A stretch of 64,000 bases of DNA from Alcanivorax sp. REN37. Its GTDB lineage: Bacteria; Pseudomonadota; Gammaproteobacteria; Pseudomonadales; Alcanivoracaceae. The number at the start of each line of letters is the position of its first letter. Within the stretch, counting starts at the first letter, position 1. The position numbers and the translations under genes were made by a program. Below, one piece after another: positions 1 through 64,000 of the stretch. The stretch lies in assembly GCF_041102775.1 (NCBI RefSeq), contig NZ_JBGCUO010000001.1, positions 868,001 to 932,000 of the forward strand, read 5' to 3'. The notes under the pieces are model-generated. The model was given only the letters and a program-made list of their open reading frames with translations. It was not told the DNA's origin and made no database searches.

Positions 1-355
1 CAAGGCCGGGTAAGGTGAGCCAGCGCTGGGCGCCTTTGGCCTCGGTGCCGAACAGCAACACCATCACCAGTAATGTGAGACCGACTAGGTAAACCAGTGG
101 CGCACTGAAGCGGTAACTGCGGGGGGGCACCTGGGCCAACACGAACATCAGACCGAAGCCGATGGCAAAGCGCATGCTCTGGCGCAGCACCACGTCCAGG
201 TTGCCGTCGCTGGCGCTGTAGAGCACCACTAGGCCGCCCAGCACCACCATCAGCAGCGCCGCCAACAGTGGCGCGTCGAGGTGCAGACGCCAGGCCAGGC
301 TGTCGGGGTCGAAGCGCGGTTGCAGGCGCGGACTGCGATGCGGATCAGGCAACAT
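1..355 (-). CDS. rodA: Rod-shape glycosyltransferase RodA, N-terminal part (runs off the window edge)
   Basis: This is a SEDS-family peptidoglycan glycosyltransferase of the elongasome, the partner of PBP2. Only the first ~118 codons lie in the window. The start is ATG at 355, two bases after the mrdA stop, and the product begins MLPDPHRSPRLQPRFD. Two to three hydrophobic segments follow (around residues 30-50, 60-80 and 85-105), and GAQRWL, a typical RodA/FtsW signature after the third helix, is visible near residue 108. The tight spacing behind mrdA indicates co-transcription, as in most rod-shaped proteobacteria. Confidence 0.93.
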   Translation of the reverse strand, partial: MLPDPHRSPRLQPRFDPDSLAWRLHLDAPLLAALLMVVLGGLVVLYSASDGNLDVVLRQSMRFAIGFGLMFVLAQVPPRSYRFSAPLVYLVGLTLLVMVLLFGTEAKGAQRWLTLPGL

Positions 356-357
356 GT

Positions 358-2277
358 TCAAGGCTCCTGCGGGGCGGCGGCGGGCAGCGGACCGCCAAGC
401 GAGGCGGGCACCGTTTCCGGCAGCGCCGGCGGCGGAATCTCCAGCTCGCCGTCGTCGTTGAGCAGCCAAGCATCCATCACTGCGCGCGCCACCGGGCCGG
501 CGGCACTGCCGCCGCCGCCGCCGTTTTCCACCAAGACACCCACCGCGATGGCCGGCTGTTCGGCCGGCGCAAAGGCTACGAACAGCGCGTGGTCACGCAG
601 CCGCTCGGCGATTTCCTGGGCGTTGTATTCCTGGTCATTGGCCAACGAGAACACCTGCGCGGTGCCGCTCTTGCCGGCGATGTGGAACTGAGCATTCTGC
701 CCCAGCGCGCGGGCAGTGCCTTGGCTGCTGTGGATCACGTTCACCATCGATTGGGTCATGCGCCGCCAGTGGTCATGCTGCTCCAACACGGTGTCATCCA
801 GCGGCGATGCCGGCGGCACCCACTGCGCCACCCGTGGCACCACGGTATCGCCTTGGCGCGCAAGGATGGCGGTGGACAGCGCCAGCTGCAGCGGCGTGGT
901 GAGCATGTAGCCCTGGCCGATGCTGGCGTTGATGGTGTCGCCATGGAACCAGCCCTGGTTGCGCACCGAGCGTTTCCATTCCCGTGACGGCAGGATGCCG
1001 CGCGCTTCGCTGGGCAGGTCCACCCCGGTGCGGTCACCGAGGCCGAAGTTGCGCAGGAACGCGGCCATGCGGTCGATGCCGAGCCGGTAGCCCATGTCAT
1101 AAAAGTAGGTGTCGCAGGACTGCATGATGGCTTTGTTCATGTCCACGTGGCCGTGACCCCAGCGGCGCCAGTCGCGGAACACCCGGGTTTCGCCTTCGAT
1201 GCGGTAATAACCCGGATCCCAGATGGTGCGCTGCCAGTCGGTGACGCCAGCGGCAAGGCCGGCAAGGCCAATGATCGGTTTCACGGTGGAGCCGGGCGGG
1301 TACTGGCCCTGCAACGCGCGGTTGAACAGCGGCTGGTCATGGTCATCGCGGTAGCCGGCGTAGTCGACGTGGGAGATGCCGGTCACAAACAGGTTGGGGT
1401 CGAAGCCGGGGCGCGACACGAACGCCAGCACGCCGCCGTCACGGGGATCGATGGCCACCACCGCGCCGCGCCGGTCACCGAGCGCATCCCAGGCGGCTTT
1501 CTGCACTTTCAGGTCGAGGTGCAGGCGCAGATCCTGACCGGGTTGCGGTGGCGACTCTTCCAATACCCGCAAGATGCGGCCGTGGGCGTTGGTTTCCACT
1601 TTGCGAAAGCCGGCAATGCCGTGCAGCAGCCGTTCGTAGAAACGCTCCACACCGATGCGGCCGGTGTAGTGGGTGCCGCTGTAATTGGCGCGCTCTTCCG
1701 GCGTCATCGCCTCGATGTCTTCGGCGCTGATGCGGTTCACATAGCCAAGCACGTGGGAAAATAGTTCGCCGTGGGAGTAGTTGCGGATGGCTTCCACATC
1801 GATGCGCACACCGCGTAGCCGGTGCTGGCTGACGGCAATGCGCGCCATCTCAGTTTCCGTCAACCGCGCCCGTAGTGGCACCGGCTCCCACGGCCGGCGC
1901 GGGCTATTGAGGCGGCGGCGGAAGCGGTCAATATCGCTTTGCTCCAGCGCCATGTAGGTGCCGAGCTCGGCGAGCATGGCGTCGAGATCAGCGACCATCT
2001 CCGGCACGATGGCCAGCGAAAAATCCGGCTGGTTGTCCGCTAACAATACGCCGCGGCGGTCATAGATCAGGCCCCGTGGGGGCGCGATGGCCTGGGTCTG
2101 CATGCGGTTTTTGTTCGACAGCGTGGCGTAGCGGTCGTGTTGCAGGCTTTGCAGCCACACCATGCGGGCCACCAGCACCAGCGCCAGCAGCACCACGAAC
2201 CCGAACGCCCACAGCAGCCGCACCGTGAAGATGCGTCCTTCGCGATGGTGGTCCTTGAACGTCATGGGTGATTGCAT
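358..2277 (-). CDS. mrdA: Penicillin-binding protein 2 (peptidoglycan D,D-transpeptidase MrdA)
   Basis: This class B PBP cross-links peptidoglycan during cell elongation together with RodA. With the ATG at 2277 it is 639 residues. It has a short cytoplasmic tail, one membrane anchor (about residues 18-40), the PBP dimerisation domain, and a transpeptidase domain with the nucleophile in PPGSTVKP (Ser330, the E. coli position), SCDTYF (about 386) and KSGTAQVF (about 535). The frame is open to a GTG at 2340, but those extra residues do not look PBP2-like. A second ATG at 2265 (MTFKDHHREG) is also possible; no strong Shine-Dalgarno decides between them. Confidence 0.95.
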   Translation of the reverse strand: MQSPMTFKDHHREGRIFTVRLLWAFGFVVLLALVLVARMVWLQSLQHDRYATLSNKNRMQTQAIAPPRGLIYDRRGVLLADNQPDFSLAIVPEMVADLDAMLAELGTYMALEQSDIDRFRRRLNSPRRPWEPVPLRARLTETEMARIAVSQHRLRGVRIDVEAIRNYSHGELFSHVLGYVNRISAEDIEAMTPEERANYSGTHYTGRIGVERFYERLLHGIAGFRKVETNAHGRILRVLEESPPQPGQDLRLHLDLKVQKAAWDALGDRRGAVVAIDPRDGGVLAFVSRPGFDPNLFVTGISHVDYAGYRDDHDQPLFNRALQGQYPPGSTVKPIIGLAGLAAGVTDWQRTIWDPGYYRIEGETRVFRDWRRWGHGHVDMNKAIMQSCDTYFYDMGYRLGIDRMAAFLRNFGLGDRTGVDLPSEARGILPSREWKRSVRNQGWFHGDTINASIGQGYMLTTPLQLALSTAILARQGDTVVPRVAQWVPPASPLDDTVLEQHDHWRRMTQSMVNVIHSSQGTARALGQNAQFHIAGKSGTAQVFSLANDQEYNAQEIAERLRDHALFVAFAPAEQPAIAVGVLVENGGGGGSAAGPVARAVMDAWLLNDDGELEIPPPALPETVPASLGGPLPAAAPQEP

Positions 2278-2336
2278 GGGGGATGCGCCGGGTTGGTGGA
2301 GCAGCCGGCAATGATAACGGTGATGGGCCCTGATTG

Positions 2337-2371
2337 ACACGGGCGCTGGCAGGGTCTGCCAGCGCCCGTGT
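2337..2371 (-). terminator. Strong GC-rich hairpin after the upstream sulfatase-fold gene
   Basis: A perfect 15-bp stem with a 5-nt loop lies 4 nt beyond the stop at 2376. No U-tract follows on either strand, so it is a terminator-like or RNA-stabilising hairpin rather than a canonical intrinsic terminator. Confidence 0.45.
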
Positions 2372-2375
2372 TTGC

Positions 2376-4412
2376 TCAGCGGCCGCCGGGCGCCGGGTGG
2401 ATGCCGACGTTGTTGTCGAGCAGCGCGCGGGTGGCCACCTGCAGGTAGCTGTCCAGCGTGCGCAGGTCCTCGCGGTCTTCGGCGCTAAGCTGGTCGCGCT
2501 GGGCGGTGCGGCGCTCGCCGAGTGCGAATTGCCACGCTTGTGGCGCGCTACCGCGCGGCTGGATCAGCGCGCGGCCGTCACGGATCAGCGCCACCGTCTG
2601 CTCGGTGCCAGACGGTTTGATGATGGCGTAGCCGGGATCATCCGCCGGCAGCGCCAGCAGATCGCGGCCCCAGCACTGGTGCTGGTAGCGCTCGCCGAGG
2701 CGGCCTAGCGCGGTGGGCACCACGTCGACCTGGGTAGCCACAGTGTTGCGGGTGGCGCCGAAGCGCTCCTGAATGCCCGGCGCCAACAGCAGCAGCGGCA
2801 CGTGATGGCGGTAAAGATCCATGTCGGTCAGTTGTTCCGGGGCGCCAAAGCCGTGGTCGCCGAGGATCACGAACAGCGTGTCTTGGTACCAGTCACGGGT
2901 TTTAGCGGCGGCAAAGAACTGCCCCAGCGCCCAGTCTGAATAGCGCATGGCGGTCAGGTGCAGGTCATTGCGGCCGTGGCCGCTGACTTCTGCCACCGGC
3001 AGCGGGTCCGGCAACGCGTAGGGGGTGTGGTTGGACAGCGATTGCAGCAGTGCGTAGAACGGCTGCGCCGGGTCCATGCGGTCCAGCTCTTCCACCGCGC
3101 GGGCGAACATATCTTGGTCGGACACGCCCCAGGTTGGGTCGGAGAACACCGGATTAATGTAGTCGCGGCGGCCGACAAAGTGACGCATCCCTTGGTTGCC
3201 GAAGAAGCCGCGCTGATTGTCCCAGGCGAAATCACCGTTGTAGACGTAGGCGTCTTGGTAGCCGCGCGGCGCCAACAGGGCGGGCAAACCAGACAGCGGA
3301 TGGCCGCCTTCCGGGGTCTGCATCAGGTATTCGAAGGCTGGCAGGTTGGGGAAGCAGGCTATGGTGGCGAACATGCCTTGGTGAGTATGGGTGCCGTTGG
3401 AGAAGAACTGGGTGAACAGCAAGCCTTCCTCGGCCAGTGCGTCGAAATGCGGGGTGATCGAGGAGGCGTCGCCGAGCGCGCCGACGTAACGGCCAGCGAA
3501 GCTTTCCATCAGGATTACCACCACGTTGCGCACCGGCAAGCGGGTGTCCGCCGGCGGCGTGGTGACGCGCCGCACCGGCGCCAGCTCGGCTTCCACCAGC
3601 TGGTCGGTGTCCAGCAGTAGCCGCTGGCGCACCCGCGCCAGCGCTTCGTCCGCGGGCACATTGCTTTTCCACAGATTCTCGCGGTGCGAGGAGGCACTGT
3701 TGCGCGCCGCGTCGGCCAGCGATTGCACTGCATTCAAGCCAAGATGGTTGGTGAACAGCGTGCCGGTGTTGAAAGCATCGCCCCAGCGCAGCGGCGAGCC
3801 TTGGCGCAGGGTGCCGCGGGCGGCCACCGTGGCCAGCGCCACACACAGCAGCAGCACCAGCGCGCGGCTGAACAGGCTGCTGGCGCGGCCGCTGCCACGG
3901 CTGAACCGGTCCAGCCGGCGCAGCAGCAGGTACAGCAGCGCGCTGGCCACCAGCCACGCCAGCACCAGCCGCACCACCGGGAAGCCGTGCCACAACATGC
4001 TCACCACCGTGGCCGGGTCTTCTTTCAGGTACTGGAATACCAAGCTGTTCAGGCGCTGGTGGAATTCAGCGTAGAAGTTCAGCTCCATGACACCGAGGAA
4101 CAGCGCCAGCGCAGCACAGAAGGTCAGCCACAGGCGCCACAGTCGGCGTGCGTTGATCAGCCGCTGGAACGGCAACGCCAGCAGCAACGGCGCGATCATA
4201 AACACCGTGATGCGTAGGTCGAAGCGCAGGCCGTTGAAGAAGGCGCGGCTGATGTCGTGGGCACTGGCCGCTGCCGCCAGTTCGCTGTTGTAGGCCAGCA
4301 GCGCGGCGCGCAGCAAGCTGAACAGCACCATCAGCAGCACCATACTGCCGGCAACGAACGAGAGATGCGCCGCAACGCTGATGGGGCGCATCGGGGAAAC
4401 AGTGGAGGGCAT
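2376..4412 (-). CDS. LTA synthase-family membrane phosphotransferase (alkaline-phosphatase fold)
   Basis: Predicted inner-membrane enzyme of the LtaS/OpgB type, which moves a phospho-alcohol head group onto an envelope glycan or lipid. The 678 residues have four to five N-terminal membrane helices (within about residues 10-180). A periplasmic sulfatase-fold domain starts near VVVILMESFAGRYVG, with the presumed nucleophile in NGTHTHQG and metal ligands in ILGDHGFG. The ATG at 4412 is chosen; the frame is open to a GTG at 4448. It lies downstream of and parallel to the two-component genes, and a second family member sits on their other side. The substrate cannot be read from the sequence; phosphoglycerol or phosphoethanolamine transfer are both possible. 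Confidence 0.8.
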   Translation of the reverse strand: MPSTVSPMRPISVAAHLSFVAGSMVLLMVLFSLLRAALLAYNSELAAAASAHDISRAFFNGLRFDLRITVFMIAPLLLALPFQRLINARRLWRLWLTFCAALALFLGVMELNFYAEFHQRLNSLVFQYLKEDPATVVSMLWHGFPVVRLVLAWLVASALLYLLLRRLDRFSRGSGRASSLFSRALVLLLCVALATVAARGTLRQGSPLRWGDAFNTGTLFTNHLGLNAVQSLADAARNSASSHRENLWKSNVPADEALARVRQRLLLDTDQLVEAELAPVRRVTTPPADTRLPVRNVVVILMESFAGRYVGALGDASSITPHFDALAEEGLLFTQFFSNGTHTHQGMFATIACFPNLPAFEYLMQTPEGGHPLSGLPALLAPRGYQDAYVYNGDFAWDNQRGFFGNQGMRHFVGRRDYINPVFSDPTWGVSDQDMFARAVEELDRMDPAQPFYALLQSLSNHTPYALPDPLPVAEVSGHGRNDLHLTAMRYSDWALGQFFAAAKTRDWYQDTLFVILGDHGFGAPEQLTDMDLYRHHVPLLLLAPGIQERFGATRNTVATQVDVVPTALGRLGERYQHQCWGRDLLALPADDPGYAIIKPSGTEQTVALIRDGRALIQPRGSAPQAWQFALGERRTAQRDQLSAEDREDLRTLDSYLQVATRALLDNNVGIHPAPGGR

Positions 4413-4529
4413 GGGTGAGAGCCTGTGGCTGGTAATGAACGGAAACACGCACGTCAGGACGCGCTGCCGAAAGCGGTCACGCTACGGCAGTGGTGGAAAA
4501 CAAACTGTCAAATTACTGTGAAAAGAGTG

Positions 4530-5822
4530 TCAAACCGGAGCGCAGCCAGCGCCCAGCGTTACCACGAAGCAGGACCCGCTGGGGCTGCGGTCACTGACCT
4601 CGATCTGCCAGCCTTCGCGCAGGCAAATACGGCGTACCAGCGATAGCCCCAGTCCGAGTCCCTCGCCACGCGCTTGCGCGTGCTCTAACCGTTTGAATGG
4701 TTCGAAGATGCGTTGGCGCAGATGGGCCGGGATGCCGATGCCGGTATCCTCAACGCTGAAGCGATTGCCGTCGTAATGCAGTACCACACCGCCTTGGTCG
4801 GTGTAATGGAGCGCGTTGCGCAGCAGGTTGGAGATCACCGCGCGCAGCAATACCGCATCGTATTGGCACGGTAGATCAGCGCCGGCGTCGAGCTCGAAAC
4901 TGAGGCCTTTCTCATGAAACAGTGGCGCCCAAAATGCCGCTTGGGCTTCGGCACAGGCACGCAATGACAGCGTGCCGCCACAGGGCACCGCGCCGCTTTC
5001 GCGGCGCGCCAAACGCAGGAAGGTCTCCACCAGTCCGGCCATGTCATCACTGGCACGGATCACCCGCAGCAGCTGCATGCGCTCTTGCGGCGACAGATCG
5101 GCCTCAGCCAGCAGTTCGGTGGCGCCGGTGATCACCATCAGCGGCGTACGCAGCTCGTGGCTAACGTCGGCGGTAAACAGCCGTTCCCGTTCCAGTGAGT
5201 GACGCAGCTCGTACAGAGTGTGGTCGAACGCCTGCGCCAGATAGCCGATCTCATCGTTGGGATAATCCGGCGCCAGCGGCGGTGCTGACACCGACAGTTG
5301 ATCTCGGTGTAACACCTGCTGCGCCAGCCGCGATACTGGCCGCATGATGCCGCGCGCGGTCATTTGGCCGAGCAGCCAAGCGATACCCACACTCAGTACG
5401 AAGCCGGCGAAAACCACCCGATAAAGCGCATGCTCGCGTGCTTCGAATTCGCGCTGGTCCTGCTCTAAGTAGTAGCGCACGCCATTCACTTCGCGCATGT
5501 AGATGTACACCGCGTCGTCATCGTCGGAGCGCTCGGTGAAACCAGTGCCGACATCCCTGAGCCGCGCCGGCACCGGGTAATCGCTGTTGCCCATCATGTA
5601 GAACTGGGTAGAGGGGTCGAGCCGCGGCGCACGCCCGGCGGGTAGGTCGGTGTGCAGGATGGCGGTCATCTGCCGCCCCAGCTCTTTGGACACCAGATGC
5701 TCTTCGACGAAGTGCACCACGGCCACGATGCCGAACGAAAACAGGCCACTGATCACCGCCGTCAGCAGCGTGAAGCCGATGACAATGCGGCGCGCCAGGG
5801 GCTGGCGTTTAAGCGAGCTCAT
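4530..5822 (-). CDS. Membrane sensor histidine kinase, OmpR-partner class
   Basis: A 430-residue two-component sensor. It has a transmembrane helix at about 12-36, a periplasmic sensor of about 100 residues, a second helix at about 138-160, a HAMP-like linker, the phospho-accepting H-box DVSHELRTPL, and ATP-binding boxes (NLLRNALHY, DTGIGIP, GEGLGLGLSL). The sensor carries an acidic RSDDDDAVY patch, which could bind cations or cationic peptides as in PmrB/PhoQ-like sensors (inference). Its start overlaps the response regulator by 14 nt, so the two are translationally coupled. The signal is unknown. Confidence 0.9.
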   Translation of the reverse strand: MSSLKRQPLARRIVIGFTLLTAVISGLFSFGIVAVVHFVEEHLVSKELGRQMTAILHTDLPAGRAPRLDPSTQFYMMGNSDYPVPARLRDVGTGFTERSDDDDAVYIYMREVNGVRYYLEQDQREFEAREHALYRVVFAGFVLSVGIAWLLGQMTARGIMRPVSRLAQQVLHRDQLSVSAPPLAPDYPNDEIGYLAQAFDHTLYELRHSLERERLFTADVSHELRTPLMVITGATELLAEADLSPQERMQLLRVIRASDDMAGLVETFLRLARRESGAVPCGGTLSLRACAEAQAAFWAPLFHEKGLSFELDAGADLPCQYDAVLLRAVISNLLRNALHYTDQGGVVLHYDGNRFSVEDTGIGIPAHLRQRIFEPFKRLEHAQARGEGLGLGLSLVRRICLREGWQIEVSDRSPSGSCFVVTLGAGCAPV

Positions 5823-6501
5823 CGTCGTCCGCCACCAGCTGGAAGCCGATGCCGTGCACGGTGTGCAGCAGATTGCTGTCGAATGGTTTGTCGATCACCT
5901 GGCGCAGCTGGTGCACATGGCTGCGCAGGCTGTCGCTGGACGGCAGGTTGTCGCCCCACAGTAACTCTTCCAGTGTTTCGCGGCGCACCACTGCTGGGCT
6001 GCGTTGCATCAGTGCCTGCAGCAGACGCAGGCCCACCGGGTTCAATTTTAGCGGTTTCCCGGCGCGCGAAACGGCCAGCGTGTCGAGATCGTATTCCAGG
6101 TCCGCCACTTGCAGTTTGCGTGATGGATTACCTTGACTGCGGCGCAGTACCGCTTGAATACGTGCCACCAGTTCCGACAGCGCAAAGGGTTTCACCAAGT
6201 AATCGTCGGCGCCGACGTTGAGGCCCTTGATACGGTCATCAAGGCCGTCACGGGCGGTGAGCATGATGATTGGCACCGTCTTGCCGGCGTCCTGGCGCAG
6301 CCGCCGGCACACCTCGTAGCCTTCGATGCCGGGCAGCATCAGGTCCAGCACGATGAGGTCGTAATCCTGGCTCACCGCCAGGTGCAATCCACTGACGCCA
6401 TCTTGGGCGCAGTCGACCACAAAGCCTTTGATCTGCAGGTAGTCGAGAATGTTTGCGAGGATGTCGCGGTTGTCTTCGATGACAAGAATACGCATGGGCA
6501 T
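5809..6501 (-). CDS. OmpR/PhoB-family response regulator
   Basis: A 230-residue DNA-binding regulator. The N-terminal receiver has the acidic pair after ILVIED, the phospho-acceptor Asp in LIVLDLMLPG, Thr in MLTARDG and Lys in YLVKPF. The C-terminal winged helix contains LRSHVHQLRQVID. It is the partner of the kinase immediately downstream. Two ATGs (6501 and 6495) are possible. Tandem 11-bp-spaced repeats directly upstream suggest autoregulation and control of the divergent gene at 6598. Confidence 0.92.
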   Translation of the reverse strand: MPMRILVIEDNRDILANILDYLQIKGFVVDCAQDGVSGLHLAVSQDYDLIVLDLMLPGIEGYEVCRRLRQDAGKTVPIIMLTARDGLDDRIKGLNVGADDYLVKPFALSELVARIQAVLRRSQGNPSRKLQVADLEYDLDTLAVSRAGKPLKLNPVGLRLLQALMQRSPAVVRRETLEELLWGDNLPSSDSLRSHVHQLRQVIDKPFDSNLLHTVHGIGFQLVADDDELA

Positions 6502-6506
6502 GGGCC

Positions 6507-6545
6507 TTCACGGGAGCTTCACGGGGCTTTGACAAGCGGTTGACA
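6507..6545. promoter_or_regulatory. Two sets of 11-bp-spaced direct repeats between the response regulator and the divergent LTA-synthase gene
   Basis: TTCACGG occurs at 6507 and again at 6518. TTGACA occurs at 6529 and again at 6540. Both pairs have an 11-bp period, typical of tandem half-sites for OmpR/PhoB-family regulators. They lie within 45 bp of the regulator start and 52-91 bp from the divergent start. The match is by spacing only, so binding is inference. Confidence 0.4.
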
Positions 6546-6597
6546 CTAGAGGTTGCACACTCGCTGCCGTCGAAGGTTGAGCTGTGGAGCAACGTCC

Positions 6598-8598
6598 ATG
6601 CCTGTGTCCGCATTGCAGTCCGCCCGGCTGCGCTACTTGTACCTGATCTCTCTGTGCTGGTTAAGTCTTTTCTGGCTCACACGACTGGCATTGCTGCTGC
6701 GTAGCGGTGCAGACGCTGAGTTGTCGTTGTCGGCGGTGTGGCACCTGTGGTGGGTGGGCGCGCTTTACGATTTTGGTTTCTTGGCGATGGCGCTGTGGCC
6801 GTTGGCGAGCTGGGTGCTGCTTTGTCCTGCCGCCCTATGGCGCCGGCGTTGGCACGTTGCGGTGTTGAAGTGGGTGCTGGCCACCAGCTTGGCGCTAATG
6901 CTGTTTGTCGCTTTTGCTGAGTGGTTGTTCTGGGACGAGTTCAGCGTTCGCTTCAATTTTATCGCGGTCGATTACTTGGTTTATTCGCGCGAGGTGGTGG
7001 ACAACATTCTTGAGTCCTACCCGGTGTACCCGTTGCTGGCACTGATTGCGGTGGTGGCGATGGTGGCTACTCAATGGTGGGGGGGACGGCTTGACCGCTG
7101 GACACGACGGGTCGACGCCGGTTGGCGGCCGCGGATGACGCTGTGGGCCGGCTGCAGTTTGTTGGCGTTGCTGGCTGGTTTCGGACTTGACCAGCAGTGG
7201 CCGCGTGGGCAAGGCGGTAATAGCTACCAGATTGAGCTGGCCGCGAACGGGCCTTACCAATTTTTCGCTGCGTTCCGCAACAACGAGCTGGATTACAACA
7301 GTTTGTATGCCACCTTGCCGCTGGAAGATGTGGATCGCTTGTTGCGCGAAGAGGTGGCGGAGTCGAACAGTCATTTCGTCACTGACGAACTGCTCGATCT
7401 GCGGCGTAGGGTACAGGCCTCCGGCCCGCCCAAACCGCTCAACGTGATGCTGGTGACGCTGGAAAGTTTTTCTGCGCGTTACCTTGGCCGCTTCGGCAAT
7501 ACCGACGGATTGACGCCCAATCTGGATGCACTGTGGGATCAGTCGCTGGTGTTTACCCACTTATATGCCACCGGCACCCGTACTGATCGGGGATTGGAAG
7601 CGTTGACGCTGTCGGTGCCGCCGACGCCGGGACGTTCGATCGTCAAACGTATCGGTCGCGAAACCGGTTTTGCCAGTTTGGGCGAGCAGTTCAATCGGTT
7701 TGGCTACGACTCTGCGTTTCTCTATGGCGGGCGCGGTTACTTCGACAACATGAACGCGTTTTTCAGTGGCAATGGCTACCAAATCGTTGATCAAAGCAGC
7801 GTGCCGGACAGCGCGCTGAGCTTCACCAACGCTTGGGGCATGGCCGATGAGGACTTGTATCGTTTGGCCGAGGAGCGTGCCGATCGGCTGTATGCCGCAG
7901 GCCAGCCGTTCTTCATGCAGCTGATGACAACCTCTAACCATCGGCCCTACACCTATCCGGATGGACGCATCGACATCCCCTCCGGCAGTAACCGCAACGG
8001 TGCGGTGAAGTACACCGATTACGCCATTGGCGAGTTCCTTGAGCGGGCACGCGAAAAGCCGTGGTTCCATGACACCCTGTTCGTGTTCGTCGCCGACCAC
8101 ACCGCCGGCAGTGCTGGCAAGCAGGACCTGCCGGTGGCGCAGTACCACATCCCGATGTTGGTGTATGCGCCGGCCTGGGTGGCGCCCCGGGAAGAAGCAC
8201 GACTGATGAGCCAGATCGACGTGGCACCGACGCTATTGGGCGTGCTCGATCGTTCCTACGTGTCGACGTTCTTTGGCCGCGACATGCTGCGGCCTGATGC
8301 TGAAGGGCGGCGGGTTCTGATCGGCAATTATCAGCACTTGGGATTGTTCGACGGTGATCGGCTGATGATCCTCAGCCCGCGCCACAGTCTGCGCGAACAC
8401 CGTGATGCGCTGGGGTTGGTGCGCGAGCAACCGGCGTCGCTGGAAGACGAGCTGATGCGTCGCAATATCGCTTTCTACCAAGGTGCCAGTTACGCCTATC
8501 GCCATCGGCTGCTGAGTTGGAGCGGTGTGCTGGCCGCCGGTCCGCTGCCGGCGTCCACTGATGCCGGCAGTACCTATTGGGGGGCGCATCACCGATGA
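6598..8598 (+). CDS. LTA synthase-family membrane phosphotransferase, second copy
   Basis: A 666-residue inner-membrane enzyme with about five N-terminal helices (within residues 10-205) and a periplasmic sulfatase-fold domain. Visible motifs are VMLVTLESFSARYLG (metal site), TGTRTDRG (presumed catalytic Thr) and FVADHTAG. ATG 6598 has GGAG 9 nt upstream; earlier in-frame codons lack family similarity. It is divergent from the two-component system and overlaps the PAP2 gene by ATGA. The order LTA-like, PAP2 suggests a lipid or lipopolysaccharide head-group pathway in which the phosphatase clears or recycles the lipid product. The substrate is unproven. Confidence 0.82.
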   Translation: MPVSALQSARLRYLYLISLCWLSLFWLTRLALLLRSGADAELSLSAVWHLWWVGALYDFGFLAMALWPLASWVLLCPAALWRRRWHVAVLKWVLATSLALMLFVAFAEWLFWDEFSVRFNFIAVDYLVYSREVVDNILESYPVYPLLALIAVVAMVATQWWGGRLDRWTRRVDAGWRPRMTLWAGCSLLALLAGFGLDQQWPRGQGGNSYQIELAANGPYQFFAAFRNNELDYNSLYATLPLEDVDRLLREEVAESNSHFVTDELLDLRRRVQASGPPKPLNVMLVTLESFSARYLGRFGNTDGLTPNLDALWDQSLVFTHLYATGTRTDRGLEALTLSVPPTPGRSIVKRIGRETGFASLGEQFNRFGYDSAFLYGGRGYFDNMNAFFSGNGYQIVDQSSVPDSALSFTNAWGMADEDLYRLAEERADRLYAAGQPFFMQLMTTSNHRPYTYPDGRIDIPSGSNRNGAVKYTDYAIGEFLERAREKPWFHDTLFVFVADHTAGSAGKQDLPVAQYHIPMLVYAPAWVAPREEARLMSQIDVAPTLLGVLDRSYVSTFFGRDMLRPDAEGRRVLIGNYQHLGLFDGDRLMILSPRHSLREHRDALGLVREQPASLEDELMRRNIAFYQGASYAYRHRLLSWSGVLAAGPLPASTDAGSTYWGAHHR

Positions 8599-9413
8599 GG
8601 CGCGCTGGAGCGTTTCCGCAGCGTTGGGTGTTGGCCTCGCTGCTGTTATTGGCGGTCTTGCTGCTGTGGGAGGCGAGTGGGGCGGATCTGTGGGGGGCGG
8701 ATCTGCTCTACCAACGTTGGGGGTTTCCGGGCCGTGACAGTTGGTGGCTGGAGACGGTGCTGCACCGCTGGGTCAAGTATGCAGTGCTGGTGTTGTTTGC
8801 GGCGTTGCTTGGCCTGTGGCTGTGGTTGCTGCGACCGGGTGGCGATCGGTTGTGGCGTTGGCGGCTCGGTTACCTGCTGTTGGCAGCGGCGCTGGCCAGT
8901 GCGCTGGTGCCGTTGCTGAAAGCGGCGACCGGATTCCATTGCCCGGCGGATTTACAGCGTTATGGCGGTGCCGAGTTGTTCCGCCCGCTCTGGTCACTAC
9001 TGCCGCAGGGTGCCCGGCCCGGCCGCTGCTGGCCGGGCGGGCATGCCTCCACTGGCTTCGTTTGGCTGGCGGGTTATTTCGCACTGTGGGACCGCTGGCC
9101 GCGCACCGCCCGGAGGGTGCTCGGGGCGGCGCTGGCACTTGGCGCGTTATTGTCCTGGGGGCGCATGGTGCAAGGAGCCCACTTTTTATCCCACAACCTG
9201 TGGACGCTCTGGATCGATTGGAGCTTGGCGTTGCTGCTATACCGGCTATTGCTGTGGCCGCGGGTCAGCGTTGCTCGTGTGCCAAGACCCGCTGCACTGC
9301 CGGGTCAGCGGCGAGCCGGTCGTGCAGAGCTTGGATTGCCGGAAACGGCTCAATCTTCTCCGGCAGCATCTGGATCGCCCAGCGGATCATCGGGAACGCG
9401 TAGGCATCAATGA
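8595..9413 (+). CDS. PAP2-family membrane phosphatase
   Basis: A 272-residue polytopic membrane phosphatase whose start overlaps the previous stop (ATGA). It belongs to a PAP2 subfamily with degenerate motifs: KAATGFHCP in place of KX6RP, WPGGHAST in place of PSGH, and GRMVQGAHFLSH in place of SRX5HX3D. These enzymes dephosphorylate lipid phosphates such as lipid A, undecaprenyl or phosphatidyl phosphates. About 50 C-terminal residues, low-complexity and rich in Ala, Arg, Ser and Pro, lie beyond the membrane domain. They come from DNA antisense to the GST gene, with which the gene overlaps by 149 bp. Confidence 0.8.
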   Translation: MRRAGAFPQRWVLASLLLLAVLLLWEASGADLWGADLLYQRWGFPGRDSWWLETVLHRWVKYAVLVLFAALLGLWLWLLRPGGDRLWRWRLGYLLLAAALASALVPLLKAATGFHCPADLQRYGGAELFRPLWSLLPQGARPGRCWPGGHASTGFVWLAGYFALWDRWPRTARRVLGAALALGALLSWGRMVQGAHFLSHNLWTLWIDWSLALLLYRLLLWPRVSVARVPRPAALPGQRRAGRAELGLPETAQSSPAASGSPSGSSGTRRHQ

Positions 9414-9879
9414 CGGAGCGGCGATCGAGCATCCATTCGCGCCCTTGCAGGTGCTGTTCCAGCCGTGCCAAGCGGTTGCGCACCAATTCCAGTCCGGCTG
9501 CGCACACCGCTTGCTGTGCGGCGTCGCTGCTGTCGGTGGTATAGCGCTGGGGGCCGAACACTGGCCAGAACGAGGCGTGCAGGTCACTGGTCAGAAACGC
9601 TGACCAACGCTGCTGTTCAGCCTGTTGGCGTAGGTCGTCACCGGCATCTAGGGCCGCTTCCGGGTGTTTGCGGGCGAGGTAATCGAGGATGGCGCCGGCC
9701 TGGGTGAGCAGCCAGCCGTCGTCTTCGCGCAGCACCGGTACGCTGCCGGCCGGGTTCACCGCCAGCAATTCCGGCGAGCCGAATTGGACTTTGACCGCTG
9801 TGTACGGGGCGCCGATCCATTCCAGCACAATGTGGGGTGCCAGTGAGCAGGCGCCGGTAGCGAAGTACAGGGTGGTCAT
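9265..9879 (-). CDS. Glutathione S-transferase family protein
   Basis: A 204-residue cytosolic GST. The thioredoxin-fold N-domain begins TTLYFATGACSLAPHI, where Ser/Cys near residue 11-12 match the beta-class site. The cis-Pro is in AGSVPVL and the glutathione-binding segment around QAGAILDYLA, followed by an all-helical domain. It resembles the GstA/beta class, which conjugates or reduces electrophiles; the substrate is unknown. Its 3' end overlaps the convergent PAP2 gene. Confidence 0.9.
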   Translation of the reverse strand: MTTLYFATGACSLAPHIVLEWIGAPYTAVKVQFGSPELLAVNPAGSVPVLREDDGWLLTQAGAILDYLARKHPEAALDAGDDLRQQAEQQRWSAFLTSDLHASFWPVFGPQRYTTDSSDAAQQAVCAAGLELVRNRLARLEQHLQGREWMLDRRSVIDAYAFPMIRWAIQMLPEKIEPFPAIQALHDRLAADPAVQRVLAHEQR

Positions 9880-9977
9880 GGCAAGGCTCCAACAGCAACA
9901 GTAGAGCAGCCACTGTCGGCAACCGTGATGACCACAGCAAGGCGCGGCGGCAGGCTTTTACAATCTTGGCTTGTTGT

Positions 9978-10448
9978 TTAGCGGTGGTAGGGATGCCCCA
10001 CTAGCAGCGACCAGGCGCGGTAGACCTGTTCAGCCAGTAGGATGCGCACCAGCGGGTGTGGCAGCGTGAGGTCGGACAGCGACCACTGCGGAAACCGTGC
10101 CGACAGCTCTGAGCATAGGCCGTCAGGACCGCCCACCAGCACGTTAAGATCCTGGCCCTGATCGCGCAGGCGACCCAGTTCATTGGACAGTTGGTGGGTG
10201 GTGAGGCGGCGGCCGGTGACTTCCAACGCCACAGTCCGGCAGCCAGGGTATTTGGCGAGGCGTTTTTCCAATGCTGCCGCTTCCTGGCGCACCAACGAAC
10301 GGGTGTCGCTGCCGGGGCCACGTTTGGGCAGCGGCAGTTCCTCGATATCGAGGCGAATGTCTTGGGTCAGGCGGCGCTGGTACTCGCTGACGCCGGCTTC
10401 AACCCAGTCCGGCATGCGCGTGCCCAACGCCAGCAGGCGTACGCGCAA
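9978..10448 (-). CDS. rlmH: 23S rRNA pseudouridine-1915 N3-methyltransferase RlmH
   Basis: A SPOUT-family methyltransferase that modifies m3-pseudouridine 1915 in helix 69 of 23S rRNA. The 156 residues are standard length. The start RVRLLALGTRMPDWV, the SAM-binding knot VGGPDG, and the C-terminal LAEQVYRAWSLLVGHPYHR are all family hallmarks. It starts one base after the rsfS stop and is co-transcribed with it. Confidence 0.97.
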   Translation of the reverse strand: MRVRLLALGTRMPDWVEAGVSEYQRRLTQDIRLDIEELPLPKRGPGSDTRSLVRQEAAALEKRLAKYPGCRTVALEVTGRRLTTHQLSNELGRLRDQGQDLNVLVGGPDGLCSELSARFPQWSLSDLTLPHPLVRILLAEQVYRAWSLLVGHPYHR

Positions 10449-10449
10449 A

Positions 10450-10812
10450 TCAGGCGTCCTGGTCTTTGGCGCGGTCCGGGTGGTGGTCCGGGTTGCGCCA
10501 CAGGCGTTCCAGGTCGTAGAACTCGCGGGTGGCCGGCTGCATCACGTGGACGATCACATCGCCCAAGTCCACCAGCACCCATTCGGAACTGGTCATGCCT
10601 TCCACGCCTACCGGCAGATGGCCGGCTTTCTTCACTTCTTCCACCACGTTGTCGGCCAAGGCCTTAACGTGCCGGGAAGAAGTGCCGGTGGCGATGATCA
10701 TATGGTCGGCAATGCTGGTGATGCCGCGCACGTCCAGGTGGGTGAGGTTCTTGGCCTTGAGGTCTTCCAGTGCGGCCAGAGCGATGTCGTACAGAGAGCG
10801 GGTATCAGTCAT
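10450..10812 (-). CDS. rsfS: Ribosomal silencing factor RsfS
   Basis: A 120-residue DUF143/Iojap protein that binds ribosomal protein uL14 on the 50S subunit and blocks subunit joining during starvation. The core [19 protein letters not shown] and the later [14 protein letters not shown] are the conserved RsfS segments. The start overlaps the nadD 3' end by 8 nt, consistent with coupling in the proA-nadD-rsfS-rlmH operon. Confidence 0.97.
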
Positions 10813-11479
10813 GCGAGTCCTGGGAATTGCGGTCTAGTGTCGGCAGGTGCCGCGCATTATACAGACCTTCACGGTAAATGAAGTCCGCCACGCCGGCATC
10901 GAGTCCGGGGTGGCGTTGGCCCGCCGCCAGCGCGGTACGGATGGCGGTGGAGGAGTGTTCCAGGCAAGGCGCGGTGAGCATTAATCGCAACCCGGCCGGC
11001 TGCCCGCGCAGCGCTGCGGCGTCGGCCGACGTGAAAGCCGCTGCCACCGCTGGGTCTGCGGCTGCCGCGCCGGGGCGTGGTAGCACTGCCAAGTGGCACA
11101 GCGCTGGATAGTGCTGCCACCGGTGCCAGTGGTGCAGCGAGGCGAAGCTGTCGGCGCCGACTACCCACACCAGTGGCCGCTCGGGGCCGATGTGCTGACG
11201 GAAATGTTCCAGCGTAGCCAGTGTGTAAGACGGCCCCGGCTGACGCAGCTCCCAGTCATCAACTTTCAATTCCGGTGCGTCGGCGGCGGCCAGCTGCAGC
11301 ATTGCCAGCCGCTGCGCCGGGCTGGCGTACGGCTGTGGTCGGTGTGGTGGAACGGCGTTGGGTAATAGATGCACCGGCCCGCCTAGCGCTGCGGCCACCG
11401 CCCGCGCCGCCGCCACATGGGCGGCATGCACCGGGTCGAAGGTGCCGCCGTACAGCGCCAGCGGGGCCGAGGAGGTCAT
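10805..11479 (-). CDS. nadD: Nicotinate-mononucleotide adenylyltransferase NadD
   Basis: Adenylates nicotinate mononucleotide in NAD biosynthesis. The product is 224 residues. The nucleotidyltransferase signature [11 protein letters not shown] is at about 10-20, and SSTAIRTAL, the ISST(x)IR-type motif, is near the C-terminus. The ATG at 11479 is chosen because it overlaps the proA stop (TAATG); the longer frame adds residues antisense to nothing family-like. Confidence 0.96.
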
Positions 11480-12747
11480 TAGCTGCGCACGTGGCCGTCG
11501 CCCAGCACCACCCATTTGTTGCTGGTCAGGCCGTTCAAGCCCACCGGGCCACGGGCGTGGAACTTATCGGTGGAGATGCCGATTTCGGCACCCAAGCCGT
11601 ACTCGAAGCCGTCGGCAAAGCGGGTGGAGGCGTTGACCATCACCGAACTGGAATCGACCTCAGTGAGGAAGCGCCGCGAACGGGTGTAGTTCTCGGTGAT
11701 GATCGATTCGGTGTGGCCGGAGCTGTAGCGGTTGATGTGCTCGATGGCCGCGTCCAGCCCGTCGACAATCTTCACCGCCAGAATCGGCGCTAGATATTCT
11801 TCGTGCCAGTCCTCTTCGGTGGCGGCGGTGAGCGCGCTGATGCGGCCCGCCAGCAGCGCCAACGTGGCCGGGCAGCCGCGCAACGCCACGCCTTTTTCTG
11901 CCAGCGCGGCGGCAATCGGCGGCAGCATGGTGTCCGCCACCGCGCGGCTCACCAGCAGCGTTTCGGTGGTGTTGCAGGTGCCGTAACGGTGGGTTTTGGC
12001 GTTCAGCGTCACCGGCAGCGCCTTGTCGAAATCGGCGTCGTCATCGATGTACAGGTGGCAGTTGCCATCCAAGTGCTTGATCACCGGTACCCGCGCATTG
12101 TTGCTAATGCGTTCGATCAGTCCCTTGCCGCCGCGCGGCACGATCACATCGACGTATTCCGGGTGCTGGATCAAGGCGTCGACCATGGCGCGATCGGTGG
12201 TGTCGATCACCTGTACCGCGTGCTCCGGCAGCCCGGCAGCGGCGAGGCCCTCACGGATGCAGGCGGCGATGGCTTGGTTGGCCTGCAGTGCTTCCGAGCC
12301 ACCACGCAGGATGGCGGCGTTGCCGGACTTCAGGCACAGCGCGGCGGCATCGATGGTCACGTTGGGGCGCGATTCGTAGATGATGCCGACCACGCCCAAC
12401 GGTACCCGCATCTGGCCCACTTGGATGCCGGACGGCAGGTAGCGCAGGCCAGTGATTTCGCCGATCGGATCGGTGAGGGCAGCCACTTGCTCCAACCCGG
12501 TGAGCATGTCATCGAAGCGTTCCGGGGTCAGTTCGAGCCGGTCGAGCATCGCGTCGTCGAGGCCGTTGGCACGGCCGGCGGCCATGTCAGCGGCGTTGGC
12601 GGACAGGATGCTGTCGCGATGGCGGACCAAGGCATTGCCGATTTCCTGCAGCGCAGTGTTCTTGGCGGCGGTACTGGCACGGGCCATGGCGCGTGAAGCA
12701 TCACGGGCTTGGGTGCCGAGGCGGCGCATGTAATCAAGATGGGTCAT
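11479..12747 (-). CDS. proA: Gamma-glutamyl phosphate reductase ProA
   Basis: NADPH-dependent reduction of gamma-glutamyl phosphate to the semialdehyde in proline biosynthesis. The 422 residues have the aldehyde-dehydrogenase fold. Visible segments are [12 protein letters not shown] (cofactor site), ILRGGSEA, the catalytic-Cys region YGTCNTTET and the C-terminal GLEYGLG-like [15 protein letters not shown] 12747 is used; a TTG at 12762 is also in frame. It is the first gene of the run into nadD-rsfS-rlmH. proB is not in the window. Confidence 0.96.
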
Positions 12748-12784
12748 GGTGGTCAGGGCCAATCCGATTCAATGAAAGATTAAC

Positions 12785-12790
12785 ATTATA
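12785..12790 (-). promoter_or_regulatory. Candidate -10 element for the proA-nadD-rsfS-rlmH operon
   Basis: On the minus strand a perfect TATAAT, preceded by GGC, lies about 38 nt upstream of the proA ATG. No good -35 hexamer is visible at 16-18 nt, so this is a partial match only. Confidence 0.4.
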
Positions 12791-12903
12791 GCCTCGCTGG
12801 ACCGTTTACGCGCTCCCGCAAATACCACAGAATGCCTCGTGCTCAGTCGAAAGACTGAGCGAGCACGCACTATCAGGAAACCAGACCTATCGAAGGGCAT
12901 GCG

Positions 12904-14259
12904 ATGGCCAGTGCCACGACATCGCCCTCACAACAAGAACAACAGGCCAGCCTTGGAGGCCGTTTCATGGGATTTTCGTTCCAGTCTTACGACCGGGGGG
13001 CGATCAAAGCCGTGCCGCACGCGTTTTGGGTGGGGCAGTGGCGCATTGATTACCTGGCGTTCTCATCCCCGGAGAATGCACACAAACCACCGCTGCTGGT
13101 GATCGGCGGCGCGTTCCAGAATTTCACGTCCTACAAGTATTCGGTCGAGGCCATCTACAACGATTTTCCGGTGGTGCTGGTGGACCTGCCGTCGCTGGGC
13201 AACAACGACCAGTTGTCGCCGGAACTGGGCATGGAAGACTTAGCCGATCTGCTGCACGAGTTCGTGGTGTTCACCGGCGTCGAAAAAGTGCATGTGATGG
13301 GGCTGTCGCTGGGCTCTGCGATTGCCAGCACCTTTGCCTACAAATACCCCGCGCTGATGGACAAGCTGATCGTGGCCGGCATTGTGGTGCGGCCGCGTAA
13401 GAGCTGGCGGATGCTGGTAGAAGAGTCCGTGCGGGTGCTCGACGAAGGCCGCATGGATGAGTTCTCCCAGGCGGTGGTGCTGTATTTGGTGAACTACGAA
13501 CGGCTGGCGGAAACCGGCATCACGCCCACCGCGCGGCGCCTGTTCTACCGGCAAATGAAAATGCTCAGCGACAACGAGCGTGAGCGCTACAAGATTAACG
13601 GCCGGCGGCTGTTGTCGGTGGAAGGTCTGCTCGGTTATCCGCAGTGTGAAACGCTGGTCACCACCGGCGAGTTCGACAGCTTTACGCTGCCGTGGGAGAA
13701 CGCTGCGTTCGCCGCGCGCTGCCCGAATGCCCGCTTTGCCTTGATCAAGGGGGCCGACCACTTGCCGCAGCTGGAAAAGCGCGACGAATCATTGGCGCTA
13801 TTTTCGGCGTTCCTGCGCGGTGATCCGCTGGAGCCGTTGGCTGGGCTGACGCTGTATCCGAAGCACAAACTTGGCCACCTGGAGCGGCGCCGTGGTGAAC
13901 GGCTGGTGCCGTGCAACACCCGTGGCCGGGTCACTTGTGCGTCGCGAGTCAGCGACCGGCTCGGTTTCGAGCGGGCGGTGAAGGTGGTCGACATCAACTT
14001 TTTCGGTTGCTTGATCAAGCTCGACACGCCGGGTTTCCCGATCGCTGATCACGCCCGTGACTGCACCCTGCATCTGGCATCGCCGGAGCTGGAACTGGAA
14101 TTGCTGGTGTTCGACTACGATGAAAGTGGTTTGCTGCGTTGTTTGTTCAAGCACGGCAATATCGCTGCTGCCGAACGGTTTGCCGCGTTGCTGAAAGACC
14201 CGGCGCTGTTCTTGTCCCCCGGTCCCAGCGCCGTCAAGGTGCATACCCTCTACGGCTGA
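12904..14259 (+). CDS. Alpha/beta hydrolase fused to a C-terminal PilZ domain
   Basis: A 451-residue two-domain cytosolic protein. Residues ~20-300 are an alpha/beta hydrolase with nucleophile elbow GLSLGS (Ser near 137), an acid in the GEFDSF region and His in GADHLPQ. Residues ~320-445 resemble a PilZ c-di-GMP-binding domain: an arginine motif RRRGER, then DINFFG in place of the usual (D/N)xSxxG. The Ser-to-Asn change may weaken or retune ligand binding. Similar hydrolase-PilZ proteins exist in Pseudomonas (recalled, not checked). It is monocistronic, with a large inverted repeat right after the stop. The substrate is unknown. Confidence 0.75.
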   Translation: MASATTSPSQQEQQASLGGRFMGFSFQSYDRGAIKAVPHAFWVGQWRIDYLAFSSPENAHKPPLLVIGGAFQNFTSYKYSVEAIYNDFPVVLVDLPSLGNNDQLSPELGMEDLADLLHEFVVFTGVEKVHVMGLSLGSAIASTFAYKYPALMDKLIVAGIVVRPRKSWRMLVEESVRVLDEGRMDEFSQAVVLYLVNYERLAETGITPTARRLFYRQMKMLSDNERERYKINGRRLLSVEGLLGYPQCETLVTTGEFDSFTLPWENAAFAARCPNARFALIKGADHLPQLEKRDESLALFSAFLRGDPLEPLAGLTLYPKHKLGHLERRRGERLVPCNTRGRVTCASRVSDRLGFERAVKVVDINFFGCLIKLDTPGFPIADHARDCTLHLASPELELELLVFDYDESGLLRCLFKHGNIAAAERFAALLKDPALFLSPGPSAVKVHTLYG

Positions 14260-14275
14260 CCGCCGTTTTCCTGAG

Positions 14276-14330
14276 CCAGATCAAGATTCACCCCGGTTGC
14301 CGAGTCTGTAACCGGTGGATCTTGATCTGG
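14276..14330 (+). repeat. Long imperfect inverted repeat 17 nt after the hydrolase-PilZ stop
   Basis: The left arm starts CCAGATCAAGAT and the right arm ends ATCTTGATCTGG. The arms continue inward to a CCGGTT/AACCGG core, giving a stem of about 21 bp with one mismatch, two extra C on the left and an 11-nt loop. No U-tract follows. It could be a transcript-end hairpin or a regulator site for the small gene at 14395. Confidence 0.6.
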
Positions 14331-14394
14331 TGCAAGGTTCCGATCTGCCACTGTGGTGCCATGGACTCCTGACGTTTATTGCAGGAGAGCAACC

Positions 14395-14541
14395 ATGGAA
14401 GTGTTTGGCGAACTGTTCACCACCGGCAGCGGTTTCCTGTCACTGTTGATTGCTGTCGGCATGCTGCTGATCCCGGTGGGCATCGGTGTTGCGCTGGTCA
14501 CCGGGCCGCTGAAAGCGACCCAGGACCAGGAACCGTCCTGA
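14395..14541 (+). CDS. DUF3149 small single-pass membrane protein
   Basis: A 48-residue protein with one hydrophobic segment (about residues 12-36, ending GIGVALVTGP) flanked by short polar ends. The ATG at 14395 has AGGAGA 8 nt upstream. Length and layout match the DUF3149 family of small membrane proteins; no function is established. A strong intrinsic terminator follows 37 nt later, so it is probably a single-gene transcript. Confidence 0.75.
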   Translation: MEVFGELFTTGSGFLSLLIAVGMLLIPVGIGVALVTGPLKATQDQEPS

Positions 14542-14578
14542 GCTCCAGACCAGTCGGGGGATTGCACGGAGCCGGGAA

Positions 14579-14613
14579 CGCGGCGCCTCTTCACGGAGGC
14601 GCCGCGTTTTTTT
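14579..14613 (+). terminator. Intrinsic terminator after the DUF3149 gene
   Basis: An 11-bp GC-rich stem (CGCGGCGCCTC paired with GAGGCGCCGCG) is followed immediately by a run of seven T. The T-run abuts the stop codon of the convergent methyltransferase gene. Confidence 0.9.
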
Positions 14614-15472
14614 ATGCGCCGGTGCGCGCTTCGATGACGCGTACGAACGGCGTGCCGCGCACTACCGGGATCGGCAGCGTTTGGTAGAAGTGCTCCGGGT
14701 TGTGCACTGTCACGTGGTCGAAGCCTTGTGCCTGCACGTGATGGCCCGCCTCGGCATCGCTGCCGAAATGGAAACTCACTGAACTGCGCGACACCGCGCC
14801 GAGCAAACCGCGCAGGGTCTGCATGGTGCGGTGAAACGGATGGTCATCCAGCAAAGGATAGTTGTCGGTTAAATAGCGCGCGAACGGAAAACCTTGCATG
14901 GCGCGGGCCAGTCGGCGCCAGAACGGATCCATGGCAGTGAGCGGAAAATAATTCACCAGCCCTTCGGTGATCACCAGCAGCGGTCGGCTGCGGTCAAAGT
15001 GGTCGGCCAGCACCTGTTCCAGTGAGTCTGCGCCCTGCTCGTGGAAAATGTTCAGCGGCAGCGCTTGGTGGCGGGGCCCCAGTGCACCCAAGCGCGCCAG
15101 CAGGGCCTGCTTGCGGTCGGCCATGTCCGGCAGGTCAGCTTCGATGTAATGCAGCTGTGGATAGCGCTGCCGAAACCGGTAACCGCGCGGTGACAGACCA
15201 CAGGCGATTTCGATCACTTGGGTGACGCCGTCGCTGATGGCCTGCTCCAGCAAGTGGTCAATCAGATGGTGCCGTTGCAGTAGGAAGGTGCGGATGTTGC
15301 CGCCTACCAGTCGCCCGCCGACCGCTTCGAACGGGGCCAACGCGTGGTACAGCAGCGCGCCGGTGCGGGTATGGAACGCAGGCGCTGAGAGGCCATTTTT
15401 CTCCCACACATGGCCGGTGTAGAGCGCAGTGAAGGAAATCGAGGAAGTGTCGGTGGCGTCTCGCTTGAACAT
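14612..15472 (-). CDS. Class I SAM-dependent methyltransferase, leucine carboxyl methyltransferase-like
   Basis: A 286-residue protein of the LCM/PPM1-like family (Pfam PF04072 type). The SAM-binding segment is VIEIACGLSPRGYRF, followed by YIEADLPDM, where the acidic residue should bind SAM ribose, and LVITEGLVNYF. The ATG at 15472 begins MFKRDATDT; the longer frame is low-complexity. In bacteria these enzymes often methylate carboxylates of small metabolites or polyketide-like intermediates. The target here is unknown. Confidence 0.8.
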   Translation of the reverse strand: MFKRDATDTSSISFTALYTGHVWEKNGLSAPAFHTRTGALLYHALAPFEAVGGRLVGGNIRTFLLQRHHLIDHLLEQAISDGVTQVIEIACGLSPRGYRFRQRYPQLHYIEADLPDMADRKQALLARLGALGPRHQALPLNIFHEQGADSLEQVLADHFDRSRPLLVITEGLVNYFPLTAMDPFWRRLARAMQGFPFARYLTDNYPLLDDHPFHRTMQTLRGLLGAVSRSSVSFHFGSDAEAGHHVQAQGFDHVTVHNPEHFYQTLPIPVVRGTPFVRVIEARTGA

Positions 15473-15567
15473 GTCCGGTCCGGAGCAACGAAAGAACCGG
15501 CAGCTTAGCAGTGCCGTCGCCGCAGCGGGCCGACCATGCGGTCCGGCGCGGGGGGCGCCAGAGCGAT

Positions 15568-16561
15568 TTACAGTTCCAACACCGCCGGCAGCGGCTGCCC
15601 GCCAAGCCGCAGCACCAAACTGGTGAGGTGCTGCCAAGGATCGCCGTCCGCCATGCCTTTGAGCGCCTGATCGGCACGGGCGGCCAGCGCCACCGCCTGC
15701 TGCACCCCAGCCGGGCCGAGCCGGCGCGCTTGCTGTTGCAATTGGCGCAGACGCTGCGGCGGCAGTCGACCGGGGTCTTCACCGCCAATGATCTGCGCCA
15801 GTTGCCGTACTTCGCGGGTCAAGGCCCAGAGCACTACCGGTGACTCCACTCCTTCAGCGTGCAAGGTGTCGAGGATGCGCAGCGCGCGCGGCAGGTCACC
15901 GCCGCCGAGCGCGTCGCCAAGGTCGAACGGACTGAAACGGCTGCTGTGGCCGACGGCCGCTTCCACCTGTTCCGGCGTCAAGGTGGCGCCGGGGAACAGC
16001 AGCGCCAACTTGTCCACTTCCTGAGCGGCTGCCAGCAGGTTGCCTTCGCTGCGCTCCACCAGCAGCGCCAGCGCGTCGCCGCTGGCGGCAAGGCCGAGGC
16101 GGCGCAGCCGCGCTTCAATCCAGCCGGGCAGTTGGCCGGCGGCCACCGGCCATACTTCGATCATGGCGCCGACCTGGTCCAACGCCTTCACCCAGCGGCT
16201 GCCGTGATCGCGGCGGCGGTCGAGTTTGGAGCAGCTAATCACCAGCAGGGTATCGGGGGGGGGCGCTTCCAACAGCTGCACCAGCATCTCGCTGGCGCTT
16301 TTGTCGGGGCGCTTTTCGCCGAGTCTGACTTCGAGGATGCGGGCGCCGCCGAACAAACTCAGGCTCTGCGCTTCGGCATAGAGGGCGGGCCAGTCGATGC
16401 CGCTGTCGGCGGAAAATAAGTGCCGCTCATCGAAGCCTTTATCGCGCGCGGTGCGGCGCAGCAGGTCGGTGCATTCCTGCTGTTGGAATGGCTCATCGCC
16501 GCTCACCAGGTAGGCTGGCAGCAGGCCGTTCTGGGCCAGCTGCCGAGACAGCGCTTCCGGC

Positions 16562-16572
<11 letters not shown>
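15568..16572 (-). CDS. holA: DNA polymerase III delta subunit HolA
   Basis: The clamp-loader subunit that opens the beta sliding clamp. It has 334 residues, starts MQIKPEALSRQL, and the PAYLVSGDEP segment and C-terminal helical bundle match the family. It overlaps lptE by 11 nt, in the conserved order leuS-lptE-holA. Confidence 0.95.
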
Positions 16573-20287
<3,715 letters not shown>

Positions 20288-20323
20288 TCGCCATCGGTTC
20301 CGGTGCCCAACACGGCGGCTGGC

Positions 20324-21805
20324 TCAGCGCCGCCGTGCCAAGAGCCCCACGCCGCATAGCAAGGCGGCCAACCACCACACCGGGGCGCCGCCCCAGCGCA
20401 CGAACGGGGTGCTGCCGGAGAACGGCATGAAGCTGCCCTCCAGCACCGCGCGCTCGAATTGCGGCAATTGGCCCTGCACCACGCCACGCTCATCAATGAT
20501 GGCGGTGATGCCGTTATTGGTGGCGCGCAGCAGATAGCGACCGGTTTCCGCTGCCCGCAGCCGCGCCATCTGGAAATGCTGGTGCGGGCCGGCAGAGTGG
20601 CCGAACCAGGCATCGTTGGAGATGGTCACCATCACGTTGCTGTCGGCGGCCTGACGCGCCACCAATTCTGGGTAAACGATCTCGTAGCAGATGAACGGCG
20701 ACACCACCATGTACTGCGCCAGCAGGTTGTCTTGCTTGGCCGGGCCAGGAGTGAAGCTGGACATCGGCAGGTCGAAGAACGGAATCAAGCCGCGTAGCAA
20801 GGATTCCAGCGGCACGTATTCGCCGAACGGCACCAGCTTTTGTTTGTCGTAAATGCCTTCGCCGCCTTCCACTACCAGAATGCTGTTGTAGTAGCGCCAG
20901 CCGTCGCCCTGCCAATCGCGGGTGGGCAGGCCGGAGATCAACGCTGAGTCGCGCGCCGCCAGCAGCGCACTTTGCTCGGCGAGGAACTCGCGCGCGGTGT
21001 CGTAGAACTCGGTCAGCGCCGCTTCTGGCCACACTACCAGCGTATCGCTGCCGATCTCGGCGGTGAGGCCGGCATAGATGTCACGGGTGGCGTCGCGCAT
21101 GGTCGCCAGCCAGCGCAGGTCCTGGGGAATGTTGCCCTGCACCAGCGCCACTTTAGTCGGTGCATCGGCCGCGGGTTCGATGAAGCGCTCCAGCGGCAGC
21201 AACGGCGTGGCACCGCCGAGCAGCAGCAGCGCGCCGGTCACGAAGGCGCTGGGCCGCCGCTGCCACGCGAGTGCCAGCGTCAGCCCGGCCAGTACCGCAA
21301 TCAGCGTCATCAGCCAGACGCCGCCGAGTGGGGCGGCGGCCACCAGCGGCGTGTCGATCAGCGCATAACCGGCGTACAGCCAAGGGAAGCCTGTCAGCAG
21401 GGCGCCGCGCAACACATCCAGCAGCAACCAGCCACCGGCAAACAGCAGTGGCGAGGGGCGTCCACGGCTGAATTTCACTGTCAGCGCGGCCAGCAGCGCC
21501 GGGAACAGCGCCAAGAACGCCGCGAACAGCGCCGTCATCGGCACCGCCAGCCACAGCGGAGTGTCGCCGTAGTCGTGCATGCTCACATGCAGCCAGGACA
21601 CGCCGAAACCGAACAGACCGAGGCCGTACAGCCAGCCGCGCCAGAACGCCTGTTTGGCGGTGGCACCCAGCGTCCACCACGCCAGCGCGATGCTCAGCAG
21701 CACCAGCGGCCAGAAGTCGTAGGGGGCGAAAGCAAGCGGGTAAAGCAGGCCGCCAAGCAGCGCTAGCACGGCCATCAGCGGGCGTTGGGGACGGTACAGG
21801 GACAC
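20324..21805 (-). CDS. lnt: Apolipoprotein N-acyltransferase Lnt
   Basis: An inner-membrane enzyme adding the third acyl chain to lipoproteins, before Lol transport. It has 493 residues with about six N-terminal helices and then a periplasmic nitrilase-type domain. The catalytic triad is visible: Glu in VVWPEAALTEF, Lys in DKQKLVPFGEYVP and Cys in SPFICYE. The start is GTG at 21805, preceded at 8 nt by AGGAG; the GTG at 21847 lacks an SD. It follows corC in the conserved ybeZ-ybeY-corC-lnt order. Confidence 0.95.
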   Translation of the reverse strand: MSLYRPQRPLMAVLALLGGLLYPLAFAPYDFWPLVLLSIALAWWTLGATAKQAFWRGWLYGLGLFGFGVSWLHVSMHDYGDTPLWLAVPMTALFAAFLALFPALLAALTVKFSRGRPSPLLFAGGWLLLDVLRGALLTGFPWLYAGYALIDTPLVAAAPLGGVWLMTLIAVLAGLTLALAWQRRPSAFVTGALLLLGGATPLLPLERFIEPAADAPTKVALVQGNIPQDLRWLATMRDATRDIYAGLTAEIGSDTLVVWPEAALTEFYDTAREFLAEQSALLAARDSALISGLPTRDWQGDGWRYYNSILVVEGGEGIYDKQKLVPFGEYVPLESLLRGLIPFFDLPMSSFTPGPAKQDNLLAQYMVVSPFICYEIVYPELVARQAADSNVMVTISNDAWFGHSAGPHQHFQMARLRAAETGRYLLRATNNGITAIIDERGVVQGQLPQFERAVLEGSFMPFSGSTPFVRWGGAPVWWLAALLCGVGLLARRR

Positions 21806-21907
21806 GCAGCTACTCCTGTCGGCAGCGGACGGCCGCAGTGGCGGCACCGGACCCGGGATGATAAAGAATGCCGCCGGCGCACACCATCGGCGCGCCGGCG
21901 GCCGCGA

Positions 21908-22765
21908 TCAGGAAGCGGCCGGCAGCGGCGCCACTTCCACCAGGCGGATGGTGCGCGCGTCGGCGCTCACCACGGTGAAGCGGAAACCGTTCCATTCCAC
22001 CTGCTCACCGCGGCGGGGCAGGTGGCCGAACTGTTGCAGCAGCAGGCCGGCGAGGGTATCGAACTCCTCGTCGCTGAAGTGGCTGCGGAAGTGTTCGTTG
22101 AATTCTTCGATTGGGATCAACGCCTTGACCACGCACACACCGTGGTCCATTTCGCGGATCAGGTAATCGTCGTCTTCAATATCGGTTTCGTCCTCGATAT
22201 CACCAACGATTTCTTCCAGCACATCTTCAATGGTGGCCAAGCCCGCCACGCCGCCGTACTCGTTGACGACGATCGCCATGTGGTTGTGGTTGGCGCGAAA
22301 ATCGCGCAGCAACGCATCCAGGCGCTTGGACTCGGGAATGATAAAGGCCGGGCGGATGTGGTCCTTGATCTGGAAGCGCTCGGCGCGGGTCGGGTCCAGC
22401 ACCAACGGCAGCAGGTCTTTGGCCAGCAGCACGCCGATGATCTCATCCGGGTCGTCGCCGACCACCGGGAAACGGGAATGGGCGCATTCGATGATCAGCG
22501 GCAGGAATTCGCGCGGCTGGGCGCTGGCCTTGATGGTGATCATCTGCGCGCGCGGCACCATGATGTCGCGCACTTGCATGGCGGACACCTGCATGGCGCC
22601 GTCAATGATGGTCAGCGTTTCGCTGTCCAGTACGCCGCGCTCGCTGAGCGAATGCAGCAATTGTTGCAGGTCTTCACGGGTGGTGGGCTCGCCGGAAAAG
22701 AATTGCGTAATCCGGTCGAGCCAACTTCGGCCCGGGCTGGTCGATTCGGAAAGATCGTCCGACAT
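21908..22765 (-). CDS. corC: CBS-domain protein CorC (YbeX)
   Basis: A 285-residue cytosolic protein of the CorC/YbeX type. It has paired CBS domains (VRDIMVPRAQMITI to RFQIKDHIRPAFIIPE, then VVNEYGGVAGLATIEDVLEEIVGDIEDE) and a C-terminal transporter-associated domain ending in TVVSADARTIRLVEV. It is linked to Mg2+/Co2+ efflux and to ribosome quality in E. coli. Spacing to lnt is about 100 nt. Confidence 0.95.
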   Translation of the reverse strand: MSDDLSESTSPGRSWLDRITQFFSGEPTTREDLQQLLHSLSERGVLDSETLTIIDGAMQVSAMQVRDIMVPRAQMITIKASAQPREFLPLIIECAHSRFPVVGDDPDEIIGVLLAKDLLPLVLDPTRAERFQIKDHIRPAFIIPESKRLDALLRDFRANHNHMAIVVNEYGGVAGLATIEDVLEEIVGDIEDETDIEDDDYLIREMDHGVCVVKALIPIEEFNEHFRSHFSDEEFDTLAGLLLQQFGHLPRRGEQVEWNGFRFTVVSADARTIRLVEVAPLPAAS

Positions 22766-22816
22766 GGGTAGTACTCCACAACGTCAACAACAGTCAGAAA
22801 ATGAAATCAGCGACGA

Positions 22817-23326
22817 TCAGGGCTGCTCAGGCAGCAGGTAAGGATCGTCATGGCCGAGCGCGTTGAGCAGCTCGGTTTCCAGTGCCTCCATGAGGGCGGC
22901 ATCTTGTTCTTCAATGTGGTCATAGCCGAGCAGATGCAGCACGCCGTGGATCACCATGTGTGCCCAGTGCGCCTGCTCCGGTTTGCATTGGGTGCGGGCC
23001 TCTTCAGCCACTACTTCGGCGCAGATGGCGAGATCACCGAGAATCAACTCGTCGTCGTCCAGCTCGATGCCGTCGGGCATTTCGAACGGGAATGACAGCA
23101 CATTGGTGGGCGCGTCTTTGCCGCGGTAATCGCGGTTCAGTTCTTGGCTTTCGGCCCGGCTGACCAGCCGCACCACCAATTCACCGGCGCCACCGCCGGC
23201 GGCACGGGCCGCCAGATCGGCCCACTGCGCCACCTGGTCGCGGGTGAGGAAGGCGGGCAGTGCCGGCAGTTGGTCGCCGAGTTGCAGGTCAGTGCGGGGT
23301 GTCGGCAGCGCGTTCATGGCGGTCAT
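22817..23326 (-). CDS. ybeY: Endoribonuclease YbeY (16S rRNA maturation)
   Basis: A 169-residue Zn-dependent RNase for 16S rRNA 3'-end processing and ribosome quality control. The metal motif [11 protein letters not shown] is near residue 130. [18 protein letters not shown] is the family core. ATG 23326 has GGAAG 4-5 nt upstream and overlaps ybeZ by 38 nt; a second ATG at 23317 is possible. Confidence 0.95.
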
Positions 23327-24284
23327 AGGCTTCCACAATACGCTGTACCAAGGGGTGGCGAACCACGTCCTGGCTGTCGAAACGGGTGATGCCGATGTCC
23401 GGCACCTCCGCCAGCACGGTGATGGCATGGACCAGCCCGGAGCCGATATGGCGCGGCAGGTCCACCTGGGTCATGTCGCCGGTGATCACCACCCGTGAGC
23501 CGAAGCCCATGCGGGTCAGGAACATCTTCATCTGTTCCTGGGTGGTGTTCTGGCTCTCGTCGAGAATGATGAAACTGTTGTTCAAGGTGCGGCCGCGCAT
23601 GTAGGCCAGCGGCGCCACTTCGATGACTTCCCGTTCCATCAGCTTTTCGACCTGCTCGAAGCCGAGCATCTCGTACAGCGCGTCGTACAGCGGGCGCAGG
23701 TAGGGGTCGATCTTTTCCGCCAGATCGCCGGGCAGGAAACCGAGTTTTTCGCCGGCTTCTACCGCCGGGCGCACCAGAATGATGCGCTGCACTTCGCCGC
23801 GCTCCATGGCTTCCACCGCACAGGCCACCGCCAACCAAGTCTTGCCGGTACCGGCCGGGCCAATGCCGAAGTTGATGTCGTGGCGGCGGATGCTGTGAAT
23901 GTACTGCTTTTGGTGCTCGCCGCGCGGACGCACGCGGGCGCGGCGGGTACGGATTTCCGGGTTTTCCGACGGGTGCTCGAAGTCATGGCGGCGCGCTTCC
24001 GGCGCGCTGGCGCCAGCGCCCTGCAGGTGCAGGTGGACCAGCTCCGGGGTGATGTCTTGGCCGTCACCGGCTTCGCGGTACAACTGGTTGAGGACATCGG
24101 CGCCCGCCTGCACGGCGGCATCGTCCCCGGACAGCGTGAAGGCATTGCCACGGTTGGCGATATCGATGCCCAGACGGCGGGAGATGTGCTGGATATTCTC
24201 ATCGAGCCGGCCGCACAGGTTGGCCAAGCGGCGGGCGTCGTAGGGCTCAAGTTCGAGCGTGTGTGAAGCGGTGTGTGTGTCCAA
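23289..24284 (-). CDS. ybeZ: PhoH-family ATPase YbeZ
   Basis: A 331-residue PhoH-like P-loop ATPase, partner of YbeY. The Walker A is [13 protein letters not shown], the Walker B region [11 protein letters not shown], with a final [12 protein letters not shown]. The likely start is TTG at 24284 ([19 protein letters not shown]), which aligns with the E. coli start; no ATG is available without running into cysA. The SD is weak, so start confidence is moderate. Confidence 0.92.
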
Positions 24285-24375
24285 GATGCTGTCTGAAGAC
24301 CCCGACGGCGATAGCAATTGGGCGCAGCATATACCGAAACGCCGGTGGCCATAAAGTCCTGGCCGGCCGGCGCGC

Positions 24376-25515
24376 TCAGGCCCGCCGGTGTGAGTGGCCG
24401 CTTGCTTCCAGCTTCGGCCCGTCCGGGCCGGCCAGGCTGACGGCCGGGCCGAGGCGGTCTTGGGCATCCACCGATTGCATCGGGCCGGGCATCAGGTACA
24501 GCAATGTGCCACGCAGCAACTGGTCGCCAAGGTCGTGCTGGTGCGGCAACGCCACCTCCAGCGCGTCACTGCTCCAGCCCTCGGCGGCGAGCTCCACGCG
24601 GATCGCCGGGCCCTGCTCGTTGATGCCGAGGACCCGCACAGGCAACGAGGCGTTGGCAGAGGCGCGGGTGGCCAAGCTGGCACCATGGCTGGGCAGGTAC
24701 AGGCGGTGGCGGCCGCTGGGCAGGCCGGCGGCCAGGCGCATCCAGGCTGGGCCGCTGTGCCAGCGACAGCCATCCACGTCGCCTTCCAGCACATTGCGGT
24801 CGCCAAGGAAGTCGAGCACGAAGCGGCTGGCCGGGTGGGCCTGCAATGCCGCCGGGGTGCCGACTTGCTCGATGCGGCCCTGGCTCATCACCACCACCTG
24901 ATCAGACAGCTCCATCGCTTCTTCTTGGTCGTGGGTGACAAACACCGTGGTGATGCCCATTTTTTCGTGCAGGTCGCGCAGGCTGCGGCGCAGCTCCTTG
25001 CGCACTTTGGCATCCAGCGCCCCGAACGGCTCGTCGAGCAGCAGCACATCCGGCTTCACCGCCAACGCACGGGCGAGGGCGATGCGCTGACGTTGGCCGC
25101 CAGAAAGCTGTGCCGGGTAGCGTTCGCCGAGGTGCTCCAGCTGCACCATGCGCAGCAATTCCTGCACCCGCTCGCGGCGGGCGGCGCGGCTGGGGCGCTC
25201 GCGCCACGGCAGCATGCGCAGGCCGAACGCCACGTTGTCGGCCACCGTCATGTGGCGAAACAGCGCGTACTGCTGGAACACGAAGCCGATGCGGCGGCGC
25301 TGCACCGGCAGCCGCGTCACGTCCTGCCCGTTGAACAGCACCGCACCGCTGTCCGCTTGCTCAAGGCCGGCGATGATGCGGAGCAGCGTGGTCTTGCCGG
25401 AGCCGGACGGCCCCAGCAGGCCGGTCAGCGAACCGCTCGGAATGGTCAGCGCGATGTCTTGCAGCGCGTGGAAGGCACCGAAGTGCTTGTCCAGATGACT
25501 GAGCTCGATACTCAT
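24376..25515 (-). CDS. cysA: Sulfate/thiosulfate ABC transporter ATP-binding protein CysA
   Basis: The ATPase subunit of the sulfate importer. It has 379 residues with Walker [10 protein letters not shown], signature [16 protein letters not shown], Walker [13 protein letters not shown] and switch His in [11 protein letters not shown]-terminal regulatory beta domain of about 130 residues follows. ATG 25515 overlaps the cysW stop (ATGA). Confidence 0.95.
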
Positions 25516-26363
25516 GCTGTGTCTCCGTCGGAGGACGCCGCCGCCAGCCGCTGGCTGCGCTGTTGGTGCCACTCCATCAAGGTCTTGATCACCAGCGTCA
25601 GCAGTGCCATGCAGGCCAGCAGGCCCGCGGCGGTGAAGGCGCCGACGGTGTTGTAATCCATGTGCAGCAGTTCCACGTGCAGCGGCAGCGTCAGGGTCTG
25701 ACCACGGACCGCACCGGACACCACCGACACCGCGCCAAATTCGCCGACTGCGCGGGCGTTGGTGATCACCACGCCGTACAGCAGCGCCCATTTGATATTC
25801 GGTAGCGTCACATGCCAGAACGCCTGCCAGCCGCCGGCGCCGAGGGTCAGTGCCGCCTGTTCCTCATCGCTGCCTTGGCTTTCCATCAGCGGAATCAAAA
25901 TGCGCGCCACGTAGGGGCAGGTTACGAAAATGGTCACCAGCGTGATGCCAATCGGGCTGAACATTACTTGGATGTCGTGTGCCGACAGCCACTGGCCGAG
26001 CGGGCTAGTGATGCCGTAGGTCACCAGATAGCACAGCCCGGCCACCACCGGTGACATGGCAAACGGCAGGTCGATCACGGTCAGCAGCAGGCTGCGGCCA
26101 CGGAAATCATAGCGCGTCACACACCAGGCCAGCGCGACGCCGAACACCAGGTTCACCGGCACCGTGATAGCGGCCACCCACAGCGTCAGGCGAATGGCGG
26201 ACTGCATGTCGCTGTCGACCAGGTTGGCCAGTAGCACATCAAGGCCGGCGCCGAAGGCCTTGGAAAAAATCAGCACCAGCGGCAGCACCAGCAATAGCAC
26301 CACCAACGTCATCGCCAGCGCGATCAGCAGCCAGGCGAGGGGATTGCGGGGAGGTTGGGCCAT
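25512..26363 (-). CDS. cysW: Sulfate ABC transporter permease CysW
   Basis: A 283-residue permease with six membrane helices and the permease-ATPase coupling loop [34 protein letters not shown] is typical of CysW. It sits between cysT (1-nt gap) and cysA (4-nt overlap). Confidence 0.94.
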
Positions 26364-26364
26364 T

Positions 26365-27207
26365 TCAGTTCCCCTGCAGGCGTTTCAGGTAATGGTGCTG
26401 CAAGCGTTGCACCGCAATCAGCAGCAGCAGTGAGGTGGCCAGCACCACCGAGGCCACCGCAGCGGCTGCTTCATAGTCGTATTCCTGCAGCCGCACGAAA
26501 ATCATCAACGAGGTGACTTCGGTTTCGAACGGGATGTTGCCGGCAATGAAGATCACTGCGCCGAACTCGCCAAGGCTGCGGATGAACGCCAGCGCGGTGC
26601 CGGTGATCAGCGCCGGGCGCAAATGCGGCAACACCACGTACAGGAAACTTTTGGCGCGGTTGGCACCGAGGGTGCGAGCGGCGTCTTCGTAATCCACGCT
26701 CAAGTCTTCCAGTACTGGCTGCAATGCGCGCACCACAAACGGCAGACTGGTGAACGCCATCGCCAGCACCAGTCCCGGCACCGCGTAGGTGATCTGGATA
26801 TCGAAACGGTGGAACCACTGGCCAAGCCAACCGTTACTGGCGAACAGCGTGGTGAGGGTGATACCGGCGACGGCGGTGGGCAGCGCAAATGGCAGGTCCA
26901 CCAGCGCATCCATCAGGCGCCGACCGGGGAACCGGTAACGCACCAGCACCCATGCCAGCAGCAGGCCGATCAGGGCGTTGGCCACGGCGGCCAGCGCCGC
27001 CGCTTTCAAGGTGACCTGGTAGGACGCCAGCACCCGTGGATCAGTGATCAGCTGCCAGTACTCCGCCCAGCCGAGGCCGCTCAGGTACAGCGGCAGCGCG
27101 GTCAGGGGTACCAAGATCACCGCGCTCACAAACAACACGCTCAGCCCGAAGCTGAGCGTGAAGCCGGGCAATACCGGCTGGCGGCGGAAAAACAGCGCGG
27201 AGGACAA
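26365..27207 (-). CDS. cysT: Sulfate ABC transporter permease CysT (CysU)
   Basis: A 280-residue permease with six helices and coupling loop YEDAARTLGANRAKSFLYVVLP. SLGEFGAVIFIAGN is typical of CysT. It is directly adjacent to sbp (stop and start abut), in the standard sbp-cysT-cysW-cysA order. Confidence 0.94.
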   Translation of the reverse strand: MSSALFFRRQPVLPGFTLSFGLSVLFVSAVILVPLTALPLYLSGLGWAEYWQLITDPRVLASYQVTLKAAALAAVANALIGLLLAWVLVRYRFPGRRLMDALVDLPFALPTAVAGITLTTLFASNGWLGQWFHRFDIQITYAVPGLVLAMAFTSLPFVVRALQPVLEDLSVDYEDAARTLGANRAKSFLYVVLPHLRPALITGTALAFIRSLGEFGAVIFIAGNIPFETEVTSLMIFVRLQEYDYEAAAAVASVVLATSLLLLIAVQRLQHHYLKRLQGN

Positions 27208-28224
27208 TCAGCGACTCCGAGCCTGCAACTGGTCAAGGATACCGTTGCGACCGAAGTGAGCCTCTTGCACCGATTCCCAGCTGCCCAGCAGTTCGTCCAC
27301 TTTCAGCAGCTGCAGTTCGGGGAACTGGGCACGGGTGCGGGCTACCACCGCCGGGTTGTGCACCCGGTAGTTGAACTGCGCCAGGATCTCCTGCGCCGGT
27401 TCGGAGTAGAGGAATTCCAAGTAGGCCTGGGCTTGCTCGCGAGTGCCGCGGGCGTCGACCACTTTGTCCACCACCGCCACCGGGAATTCAGCCAGGATGC
27501 TCACCGGCGGCACGATCACTTCGTAGTCGCCATCGCCGTATTCCTTGCGGATGTTAGACACTTCCGACTCGAAGCTGATCAGCACATCGCCGATGCCGCG
27601 CTCGGCGAAGGTCACGGTGGCGCCACGGCCGCCGGTGTCGAACACCGCCACGTTGGACAGGAAACTGCGCACGAATTGGCGAATCTTCTGCTCATCACCG
27701 TCGAACGCTTGGTGGGCGAACAGCCAAGCACCGAGGTAGGTGTAGCGACCGTTGCCAGAGGTTTTCGGGTTCGGGAACACCACTTTGACGCCCTCTTTCA
27801 CCAGGTCGTCCCAGTTGCGGATGTTCTTCGGGTTGCCCTTGCGCACCAGGAAGGCGGCGGTGCTGTAGTAGGGCGAGCTGGCGGACGGGAAGCGCTCCGC
27901 CCAGTCTGCTGCCACCAGACCGCGCTGAGCCAGCACGTCGATGTCGGTGATCTGATTGAAGGTCACCACGTCTGCCTTCAGGCCCTGAATGATCGCCTGC
28001 GCTTGGCGCGAGGAACCGCCGTGGGACTGGTTGATGTGGATCGCTACACCGTGTTCGCGCTGATAATCGGCTTCGAACAGCGGGTTGAGCGTGGCGAACA
28101 GTTCGCGGGCAATGTCGTAGGAACTGTTCAGCAGAGTGGTATCGGCACGCGCCGCAGAGGTTGCGGTCATGCTGCCGAGGGCGGTGGCGGATGCCAGGAT
28201 CAGTACAAATAGACGACGCAGCAT
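27208..28224 (-). CDS. sbp: Periplasmic sulfate-binding protein
   Basis: A 338-residue solute-binding protein with signal peptide (cleavage near SAARA-DTT). The family hallmark SHGGSSRQAQAIIQGLKADVVTFN appears as HGGSSRQAQAI and ADVVTF, and NPKTSGNGRY is the second binding loop. It captures sulfate (possibly thiosulfate) for CysTWA. ATG 28224 has AGGAG about 8 nt upstream. First gene of the operon. Confidence 0.94.
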   Translation of the reverse strand: MLRRLFVLILASATALGSMTATSAARADTTLLNSSYDIARELFATLNPLFEADYQREHGVAIHINQSHGGSSRQAQAIIQGLKADVVTFNQITDIDVLAQRGLVAADWAERFPSASSPYYSTAAFLVRKGNPKNIRNWDDLVKEGVKVVFPNPKTSGNGRYTYLGAWLFAHQAFDGDEQKIRQFVRSFLSNVAVFDTGGRGATVTFAERGIGDVLISFESEVSNIRKEYGDGDYEVIVPPVSILAEFPVAVVDKVVDARGTREQAQAYLEFLYSEPAQEILAQFNYRVHNPAVVARTRAQFPELQLLKVDELLGSWESVQEAHFGRNGILDQLQARSR

Positions 28225-28301
28225 GGTGACCTACTCCTCATATCAGGCAGGGCACCTTAGCAATGGCATCATGGTTTCAAAAATAATGAATGGTGATCTT
28301 T

Positions 28302-28320
28302 ATATTCCTTTGCGGAATAT
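28302..28320 (-). promoter_or_regulatory. Candidate CysB-type palindrome upstream of sbp
   Basis: ATATTCC-TTTGC-GGAATAT is a perfect 7-bp inverted repeat, with an AT-rich flank, 78-96 bp upstream of the sbp ATG. It fits a LysR-type T-N11-A site. CysB control of sulfate import is established in enterobacteria and pseudomonads; its action here is inferred. Confidence 0.4.
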
Positions 28321-28676
28321 GGTGATCACTCGATCCACTCAGGATGCTAGCCCGGCAATCCGTGGGCCGCGGCGATCTGGCCGCCGAAATCAATGGGTCG
28401 GCCGATGAGCAGGAAGCCGTTGCTGCGGAGGTGAAGCGCTCGGTCGTCGCGGTGCGGCGGTTGCACCGGCGCAGGGCCTGCTGGGTGCAACGGCCACTGG
28501 GATGCGCTGGGGGCGGCTTGCCACCGACCGGCCGACCGGCTCGGCGCACCTATCATCGGGCACGTGGCAAGCGCCGTACAGACCGCCGCGCTCCGGCATC
28601 AACACCAACGCCGCCGGGTCACAGCGTCCGCGCTCCCCCGGTGCCACGCTGGACCGGGCACCGGGGGCGGCGCGGT
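28321..28676. other. Region without a convincing gene
   Basis: About 350 bp between the sbp promoter region and the outer-membrane protein gene. Several GC-driven short open frames exist on both strands, none with a credible Shine-Dalgarno. A minus-strand stretch ending near 28347 reads NGFLLIGRPIDFGGQ and looks mildly protein-like, so a decayed gene is possible. Confidence 0.4.
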
Positions 28677-29330
28677 TCAGAACGTGAAGGTGTAGGCCAC
28701 CATCACCTGCAGCGCGTTGTCCCACGGCTTCGGTGCGTCCTGTTGCACGATTTGCGAGGCGGTGAAGACCAGGCCCGGATAGGCCTCGTAACTCACGTCC
28801 AAATGGGTGTAGTCGGCGGCGGAGTGGTCATAGTAGCCGGCGGCCACGCCAAACTTCTGGTACTGATAGCGCAGCAGAAAATAGTTGTCGCGGTTGCGCA
28901 CCGCATTGCCACCCCAACCGTAATCGCCGACCCCGAAGTAAGCTTCGGCACCGAAACCGCCGTAGCCGAGCTTCAGATAGGCCTCCTGCATGTTGTCCGG
29001 CGATGCGTCCGGGTAGAAGTAGCCGACGTAGCCGAGGTCGTACTGCCAGTCGCCCTGCTGGCCGCGGTAGCCGCCGTACAGGTCGTATTCGATCGATTCA
29101 TCCAGCGACGTGGTCCAGCCACCGAGGTAAAAGCCGCTGCGGTGGTCGTAGTCGAGGGCGCCGGATAGCGCAGCGTTGCTGCTCAGGCTCTGGCCGCGCC
29201 ACAGGTACTGGCTGGCGATAGATAGGCTGGCGGAAACCTCGGCGTGAGCCGGCGAGGTCATCATCAGGCTGGCGCCACAAAGTGCGCCAGCAACAACACG
29301 GGCAGAGCTCAAAGAGGCGGGTGACGACAT
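28677..29330 (-). CDS. TIGR02001-type putative porin (TorF family)
   Basis: A 217-residue exported protein with a signal peptide (cleavage near SPAHA-EVS) and a beta-barrel pattern of alternating aromatic strands. EVSASLSIASQYLWRGQS is the characteristic N-terminal strand of this putative porin family, and the C-terminus ends in Phe (AYTFTF), as expected for BamA recognition. ATG 29330 is used. The substrate is unknown. It is the last gene of the run starting at 30986. Confidence 0.8.
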   Translation of the reverse strand: MSSPASLSSARVVAGALCGASLMMTSPAHAEVSASLSIASQYLWRGQSLSSNAALSGALDYDHRSGFYLGGWTTSLDESIEYDLYGGYRGQQGDWQYDLGYVGYFYPDASPDNMQEAYLKLGYGGFGAEAYFGVGDYGWGGNAVRNRDNYFLLRYQYQKFGVAAGYYDHSAADYTHLDVSYEAYPGLVFTASQIVQQDAPKPWDNALQVMVAYTFTF

Positions 29331-29409
29331 GGTGATCCCCCTGCGGGTTGCGGATGGGTGCGCCGCAGGTCGGCGCAGGGGGGATAAAGCAGCTTCCGTG
29401 CCAGCCAGC

Positions 29410-29883
29410 TTACGGGCAGCGGTAGGGCCGGGGTTGCACCGGTTGTGGCTGCTCCGGCGCACCGTCAGCCTCGCTGAAGGTGACGTGCAACTGGCAGTCA
29501 GCGCCGGCGGCCTCCAGGTGCAGGTGGTAGTGCGCACCAGCAATGGGCGTCCACTGCACTGTCGGAGTGCAGCGCCCGCGGCTGGCACCGACACCACTGC
29601 CTTGGCGTAGGTTGGCCACCAGTGCCACCGTCAACGGCGCGCCGGCAGGCACCTCGGTGGAGACCTGCGACGTCTTGCGCAGCAGTCCTTGCAGTGTTTG
29701 CCACGCCTCGCCCTGCAAATGGGCGGCCGACAGGCTGCTGTCAGTGGTGCGAAAGCGCTCGCCCGCGCACACCAACGGTTGCGCCGGTTGGCTGCTGGTG
29801 AAGTGCAGGGTGGCGGTGGCAGCGGCGGCTGCGGTGCAGCAACAAGCGGTCAGCATGGCGGCGCCGGTGGGCAATAAACGCAT
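29410..29883 (-). CDS. Small exported protein of unknown function
   Basis: 157 residues. The N-terminus MRLLPTGAAMLTACCC looks like a signal peptide with a possible lipobox (LTAC), followed by an Ala-rich stretch. The mature part has several Cys (CAGERF, GRCTPT, DCQLHV, YRCP) that could form disulfides and a beta-rich pattern. A strong GAGGAG SD precedes ATG 29883. It is not a family I recognise. It lies between the M14 peptidase and the porin on the same strand. Confidence 0.55.
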   Translation of the reverse strand: MRLLPTGAAMLTACCCTAAAAATATLHFTSSQPAQPLVCAGERFRTTDSSLSAAHLQGEAWQTLQGLLRKTSQVSTEVPAGAPLTVALVANLRQGSGVGASRGRCTPTVQWTPIAGAHYHLHLEAAGADCQLHVTFSEADGAPEQPQPVQPRPYRCP

Positions 29884-29918
29884 GGTGGAACTCCTCGGCA
29901 GTCAGGGGGAGGCCGGGT

Positions 29919-30986
29919 TCATGCAAGCGGCGGGCCGCTGTGGTACGGGTACCAGCGCCGCAGCCCCTGCTCCAGGTGGCGCTGGTGCTGGTCTGGCAGC
30001 GGCACCCAGTTTTGCCAATGGGCGGTGGCGGACAGCAGGAAGTCGATCAGCGGCAAGTGTTGGCGCAGCACGCGCCGGTGGCGGTGGCTGATGACTGGGT
30101 TGAAGTAGCCGAAGTAGTCCAACATTTGGCGCGGGTTCTTGCTGACCCAGAGCCACGAACCCATCTCCAGCGTCAGCGGCAGCATGATGCGCTCCGGATG
30201 GCGGTGGCAAAGGTCGTCATAGAGGTAATCCCACAGATCGCCGTGGGTGGTGTAGCTGGCCGATTGCGGCTCGATCAGGTACGGGTGGTGATGCGGATAG
30301 GTGTGCTCGTACTGCTCACTGAGCGCGTGCATTTCGGCCAGATGGTGCAAGGGGGTGCGGCTGCGGGCATAAGGAAACCACAGCCGGTCGCGGCGGCCAA
30401 AGCCGCTGTGACAGTCCAGCGTCAGCGAGAACGGGCCAGACTGCACCCGCTGGCGCACACAGTGCACCAATGCCTGCGCTTCCGCGGCCATCGGCGCGCC
30501 GGCCTTGCCGCGGTACCACGGTAGCCAAGGGCCGATGCGATGGCCGCCCACCAACCACGGCACCGGTTCGGTGGCGTCGATGGGTGCGTTGCGCATCAGG
30601 TCGATGCCTTCCGGGGTACTGCGTCGGTGCAGCGCGATGCCGAGCGGATTCACCATCGGCATCACCACCACCCGTACCCGCTGCAGTACTTCGCGCCAGT
30701 GGTGGTCCCACTGCAACCGTTGCACCGTGCTGTGTAGCCACGACAACAGCACCTGGGTGCCGATGCGTTCGATGCCGTGGACACCGCCAAACAGTCCCAG
30801 CACCGGCGCATTGCGGGCGTCGCTGCCCAGCTCCAGTGCATACACCGGCACCGGCATCGCGCCCCATTCCAGTCGCAGCACTTCACGCACCCGCAACCAG
30901 CGCGCGCCCTCGTCGAGCACGCGCAGCAGCAACGCATGTTCAGGCAGATGTTGTTGGTACCAGGCGCGGGCGTCGGCGTCGTCCAT
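29919..30986 (-). CDS. M14-family zinc carboxypeptidase
   Basis: A 355-residue metallocarboxypeptidase-like protein. Zinc ligands HxxE are in FGGVHGIERIG and the third ligand His in LTLDCHSGFG. The catalytic Glu is in PLTLEMGSW, and VVMPMVNPLGIALHRRS is the usual substrate-binding segment. There is no signal peptide, so it is probably cytosolic. ATG 30986 has GGAG 11 nt upstream. It is expressed from a promoter with a PHO-box-like repeat at 31041-31058. Confidence 0.85.
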   Translation of the reverse strand: MDDADARAWYQQHLPEHALLLRVLDEGARWLRVREVLRLEWGAMPVPVYALELGSDARNAPVLGLFGGVHGIERIGTQVLLSWLHSTVQRLQWDHHWREVLQRVRVVVMPMVNPLGIALHRRSTPEGIDLMRNAPIDATEPVPWLVGGHRIGPWLPWYRGKAGAPMAAEAQALVHCVRQRVQSGPFSLTLDCHSGFGRRDRLWFPYARSRTPLHHLAEMHALSEQYEHTYPHHHPYLIEPQSASYTTHGDLWDYLYDDLCHRHPERIMLPLTLEMGSWLWVSKNPRQMLDYFGYFNPVISHRHRRVLRQHLPLIDFLLSATAHWQNWVPLPDQHQRHLEQGLRRWYPYHSGPPLA

Positions 30987-31024
30987 GCCGCGGGACACTC
31001 CATGCAGTGACTGCGGGAGCGTCG

Positions 31025-31058
31025 AACATAGCGACTGGCGGTGACGGTTGCGTGACGT
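31025..31058 (-). promoter_or_regulatory. PHO-box-like promoter for the M14 peptidase operon
   Basis: Read on the minus strand: ACGTCAC-GCAA-CCGTCAC (31058 to 31041), then 10 nt, then TATGTT as -10 (31030-31025). The 7-4-7 repeat and 10-nt spacing follow the PhoB-activated promoter layout, where the PHO box (CTGTCAT repeats) replaces the -35. The repeats match the consensus at 5/7 and 6/7. Confidence 0.5.
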
Positions 31059-31073
31059 GTGCCGGCGCGGCAA

Positions 31074-31107
31074 TTGTCACATCTCCGTCACGGCCAGCGC
31101 CTAGGGT
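31074..31107 (+). promoter_or_regulatory. PHO-box-like promoter for the YiiX-like gene
   Basis: TTGTCAC-ATCT-CCGTCAC (31074-31091), each repeat 6/7 to the PHO-box half-site, then 10 nt, then TAGGGT as -10 (31102-31107). The ATG is 33 nt further on. Confidence 0.55.
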
Positions 31108-31139
31108 GAGGGCATGACTGGCATGAAAGAACCGTGACC

Positions 31140-31895
31140 ATGATGAAGTTGCTGCCGTCCCGTCCGCAACTTGACCTCCTGCCCCGACAGCGGGTGCTGG
31201 AGTCCCTTCAAACCGGAGACCTGCTGCTGTTCGCCGGCCGCGGCCTGGTCAGTGGCAGTATCCAATTCTTTACCCGCAGTTATTGGAGTCACGTCGGCTT
31301 GGTGATCAACGAGCCGGGGCTGCCGGAGCCGCTGATCTTGGAAGCCACCGCCATGAGTCCGGTGGTGGATGTGCTGATCGGCAAGCCGGTGGCTGGTGTG
31401 GCGCTGGTATCGTTGTCACGCCAACTGAATGAATACGACGGCGAGATTGCCGTGCGCCGCCGCGAAGGCTCACCGCTGAGCGCTGCCCAGCGGCGCGCGG
31501 TGCTGCGGTTACTGCGCTGCGTGCACCAGCGACCTTACAAAAATTATTTGCGTACCTTGGCCCGGGATCTGTGCACCGGTTTTCGCTTGTGCCCGGATTA
31601 TTCCGGGTTTTTTTGCAGTGAATTAGTCGCTGAGTTCTACCGCCGTCTGGGTTGGCTGCCGCGCGCCGAGCGCAGCAGCCGCTTTGTGCCGGGGCACTTC
31701 GCGTCGCCGCGGTTCCAATTGCAGCAGGTGCAGTTGGCGCCACTGGCGTGGGTGAAGGTGCGCGCCGGGGCTACAGCCAGCGCCGCACCCGCTGCCGGTA
31801 GCTGTGCCAGGCGTCACCGAACTGCTGGGCATGGAACTGCTCTTCTGGGGCAATCACCCAGCGCTGCAGTATCAGCATGCCGATCGGCAGGGTGA
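31140..31895 (+). CDS. YiiX/YebB-like permuted papain-fold hydrolase
   Basis: 251 residues. A circularly permuted NlpC/P60-type fold is suggested by the N-terminal His motif YWSHVGLVI and the C-terminal Cys motif SGFFCSELVAEFYRRLGWLP. QTGDLLLF is the usual first strand. Members are amidase or thioesterase-like enzymes of uncertain substrate. ATG 31140 is preferred (31143 and GTG 31134 are alternatives). The last ~40 residues lie in DNA antisense to the next gene and look non-conserved. Confidence 0.75.
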   Translation: MMKLLPSRPQLDLLPRQRVLESLQTGDLLLFAGRGLVSGSIQFFTRSYWSHVGLVINEPGLPEPLILEATAMSPVVDVLIGKPVAGVALVSLSRQLNEYDGEIAVRRREGSPLSAAQRRAVLRLLRCVHQRPYKNYLRTLARDLCTGFRLCPDYSGFFCSELVAEFYRRLGWLPRAERSSRFVPGHFASPRFQLQQVQLAPLAWVKVRAGATASAAPAAGSCARRHRTAGHGTALLGQSPSAAVSACRSAG

Positions 31896-32226
31896 GCAGC
31901 ATGCCGACACTGCCCCACGCCGCCGCTGCGCCCAGCTGCACCAACAGGAAGGCCAGATAGATGGGGTTGCGGCTGAATCGGAACGGGCCGGCCATGACCA
32001 AAGTAGTGGCCGCGCGCTGCGGCAAGACGGTGGTGCGGTGGTGGCGCAGCGTCAGCACTGCCCACAGCGCCACCAGTGCCGCGATCATCGCCAATGCTGC
32101 GCCTTGGCGCGGTAACGCCGGCAGCTGCCAGGGCAGCACGCGGTCCAGAAAAGCCCCGAGAATGATGCCCAAGAGCGGTACTAGCGGCGGTGGGAATGCC
32201 ACTGCCGGGCGTTTCAATGCAGACAT
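31771..32226 (-). CDS. Isoprenylcysteine carboxyl methyltransferase-like membrane protein
   Basis: A 151-residue membrane methyltransferase of the ICMT/PEMT type. There are about four helices, and the SAM-site signature GPFRFSRNPIYLAFLL and APEEQFHAQQFGDAWHSYRQRVRRW fit the family. Bacteria lack prenylated proteins, so the substrate is likely a lipid or small molecule. Convergent with the YiiX-like gene, overlapping it by 125 bp. Confidence 0.85.
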   Translation of the reverse strand: MSALKRPAVAFPPPLVPLLGIILGAFLDRVLPWQLPALPRQGAALAMIAALVALWAVLTLRHHRTTVLPQRAATTLVMAGPFRFSRNPIYLAFLLVQLGAAAAWGSVGMLLTLPIGMLILQRWVIAPEEQFHAQQFGDAWHSYRQRVRRWL

Positions 32227-32414
32227 GAAAACTCCTGTAATGTCGGCCGAAAAACTGTTTGTGCGCCTGCGATCGGCACGTTAAGGTCGAAGGCATCTGC
32301 GACGCATTGAGGCGTCGTTTGCACCGCCGAATACCGGGATTTCCCGGCCGCTGTGCACCGCCAAGTGGCCAGGATCCCGCCCGCTTTTCCTTCCCAGCAG
32401 CATGAGGATTGAGC

Positions 32415-33878
32415 ATGGCACACCGCGCGGCACCGCTTCACTCCCGTTCCTCCCGCACCCGCACTGAGTCACAACCTCCTGCCGGCGCTGTCGTCCGGCA
32501 ACAGAAGGTCTATGTGCTCGACACCAATGTGCTGATCCATGATCCCAATGCGCTGCTCAATTTTGAGGAGCATGCGGTGGCGATCCCGATGACGGTGCTG
32601 GAAGAGCTGGACAAGCTGAAGTCCGGCAAGTCCCACAGCGCTGCTGATTGCCGGGCGGCGATCCGGCAGATTGACCGTATTATTGGCCATGCCTCGCCGG
32701 AGCAGGTGGATGCCGGGGTGCCGATCCCGCGCGCCCATGACAGCACCCAAGGCTGCCTGTCGGTACTGATGCCGCGCCCGGTGGCAGAACTGGCGCACCC
32801 GCTGCCGGAACACCTGAACGACAACCGCATCATCAATGATGTGGCGATCCTCAAGCAACGCGATCCGCTGCGCCGCTATGTGCTGGTGACCAAAGACATC
32901 AACATGCGGCTGAAGGCACGCGCCTGCGGCATTGAGGCGGAGGATTACCACACCGATCAGTTAGTGTCGGATGTGCGCCAGTTGTCGCAGGGCTATTTCG
33001 AAATCGAAGGCAGCTTGTGGGAGCAGGTGTCCCAGGTCGACAGTTGGCGTGAAGGGCCGGACACGCATCACCGGTTGCCACGCGCCGAGCTGAGCGCCGC
33101 ATTGGCCGGCCGTGATCTGTACCTGAACCAATTCGTGCTCGATGAGCAAGGCTTCATCGGCCGGGTGATGGCGGTGGAGGACGACAGTGTGGTGCTGTGG
33201 CACCTGCCGGCGGAGCAGTTGATGAGCCAGCAGGCGTGGGGGCTGACGCCGATCAATATCTATCAGGCGATGGCGCTGCATCTGCTGCTGGATCCGGCGG
33301 TGCATTTGGTCACGCTGACCGGCGCTGCCGGTTCCGGCAAAACCATTCTGGCGCTGGCGGCGGCGATCGAAATGATCATTGAGCACCGCAGCTACAACAA
33401 GATCATCGCCACCCGCTCGACACCGCCGCTGGCGGAAGAGCAGGGTTTCCTGCCCGGGACGGAAGAAGAAAAGATGGATCCGTGGCTCGGGGCTATCAAC
33501 GACAACATCGAGGCGCTGCATCTGCACGATGAGAACCCCAATGGCTCGATCCAGTACGTGAAGGAACGCGCCAACATCCAGTTCAAATCACTGAACTACA
33601 TCCGCGGGCGCAGTTTCCAGAAAGCGCTGATCCTGATCGACGAAAGCCAGAACCTCACGCCGCACCAAATGAAGGCGATCATCACGCGCGCCGGCGAAGG
33701 CAGCAAAGTGGTGTGCTTGGGTAACCTGGCGCAGATCGATACCCCGTACCTGACGCCTACCAGTTCCGGCCTGACCTACATGATCGAGCGCTTCAAAGGT
33801 TTCGCCCATGGCGGCTCGGTGCACTTGAACGGTGTGCCGCGCTCGGCACTGGCGGAATACGCCGAAAGCCACCTCTGA
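32415..33878 (+). CDS. PIN-domain PhoH family protein (PhoH2 type)
   Basis: A 487-residue fusion. The N-terminal PIN RNase domain has YVLDTNVLIHDP and later acidic residues (DVAILKQRD, VTKDINMRLKA). The C-terminal PhoH ATPase has Walker A LTGAAGSGKTILA, Walker B ALILIDESQNLT and CLGNLAQIDTPYL. Such PhoH2 proteins are proposed RNA helicase/RNases. The ATG at 32415 has GAGGA 6 nt upstream. It is separate from the YbeZ PhoH protein at 23289. Confidence 0.92.
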   Translation: MAHRAAPLHSRSSRTRTESQPPAGAVVRQQKVYVLDTNVLIHDPNALLNFEEHAVAIPMTVLEELDKLKSGKSHSAADCRAAIRQIDRIIGHASPEQVDAGVPIPRAHDSTQGCLSVLMPRPVAELAHPLPEHLNDNRIINDVAILKQRDPLRRYVLVTKDINMRLKARACGIEAEDYHTDQLVSDVRQLSQGYFEIEGSLWEQVSQVDSWREGPDTHHRLPRAELSAALAGRDLYLNQFVLDEQGFIGRVMAVEDDSVVLWHLPAEQLMSQQAWGLTPINIYQAMALHLLLDPAVHLVTLTGAAGSGKTILALAAAIEMIIEHRSYNKIIATRSTPPLAEEQGFLPGTEEEKMDPWLGAINDNIEALHLHDENPNGSIQYVKERANIQFKSLNYIRGRSFQKALILIDESQNLTPHQMKAIITRAGEGSKVVCLGNLAQIDTPYLTPTSSGLTYMIERFKGFAHGGSVHLNGVPRSALAEYAESHL

Positions 33879-33886
33879 CCTGCCAC

Positions 33887-33908
33887 GCCCCGGCCGTCCG
33901 GCCGGGGC
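33887..33908. terminator. Hairpin between the convergent phoH2 and DUF2061 genes
   Basis: GCCCCGGCC-GTCC-GGCCGGGGC is a 9-bp perfect stem 8 nt after the phoH2 stop and 2 nt from the DUF2061 stop. It has no U-tract, so it is probably a shared transcript-end hairpin. Confidence 0.5.
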
Positions 33909-33910
33909 CT

Positions 33911-34108
33911 TCACACCGACAGCATCGCCTCGTCTGCTGGTGCTTGGCGCCGTTTCCAGAACAGCTCGTGGAAGTAGTAAGCGACGGTATTGATACACGG
34001 CTCCACCAGTGCGGTGGCGCCGCCGATGCGCCAGTCGCCGGTCATCGTCCACACCACCAGAAAGGCGACGCTGATGTGCATGATGCCGAAGCTGAGAGTT
34101 TTGGCCAT
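33911..34108 (-). CDS. DUF2061 small membrane protein
   Basis: 65 residues with two hydrophobic segments (about 5-22 and 28-46). The family pattern is visible: KTLSFGIMHISVAFLVVW, then TGDWRIGGATALVEPCINTVAYYFHELFW. ATG 34108 has AGGAGG 6 nt upstream, which decides the start over the ATG at 34135. The function of DUF2061 is unknown. Confidence 0.85.
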   Translation of the reverse strand: MAKTLSFGIMHISVAFLVVWTMTGDWRIGGATALVEPCINTVAYYFHELFWKRRQAPADEAMLSV

Positions 34109-34195
34109 GGGAAACCTCCTGTGCAGGCTTCCCATGGTCAGTGTGGTGAGGGGATAGATAAAATCGTTTGACGTTATCTTTTCGATAGGGCGGTG

Positions 34196-34516
34196 TTATT
34201 GGTCGCCGGGAACGCAGTGCTGGGCGCACGCTTGGCGCCAGTATTCGAAGCCGCCATGCAGGCTGACCGCGGTGTAACCCTGCTGCTGCAGGAACGCGGT
34301 GGCATTGAGACTGCTATGACCGTGGTAGCAGTACACCACCAGCTTGCGCTGGCGGGGCACTTCGGCGTCAAAGCGATCCCAGTCCAGCTGGCTCAGGCGC
34401 CGGCTGCCGGGGATCTGTAATTGCGCGTGACTGGCGGCGTCGCGGATGTCCACGAACAGCCAGTCGGCGTCGTCCAGCAGGGCAATGGCGTCGCTGGCAC
34501 TGATCTCCGGCACCAT
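34196..34516 (-). CDS. glpE: Single-domain rhodanese, GlpE-like
   Basis: A 106-residue cytosolic thiosulfate sulfurtransferase-type protein. The active-site loop is VVYCYHGHSS, with Cys persulfide acceptor near 63, and LHGGFEYWRQ is at the end as in GlpE. The start overlaps the helicase stop by one base (TGATG), so they are coupled. Confidence 0.85.
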   Translation of the reverse strand: MVPEISASDAIALLDDADWLFVDIRDAASHAQLQIPGSRRLSQLDWDRFDAEVPRQRKLVVYCYHGHSSLNATAFLQQQGYTAVSLHGGFEYWRQACAQHCVPGDQ

Positions 34517-36090
34517 CAGGCGTCGGCTCCGCCACCGTCTGCCACTGCCGCCGCTGCAGCGGCCGCCGTGGTTTCGGTGCCGCCGGTGCCGGCATCGGGG
34601 GTGGCTTGGTTGCGGCGCTCACCGCGTTGGCGGCGGCGACCGCCACGACGGCTACGGCGCGCTTCACGCGGTGCGGCGGTGTTGCCGTCGGCGTCGCCGG
34701 GTTGTTGGTCGTCGTCGTTGCTGTCAGCGCTATTGCCGTCAGCAACAACGGCGTCAGCGGCGGGCGCGGGTTGCGCAGCAGCGTCGCTGTCTGCGTTTGC
34801 GGCGGTCGGTACTGCCTCGGCGTCATCGGCTGCGTCAGTCGCCTGTTCAGGGCGTTCCGGTTTGCGTTCGGTCTGGCGTGGGGCGCCCAGCAGCTCCGCC
34901 GGCGGGTACTCGCAATCCAGTTTCATGCCGATTGCCTGCTCCAGTTCCGGCAGCAAAAACGCATCGTCTTCGCAGGCAAAACTGATCGACGTGCCAGTGG
35001 CGCCGGCGCGGCCGGTGCGGCCGATGCGGTGCACGTAGTCTTCCGGGTCGTCCGGCAGGTTGTAGTTCACCACGTGGGAGACGCCGTCAACGTGGATGCC
35101 GCGACCGGCCACGTCGGTGGCGATCAGGATCCGTACCTTGCCGTCACGGAAGCGTTCCAGCGTGCGCAGCCGCTGGGCCTGCGGTACATCGCCGGACAGC
35201 ATGGCAGCGTTGAGGCCGGCCTTCTGCAGGCGTTCGCACAGGCGACGGGTGACGTCACGGCGGTTGGCAAACACCATCACCTTGTCGAGGTCGCCGCTGA
35301 CGATCAGGTTGTAGAGCAGGTTGTACTTCTGCGCCGTCTCGGTGATGAACACCTTCTGGTCGACGCTGTCGGTGGTGACGTGCTCGGGCTCGATCTCCAC
35401 CACTTCCGCGTCTTGGGTCCAGCGCTTGGACAGGTTCATCACGTCCTGGCTGAAGGTGGCGGAGAACAGCAGCGTCTGCCGGTACTGGGAGGTGGGGGTG
35501 TGGCGCACGATGCGTTTGACATCGGGGATGAAGCCCATGTCGAGCATGCGGTCGGCTTCATCCAGCACCAAGATTTCTACGCGGTCCAGCCACAGGTCGC
35601 GGCGGGTGCAGAAATCCAGCAGGCGGCCGGGGGTAGCGACCAGAATGTCGATCAGTGAGTGCTGCAAGCGCTCTTGTTGGCGGGTGAAGTTCATGCCGCC
35701 GACCACGCTCATGACGCGCAGCGGGGTGTGCTTGCACAGCGCCACCGCATCCTTCTCGATCTGCATTGCCAGTTCGCGGGTGGGCGCAACGATCAGCGCG
35801 CGCGGCTCGCCCGCATAGCGCGGCACCGTCAGCGGATTTTTCAGCAGGTCGTCGATGGCGGTGATCAGGAAGGCGGCGGTCTTGCCGGTGCCGGTCTGCG
35901 CGCGGCCGATAGCGTCTTTGCCGGCCAGCGTGTGGCTCAGGACTTGCGCTTGGATCGGAGTGCAGAACTCGAAACCTTGGTCGGCGATGCCGCGCAGCAG
36001 GTCTGGATGCAGATTGAAGACATCGAAGCGGGTCTTGGCGACGTCAGCGGCGGCGGGTTGCGCCTCGGCAGTGGATTCGGTGTGGGTCAT
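34516..36090 (-). CDS. rhlB: DEAD-box RNA helicase, RhlB-like
   Basis: A 524-residue ATP-dependent RNA helicase. Q motif FCTPIQAQ, motif [21 protein letters not shown] in [13 protein letters not shown] in LLFSATF, and [10 protein letters not shown] are all present. The C-terminal ~130 residues are low-complexity: an Asp/Ala-rich stretch, then an Arg/Gly patch [16 protein letters not shown] that likely binds RNA, then an Ala-rich tail. RhlB is the degradosome helicase, but the assignment against RhlE-type paralogues is by resemblance. Confidence 0.85.
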
Positions 36091-36280
36091 GGTTCTCGAT
36101 ACAGGGCACGTTGGCATCCGCGGCGGCCCACCCTGGCGCAAGGTTTGGAGAGCACCGGGCATCGCCGGATGCCTGGAACGGAACAGAACCTCGTGGGACA
36201 GACCGGCAGCAACCGGCGCATCCCTGCGTCAAGCGGTGTGCAGATCGCTTGGACAAGAAGTGGCCATCGTAAAGGAATGG

Positions 36281-36308
36281 GCCCCGGAGAACAAACCGTC
36301 CCCGGGGC
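36281..36308 (-). terminator. Hairpin downstream of the SDR gene
   Basis: GCCCCGG paired with CCGGGGC across a 14-nt loop, 22 nt after the SDR stop on the minus strand. The stem is short and there is no U-tract; a weak candidate. Confidence 0.3.
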
Positions 36309-36329
36309 TCTGGCTCAGGCGTGATGCGG

Positions 36330-37169
36330 TTAGGCGCGTTTGCGCTGCAGCTTCTGGCCGGTGGCGACCACGCGTTGGTACAGCGCCGGCAGTGCCCGTT
36401 GCAGCACGTCGATGGCGTAGGCGTCGCTGCCGATCAGGATGCGGCGTTTGTTGTGGCGTACACCGTTGAGGATGGTGGCGGCAGCCTGTTCCGGCGTGGT
36501 GCGGAAGAACTTCTCGAACTCGTTAATGGAGCGCTCGCTGTCGAGACCGGTGATGTGGGACACATCGTGCATGCGCGCATTGCGGGCGATGTTGGTCTTG
36601 ATGCCGCCCGGGTGCACACAGGAGCAGGACACGTTTGAGTTTTCCAGTTCCAGCTCCATGCGCAGCGACTCGGTGAAGCCGCGCACGGCAAATTTGGCCG
36701 CGTTGTAGGCTGACTGGGTCGGTACCGCCACCAGCCCGAACAGGCTGGAAATATTGATCACGTGGCCGGCATCGGCTTGTTTGAGCAGCGGCAGGAACGC
36801 CTTGGTGCCGTACACCACGCCCCAGAAGTTGATGCTCATCATCCATTCGAAGTCTTCGTAGCTCATCTGCTCGACGGTGACGCCCAGCGCCACACCGGCG
36901 TTGTTGAACACCAGGTTCACTGAGCCGTATTCCGCCGCGACTTTGTCCGCGTAGGCATAGAAGGCTTCACGGTCGGACACATCCAAGCGGTCGGCCATCA
37001 CTTGGGCGCCTTTATTGCGCAGGTCCGCCGCCACGCTCTCCACCGCTTCCTGGTTGATGTCGGAGAGGGCCAGACGGCAGCCTTCGGCAGCCAGTTGTTG
37101 AGCCAAGGCCCGGCCGATGCCGGAACCGGCGCCGGTGATTACGGCGACGCGCTGATTGAAGTCCTTCAT
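36330..37169 (-). CDS. Short-chain dehydrogenase/reductase
   Basis: A 279-residue classical SDR with cofactor motif TGAGSGIGRA, NNAG in VFNNAGVAL, catalytic Ser in ISSLFG and YNAAK. Asp in ALSDIN after strand 2 suggests NAD(H) preference. It resembles acetoin/fatty-alcohol-type SDRs of unknown substrate. The gene stands alone between plsC and the helicase. Confidence 0.88.
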   Translation of the reverse strand: MKDFNQRVAVITGAGSGIGRALAQQLAAEGCRLALSDINQEAVESVAADLRNKGAQVMADRLDVSDREAFYAYADKVAAEYGSVNLVFNNAGVALGVTVEQMSYEDFEWMMSINFWGVVYGTKAFLPLLKQADAGHVINISSLFGLVAVPTQSAYNAAKFAVRGFTESLRMELELENSNVSCSCVHPGGIKTNIARNARMHDVSHITGLDSERSINEFEKFFRTTPEQAAATILNGVRHNKRRILIGSDAYAIDVLQRALPALYQRVVATGQKLQRKRA

Positions 37170-37282
37170 GGTTGCTCTGCTCTCTGCGATGGAAAGAAGT
37201 GATGTGCCGCAGTGTAAAGCAGGCGCTGGTGGGACCTAGGGCCATTTTGACAGCGCCTCATGTCAGATTTGCCAACGCCAAC

Positions 37283-37305
37283 AAAAAACGGGCCCGCAGG
37301 CCCGT
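37283..37305 (-). terminator. Intrinsic terminator of plsC
   Basis: On the minus strand ACGGGCC-TGCG-GGCCCGT is followed by a run of T (A-run at 37283-37288 on the plus strand). It lies 23 nt after the plsC stop. Confidence 0.85.
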
Positions 37306-37327
37306 TCGTCGAGGTGGTGGCGAAGGT

Positions 37328-38071
37328 TCAGGCCAGATTAGCCAGCTTGTCCTCGGTCTGACCGTGTTCGATGCGGGCATGGGCCGCCCACATCAGTTCA
37401 TCCACGCCGCGCTCGGTGCTTGGCTGTGGCGCCAGCGCCGGCAGGATGCCGATGTGAACATGGCGCGGATGCAGCGCCACGGAGTCCGGCGGCAGGATCT
37501 CGTAGGTGCCTTGGATCATCACCGGCAATACCGGCAGCCCCATTTCGGTCGCCACCTTGAAGGCGCCTTTCTTGAACGGTTGCAGTCGGCCGTTGCGGCT
37601 GCGGGTGCCCTCCGGGAAGAACAGCATGCAGGTGCCGTCGCGGATAGTGTCTTGGGCGGCCTTGATACTGGCGATCGCCTTGTCCGGGTGTGAGCGGTCG
37701 ATGAACACGTGGCCGAGCATCACGCAGGCAGCGCCAAGCACCGGAATGCGGCGCACTTCCTGTTTTGCCACCCAGCGCACGTCGAGATCCAAGTAGCCGT
37801 ACAGCACCCAGATGTCGAACAGGCTCAGGTGGTTGGCCACCACCACATAGCTTTGGCGCGGATCGACGTGCTCGCGGCCATCAACGCTGACGGTGACGCC
37901 GCTGAGCATCAGCCCCAGCCGTGCCCACGGCACCGCATACAGGCGGCCGGCGGCACGCGGGCCGAGGAAAGGGGCGGTGAGCAGACAGGCCAGCCCGAAA
38001 CCAAGGGTCGACAGCACCACCAGCGGCACGAACGCCAGCCAGACATAGGCAATAAAAAGTAGACGCAACAT
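37328..38071 (-). CDS. plsC: 1-acyl-sn-glycerol-3-phosphate acyltransferase
   Basis: A 247-residue membrane acyltransferase that converts lysophosphatidate to phosphatidate. The HX4D motif is in VVANHLSLFD and the glycerophosphate-binding motif in LFFPEGTRSRNG; VPVLPVMIQGTYEILPP is conserved. One or two N-terminal helices. The ATG at 38071 is standard. Confidence 0.93.
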   Translation of the reverse strand: MLRLLFIAYVWLAFVPLVVLSTLGFGLACLLTAPFLGPRAAGRLYAVPWARLGLMLSGVTVSVDGREHVDPRQSYVVVANHLSLFDIWVLYGYLDLDVRWVAKQEVRRIPVLGAACVMLGHVFIDRSHPDKAIASIKAAQDTIRDGTCMLFFPEGTRSRNGRLQPFKKGAFKVATEMGLPVLPVMIQGTYEILPPDSVALHPRHVHIGILPALAPQPSTERGVDELMWAAHARIEHGQTEDKLANLA

Positions 38072-38205
38072 GCGGTATCTCCCGGCATCCCTATGGCGGC
38101 CCGCGGTAGAGGTGAAAAAACTGTGATTTTATGGCCCGCAGCATAGCTCAGCGGCGCGCCAGAAATCAGATTCAAAAAGGAATTGTTACGTTTCCGAGAC
38201 GGTCG

Positions 38206-38898
38206 TCAAGGGGGCTCGGGGGCGCTGCGCAGTTGCAGATAGGGGATGTCGGCGCCAGCGTCGGCGTATTCCGGGCGCGATAGGGTGCGCTGCAGGCGCA
38301 GCAAGGTGTAGTAGGGCGCATTGGCCAGCGCCAGGTTGGCCAGCCAGCTCGGTACCCGGCCGCCCGGGTCGAGCTCCAACTGGTAGGTCATTTCCACCTG
38401 CTGCGCCCCTAGCAGTTGCAGTGTCAGCACGCCGCGCATCATCGGGAAGCGCACGAACCCAGACTGCGCAGGATACAGGCTGTTGTCGCTTTCCAACGCC
38501 ACCGTTACCCGTGCCAGCGGTGGCGGCTGTTCTTGGGTGACGGTGGCGCGCAGGATCGCTTCGCGATGTTGCAACGGCCACGGCAGCCGCACCACCAGTC
38601 GCAATTGTCGTTCCAGCGGCGAGCTGCGTTGGAATTCCTCGGCGGCGTCCACGTAATGCAGCCAGCGTGGGTAATGCGGGTAATCGTTGAGGGCGGCCAC
38701 CAGCGTATAGGGATCATCCAACTGGAAGCGGGTGACGCCGCGGAACGCTTTCAGGGCGCTGTCCGGGCGTTGGCGCACATGCACTTCGATGCCGTCGCGC
38801 AGCGACGCCAGCTGCCAGTCGCCGTCCGCCGCCTGTGCCGCCACCGGTAACGGCAGTAACAGAGTCAGGAACAGTGACAACGCAGCGCAACGCATCAT
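38206..38898 (-). CDS. Exported START/SRPBCC-domain protein
   Basis: A 230-residue protein with a signal peptide (cleavage near VAAQA-ADGD). The helix-grip START-like fold is suggested by DGIEVHVRQRPDSALKAFRG, YPRWLHYVDAAEEFQR and MTYQLELDPGGRVPSWLAN. Such periplasmic START proteins are thought to bind lipids. The ATG at 38898 is chosen; ATG 38895 is equivalent. The substrate is unknown. Confidence 0.78.
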   Translation of the reverse strand: MMRCAALSLFLTLLLPLPVAAQAADGDWQLASLRDGIEVHVRQRPDSALKAFRGVTRFQLDDPYTLVAALNDYPHYPRWLHYVDAAEEFQRSSPLERQLRLVVRLPWPLQHREAILRATVTQEQPPPLARVTVALESDNSLYPAQSGFVRFPMMRGVLTLQLLGAQQVEMTYQLELDPGGRVPSWLANLALANAPYYTLLRLQRTLSRPEYADAGADIPYLQLRSAPEPP

Positions 38899-39149
38899 GG
38901 GACAAGGATTTGGAGCAGTCGGGGTGGCGTCCATGGTAGCGGGGCACTTGCACAGCGACCAGCGGTCGAAACCGTCGTGTGGGGCCAATGGAGGCCAATC
39001 TGGGACAAATGGCGCTGTGCATTGTCACGGCTGTTGTTACAATCCCGCGCCCCGGTCTTCCTGCTTCGCGGAAACAGACCCCCGCGACGCCGCGCGGGGG
39101 CCACCAAACGAACAAGATTCAAAAATAACTTACGCCTTTTAGCAAGGGG
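38899..39149 (+). promoter_or_regulatory. Intergenic region with a candidate promoter for the sialidase-like gene
   Basis: TACAAT at 39038-39043 could be a -10, giving a leader of about 100 nt. The leader holds a GC-rich hairpin (arms CCCCCGCG and CGCGGGGG, 39074-39098). A clear -35 is not seen. Confidence 0.3.
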
Positions 39150-40487
39150 ATGCCGCGGCGCATGGGGCAGGGCAATTTCTGGAAACACTGGGGCATCGGC
39201 GCATTGCTGGTGGCGGGATTCTTCTGTGGGTTGCCGATGCATGTGTGGCAGCCGCTTCCTCTTTATCAGCCAGATCCGGTGGCGGCACTGACGCCGCAGC
39301 CTGGAGATCACTGGCAACTCAGTTTCGCGTCCGACGGCGACACGCTGCAGACCCACGCTTCATCACTGGTTGAATTGCCGGATGGCCGGCTGCGTGGCTT
39401 TTGGTTCGCCGGGTCCCGTGAAGGGGCGGCGGACGTCAGCATCCATTCCGCCGTGTTCGACCCAAACAGTGGCGAGTGGGGGCCGGAGCACGTGCTGCTG
39501 ACCCGTGAACAGGTCAGCCAAGGCTTGGGTCGCCATGTACGCAAGCTCGGCAATGTGGTGCCGACGGTGGATGCCGATGGGCGACTGCGGCTGTACATGG
39601 TGGTGGTCAGCTTTGGCGGCTGGGGTGCCAGCCGGCTGGCGGTGGCGGAGTCCGACGGTGATGGCAGTCAGTGGCGCATCAGCGATGGTCTGGTGACCTC
39701 GCCGTTCCTCAATTTGAGCACGCTGGTGAAGGCGCCGCCGATTCGTTACGCCGATGGCACCATCGGCTTGCCGGTGTATCACGAGTTCATTGGTAAATAC
39801 GGCGAGGTGCTGCGGCTCGATGAGTACAACCGCATCTTGTCTCGCTCGCGCATCGGCAAGCTGCGTGAATCGCTGCAGCCGCTGGTGCTGGTGGACAGTC
39901 CCCAGCAAGCGGTGTCGTTCCTGCGCAATGCGCGTAACAGCCGACCCGGCATCCTGTGGCGCAGTGACACCGACGACGGCGGCGAAAGCTGGACACCGCT
40001 GTTCGATGGTCAATTGCCCAACCCGGGGTCTGCGGTGGGTGGCGTCAGCCTCGGCGACGGCCATTGGCTGCTGGTGGTGAACAACAATGCGGTGGAGCGC
40101 GATGATCTGTACATCATGGAAACCCGCGACCGCGGCCAAAGCTGGTCCTCATTGCAAGCGGTGCATGACGACGCTGGCCTGCGCGATGACGACATCGATG
40201 CCGACAGCTTCCGCGCGCTGGTGATTGACCGCCTCAGCCGTTTCCGTGCCGGGCCAGTGACCGGTGAGCAATACCAGCGCGTGCTCACCGCCACCGAGCA
40301 CAACAACTGCCGCCACGACGGCTGCCGTTCGCAATTCGATTACCCTTATGTGGTGCGCGCCAGTAATGGCGATGTGCACATCCTCTATTCCTGGAAAAAG
40401 ACGTTGATCGCCCACGCTTGGTGGCGCGCCGACGGCCAGGACCCGCTGGCGTCAGCCGCGCGGGTTGCTCACCGGAGTCAGCCGTGA
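39150..40487 (+). CDS. BNR-repeat exo-sialidase-like protein
   Basis: A 445-residue exported or membrane-anchored six-bladed propeller (BNR_2/PF13088 type). It has an N-terminal hydrophobic segment (about 12-32) and Asp-box-like motifs RSDTDDGGESW and ETRDRGQSW. The Arg triad of true sialidases cannot be confirmed by eye. The start at 39150 sits directly after AAGGGG, so ATG 39162 is an alternative. It overlaps the next gene by GTGA. A sodium:solute symporter is convergent downstream. Confidence 0.75.
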   Translation: MPRRMGQGNFWKHWGIGALLVAGFFCGLPMHVWQPLPLYQPDPVAALTPQPGDHWQLSFASDGDTLQTHASSLVELPDGRLRGFWFAGSREGAADVSIHSAVFDPNSGEWGPEHVLLTREQVSQGLGRHVRKLGNVVPTVDADGRLRLYMVVVSFGGWGASRLAVAESDGDGSQWRISDGLVTSPFLNLSTLVKAPPIRYADGTIGLPVYHEFIGKYGEVLRLDEYNRILSRSRIGKLRESLQPLVLVDSPQQAVSFLRNARNSRPGILWRSDTDDGGESWTPLFDGQLPNPGSAVGGVSLGDGHWLLVVNNNAVERDDLYIMETRDRGQSWSSLQAVHDDAGLRDDDIDADSFRALVIDRLSRFRAGPVTGEQYQRVLTATEHNNCRHDGCRSQFDYPYVVRASNGDVHILYSWKKTLIAHAWWRADGQDPLASAARVAHRSQP

Positions 40488-41134
40488 TTACCAATACCTT
40501 GCTTGCATGGCCGTTCGCGTCGTTGATGGCGGGGTTGGTGGTGGCGTCGCTGCTATTGCGGCTGCTGCGCGTGCGTGCGCTGCACGTGGGCGTGCCATTG
40601 GCGATTGTGGTGGTGCTGGCCTCCGTGTTGCCGATGCCGTGGGGATTGGGCATGTGGGTGCGCAGCTACCTGGGCGAATTCAGCCTCACCATGGGTACGC
40701 TGGCGTTGTTGTTCATGCATCAGCGCCTCGGCGGCCGCGCGCAGATCGACGCCGGCCAGTTGCGGGCACTGTGCTGGGCGGTGACGCTCACCGCGCTGTG
40801 GTTCTACCCGATGAGCCTCGGCGCCAGCTACCTTGACCCCTATTCATTGGGCTTCGGTGATTGGCGCTTCAGCCTGGTGTTGCTGGCGCTCGGCCTGCTG
40901 GCCTGGCAGCGCGGTGCCTATGGTCTGTGCCTGCTGTTGGTGTCGGCGCAGCTGGGCTTCGGCCTGCGGGTGATGCCGTCCGACAACCTGTGGGACTACT
41001 TGATCGATCCCTGGTTGCTGTGCTGGTGCGCCGGCTGGTTAGTGCGTGATGCGGTATTGCGCCGCCGTGCCGCCAGCGTCGCCAGTGCGTACGACAGCGT
41101 GAACAACAGCAGATTGCCGAGCAGCCCAACGTAA
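40484..41134 (+). CDS. Multi-pass membrane protein of unknown function
   Basis: 216 residues starting at a GTG that overlaps the sialidase-like stop, so the two are coupled. It has about six hydrophobic helices. The conserved-looking part ends near CWCAGWLVRDAVLRRR; the final ~30 residues (Ser/Asn-rich) come from DNA antisense to the symporter. I do not recognise a family. Tight linkage suggests it serves the sialidase-like protein. Confidence 0.65.
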   Translation: MITNTLLAWPFASLMAGLVVASLLLRLLRVRALHVGVPLAIVVVLASVLPMPWGLGMWVRSYLGEFSLTMGTLALLFMHQRLGGRAQIDAGQLRALCWAVTLTALWFYPMSLGASYLDPYSLGFGDWRFSLVLLALGLLAWQRGAYGLCLLLVSAQLGFGLRVMPSDNLWDYLIDPWLLCWCAGWLVRDAVLRRRAASVASAYDSVNNSRLPSSPT

Positions 41135-42597
41135 TAGAGATCGAATGGCAGCTGCCAGTGGCCGGGTAACCAGCCCTGGCGGCCGGCCAGCATCCACGCG
41201 GTGAACAGCAGGGTGGCACCGATGCCGCACCAGGCCGCTGCCGCGCCGCCGCGCTGAGAACGGATGCCAAGCACATACAGTCCCAGCAAGCCGCCGCCGA
41301 GCAGCGACGTGAGCAGATAGATCACATCCTGCAGCGTGTCGGTGGTGGCGCGCTCCAACAGCAGGGCACCACCGATCATCATCAGTGTCGACACCGACGA
41401 CATCAGCCAGGCGGCCTTCAAATAGTGGCGATCCGATGCATGCGGACGGACCAGCCGCTTGTAGAGGTCGGTCACTGCCACGGTGGAAATGGCGTTGATG
41501 CCGGAGTCCTGCGACGACATCGCCGCCGCCAGCGCCGCCGCCAGCACCAGTCCCACCAGCCCTGACGGCAGATATGTGTTGATGAACCACGGGATCAACG
41601 CCTCGGCCTTGATCTCGCCAGCGAGAATGGCGTCTGGTATGGGCTGCGGCATCACTTGGAACAGGGCCCACAGTGCGGTGCCGAGGAACATGTAGAACGC
41701 CCACAGCGGCAGGCTGGTGGCGACGCATACCCACAGCGCCCGGTGTGCCGCTTGGTCGGAGCGGGCGGCGCAGAAGCGCTGCACCGTGTTCTGGTTGCTG
41801 GTGTATTCCGTTAGCCAGTTGGTCAGTCCCACCAGCAGCAGCATGGTGCCGGTTTTGGTGGTCAGCGACAGGTCCCAGCGCACCGGCTGCGGGTTGCCCT
41901 GCTGCCAGTCGCCGACGCTGAGTTTGTGTGCCGGCCACGCCAGTTCGAACACTTGCATGATGCCGCCGGGCAGCCATTGCAATACCACCACCAAGCACAC
42001 CACACCGCCGAGCATCAGCGTCAGTGTCTGGATCACGTCGGTCCACACCACCGCCTCGATGCCGCCCGCCACGGTGTAGATGCCGACAAACAGGCCGGCG
42101 CAGATAATCGCAGTGGTCGGCGGCAGCCCGATAATCTGCTGCAGCAGCAGTGCCAGCAGCCACAGCACCGTCGCCAGTCGCACCCACTGGGCGATGACGA
42201 ACACCGCAGCGGCATACACCCGTACTGAGGTGCCGAAGCGCTGTTCGAGAAATTCATAGGCGGTGGTGGCGCCGCTGGCGCGGAAGTAGGGCAGCACATA
42301 ACGCGCCGCCCACCATACCGCCAGCGGCAGCATCAGCGTTGGCAGAAACCGCATCCAGTTGCTTTTGAACGCATCCGCCGGATAGGCGAGAAAGGTCACC
42401 GAGCTGATCGAGGTGCCGACCAACGACAATCCCAACGCCCAGCCGGGAAAGCCGCGGCCGCCGAGAAAGTAGCGTTCAGTGGTGCCATTGCCGCGCGAAA
42501 ACCACAGCCCGAGGCCGAATACCAGCAGCAGGTAGCCGCCCAGCACCAGCCAGTCCAAAACACTCAATTGCACGCAGGGATCTCGCAGGCAGGACAC
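40996..42597 (-). CDS. Sodium:solute symporter (SSS family)
   Basis: A 533-residue transporter with about 13-14 helices. SSS signatures are visible: ERYFLGGRGFPGWALGLSLVGTSISSVTFLA, seen as YFLGGRGFPGWALGLS and the TM1 break; TVAGGIEAVVWTDVIQ; and SSQDSGINAISTVAVTDLY (TM8 sodium-site Ser/Thr). The substrate is not readable; the SSS family includes sialic acid, sugar, proline and choline transporters. GTG 42597 or GTG 42573 (VQLSVLDW) may start it. The C-terminus overlaps the convergent gene by 139 bp. Confidence 0.88.
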   Translation of the reverse strand: MSCLRDPCVQLSVLDWLVLGGYLLLVFGLGLWFSRGNGTTERYFLGGRGFPGWALGLSLVGTSISSVTFLAYPADAFKSNWMRFLPTLMLPLAVWWAARYVLPYFRASGATTAYEFLEQRFGTSVRVYAAAVFVIAQWVRLATVLWLLALLLQQIIGLPPTTAIICAGLFVGIYTVAGGIEAVVWTDVIQTLTLMLGGVVCLVVVLQWLPGGIMQVFELAWPAHKLSVGDWQQGNPQPVRWDLSLTTKTGTMLLLVGLTNWLTEYTSNQNTVQRFCAARSDQAAHRALWVCVATSLPLWAFYMFLGTALWALFQVMPQPIPDAILAGEIKAEALIPWFINTYLPSGLVGLVLAAALAAAMSSQDSGINAISTVAVTDLYKRLVRPHASDRHYLKAAWLMSSVSTLMMIGGALLLERATTDTLQDVIYLLTSLLGGGLLGLYVLGIRSQRGGAAAAWCGIGATLLFTAWMLAGRQGWLPGHWQLPFDLYYVGLLGNLLLFTLSYALATLAARRRNTASRTNQPAHQHSNQGSIK

Positions 42598-42608
42598 GCA
42601 GGAAAGGA

Positions 42609-42634
42609 ACGGGCCCGGCCATGGCCGGGCCCGT
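42609..42634 (-). terminator. Perfect GC palindrome after the cold-shock membrane gene
   Basis: A 26-bp perfectly self-complementary sequence (ACGGGCCCGGCC and its complement around CATG) 10 nt past the stop at 42645. Without a U-tract it is only terminator-like. Confidence 0.45.
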
Positions 42635-42644
42635 CGTTATTCAA

Positions 42645-43250
42645 TCAGGACAGGATATAAACCCGCTCGGCTTGCTCGCCGCGCTCGGTGGTGTGGCTGC
42701 GGAAACGCACTTGCATGCCTTGCTGCAGCGCGCGGCGGCCACCGTTGCGTACCGCACGGAAGTGCACGAACACCTCGCGGCCATCAGCAGTGAGGATGAA
42801 GCCGAAGCCTTTGTTGGGGTTGAACCATTTCACTTCGCCTTCTTCGCCGCGCACCATGAACAGCGGCGCGCGCCACGGCAGCAGCGGCAGTGCATAAAGC
42901 GCTACCGGCAAGAAGAACAGCGCCACCAGCCACGGATTGTCGTGGTGACGGAACAGCTCCCAGTGGCTGGCCACAAAGGCGGTCAAGAACGCCAGCAGCG
43001 CCCCATGTACCCACTGGCGGCGGCTCGGCAGCCACAGCGCCAGCGCATTGAGCGCCGACGCTAGCAGCAGGCCGAGGCCAGCCTGGCGGCCAAGGATCGG
43101 AGATAAGGATGGCGCCTCGGAATCCGGCTGCCACGGCGTGCCGAGCAAACCGGCCAGCGCCGCCGGAGACAGCATCAGGGCTAGGCCTCCGACCGCCATC
43201 AGGAATGAGAACATCAAATAAAAGACGACAAGAGACTTGGCAATGGGCAT
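42645..43250 (-). CDS. Membrane protein with a C-terminal cold-shock domain
   Basis: 201 residues. Three to four hydrophobic helices occupy residues ~5-130 and a cold-shock domain about 135-200. EVKWFNPNKGFGFI carries RNP1 and EVFVHFRAV carries RNP2, the single-strand nucleic-acid-binding motifs. The topology puts the CSD at the C-terminus, opposite to CSD-DUF1294 proteins. ATG 43250 (MPIAKSL) is used; no strong SD. The product could tether RNA at the inner membrane (inference). Confidence 0.78.
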   Translation of the reverse strand: MPIAKSLVVFYLMFSFLMAVGGLALMLSPAALAGLLGTPWQPDSEAPSLSPILGRQAGLGLLLASALNALALWLPSRRQWVHGALLAFLTAFVASHWELFRHHDNPWLVALFFLPVALYALPLLPWRAPLFMVRGEEGEVKWFNPNKGFGFILTADGREVFVHFRAVRNGGRRALQQGMQVRFRSHTTERGEQAERVYILS

Positions 43251-43438
43251 GACGAAGCACTGTTTTATTGGCGTTGTTGTAGGAAACAAAAAGCCCCGGT
43301 AAATAAATGAATCAAGTTCATAAAATTTGCTGCATGGACGCCGTGCCATCAGCGAGTCAGGGAAGGGCTGTATTGTAATGAACGCAGCCCCAATTCCTAT
43401 ACCATTCTCGGGCTTGTTGCAAAGACCAAGGAGGCATC

Positions 43439-44497
43439 TTGCCGCACTGTTACCCATTTCTGAGTGATGCTTGGCAGCAGGCGTTACTGGACGCGGCGGT
43501 GGTGGCGCCGCATCCGGCGGCGCCGTGGCAACTGCTGGAAATGCCGCAGCCGCAGGCTTGGTTGCCGCTCTATTGCCGCCACGATTCATCCGGCGAGTAC
43601 GTGTTCGATCAGCTGTGGGCGCAGGCGTCTCAGCGGGCTGGTCTGGCTTATTACCCGAAGCTGGTTACGGCAGTGCCGTACACGCCGGTGGAAGGCCCCC
43701 GCTGGCGCGCGCCGGCGCAGCGTGACGCCGGTGACTGGGTGATGGAACAAGTAGAGCAGGCACTGTCAGCCCGGCAAGCGTCTGGTTGGCACCTGTTGTT
43801 TGCCGAGCCGGCACAGCGCCAGCAGCTGGCCGGCGCGGGACTGATCGAGCGACTCGACTGCCACTTCCGTTGGTACAATCGTGATTATCAGAATTTCGAT
43901 GATTTTCTAGCGGCATTGCAGTCACGAAAAAGAAAAAACATGCGTAAGGAACGCCAGCGTGCCCAGCATGGATTGCAGATCGAACGGGCGGTAGGGGAAC
44001 AGATTCCGGCCACTTGGTGGCAAGCGTTTTATCCCTGCTATGCGCAGACCTATTTCGAGCGCGGGCGCCGCCCTTACTTGTCGCCGCGATTCTTTGATAG
44101 CGTGCAGCAGCGATTAGCGCCGCAGCTGATGATGGTGGCGGCCACCGCGCCGGGGCAGCCGCAGCCGTTGGCTACCGCACTTTACCTGTTTGATGACCAC
44201 GCATTGTACGGCCGCTATTGGGGCGCGCTGGCAGCGCAGGACGCCCTGCACTTCGAGTTGTGTTACTACCAAGGCATCGAGTTTGCCATTGAGCGCGGGT
44301 TACGCAGCTTTGATCCCGGTGTGCAGGGCGAGCACAAGCTGCTGCGCGGCTTCGAGCCGGTGCTCACCGCATCGCTGCATTGGTTGCGGGAACCGCGCTT
44401 GCAGCAAGCGGTGGCGGACTTCTGCGGGCGCGAGGCACAGGCAGTGCGTAACTACCGTGACGACGCCCGTCAGTACTTACCGTTCCGCAGCGAGTGA
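43439..44497 (+). CDS. FemAB/GNAT-like peptidogalycan biosynthesis family protein
   Basis: A 352-residue protein of the PF04339-like family (double GNAT fold). SRKRKNMRKERQRAQHGLQIE and GLRSFDPGVQGEHKLLRGFEPV are the characteristic segments. Members are annotated as N-acyltransferases; the substrate is unknown. It starts at TTG 43439 preceded 4 nt earlier by AAGGAGG, which decides the start. It overlaps the convergent M48 gene by 21 nt. Confidence 0.88.
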   Translation: MPHCYPFLSDAWQQALLDAAVVAPHPAAPWQLLEMPQPQAWLPLYCRHDSSGEYVFDQLWAQASQRAGLAYYPKLVTAVPYTPVEGPRWRAPAQRDAGDWVMEQVEQALSARQASGWHLLFAEPAQRQQLAGAGLIERLDCHFRWYNRDYQNFDDFLAALQSRKRKNMRKERQRAQHGLQIERAVGEQIPATWWQAFYPCYAQTYFERGRRPYLSPRFFDSVQQRLAPQLMMVAATAPGQPQPLATALYLFDDHALYGRYWGALAAQDALHFELCYYQGIEFAIERGLRSFDPGVQGEHKLLRGFEPVLTASLHWLREPRLQQAVADFCGREAQAVRNYRDDARQYLPFRSE

Positions 44498-46378
44498 TGG
44501 GGACGGCAGCAGTGGTGGCATGGGGCATTCCAGCGTGGCGCACACCGCGCGTAGCAGTTCTGCTTCCGGTACTTGCACTTTGCCGTCGGTGAGCACGATG
44601 TCGGCACAGGCTTGCACCAGCGCCTGCTTCAAGCGTGGCGCCAGCAGGTTGAGCCGATTGAGCGCTTCGCCGAGCCATTCCAGCCGGCACACGGTGCGTG
44701 GCCGCAACGTGCTGCCGGCCGGCAGCAACACTCTTCCGCTGCGTTGAAATAAGTGTTCGGCGGCATCGCCGGTGGCGCCGCTGGCGTGCACCAGCACCGA
44801 CAGCAGCAAGGTGAGCTCCGGGCCGACCTCGGCGTAGCGGTGATAAAGCACTGCCTTGCGGCCATCCCGTGGCAGCAATTGGTGGGTGACCAGCTGCAAC
44901 AGCGTGAACTCAAACACACTGAAAGCAGTGTCTTGGCGCAGCAATGAGGTTAGCGCCTGCAGCGTTTGTTGGCGTGCGTCCAGCGACTGTTCGCGCAACG
45001 CCGGTAGCGCCAAATCCACCAGTGGCAGACGCATGCGCGGCCCGAGCGGACGCAGTAGCGGCAGCCAGTGTGCCAGCGCCGCCTGCTGTGGGTGTGCCGC
45101 CAGCATCCCCGCGCCGGCACTGCCGGCATTGGCCACCATCAGGCTCATCAGGATGTCGCGGGCGCTGTCCGCCTCACGCAGGCCGGCGCGCACCGGCGGC
45201 GGGATCATGTCCACCAAGCTTTGGGCGTAGCCGAGGTGAGCCGGCGTCACGGTGCCGACTTGCGCGGCCACGGCCGCGCCGCTGAACGCCATAGCGCTGC
45301 CGGCCGCGGCCAGGTGCGGCTGGGGTTGCTGCGGGTCCGGTGTCGCAGCACGACGCGCCGAAACCCGTGCCCGTGCCAGCCATTGCGGGCCGAGTGCGGC
45401 CAGCCGTTCATCCAGCTCCGGGTGGGTGGCCAGCCAGCGACGATGGGCGGCAAGCGGGTTGCCGAAGCACATATGGCTCATGTCCTCGGCATACACCGAA
45501 CGCAGCTCGGTGCCGGCACCGTTGCGCAGTCGCGTCAGCGCGCCGGCGAGGCCGGCCGGGTTGCGGGTAAATTGCACCGCGCCGGCATCCGCCAGCATCT
45601 CCCGCTGCCGCGAAATCGCCGCCTTGATCAAGCGGCCGAATAGCAGCCCAAGGTAGCCGATCAGTACCAGCAGCAGCCCAACCACCAAGAACAGCGCGCC
45701 GCCGCTGTCCTTGTTGCTGTTGCGGCTGTGGCGCTGGGACGCGGACAGGTGGAAGGCGTTGCGCATTAGGAAGCTGCCGAGCTTGCCCAAGGTCAGGATG
45801 CCGGCCAACAGCGCCACTAAGTGCAGGTTAAGGCGCATGTCGGCGTTGAAAATGTGGCTGAATTCGTGGGCGATCACGCCCTGAAGCTCGTCCCGTGGCA
45901 GTTGTTCCAGTGCGCCACGGGTGACAAACAGGCAGGCGCGGGAGGTCTGGTAACCGGCCACCATGGCATTGATGTGAGGTTCGTTATCGAGCACATACAG
46001 GCGTGGCATTGGCAGGCCGGCGGCAATGGCCATTTCTTCCACCACGTTGATCAACTGGCGCTCCTGCGGTGCATCGGCGCCAGCAGTAACCGCGCGCGCC
46101 TTGAGTAGGCGCGCCAGCCCTTCGCCGCCATCGCGCAGCTGCCACAGCTTGGTCAGTGAGCCAGCGGCCACCACCGCCAGCACGGTCAGACTGGCTACCA
46201 GCGCTGGGCCGTCGCGCAGCCAAGGACCAAGCGGCGGTACCTTGCTGTCTAGGTAGGCGTGCAGCAGGTAGAACCCAGCCACCACCGCCACCATGGTCAG
46301 CAGCACGGCAAGCAGGAAGTAGCCCACTAGCACCAGGCTGCGGCGGCGGGCGCGCGCCTGCTGTTCGAAGAAACTCAT
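44477..46378 (-). CDS. M48-family membrane zinc metalloprotease
   Basis: 633 residues. Two N-terminal helices, zinc site VIAHEFSHIFNADMRL (HEXXH), two more helices, then the third ligand Glu in ISRQREMLADAGAV. This is the HtpX/Ste24 layout. A long C-terminal region (about 330 residues) of helical repeats has no motif I can name. It is 10 nt downstream of lemA; lemA-M48 pairs are widespread and implicated in envelope quality control. Confidence 0.88.
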   Translation of the reverse strand: MSFFEQQARARRRSLVLVGYFLLAVLLTMVAVVAGFYLLHAYLDSKVPPLGPWLRDGPALVASLTVLAVVAAGSLTKLWQLRDGGEGLARLLKARAVTAGADAPQERQLINVVEEMAIAAGLPMPRLYVLDNEPHINAMVAGYQTSRACLFVTRGALEQLPRDELQGVIAHEFSHIFNADMRLNLHLVALLAGILTLGKLGSFLMRNAFHLSASQRHSRNSNKDSGGALFLVVGLLLVLIGYLGLLFGRLIKAAISRQREMLADAGAVQFTRNPAGLAGALTRLRNGAGTELRSVYAEDMSHMCFGNPLAAHRRWLATHPELDERLAALGPQWLARARVSARRAATPDPQQPQPHLAAAGSAMAFSGAAVAAQVGTVTPAHLGYAQSLVDMIPPPVRAGLREADSARDILMSLMVANAGSAGAGMLAAHPQQAALAHWLPLLRPLGPRMRLPLVDLALPALREQSLDARQQTLQALTSLLRQDTAFSVFEFTLLQLVTHQLLPRDGRKAVLYHRYAEVGPELTLLLSVLVHASGATGDAAEHLFQRSGRVLLPAGSTLRPRTVCRLEWLGEALNRLNLLAPRLKQALVQACADIVLTDGKVQVPEAELLRAVCATLECPMPPLLPSPSLAAER

Positions 46379-46388
46379 GCCGAAACGG

Positions 46389-46979
46389 TCAGAAGCTTAC
46401 GCGCGGCGCGCGGCGCGCCTCCGGGGTGTCCAGCGTCAGCGGTTCGGCCGGCGTGAAGCGGCTCTTGAACAGGCCAGCAATGATCGAGTTGGGGAATTGC
46501 TCGCGGTAGGTGTTGTAGAACATTACCGCATCGTTGAACGCCTGGCGGGCGAAGCCGACTCGGTTTTCAGTGGAAGACAGCTCTTCCATCAGCTGGCGGA
46601 TGGACTCGTTGGCGCGCAACTCCGGGTAGTTCTCCACCACGGCATTGAAGTCCATCAACGAACGACGCAGGGCGGTTTCGGCTTGGCCGAGCGCATCGAT
46701 GGCGACGCCATCTTCCGGCGCGCGGCTGGCGCGCTGGCGGGCGCTGTCGGCGCTGTTGCGCGCTTCGGTGATGCGGGTGAGGGTGCCGGCTTCATGCTCC
46801 ATGTAGGCGCGCGCAGTGTCCACCAGGTTGGGAATCAGGTCGTAGCGGCGTTGCAGCTGCACGTCGATCTGCGCAAAGGCGTTGCGAAAGCGGTTGCGCA
46901 GGGTGATCAGGCGGTTGTAAACGCCCACTGACAGCACCAAGGCCAGCAGTAGAACAGCAAGTGTCACGTAGGACGTCAT
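46389..46979 (-). CDS. lemA: LemA family protein
   Basis: 196 residues. One N-terminal membrane helix, then a coiled helical domain with YNRLITLRNRFRNAFAQIDVQLQRRYDLIPNLV, visible as IDVQLQRRYDLIPNLV. YNTYREQFPNSIIA closes the family pattern. It is first in a two-gene operon with the M48 protease. Function is uncertain; probably a scaffold or substrate of the protease. Confidence 0.93.
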   Translation of the reverse strand: MTSYVTLAVLLLALVLSVGVYNRLITLRNRFRNAFAQIDVQLQRRYDLIPNLVDTARAYMEHEAGTLTRITEARNSADSARQRASRAPEDGVAIDALGQAETALRRSLMDFNAVVENYPELRANESIRQLMEELSSTENRVGFARQAFNDAVMFYNTYREQFPNSIIAGLFKSRFTPAEPLTLDTPEARRAPRVSF

Positions 46980-47194
46980 CAGCAGTGTTTCCCTTATCCA
47001 GCGACCCCCAATGGTCAGCCTCCAAGGCTAGCGGAAGCGGCCCCGCCACACCAAGCCTGTGGCACCGAAATGCCGCATGGTTCGCTTGTTAGGACAGCAA
47101 CGGGCCGCGGCCAGCCGGGCCGCCGCGGCGGCGGGGGAATGTGCTATGCTCGCCGCCCGATTAATCACCGCCAACTGTGAGTGGACCCCGAGCC

Positions 47195-47527
47195 ATGACG
47201 CAACCGCGCCAGATCTACAAAGTGATCTTCCTGAATCAAGGGCAGATCTATGAGATCTACGTCAGCAACATCTACCAAAGTGACCTGTACGGGTTCATCG
47301 AGGTGGAGGAGTTCCTGTTCGGCGAGCGTGCCCAGATGGTGGTGGACCCGTCCGAGGAGCGCCTCAAGAACGAGTTCGCTGGCGTGCAGCGCTCGTTCAT
47401 CCCGGTCAATGCGGTGATCCGTATCGACGAAGTGGAAAAAGAGGGCATTGGCAAGATCCTCGACGCCGGCCCCAATGGCAACATCCACGCCTTCCCGATG
47501 CCGATTGGGCCCAATACCCGCAAATAA
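47195..47527 (+). CDS. DUF1820 family protein
   Basis: A 110-residue soluble protein starting MTQPRQIYKVIFLNQGQIYE. The central FGFIEVEEF-like GFIEVEEFLFG and C-terminal PMPIGPNTRK fit DUF1820, a family common in gammaproteobacteria with no assigned role. ATG 47195 is the best start. A TATGCT about 50 nt upstream could be its -10. Confidence 0.88.
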   Translation: MTQPRQIYKVIFLNQGQIYEIYVSNIYQSDLYGFIEVEEFLFGERAQMVVDPSEERLKNEFAGVQRSFIPVNAVIRIDEVEKEGIGKILDAGPNGNIHAFPMPIGPNTRK

Positions 47528-47538
47528 TCCGCTGTGAC

Positions 47539-47560
47539 CGGAAACCGGACTCGGTTTCCG
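47539..47560 (+). terminator. Hairpin after the DUF1820 gene
   Basis: CGGAAACC paired with GGTTTCCG (8 bp) 11 nt past the stop. The following bases (CGCCTTCCCTTC) are only weakly U-rich. Confidence 0.4.
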
Positions 47561-47627
47561 CGCCTTCCCTTCAGCCCCGTGCGCGGCTTTGGAAAGATGT
47601 GCCCCTCGCTTTGTTGTGGGGGACAAC

Positions 47628-50129
47628 ATGAGTACTTTGCCGTTATGGCGGCTGTGGCCGCTGGCCACTTTGCTGCTGGTCGCCTGTGGCGACGATCGCA
47701 CTGCACTGGCCACCGGTGTGGATGACCGACCACAAACCTGTTTTTGGCATGATCTTGGCACCGGCTTGCCGGGCACGTCCGGCGGTCAGGATCCGCTGGG
47801 TCATTATTGGAGCGCACATTTCAACTGGTGGCCCGGCGCTGAGCTGGCATTGGTCGGTGCTATGGCTCCTGAGCTGTCACTGACCAGCTACGTTGAAGGC
47901 CGGCCCGACCACCGTCTGAACGCTGCTGAGCTGGTGCCGCTGGCCGGCGCCGGTGGTCCGTTCGCGTTGCCTGCTGGCGCAGCTGAAGTGCCGATGTACC
48001 GTGTGCCGTTGATGCTTGGCCCGGTACCGGACCGCCCCGATCAAAACGTGCTTTACGCCCAGCCTGGCGCCAACGGACAGGTGGTACTGCTCTACCGTGC
48101 CTCGGTGCAAACCGGCGGCGCTACACCGCCACCGAAGATGACGGTGGCAGGCATCGGTGGCGACTTAGCTTGCAGTTGGCTCAAAGCAGAGTTGAAGGCG
48201 CCGCAATGGGCGGCGCCAGTTGATCCCGGTCCCGACCCCGGTCCCGACCCTGGTCCCGACCCTGGTCCAGATCCCGGTCCCGATCCTGGTCCCGACCCGG
48301 GTCCAGATCCCGGTCCAGACCCCGGTCCAGATCCTGGTCCCGACCCGGGTCCAGATCCCGGTCCAGACCCCGGTCCAGATCCTGGTCCCGACCCGGGTCC
48401 AGATCCCGGTCCAGACCCCGGTCCAGATCCTGGTCCCGACCCGGGTCCAGATCCCGGTCCAGACCCCGGTCCAGATCCTGGTCCCGACCCTGGTCCAGAT
48501 CCCGGTCCCGATCCTGGTCCCGACCCTGGTCCAGATCCCGGTCCAGACCCCGGTCCAGATCCTGGTCCCGACCCTGGTCCAGATCCCGGTCCAGATCCTG
48601 GTCCCGACCCTGGTCCAGATCCTGGTCCAGATCCCGGTCCAGACCCCGGTCCCGAGCCTGGTCCCGACCCTGGTCCAGATCCCGGTCCCGAGCCTGGTCC
48701 CGACCCTGGTCCAGATCCCGGTCCCGAGCCTGGTCCCGACCCTGGTCCAGATCCCGGTCCAGATCCCGGTCCAGACCCTGGTCCGGATCCTGGTCCGGAT
48801 CCTGGTCCCGACCCTGGTCCGGATCCCGGTCCCGACCCCGGCCCCGGCCCCGGCCCCGGCCCCGGCCCCGATCCGGCGCCCCAAACCTGTTTCTGGTACG
48901 GGCCTGGCACGGACGCTGAGGAGGAAGAGGAAAGCGCTAGCCCGCCGGACAAGCACGCCCGGTATTGGGCCGCTCACTTCCGTTTGCCGGCACAGCGGGA
49001 AGTGGCGCTTGAGGGTGACTTCCCGGCGGCCCGCGCGCTGTCGCTGACCAGCTATGTGGATGGCCGTGAATACCATGCCCTGCAGGACACCGACATTGCG
49101 CCCTTGCCTGGCGCGGTCAATCCGTTTGTGGCGTTGGCGGCTAACCAAGCGGATGACGAGCCGTCGGCGTCCATGGCGTACCGGGTGCATGTAGTCGCGG
49201 GTCCTAAACCGGAGACGGCGGCGGCCAACACGCTTTACGTCGAGCCCGGCGCGGAGGGTGAGGTCGTGGTGATCTACCGTATTTACCTGCCCAGCGATGA
49301 GGCGTTTGATGACGCCGAACTGCCGCCGGAAGTACGGGTGGACGGCCTCGGTGGCGAGCAGGCGTGCGCGCAGTTAAATGCCCAGCTAAAACCGCCGGCC
49401 GGTGAGTTGATCAGTGTGGCGCAGTACAGCGCACTGCGCGGCATGCCCAGCCCGGCCAGCAATCCGCCGCGCTTCCGTGCAGCGTTCAATCCGCAGGTGA
49501 ACCTGCTGTGCGCGTTTGCCGGGCAGGCGGAGCACTGTCGCGATGGAGACCGGCCGCCCCGTTTGGATGGGCTGTACGCCACTTCTCACAACCAGTACGC
49601 CTACACCCACCTGGATCGAGGGTTGGGGCCAGTGGTTGTGCTCTATGGGCGCTTGCCCCGCACACCGTCCAATACGCCCAAGGGGACGCCATTGGAGATG
49701 CGCTATTGGTCCTTGTGCCAAAGCGAGTTTTTCTCGCTGACGGTGGCGGATTGCCTGCACGATGGTCAGCTGCATTTGGATCAAGACGATCACTATGTGG
49801 TGGTCACCAGCCTGCCGGAGGACCGGCCGGCTAATGCCAGCGCCGAGTGCGGCGTCAATTACTTGGCATGGCCGCAACATGGCGATGGTTTTGGCGTGGC
49901 GGCGCCGCTGGGGCAGGACGATCCTGAGCGCGGCTTCGTGGTAATGCGTAACCTACTGACTGCGCCGGACTTCGCGCACGCGATTTACCGCACCGAGCGC
50001 CAAGGCGATGAAGCTGATGTGATGGGGGAGTATTTGCCGCAAGCGCGCTATCTGGAGCGCGGAGTGTTTGAGAGTCTGGTGGGCTGCGAGGGGGCGCCAT
50101 ACCAAGCGCTGTCGGCGCAACTGCGCTAG
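47628..50129 (+). CDS. Lipoprotein with duplicated domain joined by an Asp/Glu-Pro-Gly-Pro repeat linker
   Basis: 833 residues. A signal peptide with lipobox LLVAC (Cys near 20) predicts an outer-membrane or surface lipoprotein. Residues ~35-190 (QTCFWHDLGTG, LSLTSYVEGR, NVLYAQPGANGQVVLLYR, LACSWLKAELK) are repeated at ~420-590 (QTCFWYGPGTD, LSLTSYVDGR, NTLYVEPGAEGEVVVIYR, QACAQLNAQLK). Between them lie ~216 residues of D/E-P-G-P repeat. A C-terminal ~240-residue domain follows (MRYWSLCQSEFF, DDHYVVVTS, ECGVNYLAWP). The domains resemble an uncharacterised exported family where one N-domain precedes one C-domain. Start ATG 47628 has GGGGGA upstream. Function unknown; adhesion or surface display is only a guess. 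Confidence 0.8.
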   Translation: MSTLPLWRLWPLATLLLVACGDDRTALATGVDDRPQTCFWHDLGTGLPGTSGGQDPLGHYWSAHFNWWPGAELALVGAMAPELSLTSYVEGRPDHRLNAAELVPLAGAGGPFALPAGAAEVPMYRVPLMLGPVPDRPDQNVLYAQPGANGQVVLLYRASVQTGGATPPPKMTVAGIGGDLACSWLKAELKAPQWAAPVDPGPDPGPDPGPDPGPDPGPDPGPDPGPDPGPDPGPDPGPDPGPDPGPDPGPDPGPDPGPDPGPDPGPDPGPDPGPDPGPDPGPDPGPDPGPDPGPDPGPDPGPDPGPDPGPDPGPDPGPDPGPDPGPDPGPDPGPDPGPDPGPEPGPDPGPDPGPEPGPDPGPDPGPEPGPDPGPDPGPDPGPDPGPDPGPDPGPDPGPDPGPDPGPGPGPGPGPDPAPQTCFWYGPGTDAEEEEESASPPDKHARYWAAHFRLPAQREVALEGDFPAARALSLTSYVDGREYHALQDTDIAPLPGAVNPFVALAANQADDEPSASMAYRVHVVAGPKPETAAANTLYVEPGAEGEVVVIYRIYLPSDEAFDDAELPPEVRVDGLGGEQACAQLNAQLKPPAGELISVAQYSALRGMPSPASNPPRFRAAFNPQVNLLCAFAGQAEHCRDGDRPPRLDGLYATSHNQYAYTHLDRGLGPVVVLYGRLPRTPSNTPKGTPLEMRYWSLCQSEFFSLTVADCLHDGQLHLDQDDHYVVVTSLPEDRPANASAECGVNYLAWPQHGDGFGVAAPLGQDDPERGFVVMRNLLTAPDFAHAIYRTERQGDEADVMGEYLPQARYLERGVFESLVGCEGAPYQALSAQLR
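48222..48869 (+). repeat. 12-bp tandem repeat array encoding about 51 Asp/Glu-Pro-Gly-Pro units
   Basis: In-frame array of GAY-CCN-GGT-CCN units with a purely GP end (48837-48869). Higher-order periods are visible: a 48-nt unit repeated four times without change (starting at 48294, 48342, 48390 and 48438), and a 36-nt unit containing GAG (Glu) repeated three times around 48650-48750. This pattern indicates recent expansion. Confidence 0.95.
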
Positions 50130-50143
50130 TCGGCAGCCGGCAT

Positions 50144-50179
50144 AAAAAAAGGGCTGAACCCTGCGGTTCAGCCCTTTTT
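50144..50179. terminator. Bidirectional intrinsic terminator between the lipoprotein gene and tRNA-Met
   Basis: AAAAAGGGCTGAACC pairs with GGTTCAGCCCTTTTT across a 4-nt loop. Runs of A and T on the two sides give U-tracts on both strands, serving both the lipoprotein gene and the tRNA transcript. Confidence 0.93.
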
Positions 50180-50184
50180 CGATA

Positions 50185-50261
50185 TGGTGGCTACGGGTGG
50201 ATTTGAACCACCGACCCCAGCATTATGAGTGCTGTGCTCTAACCAACTGAGCTACGTAGCC
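50185..50261 (-). tRNA. tRNA-Met (CAT), elongator
   Basis: 77 nt including an encoded CCA. The acceptor stem is GGCTACG paired with CGTAGCC. D-arm AGCTCAGTTGGTTAGAGC, anticodon loop CTCATAA with CAT, and T-arm GGTTCAAATCC are all complete. The 5' GGCTACG matches elongator rather than initiator tRNA-Met. A terminator follows immediately. Confidence 0.97.
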
Positions 50262-50387
50262 TTGATCGAGGCCGCGCATTTTCGATGAGCGTCGCGGCAC
50301 TGTCAAGCATTGAGCGCCCTGGTGTCTGCCAAGACATCTGCAAGGGTCCACTCGGTGACCGGTTCCGCCCCCCTTGTTTACCAGGTT

Positions 50388-51263
50388 TCAGCGGTCTTTG
50401 TCCGCACGGCCAGCCTGATTGTCGCGGTGCGGTTCTGCAGGCTCTGCCTCGGCGGGCGGCGCTGACTTGATGCGCAGTGGAGCACCGCTGCGAACCACTT
50501 CCGGGGCCGCTCCCCGGCGCGTGGCCTGGATCAGCCGGGCGCTGAGCGCACCTTCCGGCAGCGCGGCGAGGAAGCGTCGCGGCATGTGGCGTAACTGTGC
50601 TTGGGGATTGAGGCGGTTGGGATTGAAGGTACTGCTGAAATAGCGCTCCCACATCGGATCGCCTTCGCCGGCAGCGCCGCGTGCAGCGGAGGCCCAATCT
50701 GGCGGGCACTGTGCCAGCCAATGCACCTGCTCGCCATCACCGTGCAAGGCACCGTCGTCCGGGGTGGCCAGCAGCCAGCGGCGACGACCAAGGCGGCCGT
50801 GAAAGTGGTCGCCGACCCAGCGCAGTATTTGATGGCGTGGTTGGTGCCAGCCGATCAGGTCCAGCGGCAGGCCGTCGGGAGCGGGCTGGAAGCGCACAAA
50901 GGCGTGCATGTGGTGCACCTCGCGCCGCACCGCGGTGAGGCGCTGCACCAGCTGGCTGCCATCGGCATCGCCCGCCAACATGGCACTGCGGTCACCTTCG
51001 GCGACGCGCCATAGCACCCGGTAGAGCAAATTCCAGCGCTGTTCGATGCGGCAGGCGGCGGCGCGCTCCAGCTGTGCTAACAGTGTTTTGGGCACCCGCG
51101 GACCAGCGCGCACCGGCGCCGGCAAGTTGCCGCCGTCGCTGAGCAGGCTGGGCTGCGCGGCATCGTCCCAATGCACTTGGTGCGGCGGCAGCTGCGCGCG
51201 GTACAGCGCCCGCGCCTGATCGCGCCAAGCGTTGAAATCAGCGGCGTGGCCGGTCCAGCTCAT
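50388..51263 (-). CDS. DUF4130 protein, partner of the radical SAM protein (TIGR03915 type)
   Basis: 291 residues starting MSWTGHAADF. The family core is ERYFSSTFNPNRLNPQAQLRHMPRRF, seen as YFSSTFNPNRLNPQ and HMPRRFL. These proteins occur almost always next to the radical SAM protein and sometimes fused to the uracil-DNA glycosylase UdgX, so a nucleic-acid repair or modification role is proposed. No UdgX domain is present here. The C-terminal ~40 residues are Arg/Glu/Pro-rich. Confidence 0.82.
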   Translation of the reverse strand: MSWTGHAADFNAWRDQARALYRAQLPPHQVHWDDAAQPSLLSDGGNLPAPVRAGPRVPKTLLAQLERAAACRIEQRWNLLYRVLWRVAEGDRSAMLAGDADGSQLVQRLTAVRREVHHMHAFVRFQPAPDGLPLDLIGWHQPRHQILRWVGDHFHGRLGRRRWLLATPDDGALHGDGEQVHWLAQCPPDWASAARGAAGEGDPMWERYFSSTFNPNRLNPQAQLRHMPRRFLAALPEGALSARLIQATRRGAAPEVVRSGAPLRIKSAPPAEAEPAEPHRDNQAGRADKDR

Positions 51264-51327
51264 CGGTCGGCACTGGCCGAGTGGTGCGTCGCTGGCCTGG
51301 GCGGCAATGCTGTCACCGGTGCGAGAC

Positions 51328-52563
51328 TCATCCCCACAGCCCCAGTTGTTCTGGCACCGGGTCTCGCAGTTGCCGTGCCAAGCGTGCCGACTCCGGTTCG
51401 GCCCTCGAAGGCCGGTAATCGCGGGTGACAATGAATGGCTGCGCTTTGCGTACCACGCAGCGCAGTCGCACCAGATCATCGAAACACACCGCCCGTCGCC
51501 TGCGCAGCATCACTAGGCGCTGGGCGCTGCGCAGGCCAATACCGGGCACGCGCGCAATCAGCTGTTCGGGAGCAAGGTTGAGGTCCACCGGGAACTGGTC
51601 GCGGTGGTTGAGCGCCCAGGCCAGTTTTGGGTCTAGATCCAGTGCCAGCGTGGTGGTGCCGGCCAGCAATTCACCCGCGCCGAAGCCGTACAGACGGATG
51701 AGATGGTCAGCTTGGTAGAGACGGTGTTCGCGCAGCAGCGGTGGCGGTTGGTGCGGCACGGTGCCGGGGGCGCCGGGGATCGGGCTGTAGGCCGAGTAGT
51801 ACACGCGCCGCAACTTGAAGCGCTGATACAGGTTTTCGGCGGTGGTCAGCACCTGCGCATCGCTGCTGTCGTCGGCACCGACGATCATTTGCGTGCTCTG
51901 GCCAGCGGGTGCCAAGCGTGCCGGTTTACGGCCGCTGAAGCTGGGGGTGGCGTGGCGGTGGGTTTCGCCGGCTTGGTGAATGACCCCCATGGCCGAATGA
52001 ATGGTGGACAGGCTTTTCTCTGGTGCCAGTCGCTGCAGTCCTTCCTGCCGCGGCAGCTCGATATTGACGCTGACGCGATCGGCATAGCGGCCAGCGGCGG
52101 CCACCAGCGCTGGGTCCGCCTCGGGGATGGTCTTCAGGTGGATGTAACCGCGGAACTGGTGTTGCTCGCGCAAACTGCGCGCCACTGCCACCAGTTGCTC
52201 CATGGTGTAATCCGGCGAGCGGATGATGCCGGAACTGAGGAACAGCCCACTGACGTAATTGCGCTGGTAGAAGTCCAGCGTCAGCCGCACCACTTCATCG
52301 ACGCTGAAGCGGGCGCGGGGCACATCGCTGCTGCGGCGGTTGATGCAGTACTGGCAGTCATACAGGCAGAAATTGGTCAGCAGGATCTTGAGTAACGCCA
52401 CGCAGCGGCCGTCCGGCGTGTAGCTGTGGCAGATGCCGCCGCCGGTGGACGCACCGAGGCCCTCGCGGTTGCGCGAGTTGCGCTTCGGCGCCGCGCTGCT
52501 GGCGCAGGAGGCGTCGTACTTGGCGGCATCGGCCAGCAACGAGAGTTTGGCGATCAGCTCCAT
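51328..52563 (-). CDS. Putative DNA modification/repair radical SAM protein (TIGR03916 type)
   Basis: 411 residues starting MELIAKLSLLADAAKYDASC. The [4Fe-4S] CX3CX2C motif is CLYDCQYC at about 64-71, followed by SGLFLSSGI and a TIM-barrel. The C-terminus has a helix-hairpin-helix (ARVPGIGLRSAQRLV), consistent with DNA binding. It is 64 nt upstream of its DUF4130 partner. The reaction is unknown. Confidence 0.88.
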   Translation of the reverse strand: MELIAKLSLLADAAKYDASCASSAAPKRNSRNREGLGASTGGGICHSYTPDGRCVALLKILLTNFCLYDCQYCINRRSSDVPRARFSVDEVVRLTLDFYQRNYVSGLFLSSGIIRSPDYTMEQLVAVARSLREQHQFRGYIHLKTIPEADPALVAAAGRYADRVSVNIELPRQEGLQRLAPEKSLSTIHSAMGVIHQAGETHRHATPSFSGRKPARLAPAGQSTQMIVGADDSSDAQVLTTAENLYQRFKLRRVYYSAYSPIPGAPGTVPHQPPPLLREHRLYQADHLIRLYGFGAGELLAGTTTLALDLDPKLAWALNHRDQFPVDLNLAPEQLIARVPGIGLRSAQRLVMLRRRRAVCFDDLVRLRCVVRKAQPFIVTRDYRPSRAEPESARLARQLRDPVPEQLGLWG

Positions 52564-52661
52564 GGTTCCAAATTCACTGTCCAAAAGGTCAGTATTGGAT
52601 GATACGGAGAAGCGGGGCGCCGGGTAAAGCGGTATGGCGAAACAGGTACGGTGGTGCGGGC

Positions 52662-52698
52662 ACGGGGCCTGTTTTTGTGCCGACAACACAGGCCCCGT
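52662..52698 (-). terminator. Hairpin after the alkyl-sulfatase-like gene
   Basis: ACGGGGCCTGT pairs with ACAGGCCCCGT (11 bp) across a 15-nt loop, 4 nt past the stop at 52703. It has no U-tract on the minus strand. Confidence 0.4.
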
Positions 52699-52702
52699 TC
52701 GG

Positions 52703-54418
52703 TCACTGCATCGGGTCGAACAAGCGCAGGAAACCCACCAGCTCTGCCAGCGATCCCTGTAGCCGCACATCGCTGCGCAGGAAAGCGACGCCGGGGTTGC
52801 GCAGTTGGGCACTGACCTCCTTCCACAGCCAGGCCGGCAACGCAAGGCGGATGTCCGCCCGCTCGGTGCGGCCTTCCTTCACGACCAGCACGCCATTGCG
52901 CAGCGTTAGGTGCCAGGCCTCGCCTGAGTCGGTGAATTCGAACGCCACCGTCAGCTGGCGCTGCCCGGCGCGTTCAGCGTTCAGCGACACCCGCATCGAG
53001 GTGAACAATTGCGCCAGCGGGATGCTGTGCACGGTGGCCGCCTCCACCGGCGTGCGCACCCCGGGTTGCAAACCGTTGAGCACTTCTTCCGCTTGGGTCA
53101 GATAGTAGTGGCGGGCGTTGGCATTTTGGCTCTGCTCGCCGAGCCGGGTCAGCGCGTGCGCGTGCCAGTTGCGGACCTGTTGATCCTGTTGATTCAAATC
53201 GTTGAGCGCGCGCGCCAGCTGCAAGGCCCAGCTCCATTGCTGCGCGGCAATTGCATCGCCCAGCGCCTGCTTGAGGGGGGTGTCGCGCTCGGCCAACTGC
53301 GCCAGCAAGGCGGAGCGTTCTGCTGGCGGCAACGGTGCCAGATCAGTGGCATCGCCGCTGAACCAACCCAAGTAGCCGTCGAAGATGGCGCGCACCGACC
53401 AGTCCACCTGACCGTAGAACGGTTGCAAGTAAGGTGACGCGGCCAGCTGCGGCGGCAGCTGCACCTGCTCAACGATGCGTTCTGGAGTGAGGCCACGGTT
53501 CATCCAGTACACCGTTTGGTCGTGCACATATTGCATCGCATCGCGGTAGTCGGTGAGCGCGCTACGGATCGCCTCGGCGCCGTGCAGTGGCCGGCCGTGG
53601 GACGGCACCAAGTGCTCGATTGGGAATTCCAGCATGTGGTCGATGCTGGCCACCCACTGGTCGACGTCGCGCGGGTGAGTGCCGCGCAGCGTGTAGAGGT
53701 TGGGGAAGGCGCGGTAGAAGTTGTCGCCCGGTAGCAGCGTGCGCTGCTGCGGCAGCCACACGAACAGTTGGTCGTCGGTTTCGCCGGGGGCGTGGTGCAG
53801 TTCCAGCGTCAGTCCTGCCACCTGCACCACGCGCTGTCGGTCCACGGTTTCGGTGGGCAGGCGCAGATCCACGTGGCGTTCGGCGTTGATGCCGAGGAAG
53901 GGGCCGATGCCGGCGTTTTCCAGCGCACTGCCTTCCAAGTGGCTGCCGAACATGCGCGCCGAACGCACCGCCATCACGGGCCGGATCACATTGACGATGT
54001 CATGGATATAGCGCGCCGTGGAGCGGTGGGCGTACACCGGCACCTGGCCGTCGGGGTCGAAGGCGCCGGCGCCAAAGATATGGTCGACGTGGTTATGGGT
54101 ATAGACGATGGCGGCCAGCGGCTTGTCGGTGACGGTGCGAAACGCTGCCAGTGCCTCGGCAGCTTGCTCCCGGGTTTCCAGCGTGTCGACCACGACGATG
54201 CCGTCGCCGCCTTCCAGCAGGATGCTGTTGGCAAGGCCGAAGCCCACCGCCACATGCACGCCCTCGGTGACATGGATTAGCTCGCGGCGGAATTCGGCGC
54301 TGTGAGCGGCCAGTTCGGCTTGGGCTGCGGCGTTGGCGGACGGCGCCGGGGCGCCGTCCGAACACGCGCTTAGGGCACCGGCGAGCAGTACCAGCGAGGT
54401 TATCAAACGAGCGGTCAT
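52703..54418 (-). CDS. Alkyl-sulfatase-like metallo-beta-lactamase lipoprotein
   Basis: 571 residues with a lipobox (LSAC), so membrane-anchored. The metallo-beta-lactamase domain has YTHNHVDHIFGAGAF and further ligands in HHAPGETDDQ and PSHGRP. A dimerisation helical domain and a C-terminal SCP2-like lipid-binding domain follow (to the end, LVGFLRLFD). This is the SdsA1/Pisa1-type layout of enzymes that cleave sulfate from alkyl sulfates. ATG 54418 has GAGGAG 6 nt upstream. It is downstream of the propeller gene by 20 nt. Confidence 0.85.
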   Translation of the reverse strand: MTARLITSLVLLAGALSACSDGAPAPSANAAAQAELAAHSAEFRRELIHVTEGVHVAVGFGLANSILLEGGDGIVVVDTLETREQAAEALAAFRTVTDKPLAAIVYTHNHVDHIFGAGAFDPDGQVPVYAHRSTARYIHDIVNVIRPVMAVRSARMFGSHLEGSALENAGIGPFLGINAERHVDLRLPTETVDRQRVVQVAGLTLELHHAPGETDDQLFVWLPQQRTLLPGDNFYRAFPNLYTLRGTHPRDVDQWVASIDHMLEFPIEHLVPSHGRPLHGAEAIRSALTDYRDAMQYVHDQTVYWMNRGLTPERIVEQVQLPPQLAASPYLQPFYGQVDWSVRAIFDGYLGWFSGDATDLAPLPPAERSALLAQLAERDTPLKQALGDAIAAQQWSWALQLARALNDLNQQDQQVRNWHAHALTRLGEQSQNANARHYYLTQAEEVLNGLQPGVRTPVEAATVHSIPLAQLFTSMRVSLNAERAGQRQLTVAFEFTDSGEAWHLTLRNGVLVVKEGRTERADIRLALPAWLWKEVSAQLRNPGVAFLRSDVRLQGSLAELVGFLRLFDPMQ

Positions 54419-54438
54419 GGTGTGCTCCTCAATGGCCA

Positions 54439-56718
54439 TCACAGCGCCGCCAATGCGGCCAGCGCATCAGCCAGATGCTGGCGCGCCAGCGCGTCGGCGA
54501 GGTCGACTTGCAGCTGCTGGTAGCGCGCCGCGTCAGCGCCCAACTCGCCGAGTTGCTCACCCACCGCCAAAGCGTCCGGCAGCTGTGCCAGCAAGAGGCT
54601 GACCTGATTGAAGTTGGCGTCCACGGCATCGCTGTGCCAGCCTGGATCAGCGGCGCTATCGCGGTGGTTCTCCAACCGCAGCGTCATCGCGCGCAGCAAA
54701 TCATCGACCATGCGCCGCCATTGATGACTGGCGGTGGACAGCCCGAAGCGGGTGATGCCGCCGTAAGCGCGATAGCCGAACTCGGCGAAGCTCTCCAGCT
54801 GCAAGGTGGTGCCCGCGCGTTGGATCAGTGCATCTGACAGCACACGGCGGATCGGCGAGTTGCCCATGTATAGATCACCACTGTTGGCCGAGGACATCAC
54901 CGCCACACTCTCTTCCAGCGCTGGTGTGCTGTGCAGCACGCTGCCATCGGCGCGGTCCAGTACCACCTGCGCCAGTTGGAATGGCAATACCCGGCCGGGG
55001 CCGGCCTCCCAGCCGAAACCGGCCTGGGCCACAATGCCATTGGCGGTGACACCGGCGAGCACCATGTTGGCGGTGTCGGTGCGGTAGCTGAATTGGCTGT
55101 TACCCTGACCGCGCATTACCAGTGTCAGCAAGGCGCCGAGCCGCTGGTGCAGTGCGGTACTGGCGCTACCGTCAGTCAGTGGACTCAGGTCAAACACGCC
55201 GGGCAGGTTGCTGCGCCACGCCGGCTGGCCGCACTGCTGGCCATCGCCAGCGCAGTGGCCTTGATCAAACCACTTGATGATGTGAGTGCCGGTAGCGGCG
55301 TAGATTTCCTGGCGCTCATCGTCCACCGCGATCGAGCCCACCACCTGTCCAGCGTGCGTGTCGGCCTCCCAGATGCGCTGGCCGGTGGCCGCGTTGACAG
55401 CGATCACCAGTCCGGCGTCATCAGCTACGTAAATACGATCGCCGGTGGCGTTCAGGGCCGGTGTCGACGCGCTGCCGCCGTCGAAATGCTGCTGCCACTG
55501 GACATTAAATTGCAGCAAGCCGTCACTGTTGGTGCTGACTGCCAGTCCGTACAGCGCGCCTTTTTCGGACACACCGTCCCGGTAGCCGTCGGCCTCATCC
55601 GGCGCGGTGCTGGCAATCACTACTTGGCCGGTGACTGGGTGGATGCTGAAGTAGTTGGCCACTTCCACATCGCCGCCGAGGATCAGGTTGGTGATATCGG
55701 CAAAGCTCTGCAGATCGTTGAACAGGTGGCCGATAATGCCTTCCAGCTCAGCCATGAACAGTTCCGGCTTCACTTCGATCGGCGGCCGCGGCGGCGGGCT
55801 GCCCGGCAGCTGATAGGCGGTCGGTGTGAGCAGCCGGCCGTCGGCCAGCGCATGGCCGACCACCGCGCCGTTGCCGAACACGGTCAGGATGCTGCCGGTG
55901 GCGGGGTGGTAGTTGGCGCCGAACGAACGCGACAGTACGGTGCTGCGGCCAGGATCACGCGGCAGTCCGGTGGGCGTGGCCCACAACAGGTTGCCGTGGC
56001 TGTCCACCGCCATGACTTGGTCGAAGCTGGCAGCAATGATGATGTGCTCACCCGGTTGCTGCGGATGATTGAGAATAATAGGTGCACCGCCTTGGCCGAA
56101 CTGCCGTCCGCCCATGGCCCACAGCCGGGCACCCGTGCGGCCATCGAATTTCACCAGCCACACGTCTTCTTTAGGGTCAGTGGGCACGGCATAACCGTTG
56201 CCGGCGTCATCGAAGGTGGCGCCCTCCGGCAGGTACAACTCTGATTCTGCTACCCACGACGCTTGCATCGGCTGGGCGATAGCAGTGTGGACGGTGTCGC
56301 TGTTGACCGCGTCAGCGTGCAGGGTGCGGTAGGCGCCGCGTCCGCCCCAGACCGGGTCGGCCGGTGCCGCGAGCCGGGGGCCCTGCGGCTGCCACTGCGA
56401 CACCTGCGCTGGCGGTGTGACCACCGGCAGCAACAGCTCGTCCAGTACCGGGTGGATGCTGCTGCCGCGGGTGATCAGGTGTTGGCGCACAGCATCCGGG
56501 TGATGGTCGAGAGCAATGTGGTGTGCGAACTGCTCGCCCGCACCGGGCAGCACTAGCTGCGGCGGCACCGGCGTCGGCGCTGTCGTGCTGCGGTGCGAAG
56601 ACGAGGAGCCGCCGCAGGCACTGAGGGCCAGAGCGACGGCGGTGGCCAGCAACAGCGGGCGTAAACTCGGTTGGAAGGACGGCAAGCCGGACACGGTGAT
56701 TCTCCCCAAGTGGTCCAT
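54439..56718 (-). CDS. PQQ-like beta-propeller lipoprotein
   Basis: 759 residues with signal peptide and lipobox LSAC then GGSSSS. Repeated propeller blades of the PQQ/BamB type are visible (FDGRTGARLWAMGG, VDSHGNLLWATPTG, VNAATGQRIWEAD), suggesting a propeller of about seven blades. The ~150-residue helical C-terminus is unassigned. It is co-directional with the alkyl-sulfatase-like gene and divergent from the AraC gene. No cofactor ligands can be confirmed. Confidence 0.75.
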   Translation of the reverse strand: MDHLGRITVSGLPSFQPSLRPLLLATAVALALSACGGSSSSHRSTTAPTPVPPQLVLPGAGEQFAHHIALDHHPDAVRQHLITRGSSIHPVLDELLLPVVTPPAQVSQWQPQGPRLAAPADPVWGGRGAYRTLHADAVNSDTVHTAIAQPMQASWVAESELYLPEGATFDDAGNGYAVPTDPKEDVWLVKFDGRTGARLWAMGGRQFGQGGAPIILNHPQQPGEHIIIAASFDQVMAVDSHGNLLWATPTGLPRDPGRSTVLSRSFGANYHPATGSILTVFGNGAVVGHALADGRLLTPTAYQLPGSPPPRPPIEVKPELFMAELEGIIGHLFNDLQSFADITNLILGGDVEVANYFSIHPVTGQVVIASTAPDEADGYRDGVSEKGALYGLAVSTNSDGLLQFNVQWQQHFDGGSASTPALNATGDRIYVADDAGLVIAVNAATGQRIWEADTHAGQVVGSIAVDDERQEIYAATGTHIIKWFDQGHCAGDGQQCGQPAWRSNLPGVFDLSPLTDGSASTALHQRLGALLTLVMRGQGNSQFSYRTDTANMVLAGVTANGIVAQAGFGWEAGPGRVLPFQLAQVVLDRADGSVLHSTPALEESVAVMSSANSGDLYMGNSPIRRVLSDALIQRAGTTLQLESFAEFGYRAYGGITRFGLSTASHQWRRMVDDLLRAMTLRLENHRDSAADPGWHSDAVDANFNQVSLLLAQLPDALAVGEQLGELGADAARYQQLQVDLADALARQHLADALAALAAL

Positions 56719-56798
56719 AGTGGCCTCCGAGTCTGGATGGCGCCGTCGCTGAACTCTTGCTAGCGTTGGCCAAAAACTTGTGCAAAGTGGCCAACATC

Positions 56799-57809
56799 AT
56801 GAGCAGCACCACCATCGCCGTGTGGCTTCACGCGGTCCTCAATGCTTTGCAGGCACGTGGGCTTGATGCCGACGCGTTGGCGGCGGCGGCCGGCTTGGCG
56901 CGTGCGCGCCAGTGCGATCCGATGGCACGGGTGCCGGTGGCGGCGATGACGCGGCTTTGGCAAAGCGCAGAGCAAGCCAGTGGTGATGCGGCCTTCGCGC
57001 TTGATGTGCCGGCCCATTTCAGCCCTACCTATTTCCAAGCGCTGGGGGTGGCGTTGGTGTCCAGTGCCACGGTGCGTGAGGCGTTGCACCGGGTGGTGGC
57101 GTTCTACCGGCTGGTGTCCGACAGCGTTGAGGTCTGTTTGCAACACAGCGGTGCCCACACCGCGCTGGTCATCCGCGCTAGCGGTGCGCCCGACAGCGTT
57201 CATCCGGCCGCGGTAGAAGCGTTCATGGCGGTGCTGGTGGATGGCTTGGTGCGCACGGCGCGGGTGCCGGTGCGACCGGTGCAAGCGCAGTTGATGCGGG
57301 CGCCGTGCGCAGCGCCACGGTTTGCCGAGTGGTTTGGCAGCGTGCGCTTTGGGGCCGCTGAGCACCGCCTGTTGTTCGAGCGCCACGGCCTGGAAACACC
57401 GCTGCTGACCGCCAACCCGTCGCTGGCCGCCCACGCGGACCGCGAGCTGCATCGCACCTTGGCGGCACAGCAGGGCGATCCGCTGCTGGTGACCGTGCAA
57501 GTGCTGCTGTGGCGGGCTCTGTGTGAACAGCAGCAGTTGCTCGACCAAGATGCGCTGGCGGCGCAACTGCATCTATCCACCCGCACCTTGCGCCGGCGCC
57601 TGCAGCGCGCCGGCACCCGCTTGCAGACCCTGCAGACAGCGGCGCGTAAACGGCGGGCGGCGGAGTTGTTGTTGGCGGGCGAGCCGGTGGGGCAGGTGGC
57701 GGCAGCGCTCGGCTACCAAGATGCGGGTAATTTCTCCACCGCCTTCCGCCGTTGGTACCGTTGTGCGCCGCGCACTTTCCAACAACGGGGTGGCCTGCCA
57801 TTGAAATAA
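56799..57809 (+). CDS. AraC-family transcriptional regulator
   Basis: 336 residues. The N-terminal domain is the Arabinose_bd/OruR type (HFSPTYFQALGVALVSSATVREAL). The C-terminal double HTH has LAAQLHLSTRTLRRRLQRAGT and VAAALGYQDAGNFSTAFRRWYRCAP. ATG 56799 is chosen. Its divergent position suggests control of the propeller/alkyl-sulfatase genes (80-bp shared promoter). The inducer is unknown. Confidence 0.9.
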   Translation: MSSTTIAVWLHAVLNALQARGLDADALAAAAGLARARQCDPMARVPVAAMTRLWQSAEQASGDAAFALDVPAHFSPTYFQALGVALVSSATVREALHRVVAFYRLVSDSVEVCLQHSGAHTALVIRASGAPDSVHPAAVEAFMAVLVDGLVRTARVPVRPVQAQLMRAPCAAPRFAEWFGSVRFGAAEHRLLFERHGLETPLLTANPSLAAHADRELHRTLAAQQGDPLLVTVQVLLWRALCEQQQLLDQDALAAQLHLSTRTLRRRLQRAGTRLQTLQTAARKRRAAELLLAGEPVGQVAAALGYQDAGNFSTAFRRWYRCAPRTFQQRGGLPLK

Positions 57810-57842
57810 TTAAACTGAATAATAAAAAAATGTCGCGATCAA

Positions 57843-57870
57843 TTGCGCCCGCGTTGCAGATGCGTATAAT
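57843..57870 (+). promoter_or_regulatory. Sigma70-type promoter for the mgtE leader transcript
   Basis: TTGCGC, a 16-nt spacer, and a perfect TATAAT at 57865-57870. The predicted start is near 57878, giving a leader of about 460 nt before the first structural gene at 58338. Confidence 0.65.
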
Positions 57871-57904
57871 CCGCCGCGTGTTAATTACTGCGGAGGCCCC
57901 CAGA

Positions 57905-57967
57905 GTGGGCACTTGTTCGAGTCACAGTTGTCAGCAGGCCTGGGCCTGCACCTTCTCGGCAAGATAA
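57905..57967 (+). CDS. Possible short leader ORF 1 (20 codons, GTG start)
   Basis: GTG at 57905 with GGAGG 8 nt upstream; the product would begin MGTCSSHSCQQAWACT and carries three Cys. It is in the 5' part of the leader. It may be a translated regulator or only a chance ORF. Confidence 0.35.
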   Translation: MGTCSSHSCQQAWACTFSAR

Positions 57968-58065
57968 CGCGCAGCAACACTGCCGTGATCGCGCCGGGAG
58001 CGCGAGGCGGCACGTCGAAGTCACACCCTTCCTTCGTTCGTACCTTCCTCTGAAAGACGCATAGC

Positions 58066-58096
58066 CACTGATTCGGCCTAGCCGTGCAGTGCTTTT
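58066..58096 (+). terminator. Terminator-like hairpin inside the mgtE leader
   Basis: CACTG/CAGTG outer and CGGC/GCCG inner stems (58066-58091) with a small internal loop, followed by C-TTTT-CT. Its position mid-leader suggests an attenuator; the U-tract is short. Confidence 0.35.
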
Positions 58097-58195
58097 CTGT
58101 GGTCCGTCCATGTGCTTCGGGGTCTTGCCCGTAGTGAACTCGTGCCCGTCGTCCGTGCGATGACGGTGCTACCGATGACGTTGATGGAGGCCGTT

Positions 58196-58291
58196 ATGGA
58201 CCCCGAACCTGGCAGTTGTCGATTTTATTGTTTTGCCAAAATTCATTTTAAGAATCCGGATTATTTATCGGAGGCTGACGCACGCCTTTAA
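58196..58291 (+). CDS. Candidate Mg2+-responsive leader peptide (31 aa, begins Met-Asp-Pro-Glu-Pro)
   Basis: ATG 58196 has a perfect GGAGG 5 nt upstream. The product starts MDPEPGSCRFYCF and ends LSEADARL. Codons after the first seven are AT-rich, unlike neighbouring genes. Known biology: the mgtA leader peptide MgtL begins MEPDP, and alternating acidic/Pro residues destabilise translating ribosomes at low Mg2+. Inference: this ORF plays a similar sensing role. Codons 20-26 form the left arm of a stem reaching the next gene's ribosome-binding site. Confidence 0.5.
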   Translation: MDPEPGSCRFYCFAKIHFKNPDYLSEADARL

Positions 58292-58325
58292 TCAGGCCGG
58301 TGCCGCCCCCGATAAATGATTCGGA
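58255..58325 (+). promoter_or_regulatory. 17-bp leader RNA stem reaching the SD of the first mgt-operon gene
   Basis: TCCGGATTATTTATCGG (58255-58271) pairs with CCGATAAATGATTCGGA (58309-58325) over all 17 positions, two of them G-U. The right arm covers the first bases of GGAGGGAG (58323-58330), the SD of the gene at 58338. The left arm lies inside the leader ORF, so ribosomes reading it would open the stem. Confidence 0.6.
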
Positions 58326-58337
58326 GGGAGATGCACC

Positions 58338-59111
58338 ATGTTTGATTTCCACCACGCGGCCGATCGCGCCGCCCGTCGGGCAGCCTTCATCCGTGCCACC
58401 GCACGCCTGACCTCTCTCTCTCTGACTGCCTCTGCGGCGTTGCTGCCGCTGTCTGCCCAAGCCGGGCGCCCATGGAATACCGACGACGCCGGTGTGATCG
58501 ATGCCGGGGCCTGCCAACTGGAAGCCTGGACTGAGCAAGTACGCCATGACGGCCATACCGCGCCGGCCTACTGGCTGAACCCGGGCTGCACGCCGGTGGA
58601 GCGTACCGAGTTGTCATTCGGCGTCGGCTGGGATGATGACGACGACACCCACCTGACCGCTTGGCAGGTAAAGCACCAGCTGCGCGACCTGTCCGATCAA
58701 GCCCCCGGCTTTGCGCTGTCACTGGGCAGCGACCGCGACCGCCGCATCCACGACGACTTGCTCGGCGACATGACCTTCAACGGCATTACCAGTGTGCCGC
58801 TACAGGGCGAGGCGCTGGTGGCGCACGTGAACTTGGGTGTGACTCATCACCGCGACGAGGATCACGGCTGGGAAACCCGTGCCAACTGGGGCAGCGCGCT
58901 GGAATGGCAATGGCTGCCGCAGACCCACATCGGCGCGGAGATGTTCGGCCTCGGCGGCCAGCGTCCAAGCTGGCAGCTGGGCGCGCGCCATGAACTGCTG
59001 GCCGACCGCTTGCAGCTGGATGTCAGCTTCGGCGCCCCGGTGGGCCGCTGGCACGAAGAGCGCACCCTGACCTTGGGTGTGGTGGTGGTGAGCCCGGCGT
59101 TCCTGCACTGA
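58338..59111 (+). CDS. Predicted outer-membrane protein, first gene of the mgtE operon
   Basis: 257 residues. An Arg-rich N-terminus leads into a signal peptide (cleavage near SAQA-GRPWNT). The mature start GRPWNTDDAGVIDAGACQLEAW resembles an uncharacterised outer-membrane family whose members begin RP-x-x-TDDAG. Alternating beta-strands follow; WDDDDDTH is an acidic loop. The gene is 31 nt ahead of mgtE. A role in divalent-cation entry across the outer membrane is inferred only from context. Confidence 0.65.
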   Translation: MFDFHHAADRAARRAAFIRATARLTSLSLTASAALLPLSAQAGRPWNTDDAGVIDAGACQLEAWTEQVRHDGHTAPAYWLNPGCTPVERTELSFGVGWDDDDDTHLTAWQVKHQLRDLSDQAPGFALSLGSDRDRRIHDDLLGDMTFNGITSVPLQGEALVAHVNLGVTHHRDEDHGWETRANWGSALEWQWLPQTHIGAEMFGLGGQRPSWQLGARHELLADRLQLDVSFGAPVGRWHEERTLTLGVVVVSPAFLH

Positions 59112-59142
59112 GTGCGGCGCCGGAGCTGGAAGGAGAACGACA

Positions 59143-60522
59143 ATGAACCGCAATGACTTGCTCAACCGCCTGAAAATGACCCTGCGTGCCGGCGACGTGC
59201 ACGCGTTCGCGCTGGCGGTACTCAACACCCCCCATGCCGACCTTGCCGATGCGCTCGCTGATGAGCCGATCCGCGATGTCATGAACATGCTGATGGCACT
59301 GCCGCAAACCCAGCGCGCCGGCCTGTTTTCCTACCTGCCGCAAGAGCAGCAGGATGCGCTGATCGGCATCATGCCGAAGGACACCGTGGTGCGGCTGTTC
59401 GAGCACCTGCCGTCCGATGATCGCGCCGACATCTTCAACCGTCTCAGCCATGCCGCGCAGAACCAGCTGCTGCCGGCGATGGCCAAGGTGGAGCGCGAGG
59501 ATCTGCTGAAAATGGCGTCCTACCCGGATGGCTCGGTGGGCGCAGTGACCTCGTCCGATTACGCCGTGGTCAGCCCCGACAGCACCGCCGCCCAGGCGTT
59601 GGCTTACCTGCGCACCCACGCACCGGCTAAAGAGACCATCTATGTGGTCTACGTGCAGGACGCGCAGAAACGGCTGCTCGGCACGCTGTCGCTGCGTGAG
59701 CTGGTGCTGGCGGCGCCGGAGCAGAACATCGCCGACCTGATGCGGCCGGATCCGATCTACGCCCGTGCCGAATGGCCGGCGGAGCAGGCCGCTGCGTTGA
59801 TCCGTCGCTACGACCTGCTGGCGGTGCCGGTGATCAACGGCGGCCAGCGCATGATCGGCATCGTCACCGTGGACGACGCCATGGACATCGAGAAAGAGCA
59901 GGATGCCACCTCGCTGTCACGCTTCGGCGGCAGCGCCACGCTGGAAGGGGACGACCTCGATCTGCGTGAATCCAGCTTCGGCAAGATCGTCAAAACGCGG
60001 CTGTTTTGGCTGGTGATCCTGACGTTCTTCGGCGTCATCACCAGCACCTATGTGTCTCATCAGGAGGACATCCTCAGCGAAGTGTTGGTGCTGGCGGCGT
60101 TCATCGCACCGATCGTCGACATGGGCGGCAATACTGGCAGCCAGTCGGCCACGCTGGTGATTCGCTCCATGGCGTTGGGTGAGTTGACGTTGCGCTGGAA
60201 GGATATTTGGTTTGTCATCAAGCGCGAATTGCCGGTGGCGCTGACCATGGGCGTGGTGATCTGCTTGCTGGAAGCGGTGCTGGCCTACTTCTCCAAGGGC
60301 GTCGGCATTGAAGTGTTGGCCACCGTCGGCCTGTCGATGTTGGCGTGCACCGTGATCGGCGGCGTGGTGGGTGCCATGCTGCCGTTCCTGGCGCGTCGCA
60401 TCGGCACCGACCCGGCGACGCTCAGCTCGCCGTTGATCACGTCGGTGATGGATTTGGTGGGCGTGTTCATCTACTTCGGTTTTGCCTACCTGTTCCTTGG
60501 CGATTTGTTGGTGGCCAACTGA
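59143..60522 (+). CDS. mgtE: Magnesium transporter MgtE
   Basis: 459 residues. The N-terminal MgtE domain (ALIGIMPKDTVVRLFEHLPSDDRADIFNRL; here IMPKDTVVRLFEHLPSDD), a CBS pair (AVVSPDSTAAQAL to VTVDDAMDIEKEQD), and five membrane helices from about 285. TM5 contains SSPLITSVMDLVGVFIYF, including the conserved pore Asp. A Mg2+ channel gated by cytosolic Mg2+. It ends 22 nt before an intrinsic terminator. Confidence 0.95.
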   Translation: MNRNDLLNRLKMTLRAGDVHAFALAVLNTPHADLADALADEPIRDVMNMLMALPQTQRAGLFSYLPQEQQDALIGIMPKDTVVRLFEHLPSDDRADIFNRLSHAAQNQLLPAMAKVEREDLLKMASYPDGSVGAVTSSDYAVVSPDSTAAQALAYLRTHAPAKETIYVVYVQDAQKRLLGTLSLRELVLAAPEQNIADLMRPDPIYARAEWPAEQAAALIRRYDLLAVPVINGGQRMIGIVTVDDAMDIEKEQDATSLSRFGGSATLEGDDLDLRESSFGKIVKTRLFWLVILTFFGVITSTYVSHQEDILSEVLVLAAFIAPIVDMGGNTGSQSATLVIRSMALGELTLRWKDIWFVIKRELPVALTMGVVICLLEAVLAYFSKGVGIEVLATVGLSMLACTVIGGVVGAMLPFLARRIGTDPATLSSPLITSVMDLVGVFIYFGFAYLFLGDLLVAN

Positions 60523-60543
60523 TCGGCGCGGGTACCGGGTTAC

Positions 60544-60571
60544 AAGGGCCGGTATCACCGGCCCTTTTTTA
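60544..60571 (+). terminator. Intrinsic terminator after mgtE
   Basis: AAGGGCCGG-TATCA-CCGGCCCTT followed by TTTT-A-TT. It separates mgtE from the mgtC-like gene. Confidence 0.9.
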
Positions 60572-60609
60572 TTCATGCGGTTGTCATTCAGCCAAGGGAG
60601 CATGCTCGC

Positions 60610-61338
60610 ATGCAAAGCATTGCCAATATCAATCTCATGTCCTTGGCCGACACCACCGTCAGTCTGCTGGTGGCGTTCGTGCTCGGCGGCATCATCGGGC
60701 TGGAACGGCAGGTGCGCCAACGGACCGCCGGGCTGCGCACCAACGTGTTGGTGTGTGTCGGCGCCGCGCTGTTCGTGGATGTCGGCGTGCGCTTTTTCCA
60801 ACTGCATGGCGGCACCCCGAGCCCGCTGCACATCGTCGCCTACGTGGTGTCCGGGGTCGGCTTCCTCGGCGCCGGCGTGATCATGCGCGAGGAAGGCAAC
60901 GTGCGCGGCATCAACACCGCTGCCACGCTGTGGGGTTCGGCCGCCGTGGGCACCGCAGCGGGTGCCGACTTGATCCTTGAAGCGCTACTCGGTGCTTTGT
61001 TCGTGCTGGCGGCCAACACGCTGCTGCGGCCGGTGGTGAACCGCATCGATCGCCAGCCGATTGACGTGGAAACTGTGGAAGCCACCTACACCGTGTGTGT
61101 AATCACCCCGCGCGAGCACCGCGATCAAGCGCTGGCGCTGCTGGAAACCGTGTTTGAAACCGCCAACATTCCGCTGCGCGATGTGGACATCAACCCATTC
61201 GGTGAAGAAGAACTGGAAATCGAAGCGGTGCTGGTGCCGACCTCCATCAGCGGCGACCTGCTCGACAGCCTCACCGCGCGCCTGCGCCGTGCCCGTTACG
61301 TGTCGCAAGCGTTCAGTACTGCCAGTACCAGCGAGTGA
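60610..61338 (+). CDS. MgtC/SapB-family membrane protein
   Basis: 242 residues. Five membrane helices with [25 protein letters not shown] and [30 protein letters not shown], seen as [10 protein letters not shown]. The C-terminal ~85 residues form an ACT-like domain ([18 protein letters not shown]). Family members act in Mg2+ homeostasis and virulence. ATG 60610 has AAGGGAG 10 nt upstream. The terminator before it suggests readthrough or its own promoter. Confidence 0.9.
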
Positions 61339-61672
61339 TCGAGCGTTACCGGGAGTTACTTCGGGGCGTTCGACGGCGGCCGGGTGGGTAGCCCGGTAAC
61401 GTCGACCGCCGCGCACCCGGTAACACTGCCGACCGTCATGCTCACCGCACTCCGGTAGACGCTGTTTTTATCACCTCCCTGTGCCCGCCCCGAGCGCTTC
61501 CCGCATCGCTGAACGCCAGCAACGGCGCGTGTTTCACCGGTTTTTACCAAAGTAGGTCTGGGCCATGGAAAGAGGGGGGTGTGAATACCCCCTGGGGGTA
61601 ATACCGACGCCATGGCTGCCACTGAGACGCTGCACCCCATCGACGTGTCTGGTTCCACGATGAGGCTGCACC
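61339..61672. other. 334-bp intergenic region with inverted repeats, no gene seen
   Basis: CGTTACCGGG (61344-61353) is inverted as CCCGGTAACG (61392-61401). TACCCCCTGGGGGTA (61586-61600) is a perfect palindrome about 75 bp before the DUF1302 start. CCCGGTAAC also recurs at 61417-61425. These could be regulator sites for the DUF1302 gene. Confidence 0.4.
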
Positions 61673-63475
61673 ATGACCATAACAACAATGTCTCGGCCGC
61701 TGTGCCGTCACCACGCGCTGGTATTGGCCGTGGCACTGGCCGGTACCCCGGCGCTGGCGTTTGAATTCGAGCGCGGTGACCTGCGCGGAGAGCTGGATAA
61801 TCACATCAGTGCCGGCATCGGCTGGGCGCTGAGCAACCCGGATAAATCGCTGATCGGCGTCGGCAACGGCGGCACCGCATCGACGTTGTCGTCCGATGAC
61901 CACCGGCTGAACTTCAACAAAGGTGATGTCTACACCCAGGTGTTTAAGGGCCTGCACGGGCTGACGCTGGAATACGAAAATGTCGGCTTGTTCGTGCGTG
62001 GCCAGTGGTGGTACGACGTCGAGCAGCAGGACCGTCACCAGCGCCTGTATGACATCAGCAACAGTGGCCGTTACCGTTACGCGCGCACCTCCGGCATTGA
62101 GCTGCTTGATGCCTACGCTTTTGCCCGCTGGCAGTTGGGCGGTCAAGACGGTGAAATCCGCGTTGGCCGCCAAGTGGTGACATGGGGTAACGACGACTAC
62201 ACGCACGCGCTCAATGATCTGTATGCCTACAACGGCAACGCCTACCGCCGTCCAGGCATGATCCTCGAAGAAACGCTGATCCCGGCGCCGATGGTGTACC
62301 TGACCCAGCAACTCGGTAACGACGTCAGCGTCGACCTGTTCTACCAGTTCGGCTGGGAGAAAATGGCGGTCAGCAACTGCGGCACCTTCTTCGCCACCAC
62401 CGAAGTGGTGCAGGACGGCTGCGTCACCGGCAACCTGATTTACGGCAGCGATTTCCGCCCCAATGATCCCGATTACCTCTACATCCCCCGTTACGCCGAC
62501 AACACCCCCAAGGACGGTGGTGAGTACGGCGTGGCGTTGCGCTGGAAAGAAGCCGCCCTCAAGGATACCGAGTTCGGCCTGATCGCCAGCCGTTATCACA
62601 GCCGCTCACCGTTCTACAGCACCATCGCCAGCAGCGTGCTGGATGTGACCGATCCGCAGTTCGATCCCAACCTGGTCGGCAACTCGCCGCTGGCCGGCTA
62701 CACCGTCGACTACCCGGAGAGCATCGAGCTGTACGCGGCCACCTTCCGCACTGAATTGGCCGAGGGCGCCACCAGCTTTTCCGGTGAGCTGAGTCTGCGA
62801 CCGAACATGCCGTTGCAGGTAAACAGTACCGATCTGACCTACACCGCATTGGGCATTGACGCCATTGCGCAGCAGACCATCGGCGCGCCGATCAGCCCCA
62901 CCGTGCTTAACGGCGATGCGGTGTCCGAGGGCAAGCACCTGCGCGGTTACCGCCGTCTGCCGGTGTCGCAAGTGCAGTTGGCGTTCAGCCAGTTTCTGCC
63001 CGGCGCGTTCGGCGCCGATTGGTTCTTGTTCATGAGCGAGGTGGCGTGGAACCACATCAGCGACCTCAAGACCGGCCCCGGTGCAGTGCGTTTCGGGCGC
63101 GATTCGATCTACGGCTACGGTGAAGTGGGCGTGCCGGGGCTGTGCGAAACGCTGCTCAACACCGACAACCCGCAGCACTGCAACGGTGATGGCTTCCACA
63201 GCCGCGACTCCTGGGGCTACCGCTCGGCGTTTATTGCTGACTTCGCCGATGTGGGCGGCGGTGTCGGGCTGCGCCCGATGCTGGTGTGGACCCACGACAT
63301 GCATGGCTGGGGCCCCAATTTCAACCAAGAAGCGAAGTCCATCGAGCTGTCCGTGAGCGCCCGTTACCGCGATCGCTACAGCGCCACGGTGACGGTGAAA
63401 GACTACTTCGGCGGCCGCTACAACACCTGGGTGGACCGCGATTTTGTGTCGCTCAGCGTGGGCATGAGCTTCTGA
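61673..63475 (+). CDS. DUF1302 family outer-membrane protein
   Basis: 600 residues with a signal peptide (cleavage near PALA-FEFER). The family start FEFERGDLRGELDNHISAGIGWAL is visible as RGELDNHISAGIGWAL. WGNDDYTHALNDL and VSLSVGMSF (terminal Phe) support a large beta-barrel. In pseudomonads DUF1302 genes are commonly paired with DUF1329 genes and linked to hydrophobic substrate or sterol metabolism. No DUF1329 gene lies in the window. Confidence 0.85.
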   Translation: MTITTMSRPLCRHHALVLAVALAGTPALAFEFERGDLRGELDNHISAGIGWALSNPDKSLIGVGNGGTASTLSSDDHRLNFNKGDVYTQVFKGLHGLTLEYENVGLFVRGQWWYDVEQQDRHQRLYDISNSGRYRYARTSGIELLDAYAFARWQLGGQDGEIRVGRQVVTWGNDDYTHALNDLYAYNGNAYRRPGMILEETLIPAPMVYLTQQLGNDVSVDLFYQFGWEKMAVSNCGTFFATTEVVQDGCVTGNLIYGSDFRPNDPDYLYIPRYADNTPKDGGEYGVALRWKEAALKDTEFGLIASRYHSRSPFYSTIASSVLDVTDPQFDPNLVGNSPLAGYTVDYPESIELYAATFRTELAEGATSFSGELSLRPNMPLQVNSTDLTYTALGIDAIAQQTIGAPISPTVLNGDAVSEGKHLRGYRRLPVSQVQLAFSQFLPGAFGADWFLFMSEVAWNHISDLKTGPGAVRFGRDSIYGYGEVGVPGLCETLLNTDNPQHCNGDGFHSRDSWGYRSAFIADFADVGGGVGLRPMLVWTHDMHGWGPNFNQEAKSIELSVSARYRDRYSATVTVKDYFGGRYNTWVDRDFVSLSVGMSF

Positions 63476-63539
63476 CCGCGCCGGCGGTATCCGGTATCCG
63501 GGCCCGGCGGTCCGGCTGACAACCTCAAGGAGAAACAGT

Positions 63540-64000
63540 GTGAAAGTATTGGCGATCGGCGGTGGCGGCAGCATGGGGCGCGCCGCAGTGCGGGCGATGA
63601 AAACCTTCGATTTCGTTGAGCAAGTGGTGCTGGCTGGTATCGACCACCAACGCGCCGGGCGCTTCGCCGCGTCGCTGAATGACCCACGCTTTTCGGCGCG
63701 CTTCCTCGACATTACCGACGGCGCCGACCTGCGCGCAGCGATCCGCGAGTGCGATGTGGTGATTAACTCCGCCGGGCCGTTCTTCCGTTTCGGTGTGCCG
63801 GTGCTGCAAGCCGCCATTGATGAAGGCAAGCACTACTGCGACATCTGTGACGACTGGCAGCCGACGCTGGACATGCTGGCGCTGCACGAACAGGCCGCCA
63901 ACAAAGGCATCACTGCTGTGATTGGCCTAGGCGCCAGCCCCGGTATCGCCAACATGCTGGCTATGAAAGCCGCCCAGCAACTGGACGACATTCACACCCT
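63540..64000 (+). CDS. Saccharopine dehydrogenase-like oxidoreductase, N-terminal part
   Basis: About 153 codons before the window edge. Start GTG 63540 has AAGGAG 7 nt upstream; the product begins MKVLAIGGGGSMGRAAVRAM, a Rossmann NAD(P) motif. NSAGPFFRFGVPVLQAAI and HYCDICDDWQP match the saccharopine dehydrogenase-like fold. Its substrate is not determinable from the fragment. Confidence 0.85.
   Translation, partial: MKVLAIGGGGSMGRAAVRAMKTFDFVEQVVLAGIDHQRAGRFAASLNDPRFSARFLDITDGADLRAAIRECDVVINSAGPFFRFGVPVLQAAIDEGKHYCDICDDWQPTLDMLALHEQAANKGITAVIGLGASPGIANMLAMKAAQQLDDIHT

Follow-up and report, generated by a model that had tools for sequence, protein, structure and literature searches.

The leader of mgtA in E. 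coli and Salmonella encodes MgtL, a short peptide that starts Met-acidic-Pro-acidic-Pro. In low Mg2+ the ribosome drops off at EPDP, and completed translation of the leader switches expression off via Rho (PMC11282234, citing earlier work); the same sign is given in PMC11552253, in a passage stating that no Rho effect on E. coli mgtA was detected. The corL leader ORF of the Mg2+-transporter gene corA, described in the same two bacteria, also lowers expression when translated efficiently (PMC11552253). In Salmonella, the leader of the mgtCBR operon carries two tandem short ORFs, mgtM and mgtP, together with expected stem-loops, and is called a "singular example" by its authors (PMC3641672). We found no other tandem leader of a Mg2+ operon in print. 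To our knowledge, intrinsic destabilization of the ribosome has been described as a Mg2+ sensor for one leader, the enterobacterial MgtL.

RNA control ahead of mgtE is known as well, since the M-box (ykoK) controls this gene. The Thioalkalivibrio mgtE motif (SRC-65-1) is an unvalidated riboswitch candidate (PMC11109978). A leader peptide of mgtE is named in none of the titles and abstract openings of the open-licence papers that our searches listed, and the nearest published item to the leader described below is the mgtE motif.

The DNA analysed here is a 64,000-nucleotide stretch of the Alcanivorax sp. REN37 genome (the window). The 5' leader of an operon for Mg2+ transport contains ORF2, a short ORF with its own Shine-Dalgarno sequence; the features are as follows.

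58186-58190, + strand: Shine-Dalgarno sequence GGAGG of ORF2, five bases before its ATG
58196-58291, + strand: ORF2, encoding the MgtL-like leader peptide MDPEPGSCRFYCFAKIHFKNPDYLSEADARL; 31 codons, of which codons 1-5 are conserved as peptide in 16 loci
58338-59111, + strand: gene of an outer-membrane protein, predicted 12-stranded beta-barrel of 257 residues; no Pfam or NCBIfam family at threshold
59143-60522, + strand: gene of the MgtE magnesium transporter (TIGR00400; score 334 bits, cut-off 233)
60546-60570, + strand: intrinsic-terminator-like hairpin GGGCCGG-TATCA-CCGGCCC-T6, found by eye
60610-61338, 3' of the terminator-like hairpin: MgtC/SapB-family gene

Because the terminator-like hairpin with its six T precedes the MgtC/SapB gene, the operon probably comprises the barrel gene and mgtE only, the MgtC/SapB gene being a separate unit. 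The ORF2 product (MDPEPGSCRF...) has the N-terminus Met-Asp-Pro-Glu-Pro, the distance from the ORF2 stop to the start of the barrel gene is 46 nt, and the GC content of ORF2 is 42%, compared with 64% in the whole window. An original prediction, made from the letters of the window, had described a 31-codon ORF with a perfect Shine-Dalgarno sequence and this start, ending 46 nt before the next gene and AT-rich in GC-rich surroundings, and it is borne out on each of these points.

ORF2 resembles mgtL in being a short leader ORF that starts Met-acidic-Pro-acidic-Pro, with completion expected to mean off and drop-off to mean on. It differs from mgtL in the transporter (MgtE here, the P-type ATPase MgtA there), in the mode of output (predicted sequestration of a Shine-Dalgarno sequence here, Rho termination there), and in its setting, since it stands in tandem with a second leader ORF (ORF1), has a barrel gene in its operon and occurs in lineages outside the enterobacteria. 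The residues after position 5 are, we assume, unlike those of MgtL. The conserved N-terminus of the corL product differs in having a single proline, and corL is Rho-dependent and serves the CorA transporter (PMC11552253). The mgtM/mgtP pair, likened to the present leader by description and not by sequence, differs in that its signals are ATP and proline and that transcription is controlled (PMC3641672). The leader of the window shares with the M-box and the mgtE motif its position ahead of mgtE, but contains neither an M-box nor any other Rfam match. The mgtE motif, set apart here by description, is a riboswitch candidate of one genus, and the passages that describe it mention no leader ORF (PMC11109978).

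Relatives of the window MgtE were collected by scanning 84,980 species with six short peptide patterns, a search that is not exhaustive; it yielded 35 loci with 34-66% identity. In 13 of the 35 scan loci the mgtE operon is preceded by a short ORF with an M-[DEN]-P-[DEG]-P start: two in Tepidicella, two in Iodobacter, and one each in a Burkholderiales bin, Pseudomonas sp. 8O, P. paraversuta, Thioalkalivibrio denitrificans, Crenobacter, Silanimonas, Achromobacter, Schauerella and Chitinibacter. Genome searches added two further loci: one, L081, from the same genus as L049, the other, L133, from the same family as L051. Besides the window, the carriers span nine other named genera. In 14 of the 16 loci the start conforms to acidic-Pro-acidic-Pro, the departures being MNPDP in Thioalkalivibrio denitrificans and MEPGP in Crenobacter. 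The ORF is 29-37 codons long across the loci, and its stop is separated from the next start by 44-50 nt in 14 of them and by 37 and 59 nt in the other two.

Such starts are more frequent ahead of mgtE than expected by chance. In 20 genomes, which together make up about 78.5 Mb, the pattern ATGRANCCNGANCC has 85 occurrences; without the 12 leaders, the background rate is about 4.6e-7 for each nt and strand. Chance would thus supply about 0.02 occurrences over the 35 x 1200 nt upstream of mgtE, where 12 were seen. Among the 293 genomes of the order, GGAG-N4-10-ATGGANCCNGANCC matches four times, ORF2 included. The other three matches lie within or antisense to long ORFs, none of which resembles a Mg2+ gene when the translations are inspected by eye.

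The codons of the conserved start vary in a way that points to the peptide. Codon 1 is ATG in all 16 sequences; codons 3 and 5 encode Pro in all 16, with all four CCN codons in use. At codon 2 there are 12 GAC, two GAT, one GAA and one AAC, and at codon 4 nine GAC, three GAT, two GAG, one GAA and one GGC. Over codons 2-5, the first or second position deviates in 2 of 128 cells, whereas the third takes three or four bases. Because positions 1 and 2 are near-invariant and position 3 varies synonymously, selection, as judged from the alignment, acts on a five-residue nascent chain rather than on RNA structure at the ORF2 start. The absence of codon-level conservation had been named in advance as grounds for abandoning the idea; instead, M-[DEN]-P-[DEG]-P with synonymous third positions recurs in 15 other loci. 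This peptide-level conservation upholds the proposal of an MgtL-analogous leader ahead of mgtE, with its Mg2+ response presumed by analogy.

This pattern of variation also bears on the reading of the leader as a structured RNA element, perhaps a riboswitch akin to the Thioalkalivibrio mgtE motif, in which ORF2 would be incidental. The motif, with 32 representatives, all in Thioalkalivibrio, is reported to carry a Shine-Dalgarno sequence and an AUG at a stem base (PMC11109978), and the two hairpins described below, A and B, are stable in comparison with shuffled sequences. Synonymous third-position variation in codons 2-5 argues against it, as does the lack of an Rfam match in the leader. At gathering score, the tRNA at 50188-50261 is the sole Rfam match in the whole window, and 14 related loci have none; a search of 57780-58420 returned no match at E values up to 5. 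In particular, neither the window nor the 14 related loci matched the covariance model of the M-box (ykoK) riboswitch. Furthermore, in the family of L051 (47 genomes), MDPxP or MNPDP leaders were seen in two among the mgtE copies inspected; identity of the mgtE motif with the ORF2 leader, judged by description, is not supported by the mgtE copies inspected in that family. We regard a structured element with incidental ORF2 as very improbable.

The two invariant prolines raise the question of the signal. A leader sensing the supply of proline or the activity of EF-P instead of Mg2+ would have a precedent in mgtP of Salmonella mgtCBR, which responds to charged tRNA-Pro (PMC3641672), and two Pro codons among the first five are invariant in the 16 loci. 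However, the acidic residues at positions 2 and 4 are nearly as constrained as the prolines, with 2 departures from Asp or Glu in 32 cells and none from Pro in 32, although a proline attenuator has no need of acidic residues, and mgtE is in the operon at all 16 loci. A proline signal thus appears quite improbable.

From codon 6 onward, all three codon positions vary among the 16 loci. Small proteins that act on other transporters are known, MgtR and MgtS among them, and ORF2 might likewise encode a protein acting in trans, its position reflecting mere co-expression. The conserved coding start is compatible with such a role. Against it, residues past about the sixth are unconserved between lineages, and the ORF2 tail is on average constrained by pairing with the leader of the next gene, so that we consider a trans-acting protein extremely improbable.

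The operon behind ORF2 varies in composition. Where the barrel gene is present, ORF2 precedes it (the window, L051, L059, L069 and L071); in seven loci (L046, L047, L049, L060, L063, L064 and L081) it lies directly before mgtE, and in L052, L053, L080 and L133 before a short ORF, the downstream start in these four being picked by eye from its Shine-Dalgarno sequence. ORF2 is therefore the head of the mgtE operon, with or without the barrel gene.

ORF2 was absent from 22 of the 35 pattern-scan loci, ten of which have an ORF1-type leader alone (nine Stenotrophomonas-type loci and L050). An ORF starting MDPGRT... before mgtE in L070 was not counted as ORF2. When the leader DNA (58180-58345) was compared with the 293 genomes of the order, the window itself was the sole match. 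The window's family has 45 further places with mgtE; 30 of them were inspected, and all 30 lack an M-[DEN]-P-[DEG]-P leader. The leader is rare, given its absence from the other 292 genomes of the order and from the 30 inspected family places. At the level of the class, 52 of 130 genomes had an MgtE match; the 29 other MgtE loci fetched from these have no ATG-[DEN]P[DEGS][PS] ORF with a length of 6-60 codons within the first 1700 nt. Close members of the MgtE group (E <= 1e-130) are present in 3 of 199 genomes of the genus of L049, 2 of 399 of the order of L069 and 3 of 151 of the order of L059. A plasmid collection contains 116 MgtE-matching records, all below 60% identity to the window MgtE.

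The region between ORF2 and the barrel gene contains the following elements.

58255-58325, + strand: hairpin A, predicted anti-sequestor; 58255-58271 pairs with 58309-58325, extended inwards around the stop codon
58299-58337, + strand: hairpin B, predicted sequestor; takes up Shine-Dalgarno bases 58323-58324 plus 58326-58328, as well as the five bases that precede the AUG
58323-58330, + strand: Shine-Dalgarno sequence of the barrel gene, GGAGGGAG, read from the letters

The stem of hairpin A had been part of the original prediction and was recovered: codons 20-26 of ORF2 (58255-58271) pair over 17 bp with 58309-58325, reaching the next Shine-Dalgarno sequence. The 124-nt stretch that contains it folds at -43.0 kcal/mol (z -4.06), and none of 200 dinucleotide shuffles was as stable, although the same absolute stability is not unusual in this GC-rich window, where 71% of 1500 randomly drawn segments of this length equal or surpass it. 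Hairpin B (-20.0 kcal/mol, z -3.83; stability reached by none of 200 shuffles) engages five of the eight Shine-Dalgarno bases of the barrel gene. A and B are mutually exclusive, because both need 58309-58312 and 58321-58324. Judging by the positions, the inner part of A would be occluded by a ribosome standing at the ORF2 stop, and B would stay largely free.

The sign of regulation had been held unreadable, on the grounds that the stem would by itself repress. The stem exists, but predicted competition from hairpin B changes its meaning: since B buries the Shine-Dalgarno sequence and A prevents B, the prediction makes A the on state, which suggests that "anti-sequestor" describes the stem better than "repressor" does. 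We calculated the cost of opening the next Shine-Dalgarno sequence with the first ten codons masked (aborted) or with everything up to stop+5 masked (completed). In the window, opening costs 9.8 kcal/mol in the aborted and 14.6 in the completed state. At stop+5 the completed state is the costlier in 14 of 15 leaders, by a negligible and hence neutral margin in L047, with means over the 15 of 6.1 (aborted) and 9.7 kcal/mol (completed). The mean difference of 3.6 compares with 1.4 in shuffles of the leader tail (sd 0.5, max 2.6; 100 shuffles) and with -0.25 when tail and intergenic region are both shuffled (sd 0.4, max 0.7; 100 shuffles); mean differences at stop+0 and stop+9 are likewise above both shuffle sets.

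Folding thus predicts two exclusive leader structures chosen by the completion of ORF2, with an outcome that for single leaders depends on the mask: the predicted sign is seen in 11 of 15 at stop+0 and 10 of 15 at stop+9. The leader of P. paraversuta (L053) has the opposite sign at stop+0 and stop+5. L133 agrees at stop+5 (aborted 6.8, completed 11.0 kcal/mol) and flips at stop+9. Considered one by one, only seven of the 15 leaders exceed 95% of the shuffles of their own tail. Five leaders could be aligned (two from Pseudomonas, two from the family of L051, and Crenobacter); in these, segments at the ORF end, in the middle and at the Shine-Dalgarno sequence pair into two mutually exclusive stems, in which 45 of 50 and 36 of 40 cells, respectively, are paired, compared with 18-58% in slid controls. 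Compensatory changes in the stem had been proposed as a check; the five alignable sequences hold one two-sided change per stem, which does not go beyond the shuffle control.

The reading that we favour and regard as reasonably probable is that ORF2 is a Mg2+-sensing leader peptide that switches translation of the barrel gene and mgtE via hairpins A and B. With ample Mg2+, ribosomes would read all 31 codons to the stop, and a ribosome terminating there would cover the leader tail and block hairpin A. Hairpin B would then pair away the Shine-Dalgarno sequence and the bases before the AUG of the barrel gene, leaving the barrel gene and mgtE poorly translated (off). In low Mg2+, the Asp-Pro-Glu-Pro nascent chain would destabilize the ribosome, which would drop off after a few codons; codons 20-26 would be free, hairpin A would form and prevent B, and the Shine-Dalgarno sequence would be easier to open (on). 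This sign is assigned because the predicted hairpin anatomy was combined with the off state of MgtL on completion. Translation of ORF2 is presumed, Mg2+-dependent drop-off and the Mg2+ response are transferred from MgtL, and the output, by the folding model, is probably initiation of translation, to which Rho polarity may add.

The same peptide and the same drop-off could alternatively govern Rho-dependent termination of transcription, the hairpins at the Shine-Dalgarno sequence being secondary. MgtL and CorL work through Rho in Salmonella (PMC11282234, PMC11552253), and a segment at about 58021-58052, after hairpin 2 of the upstream leader, is by eye C/T-rich and could suit Rho. On the other hand, the folding contrast is centred on the next Shine-Dalgarno sequence, with a mean above both shuffle nulls; the spacing from stop to start is near-constant, as a start-codon switch requires; and no Rho effect on E. 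coli mgtA was detected (PMC11552253). We consider Rho as the main output unlikely, and prefer control of initiation by hairpins A and B.

ORF2 is preceded by a second leader ORF with its own potential hairpins.

57843-57870, + strand: sigma-70-like promoter TTGCGC-16-TATAAT, found by eye and weak (first hexamer 3/6 matches), absent from the results of the promoter scan
57905-57967, + strand: ORF1, upstream leader ORF M-GTCSSHSCQQAWACTFSAR-stop, GTG start, 20 codons
57958-57995, + strand: hairpin 1, whose 5' arm holds the ORF1 stop codon; from alignment and pair listing, no shuffle control
57981-58012, + strand: hairpin 2, excluding hairpin 1; from alignment and pair listing, no shuffle control

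With a promoter at 57843-57870 the transcript would begin just upstream of ORF1, which sits about 230 nt before ORF2 in the window. Of the 15 other ORF2 loci, 13 yielded a counterpart of ORF1, among them Schauerella with MGPCSSDSRRPVRDALAAPSAR and L081 with MEGPSSRSRIDETQAR; none was found in the two Iodobacter loci. In an alignment of five species, 58 of 70 cells of hairpin 1 are paired; pair 92-123 is A-U in three species, C-G in one and unpaired in the window, where 3 of the 14 pairs are broken. Hairpin 2 has 44 of 50 cells paired in five species, and its pair 123-136 occurs as G-C, U-A and G-U. A second group of loci has a counterpart of hairpin 2 alone, with pair 97-117 as G-U, A-U or G-C. 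By alignment and folding prediction, the leader has the layout of a tandem attenuator, that is, two leader ORFs, each by alternative hairpins. ORF1 with its own exclusive hairpin pair is probably a second, separate input.

In the Stenotrophomonas-type loci the ORF1-type leader, alone, has a TTG start and mostly reads MDSHSRSRCCS. A record titled Bacillus subtilis (L061) holds a barrel-mgtE locus of this type with the ORF1 leader MDSHSRPRCCA, and is probably a mislabelled or contaminated assembly.

The barrel protein matched no Pfam or NCBIfam family at threshold, with one sub-threshold Pfam match, DUF1376 (E 0.02). Its AlphaFold2 model, built on an alignment of ten sequences, consists of a signal helix and 12 strands (pLDDT 86.4, pTM 0.75), and among the best 50 of 1027 matches in a fold search of the PDB, the leading ones are barrels of the outer membrane, for instance FapF, KdgM and the COG4313 channel. 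Members of the family adjoin mgtE in the window, L051, L059, L069, L071, the Stenotrophomonas-type loci, L041 and L042, and an MscS-like gene, named by eye, in L003 and L042. The barrel is possibly an outer-membrane partner of MgtE for Mg2+ uptake, and this unnamed protein is flagged here as such. In L133 and L052 the ORF after the leader resembles by eye a decayed barrel gene, with an MLHI/MLKF start as in L051 and divergence thereafter; in the genome of L133 the adjoining MgtE match covers residues 1-172 only.

Cousins of the leader precede related mgtE genes. The other mgtE of the window's genus, 38-41% identical to the window MgtE, has a leader ORF starting M[DE]PSS in 7 of 7 genomes: the window's own (L137) and six others (L006-L009, L011 and L013). 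This ORF lies 138-223 nt upstream of the matched mgtE start, and has conserved first codons; hairpins span the region where mgtE starts. With the mask at stop+5, completion makes opening harder in four of these seven leaders, leaves it unchanged in one and makes it easier in two, and because of these mixed signs we claim no switch for them. In Mailhella, 2 of 5 loci have ORFs preceded by a Shine-Dalgarno sequence and starting MDSHS or MESHP.

Compared with MgtL, the new elements of the ORF2 leader are another transporter class, probably a translational output, and the tandem arrangement. A five-residue start of the MgtL kind, under peptide-level selection and with an apparent Shine-Dalgarno switch, stands before another class of transporter in nine other named genera, and this suggests that Mg2+ sensing by ribosome destabilization is a general principle. 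More broadly, and with somewhat less than even confidence, we propose a mobile, self-contained Mg2+-response module, carried by an mgtE lineage scattered over beta- and gammaproteobacteria with a two-stage leader. ORF1, read first, would set one exclusive hairpin pair, and the ribosome-stability sensor ORF2 would switch mgtE initiation via the second, with or without the barrel; since related mgtE genes are preceded by cousins of the leader (M[DE]PSS in the window's genus; MDSHS in Stenotrophomonas; MDSHS or MESHP in Mailhella), loss of ribosomes through the nascent chain would then be a general, repeatedly reshaped control of MgtE and no enterobacterial oddity. Natural variants of the motif, namely the GGC codon 4 of Crenobacter, the AAC codon 2 of Thioalkalivibrio and the M[DE]PSS cousins, offer material for probing its chemistry.

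Two features of the flanking DNA were also observed. In the Iodobacter loci (L060 and L064), upstream of 4862, a long inverted repeat, GGGTCTGTTGACGTTTCATTCAC and its complement, is seen by eye just 5' of the leader; both arms are present in L060 and part only in L064, and by eye the repeat resembles a small mobile element. In Tepidicella xavieri and two Burkholderiales bins (L046, L047 and L050), a gene for a UPF0016/GDT1-like cation transporter, recognized by eye, lies directly 5' of the mgtE leader.
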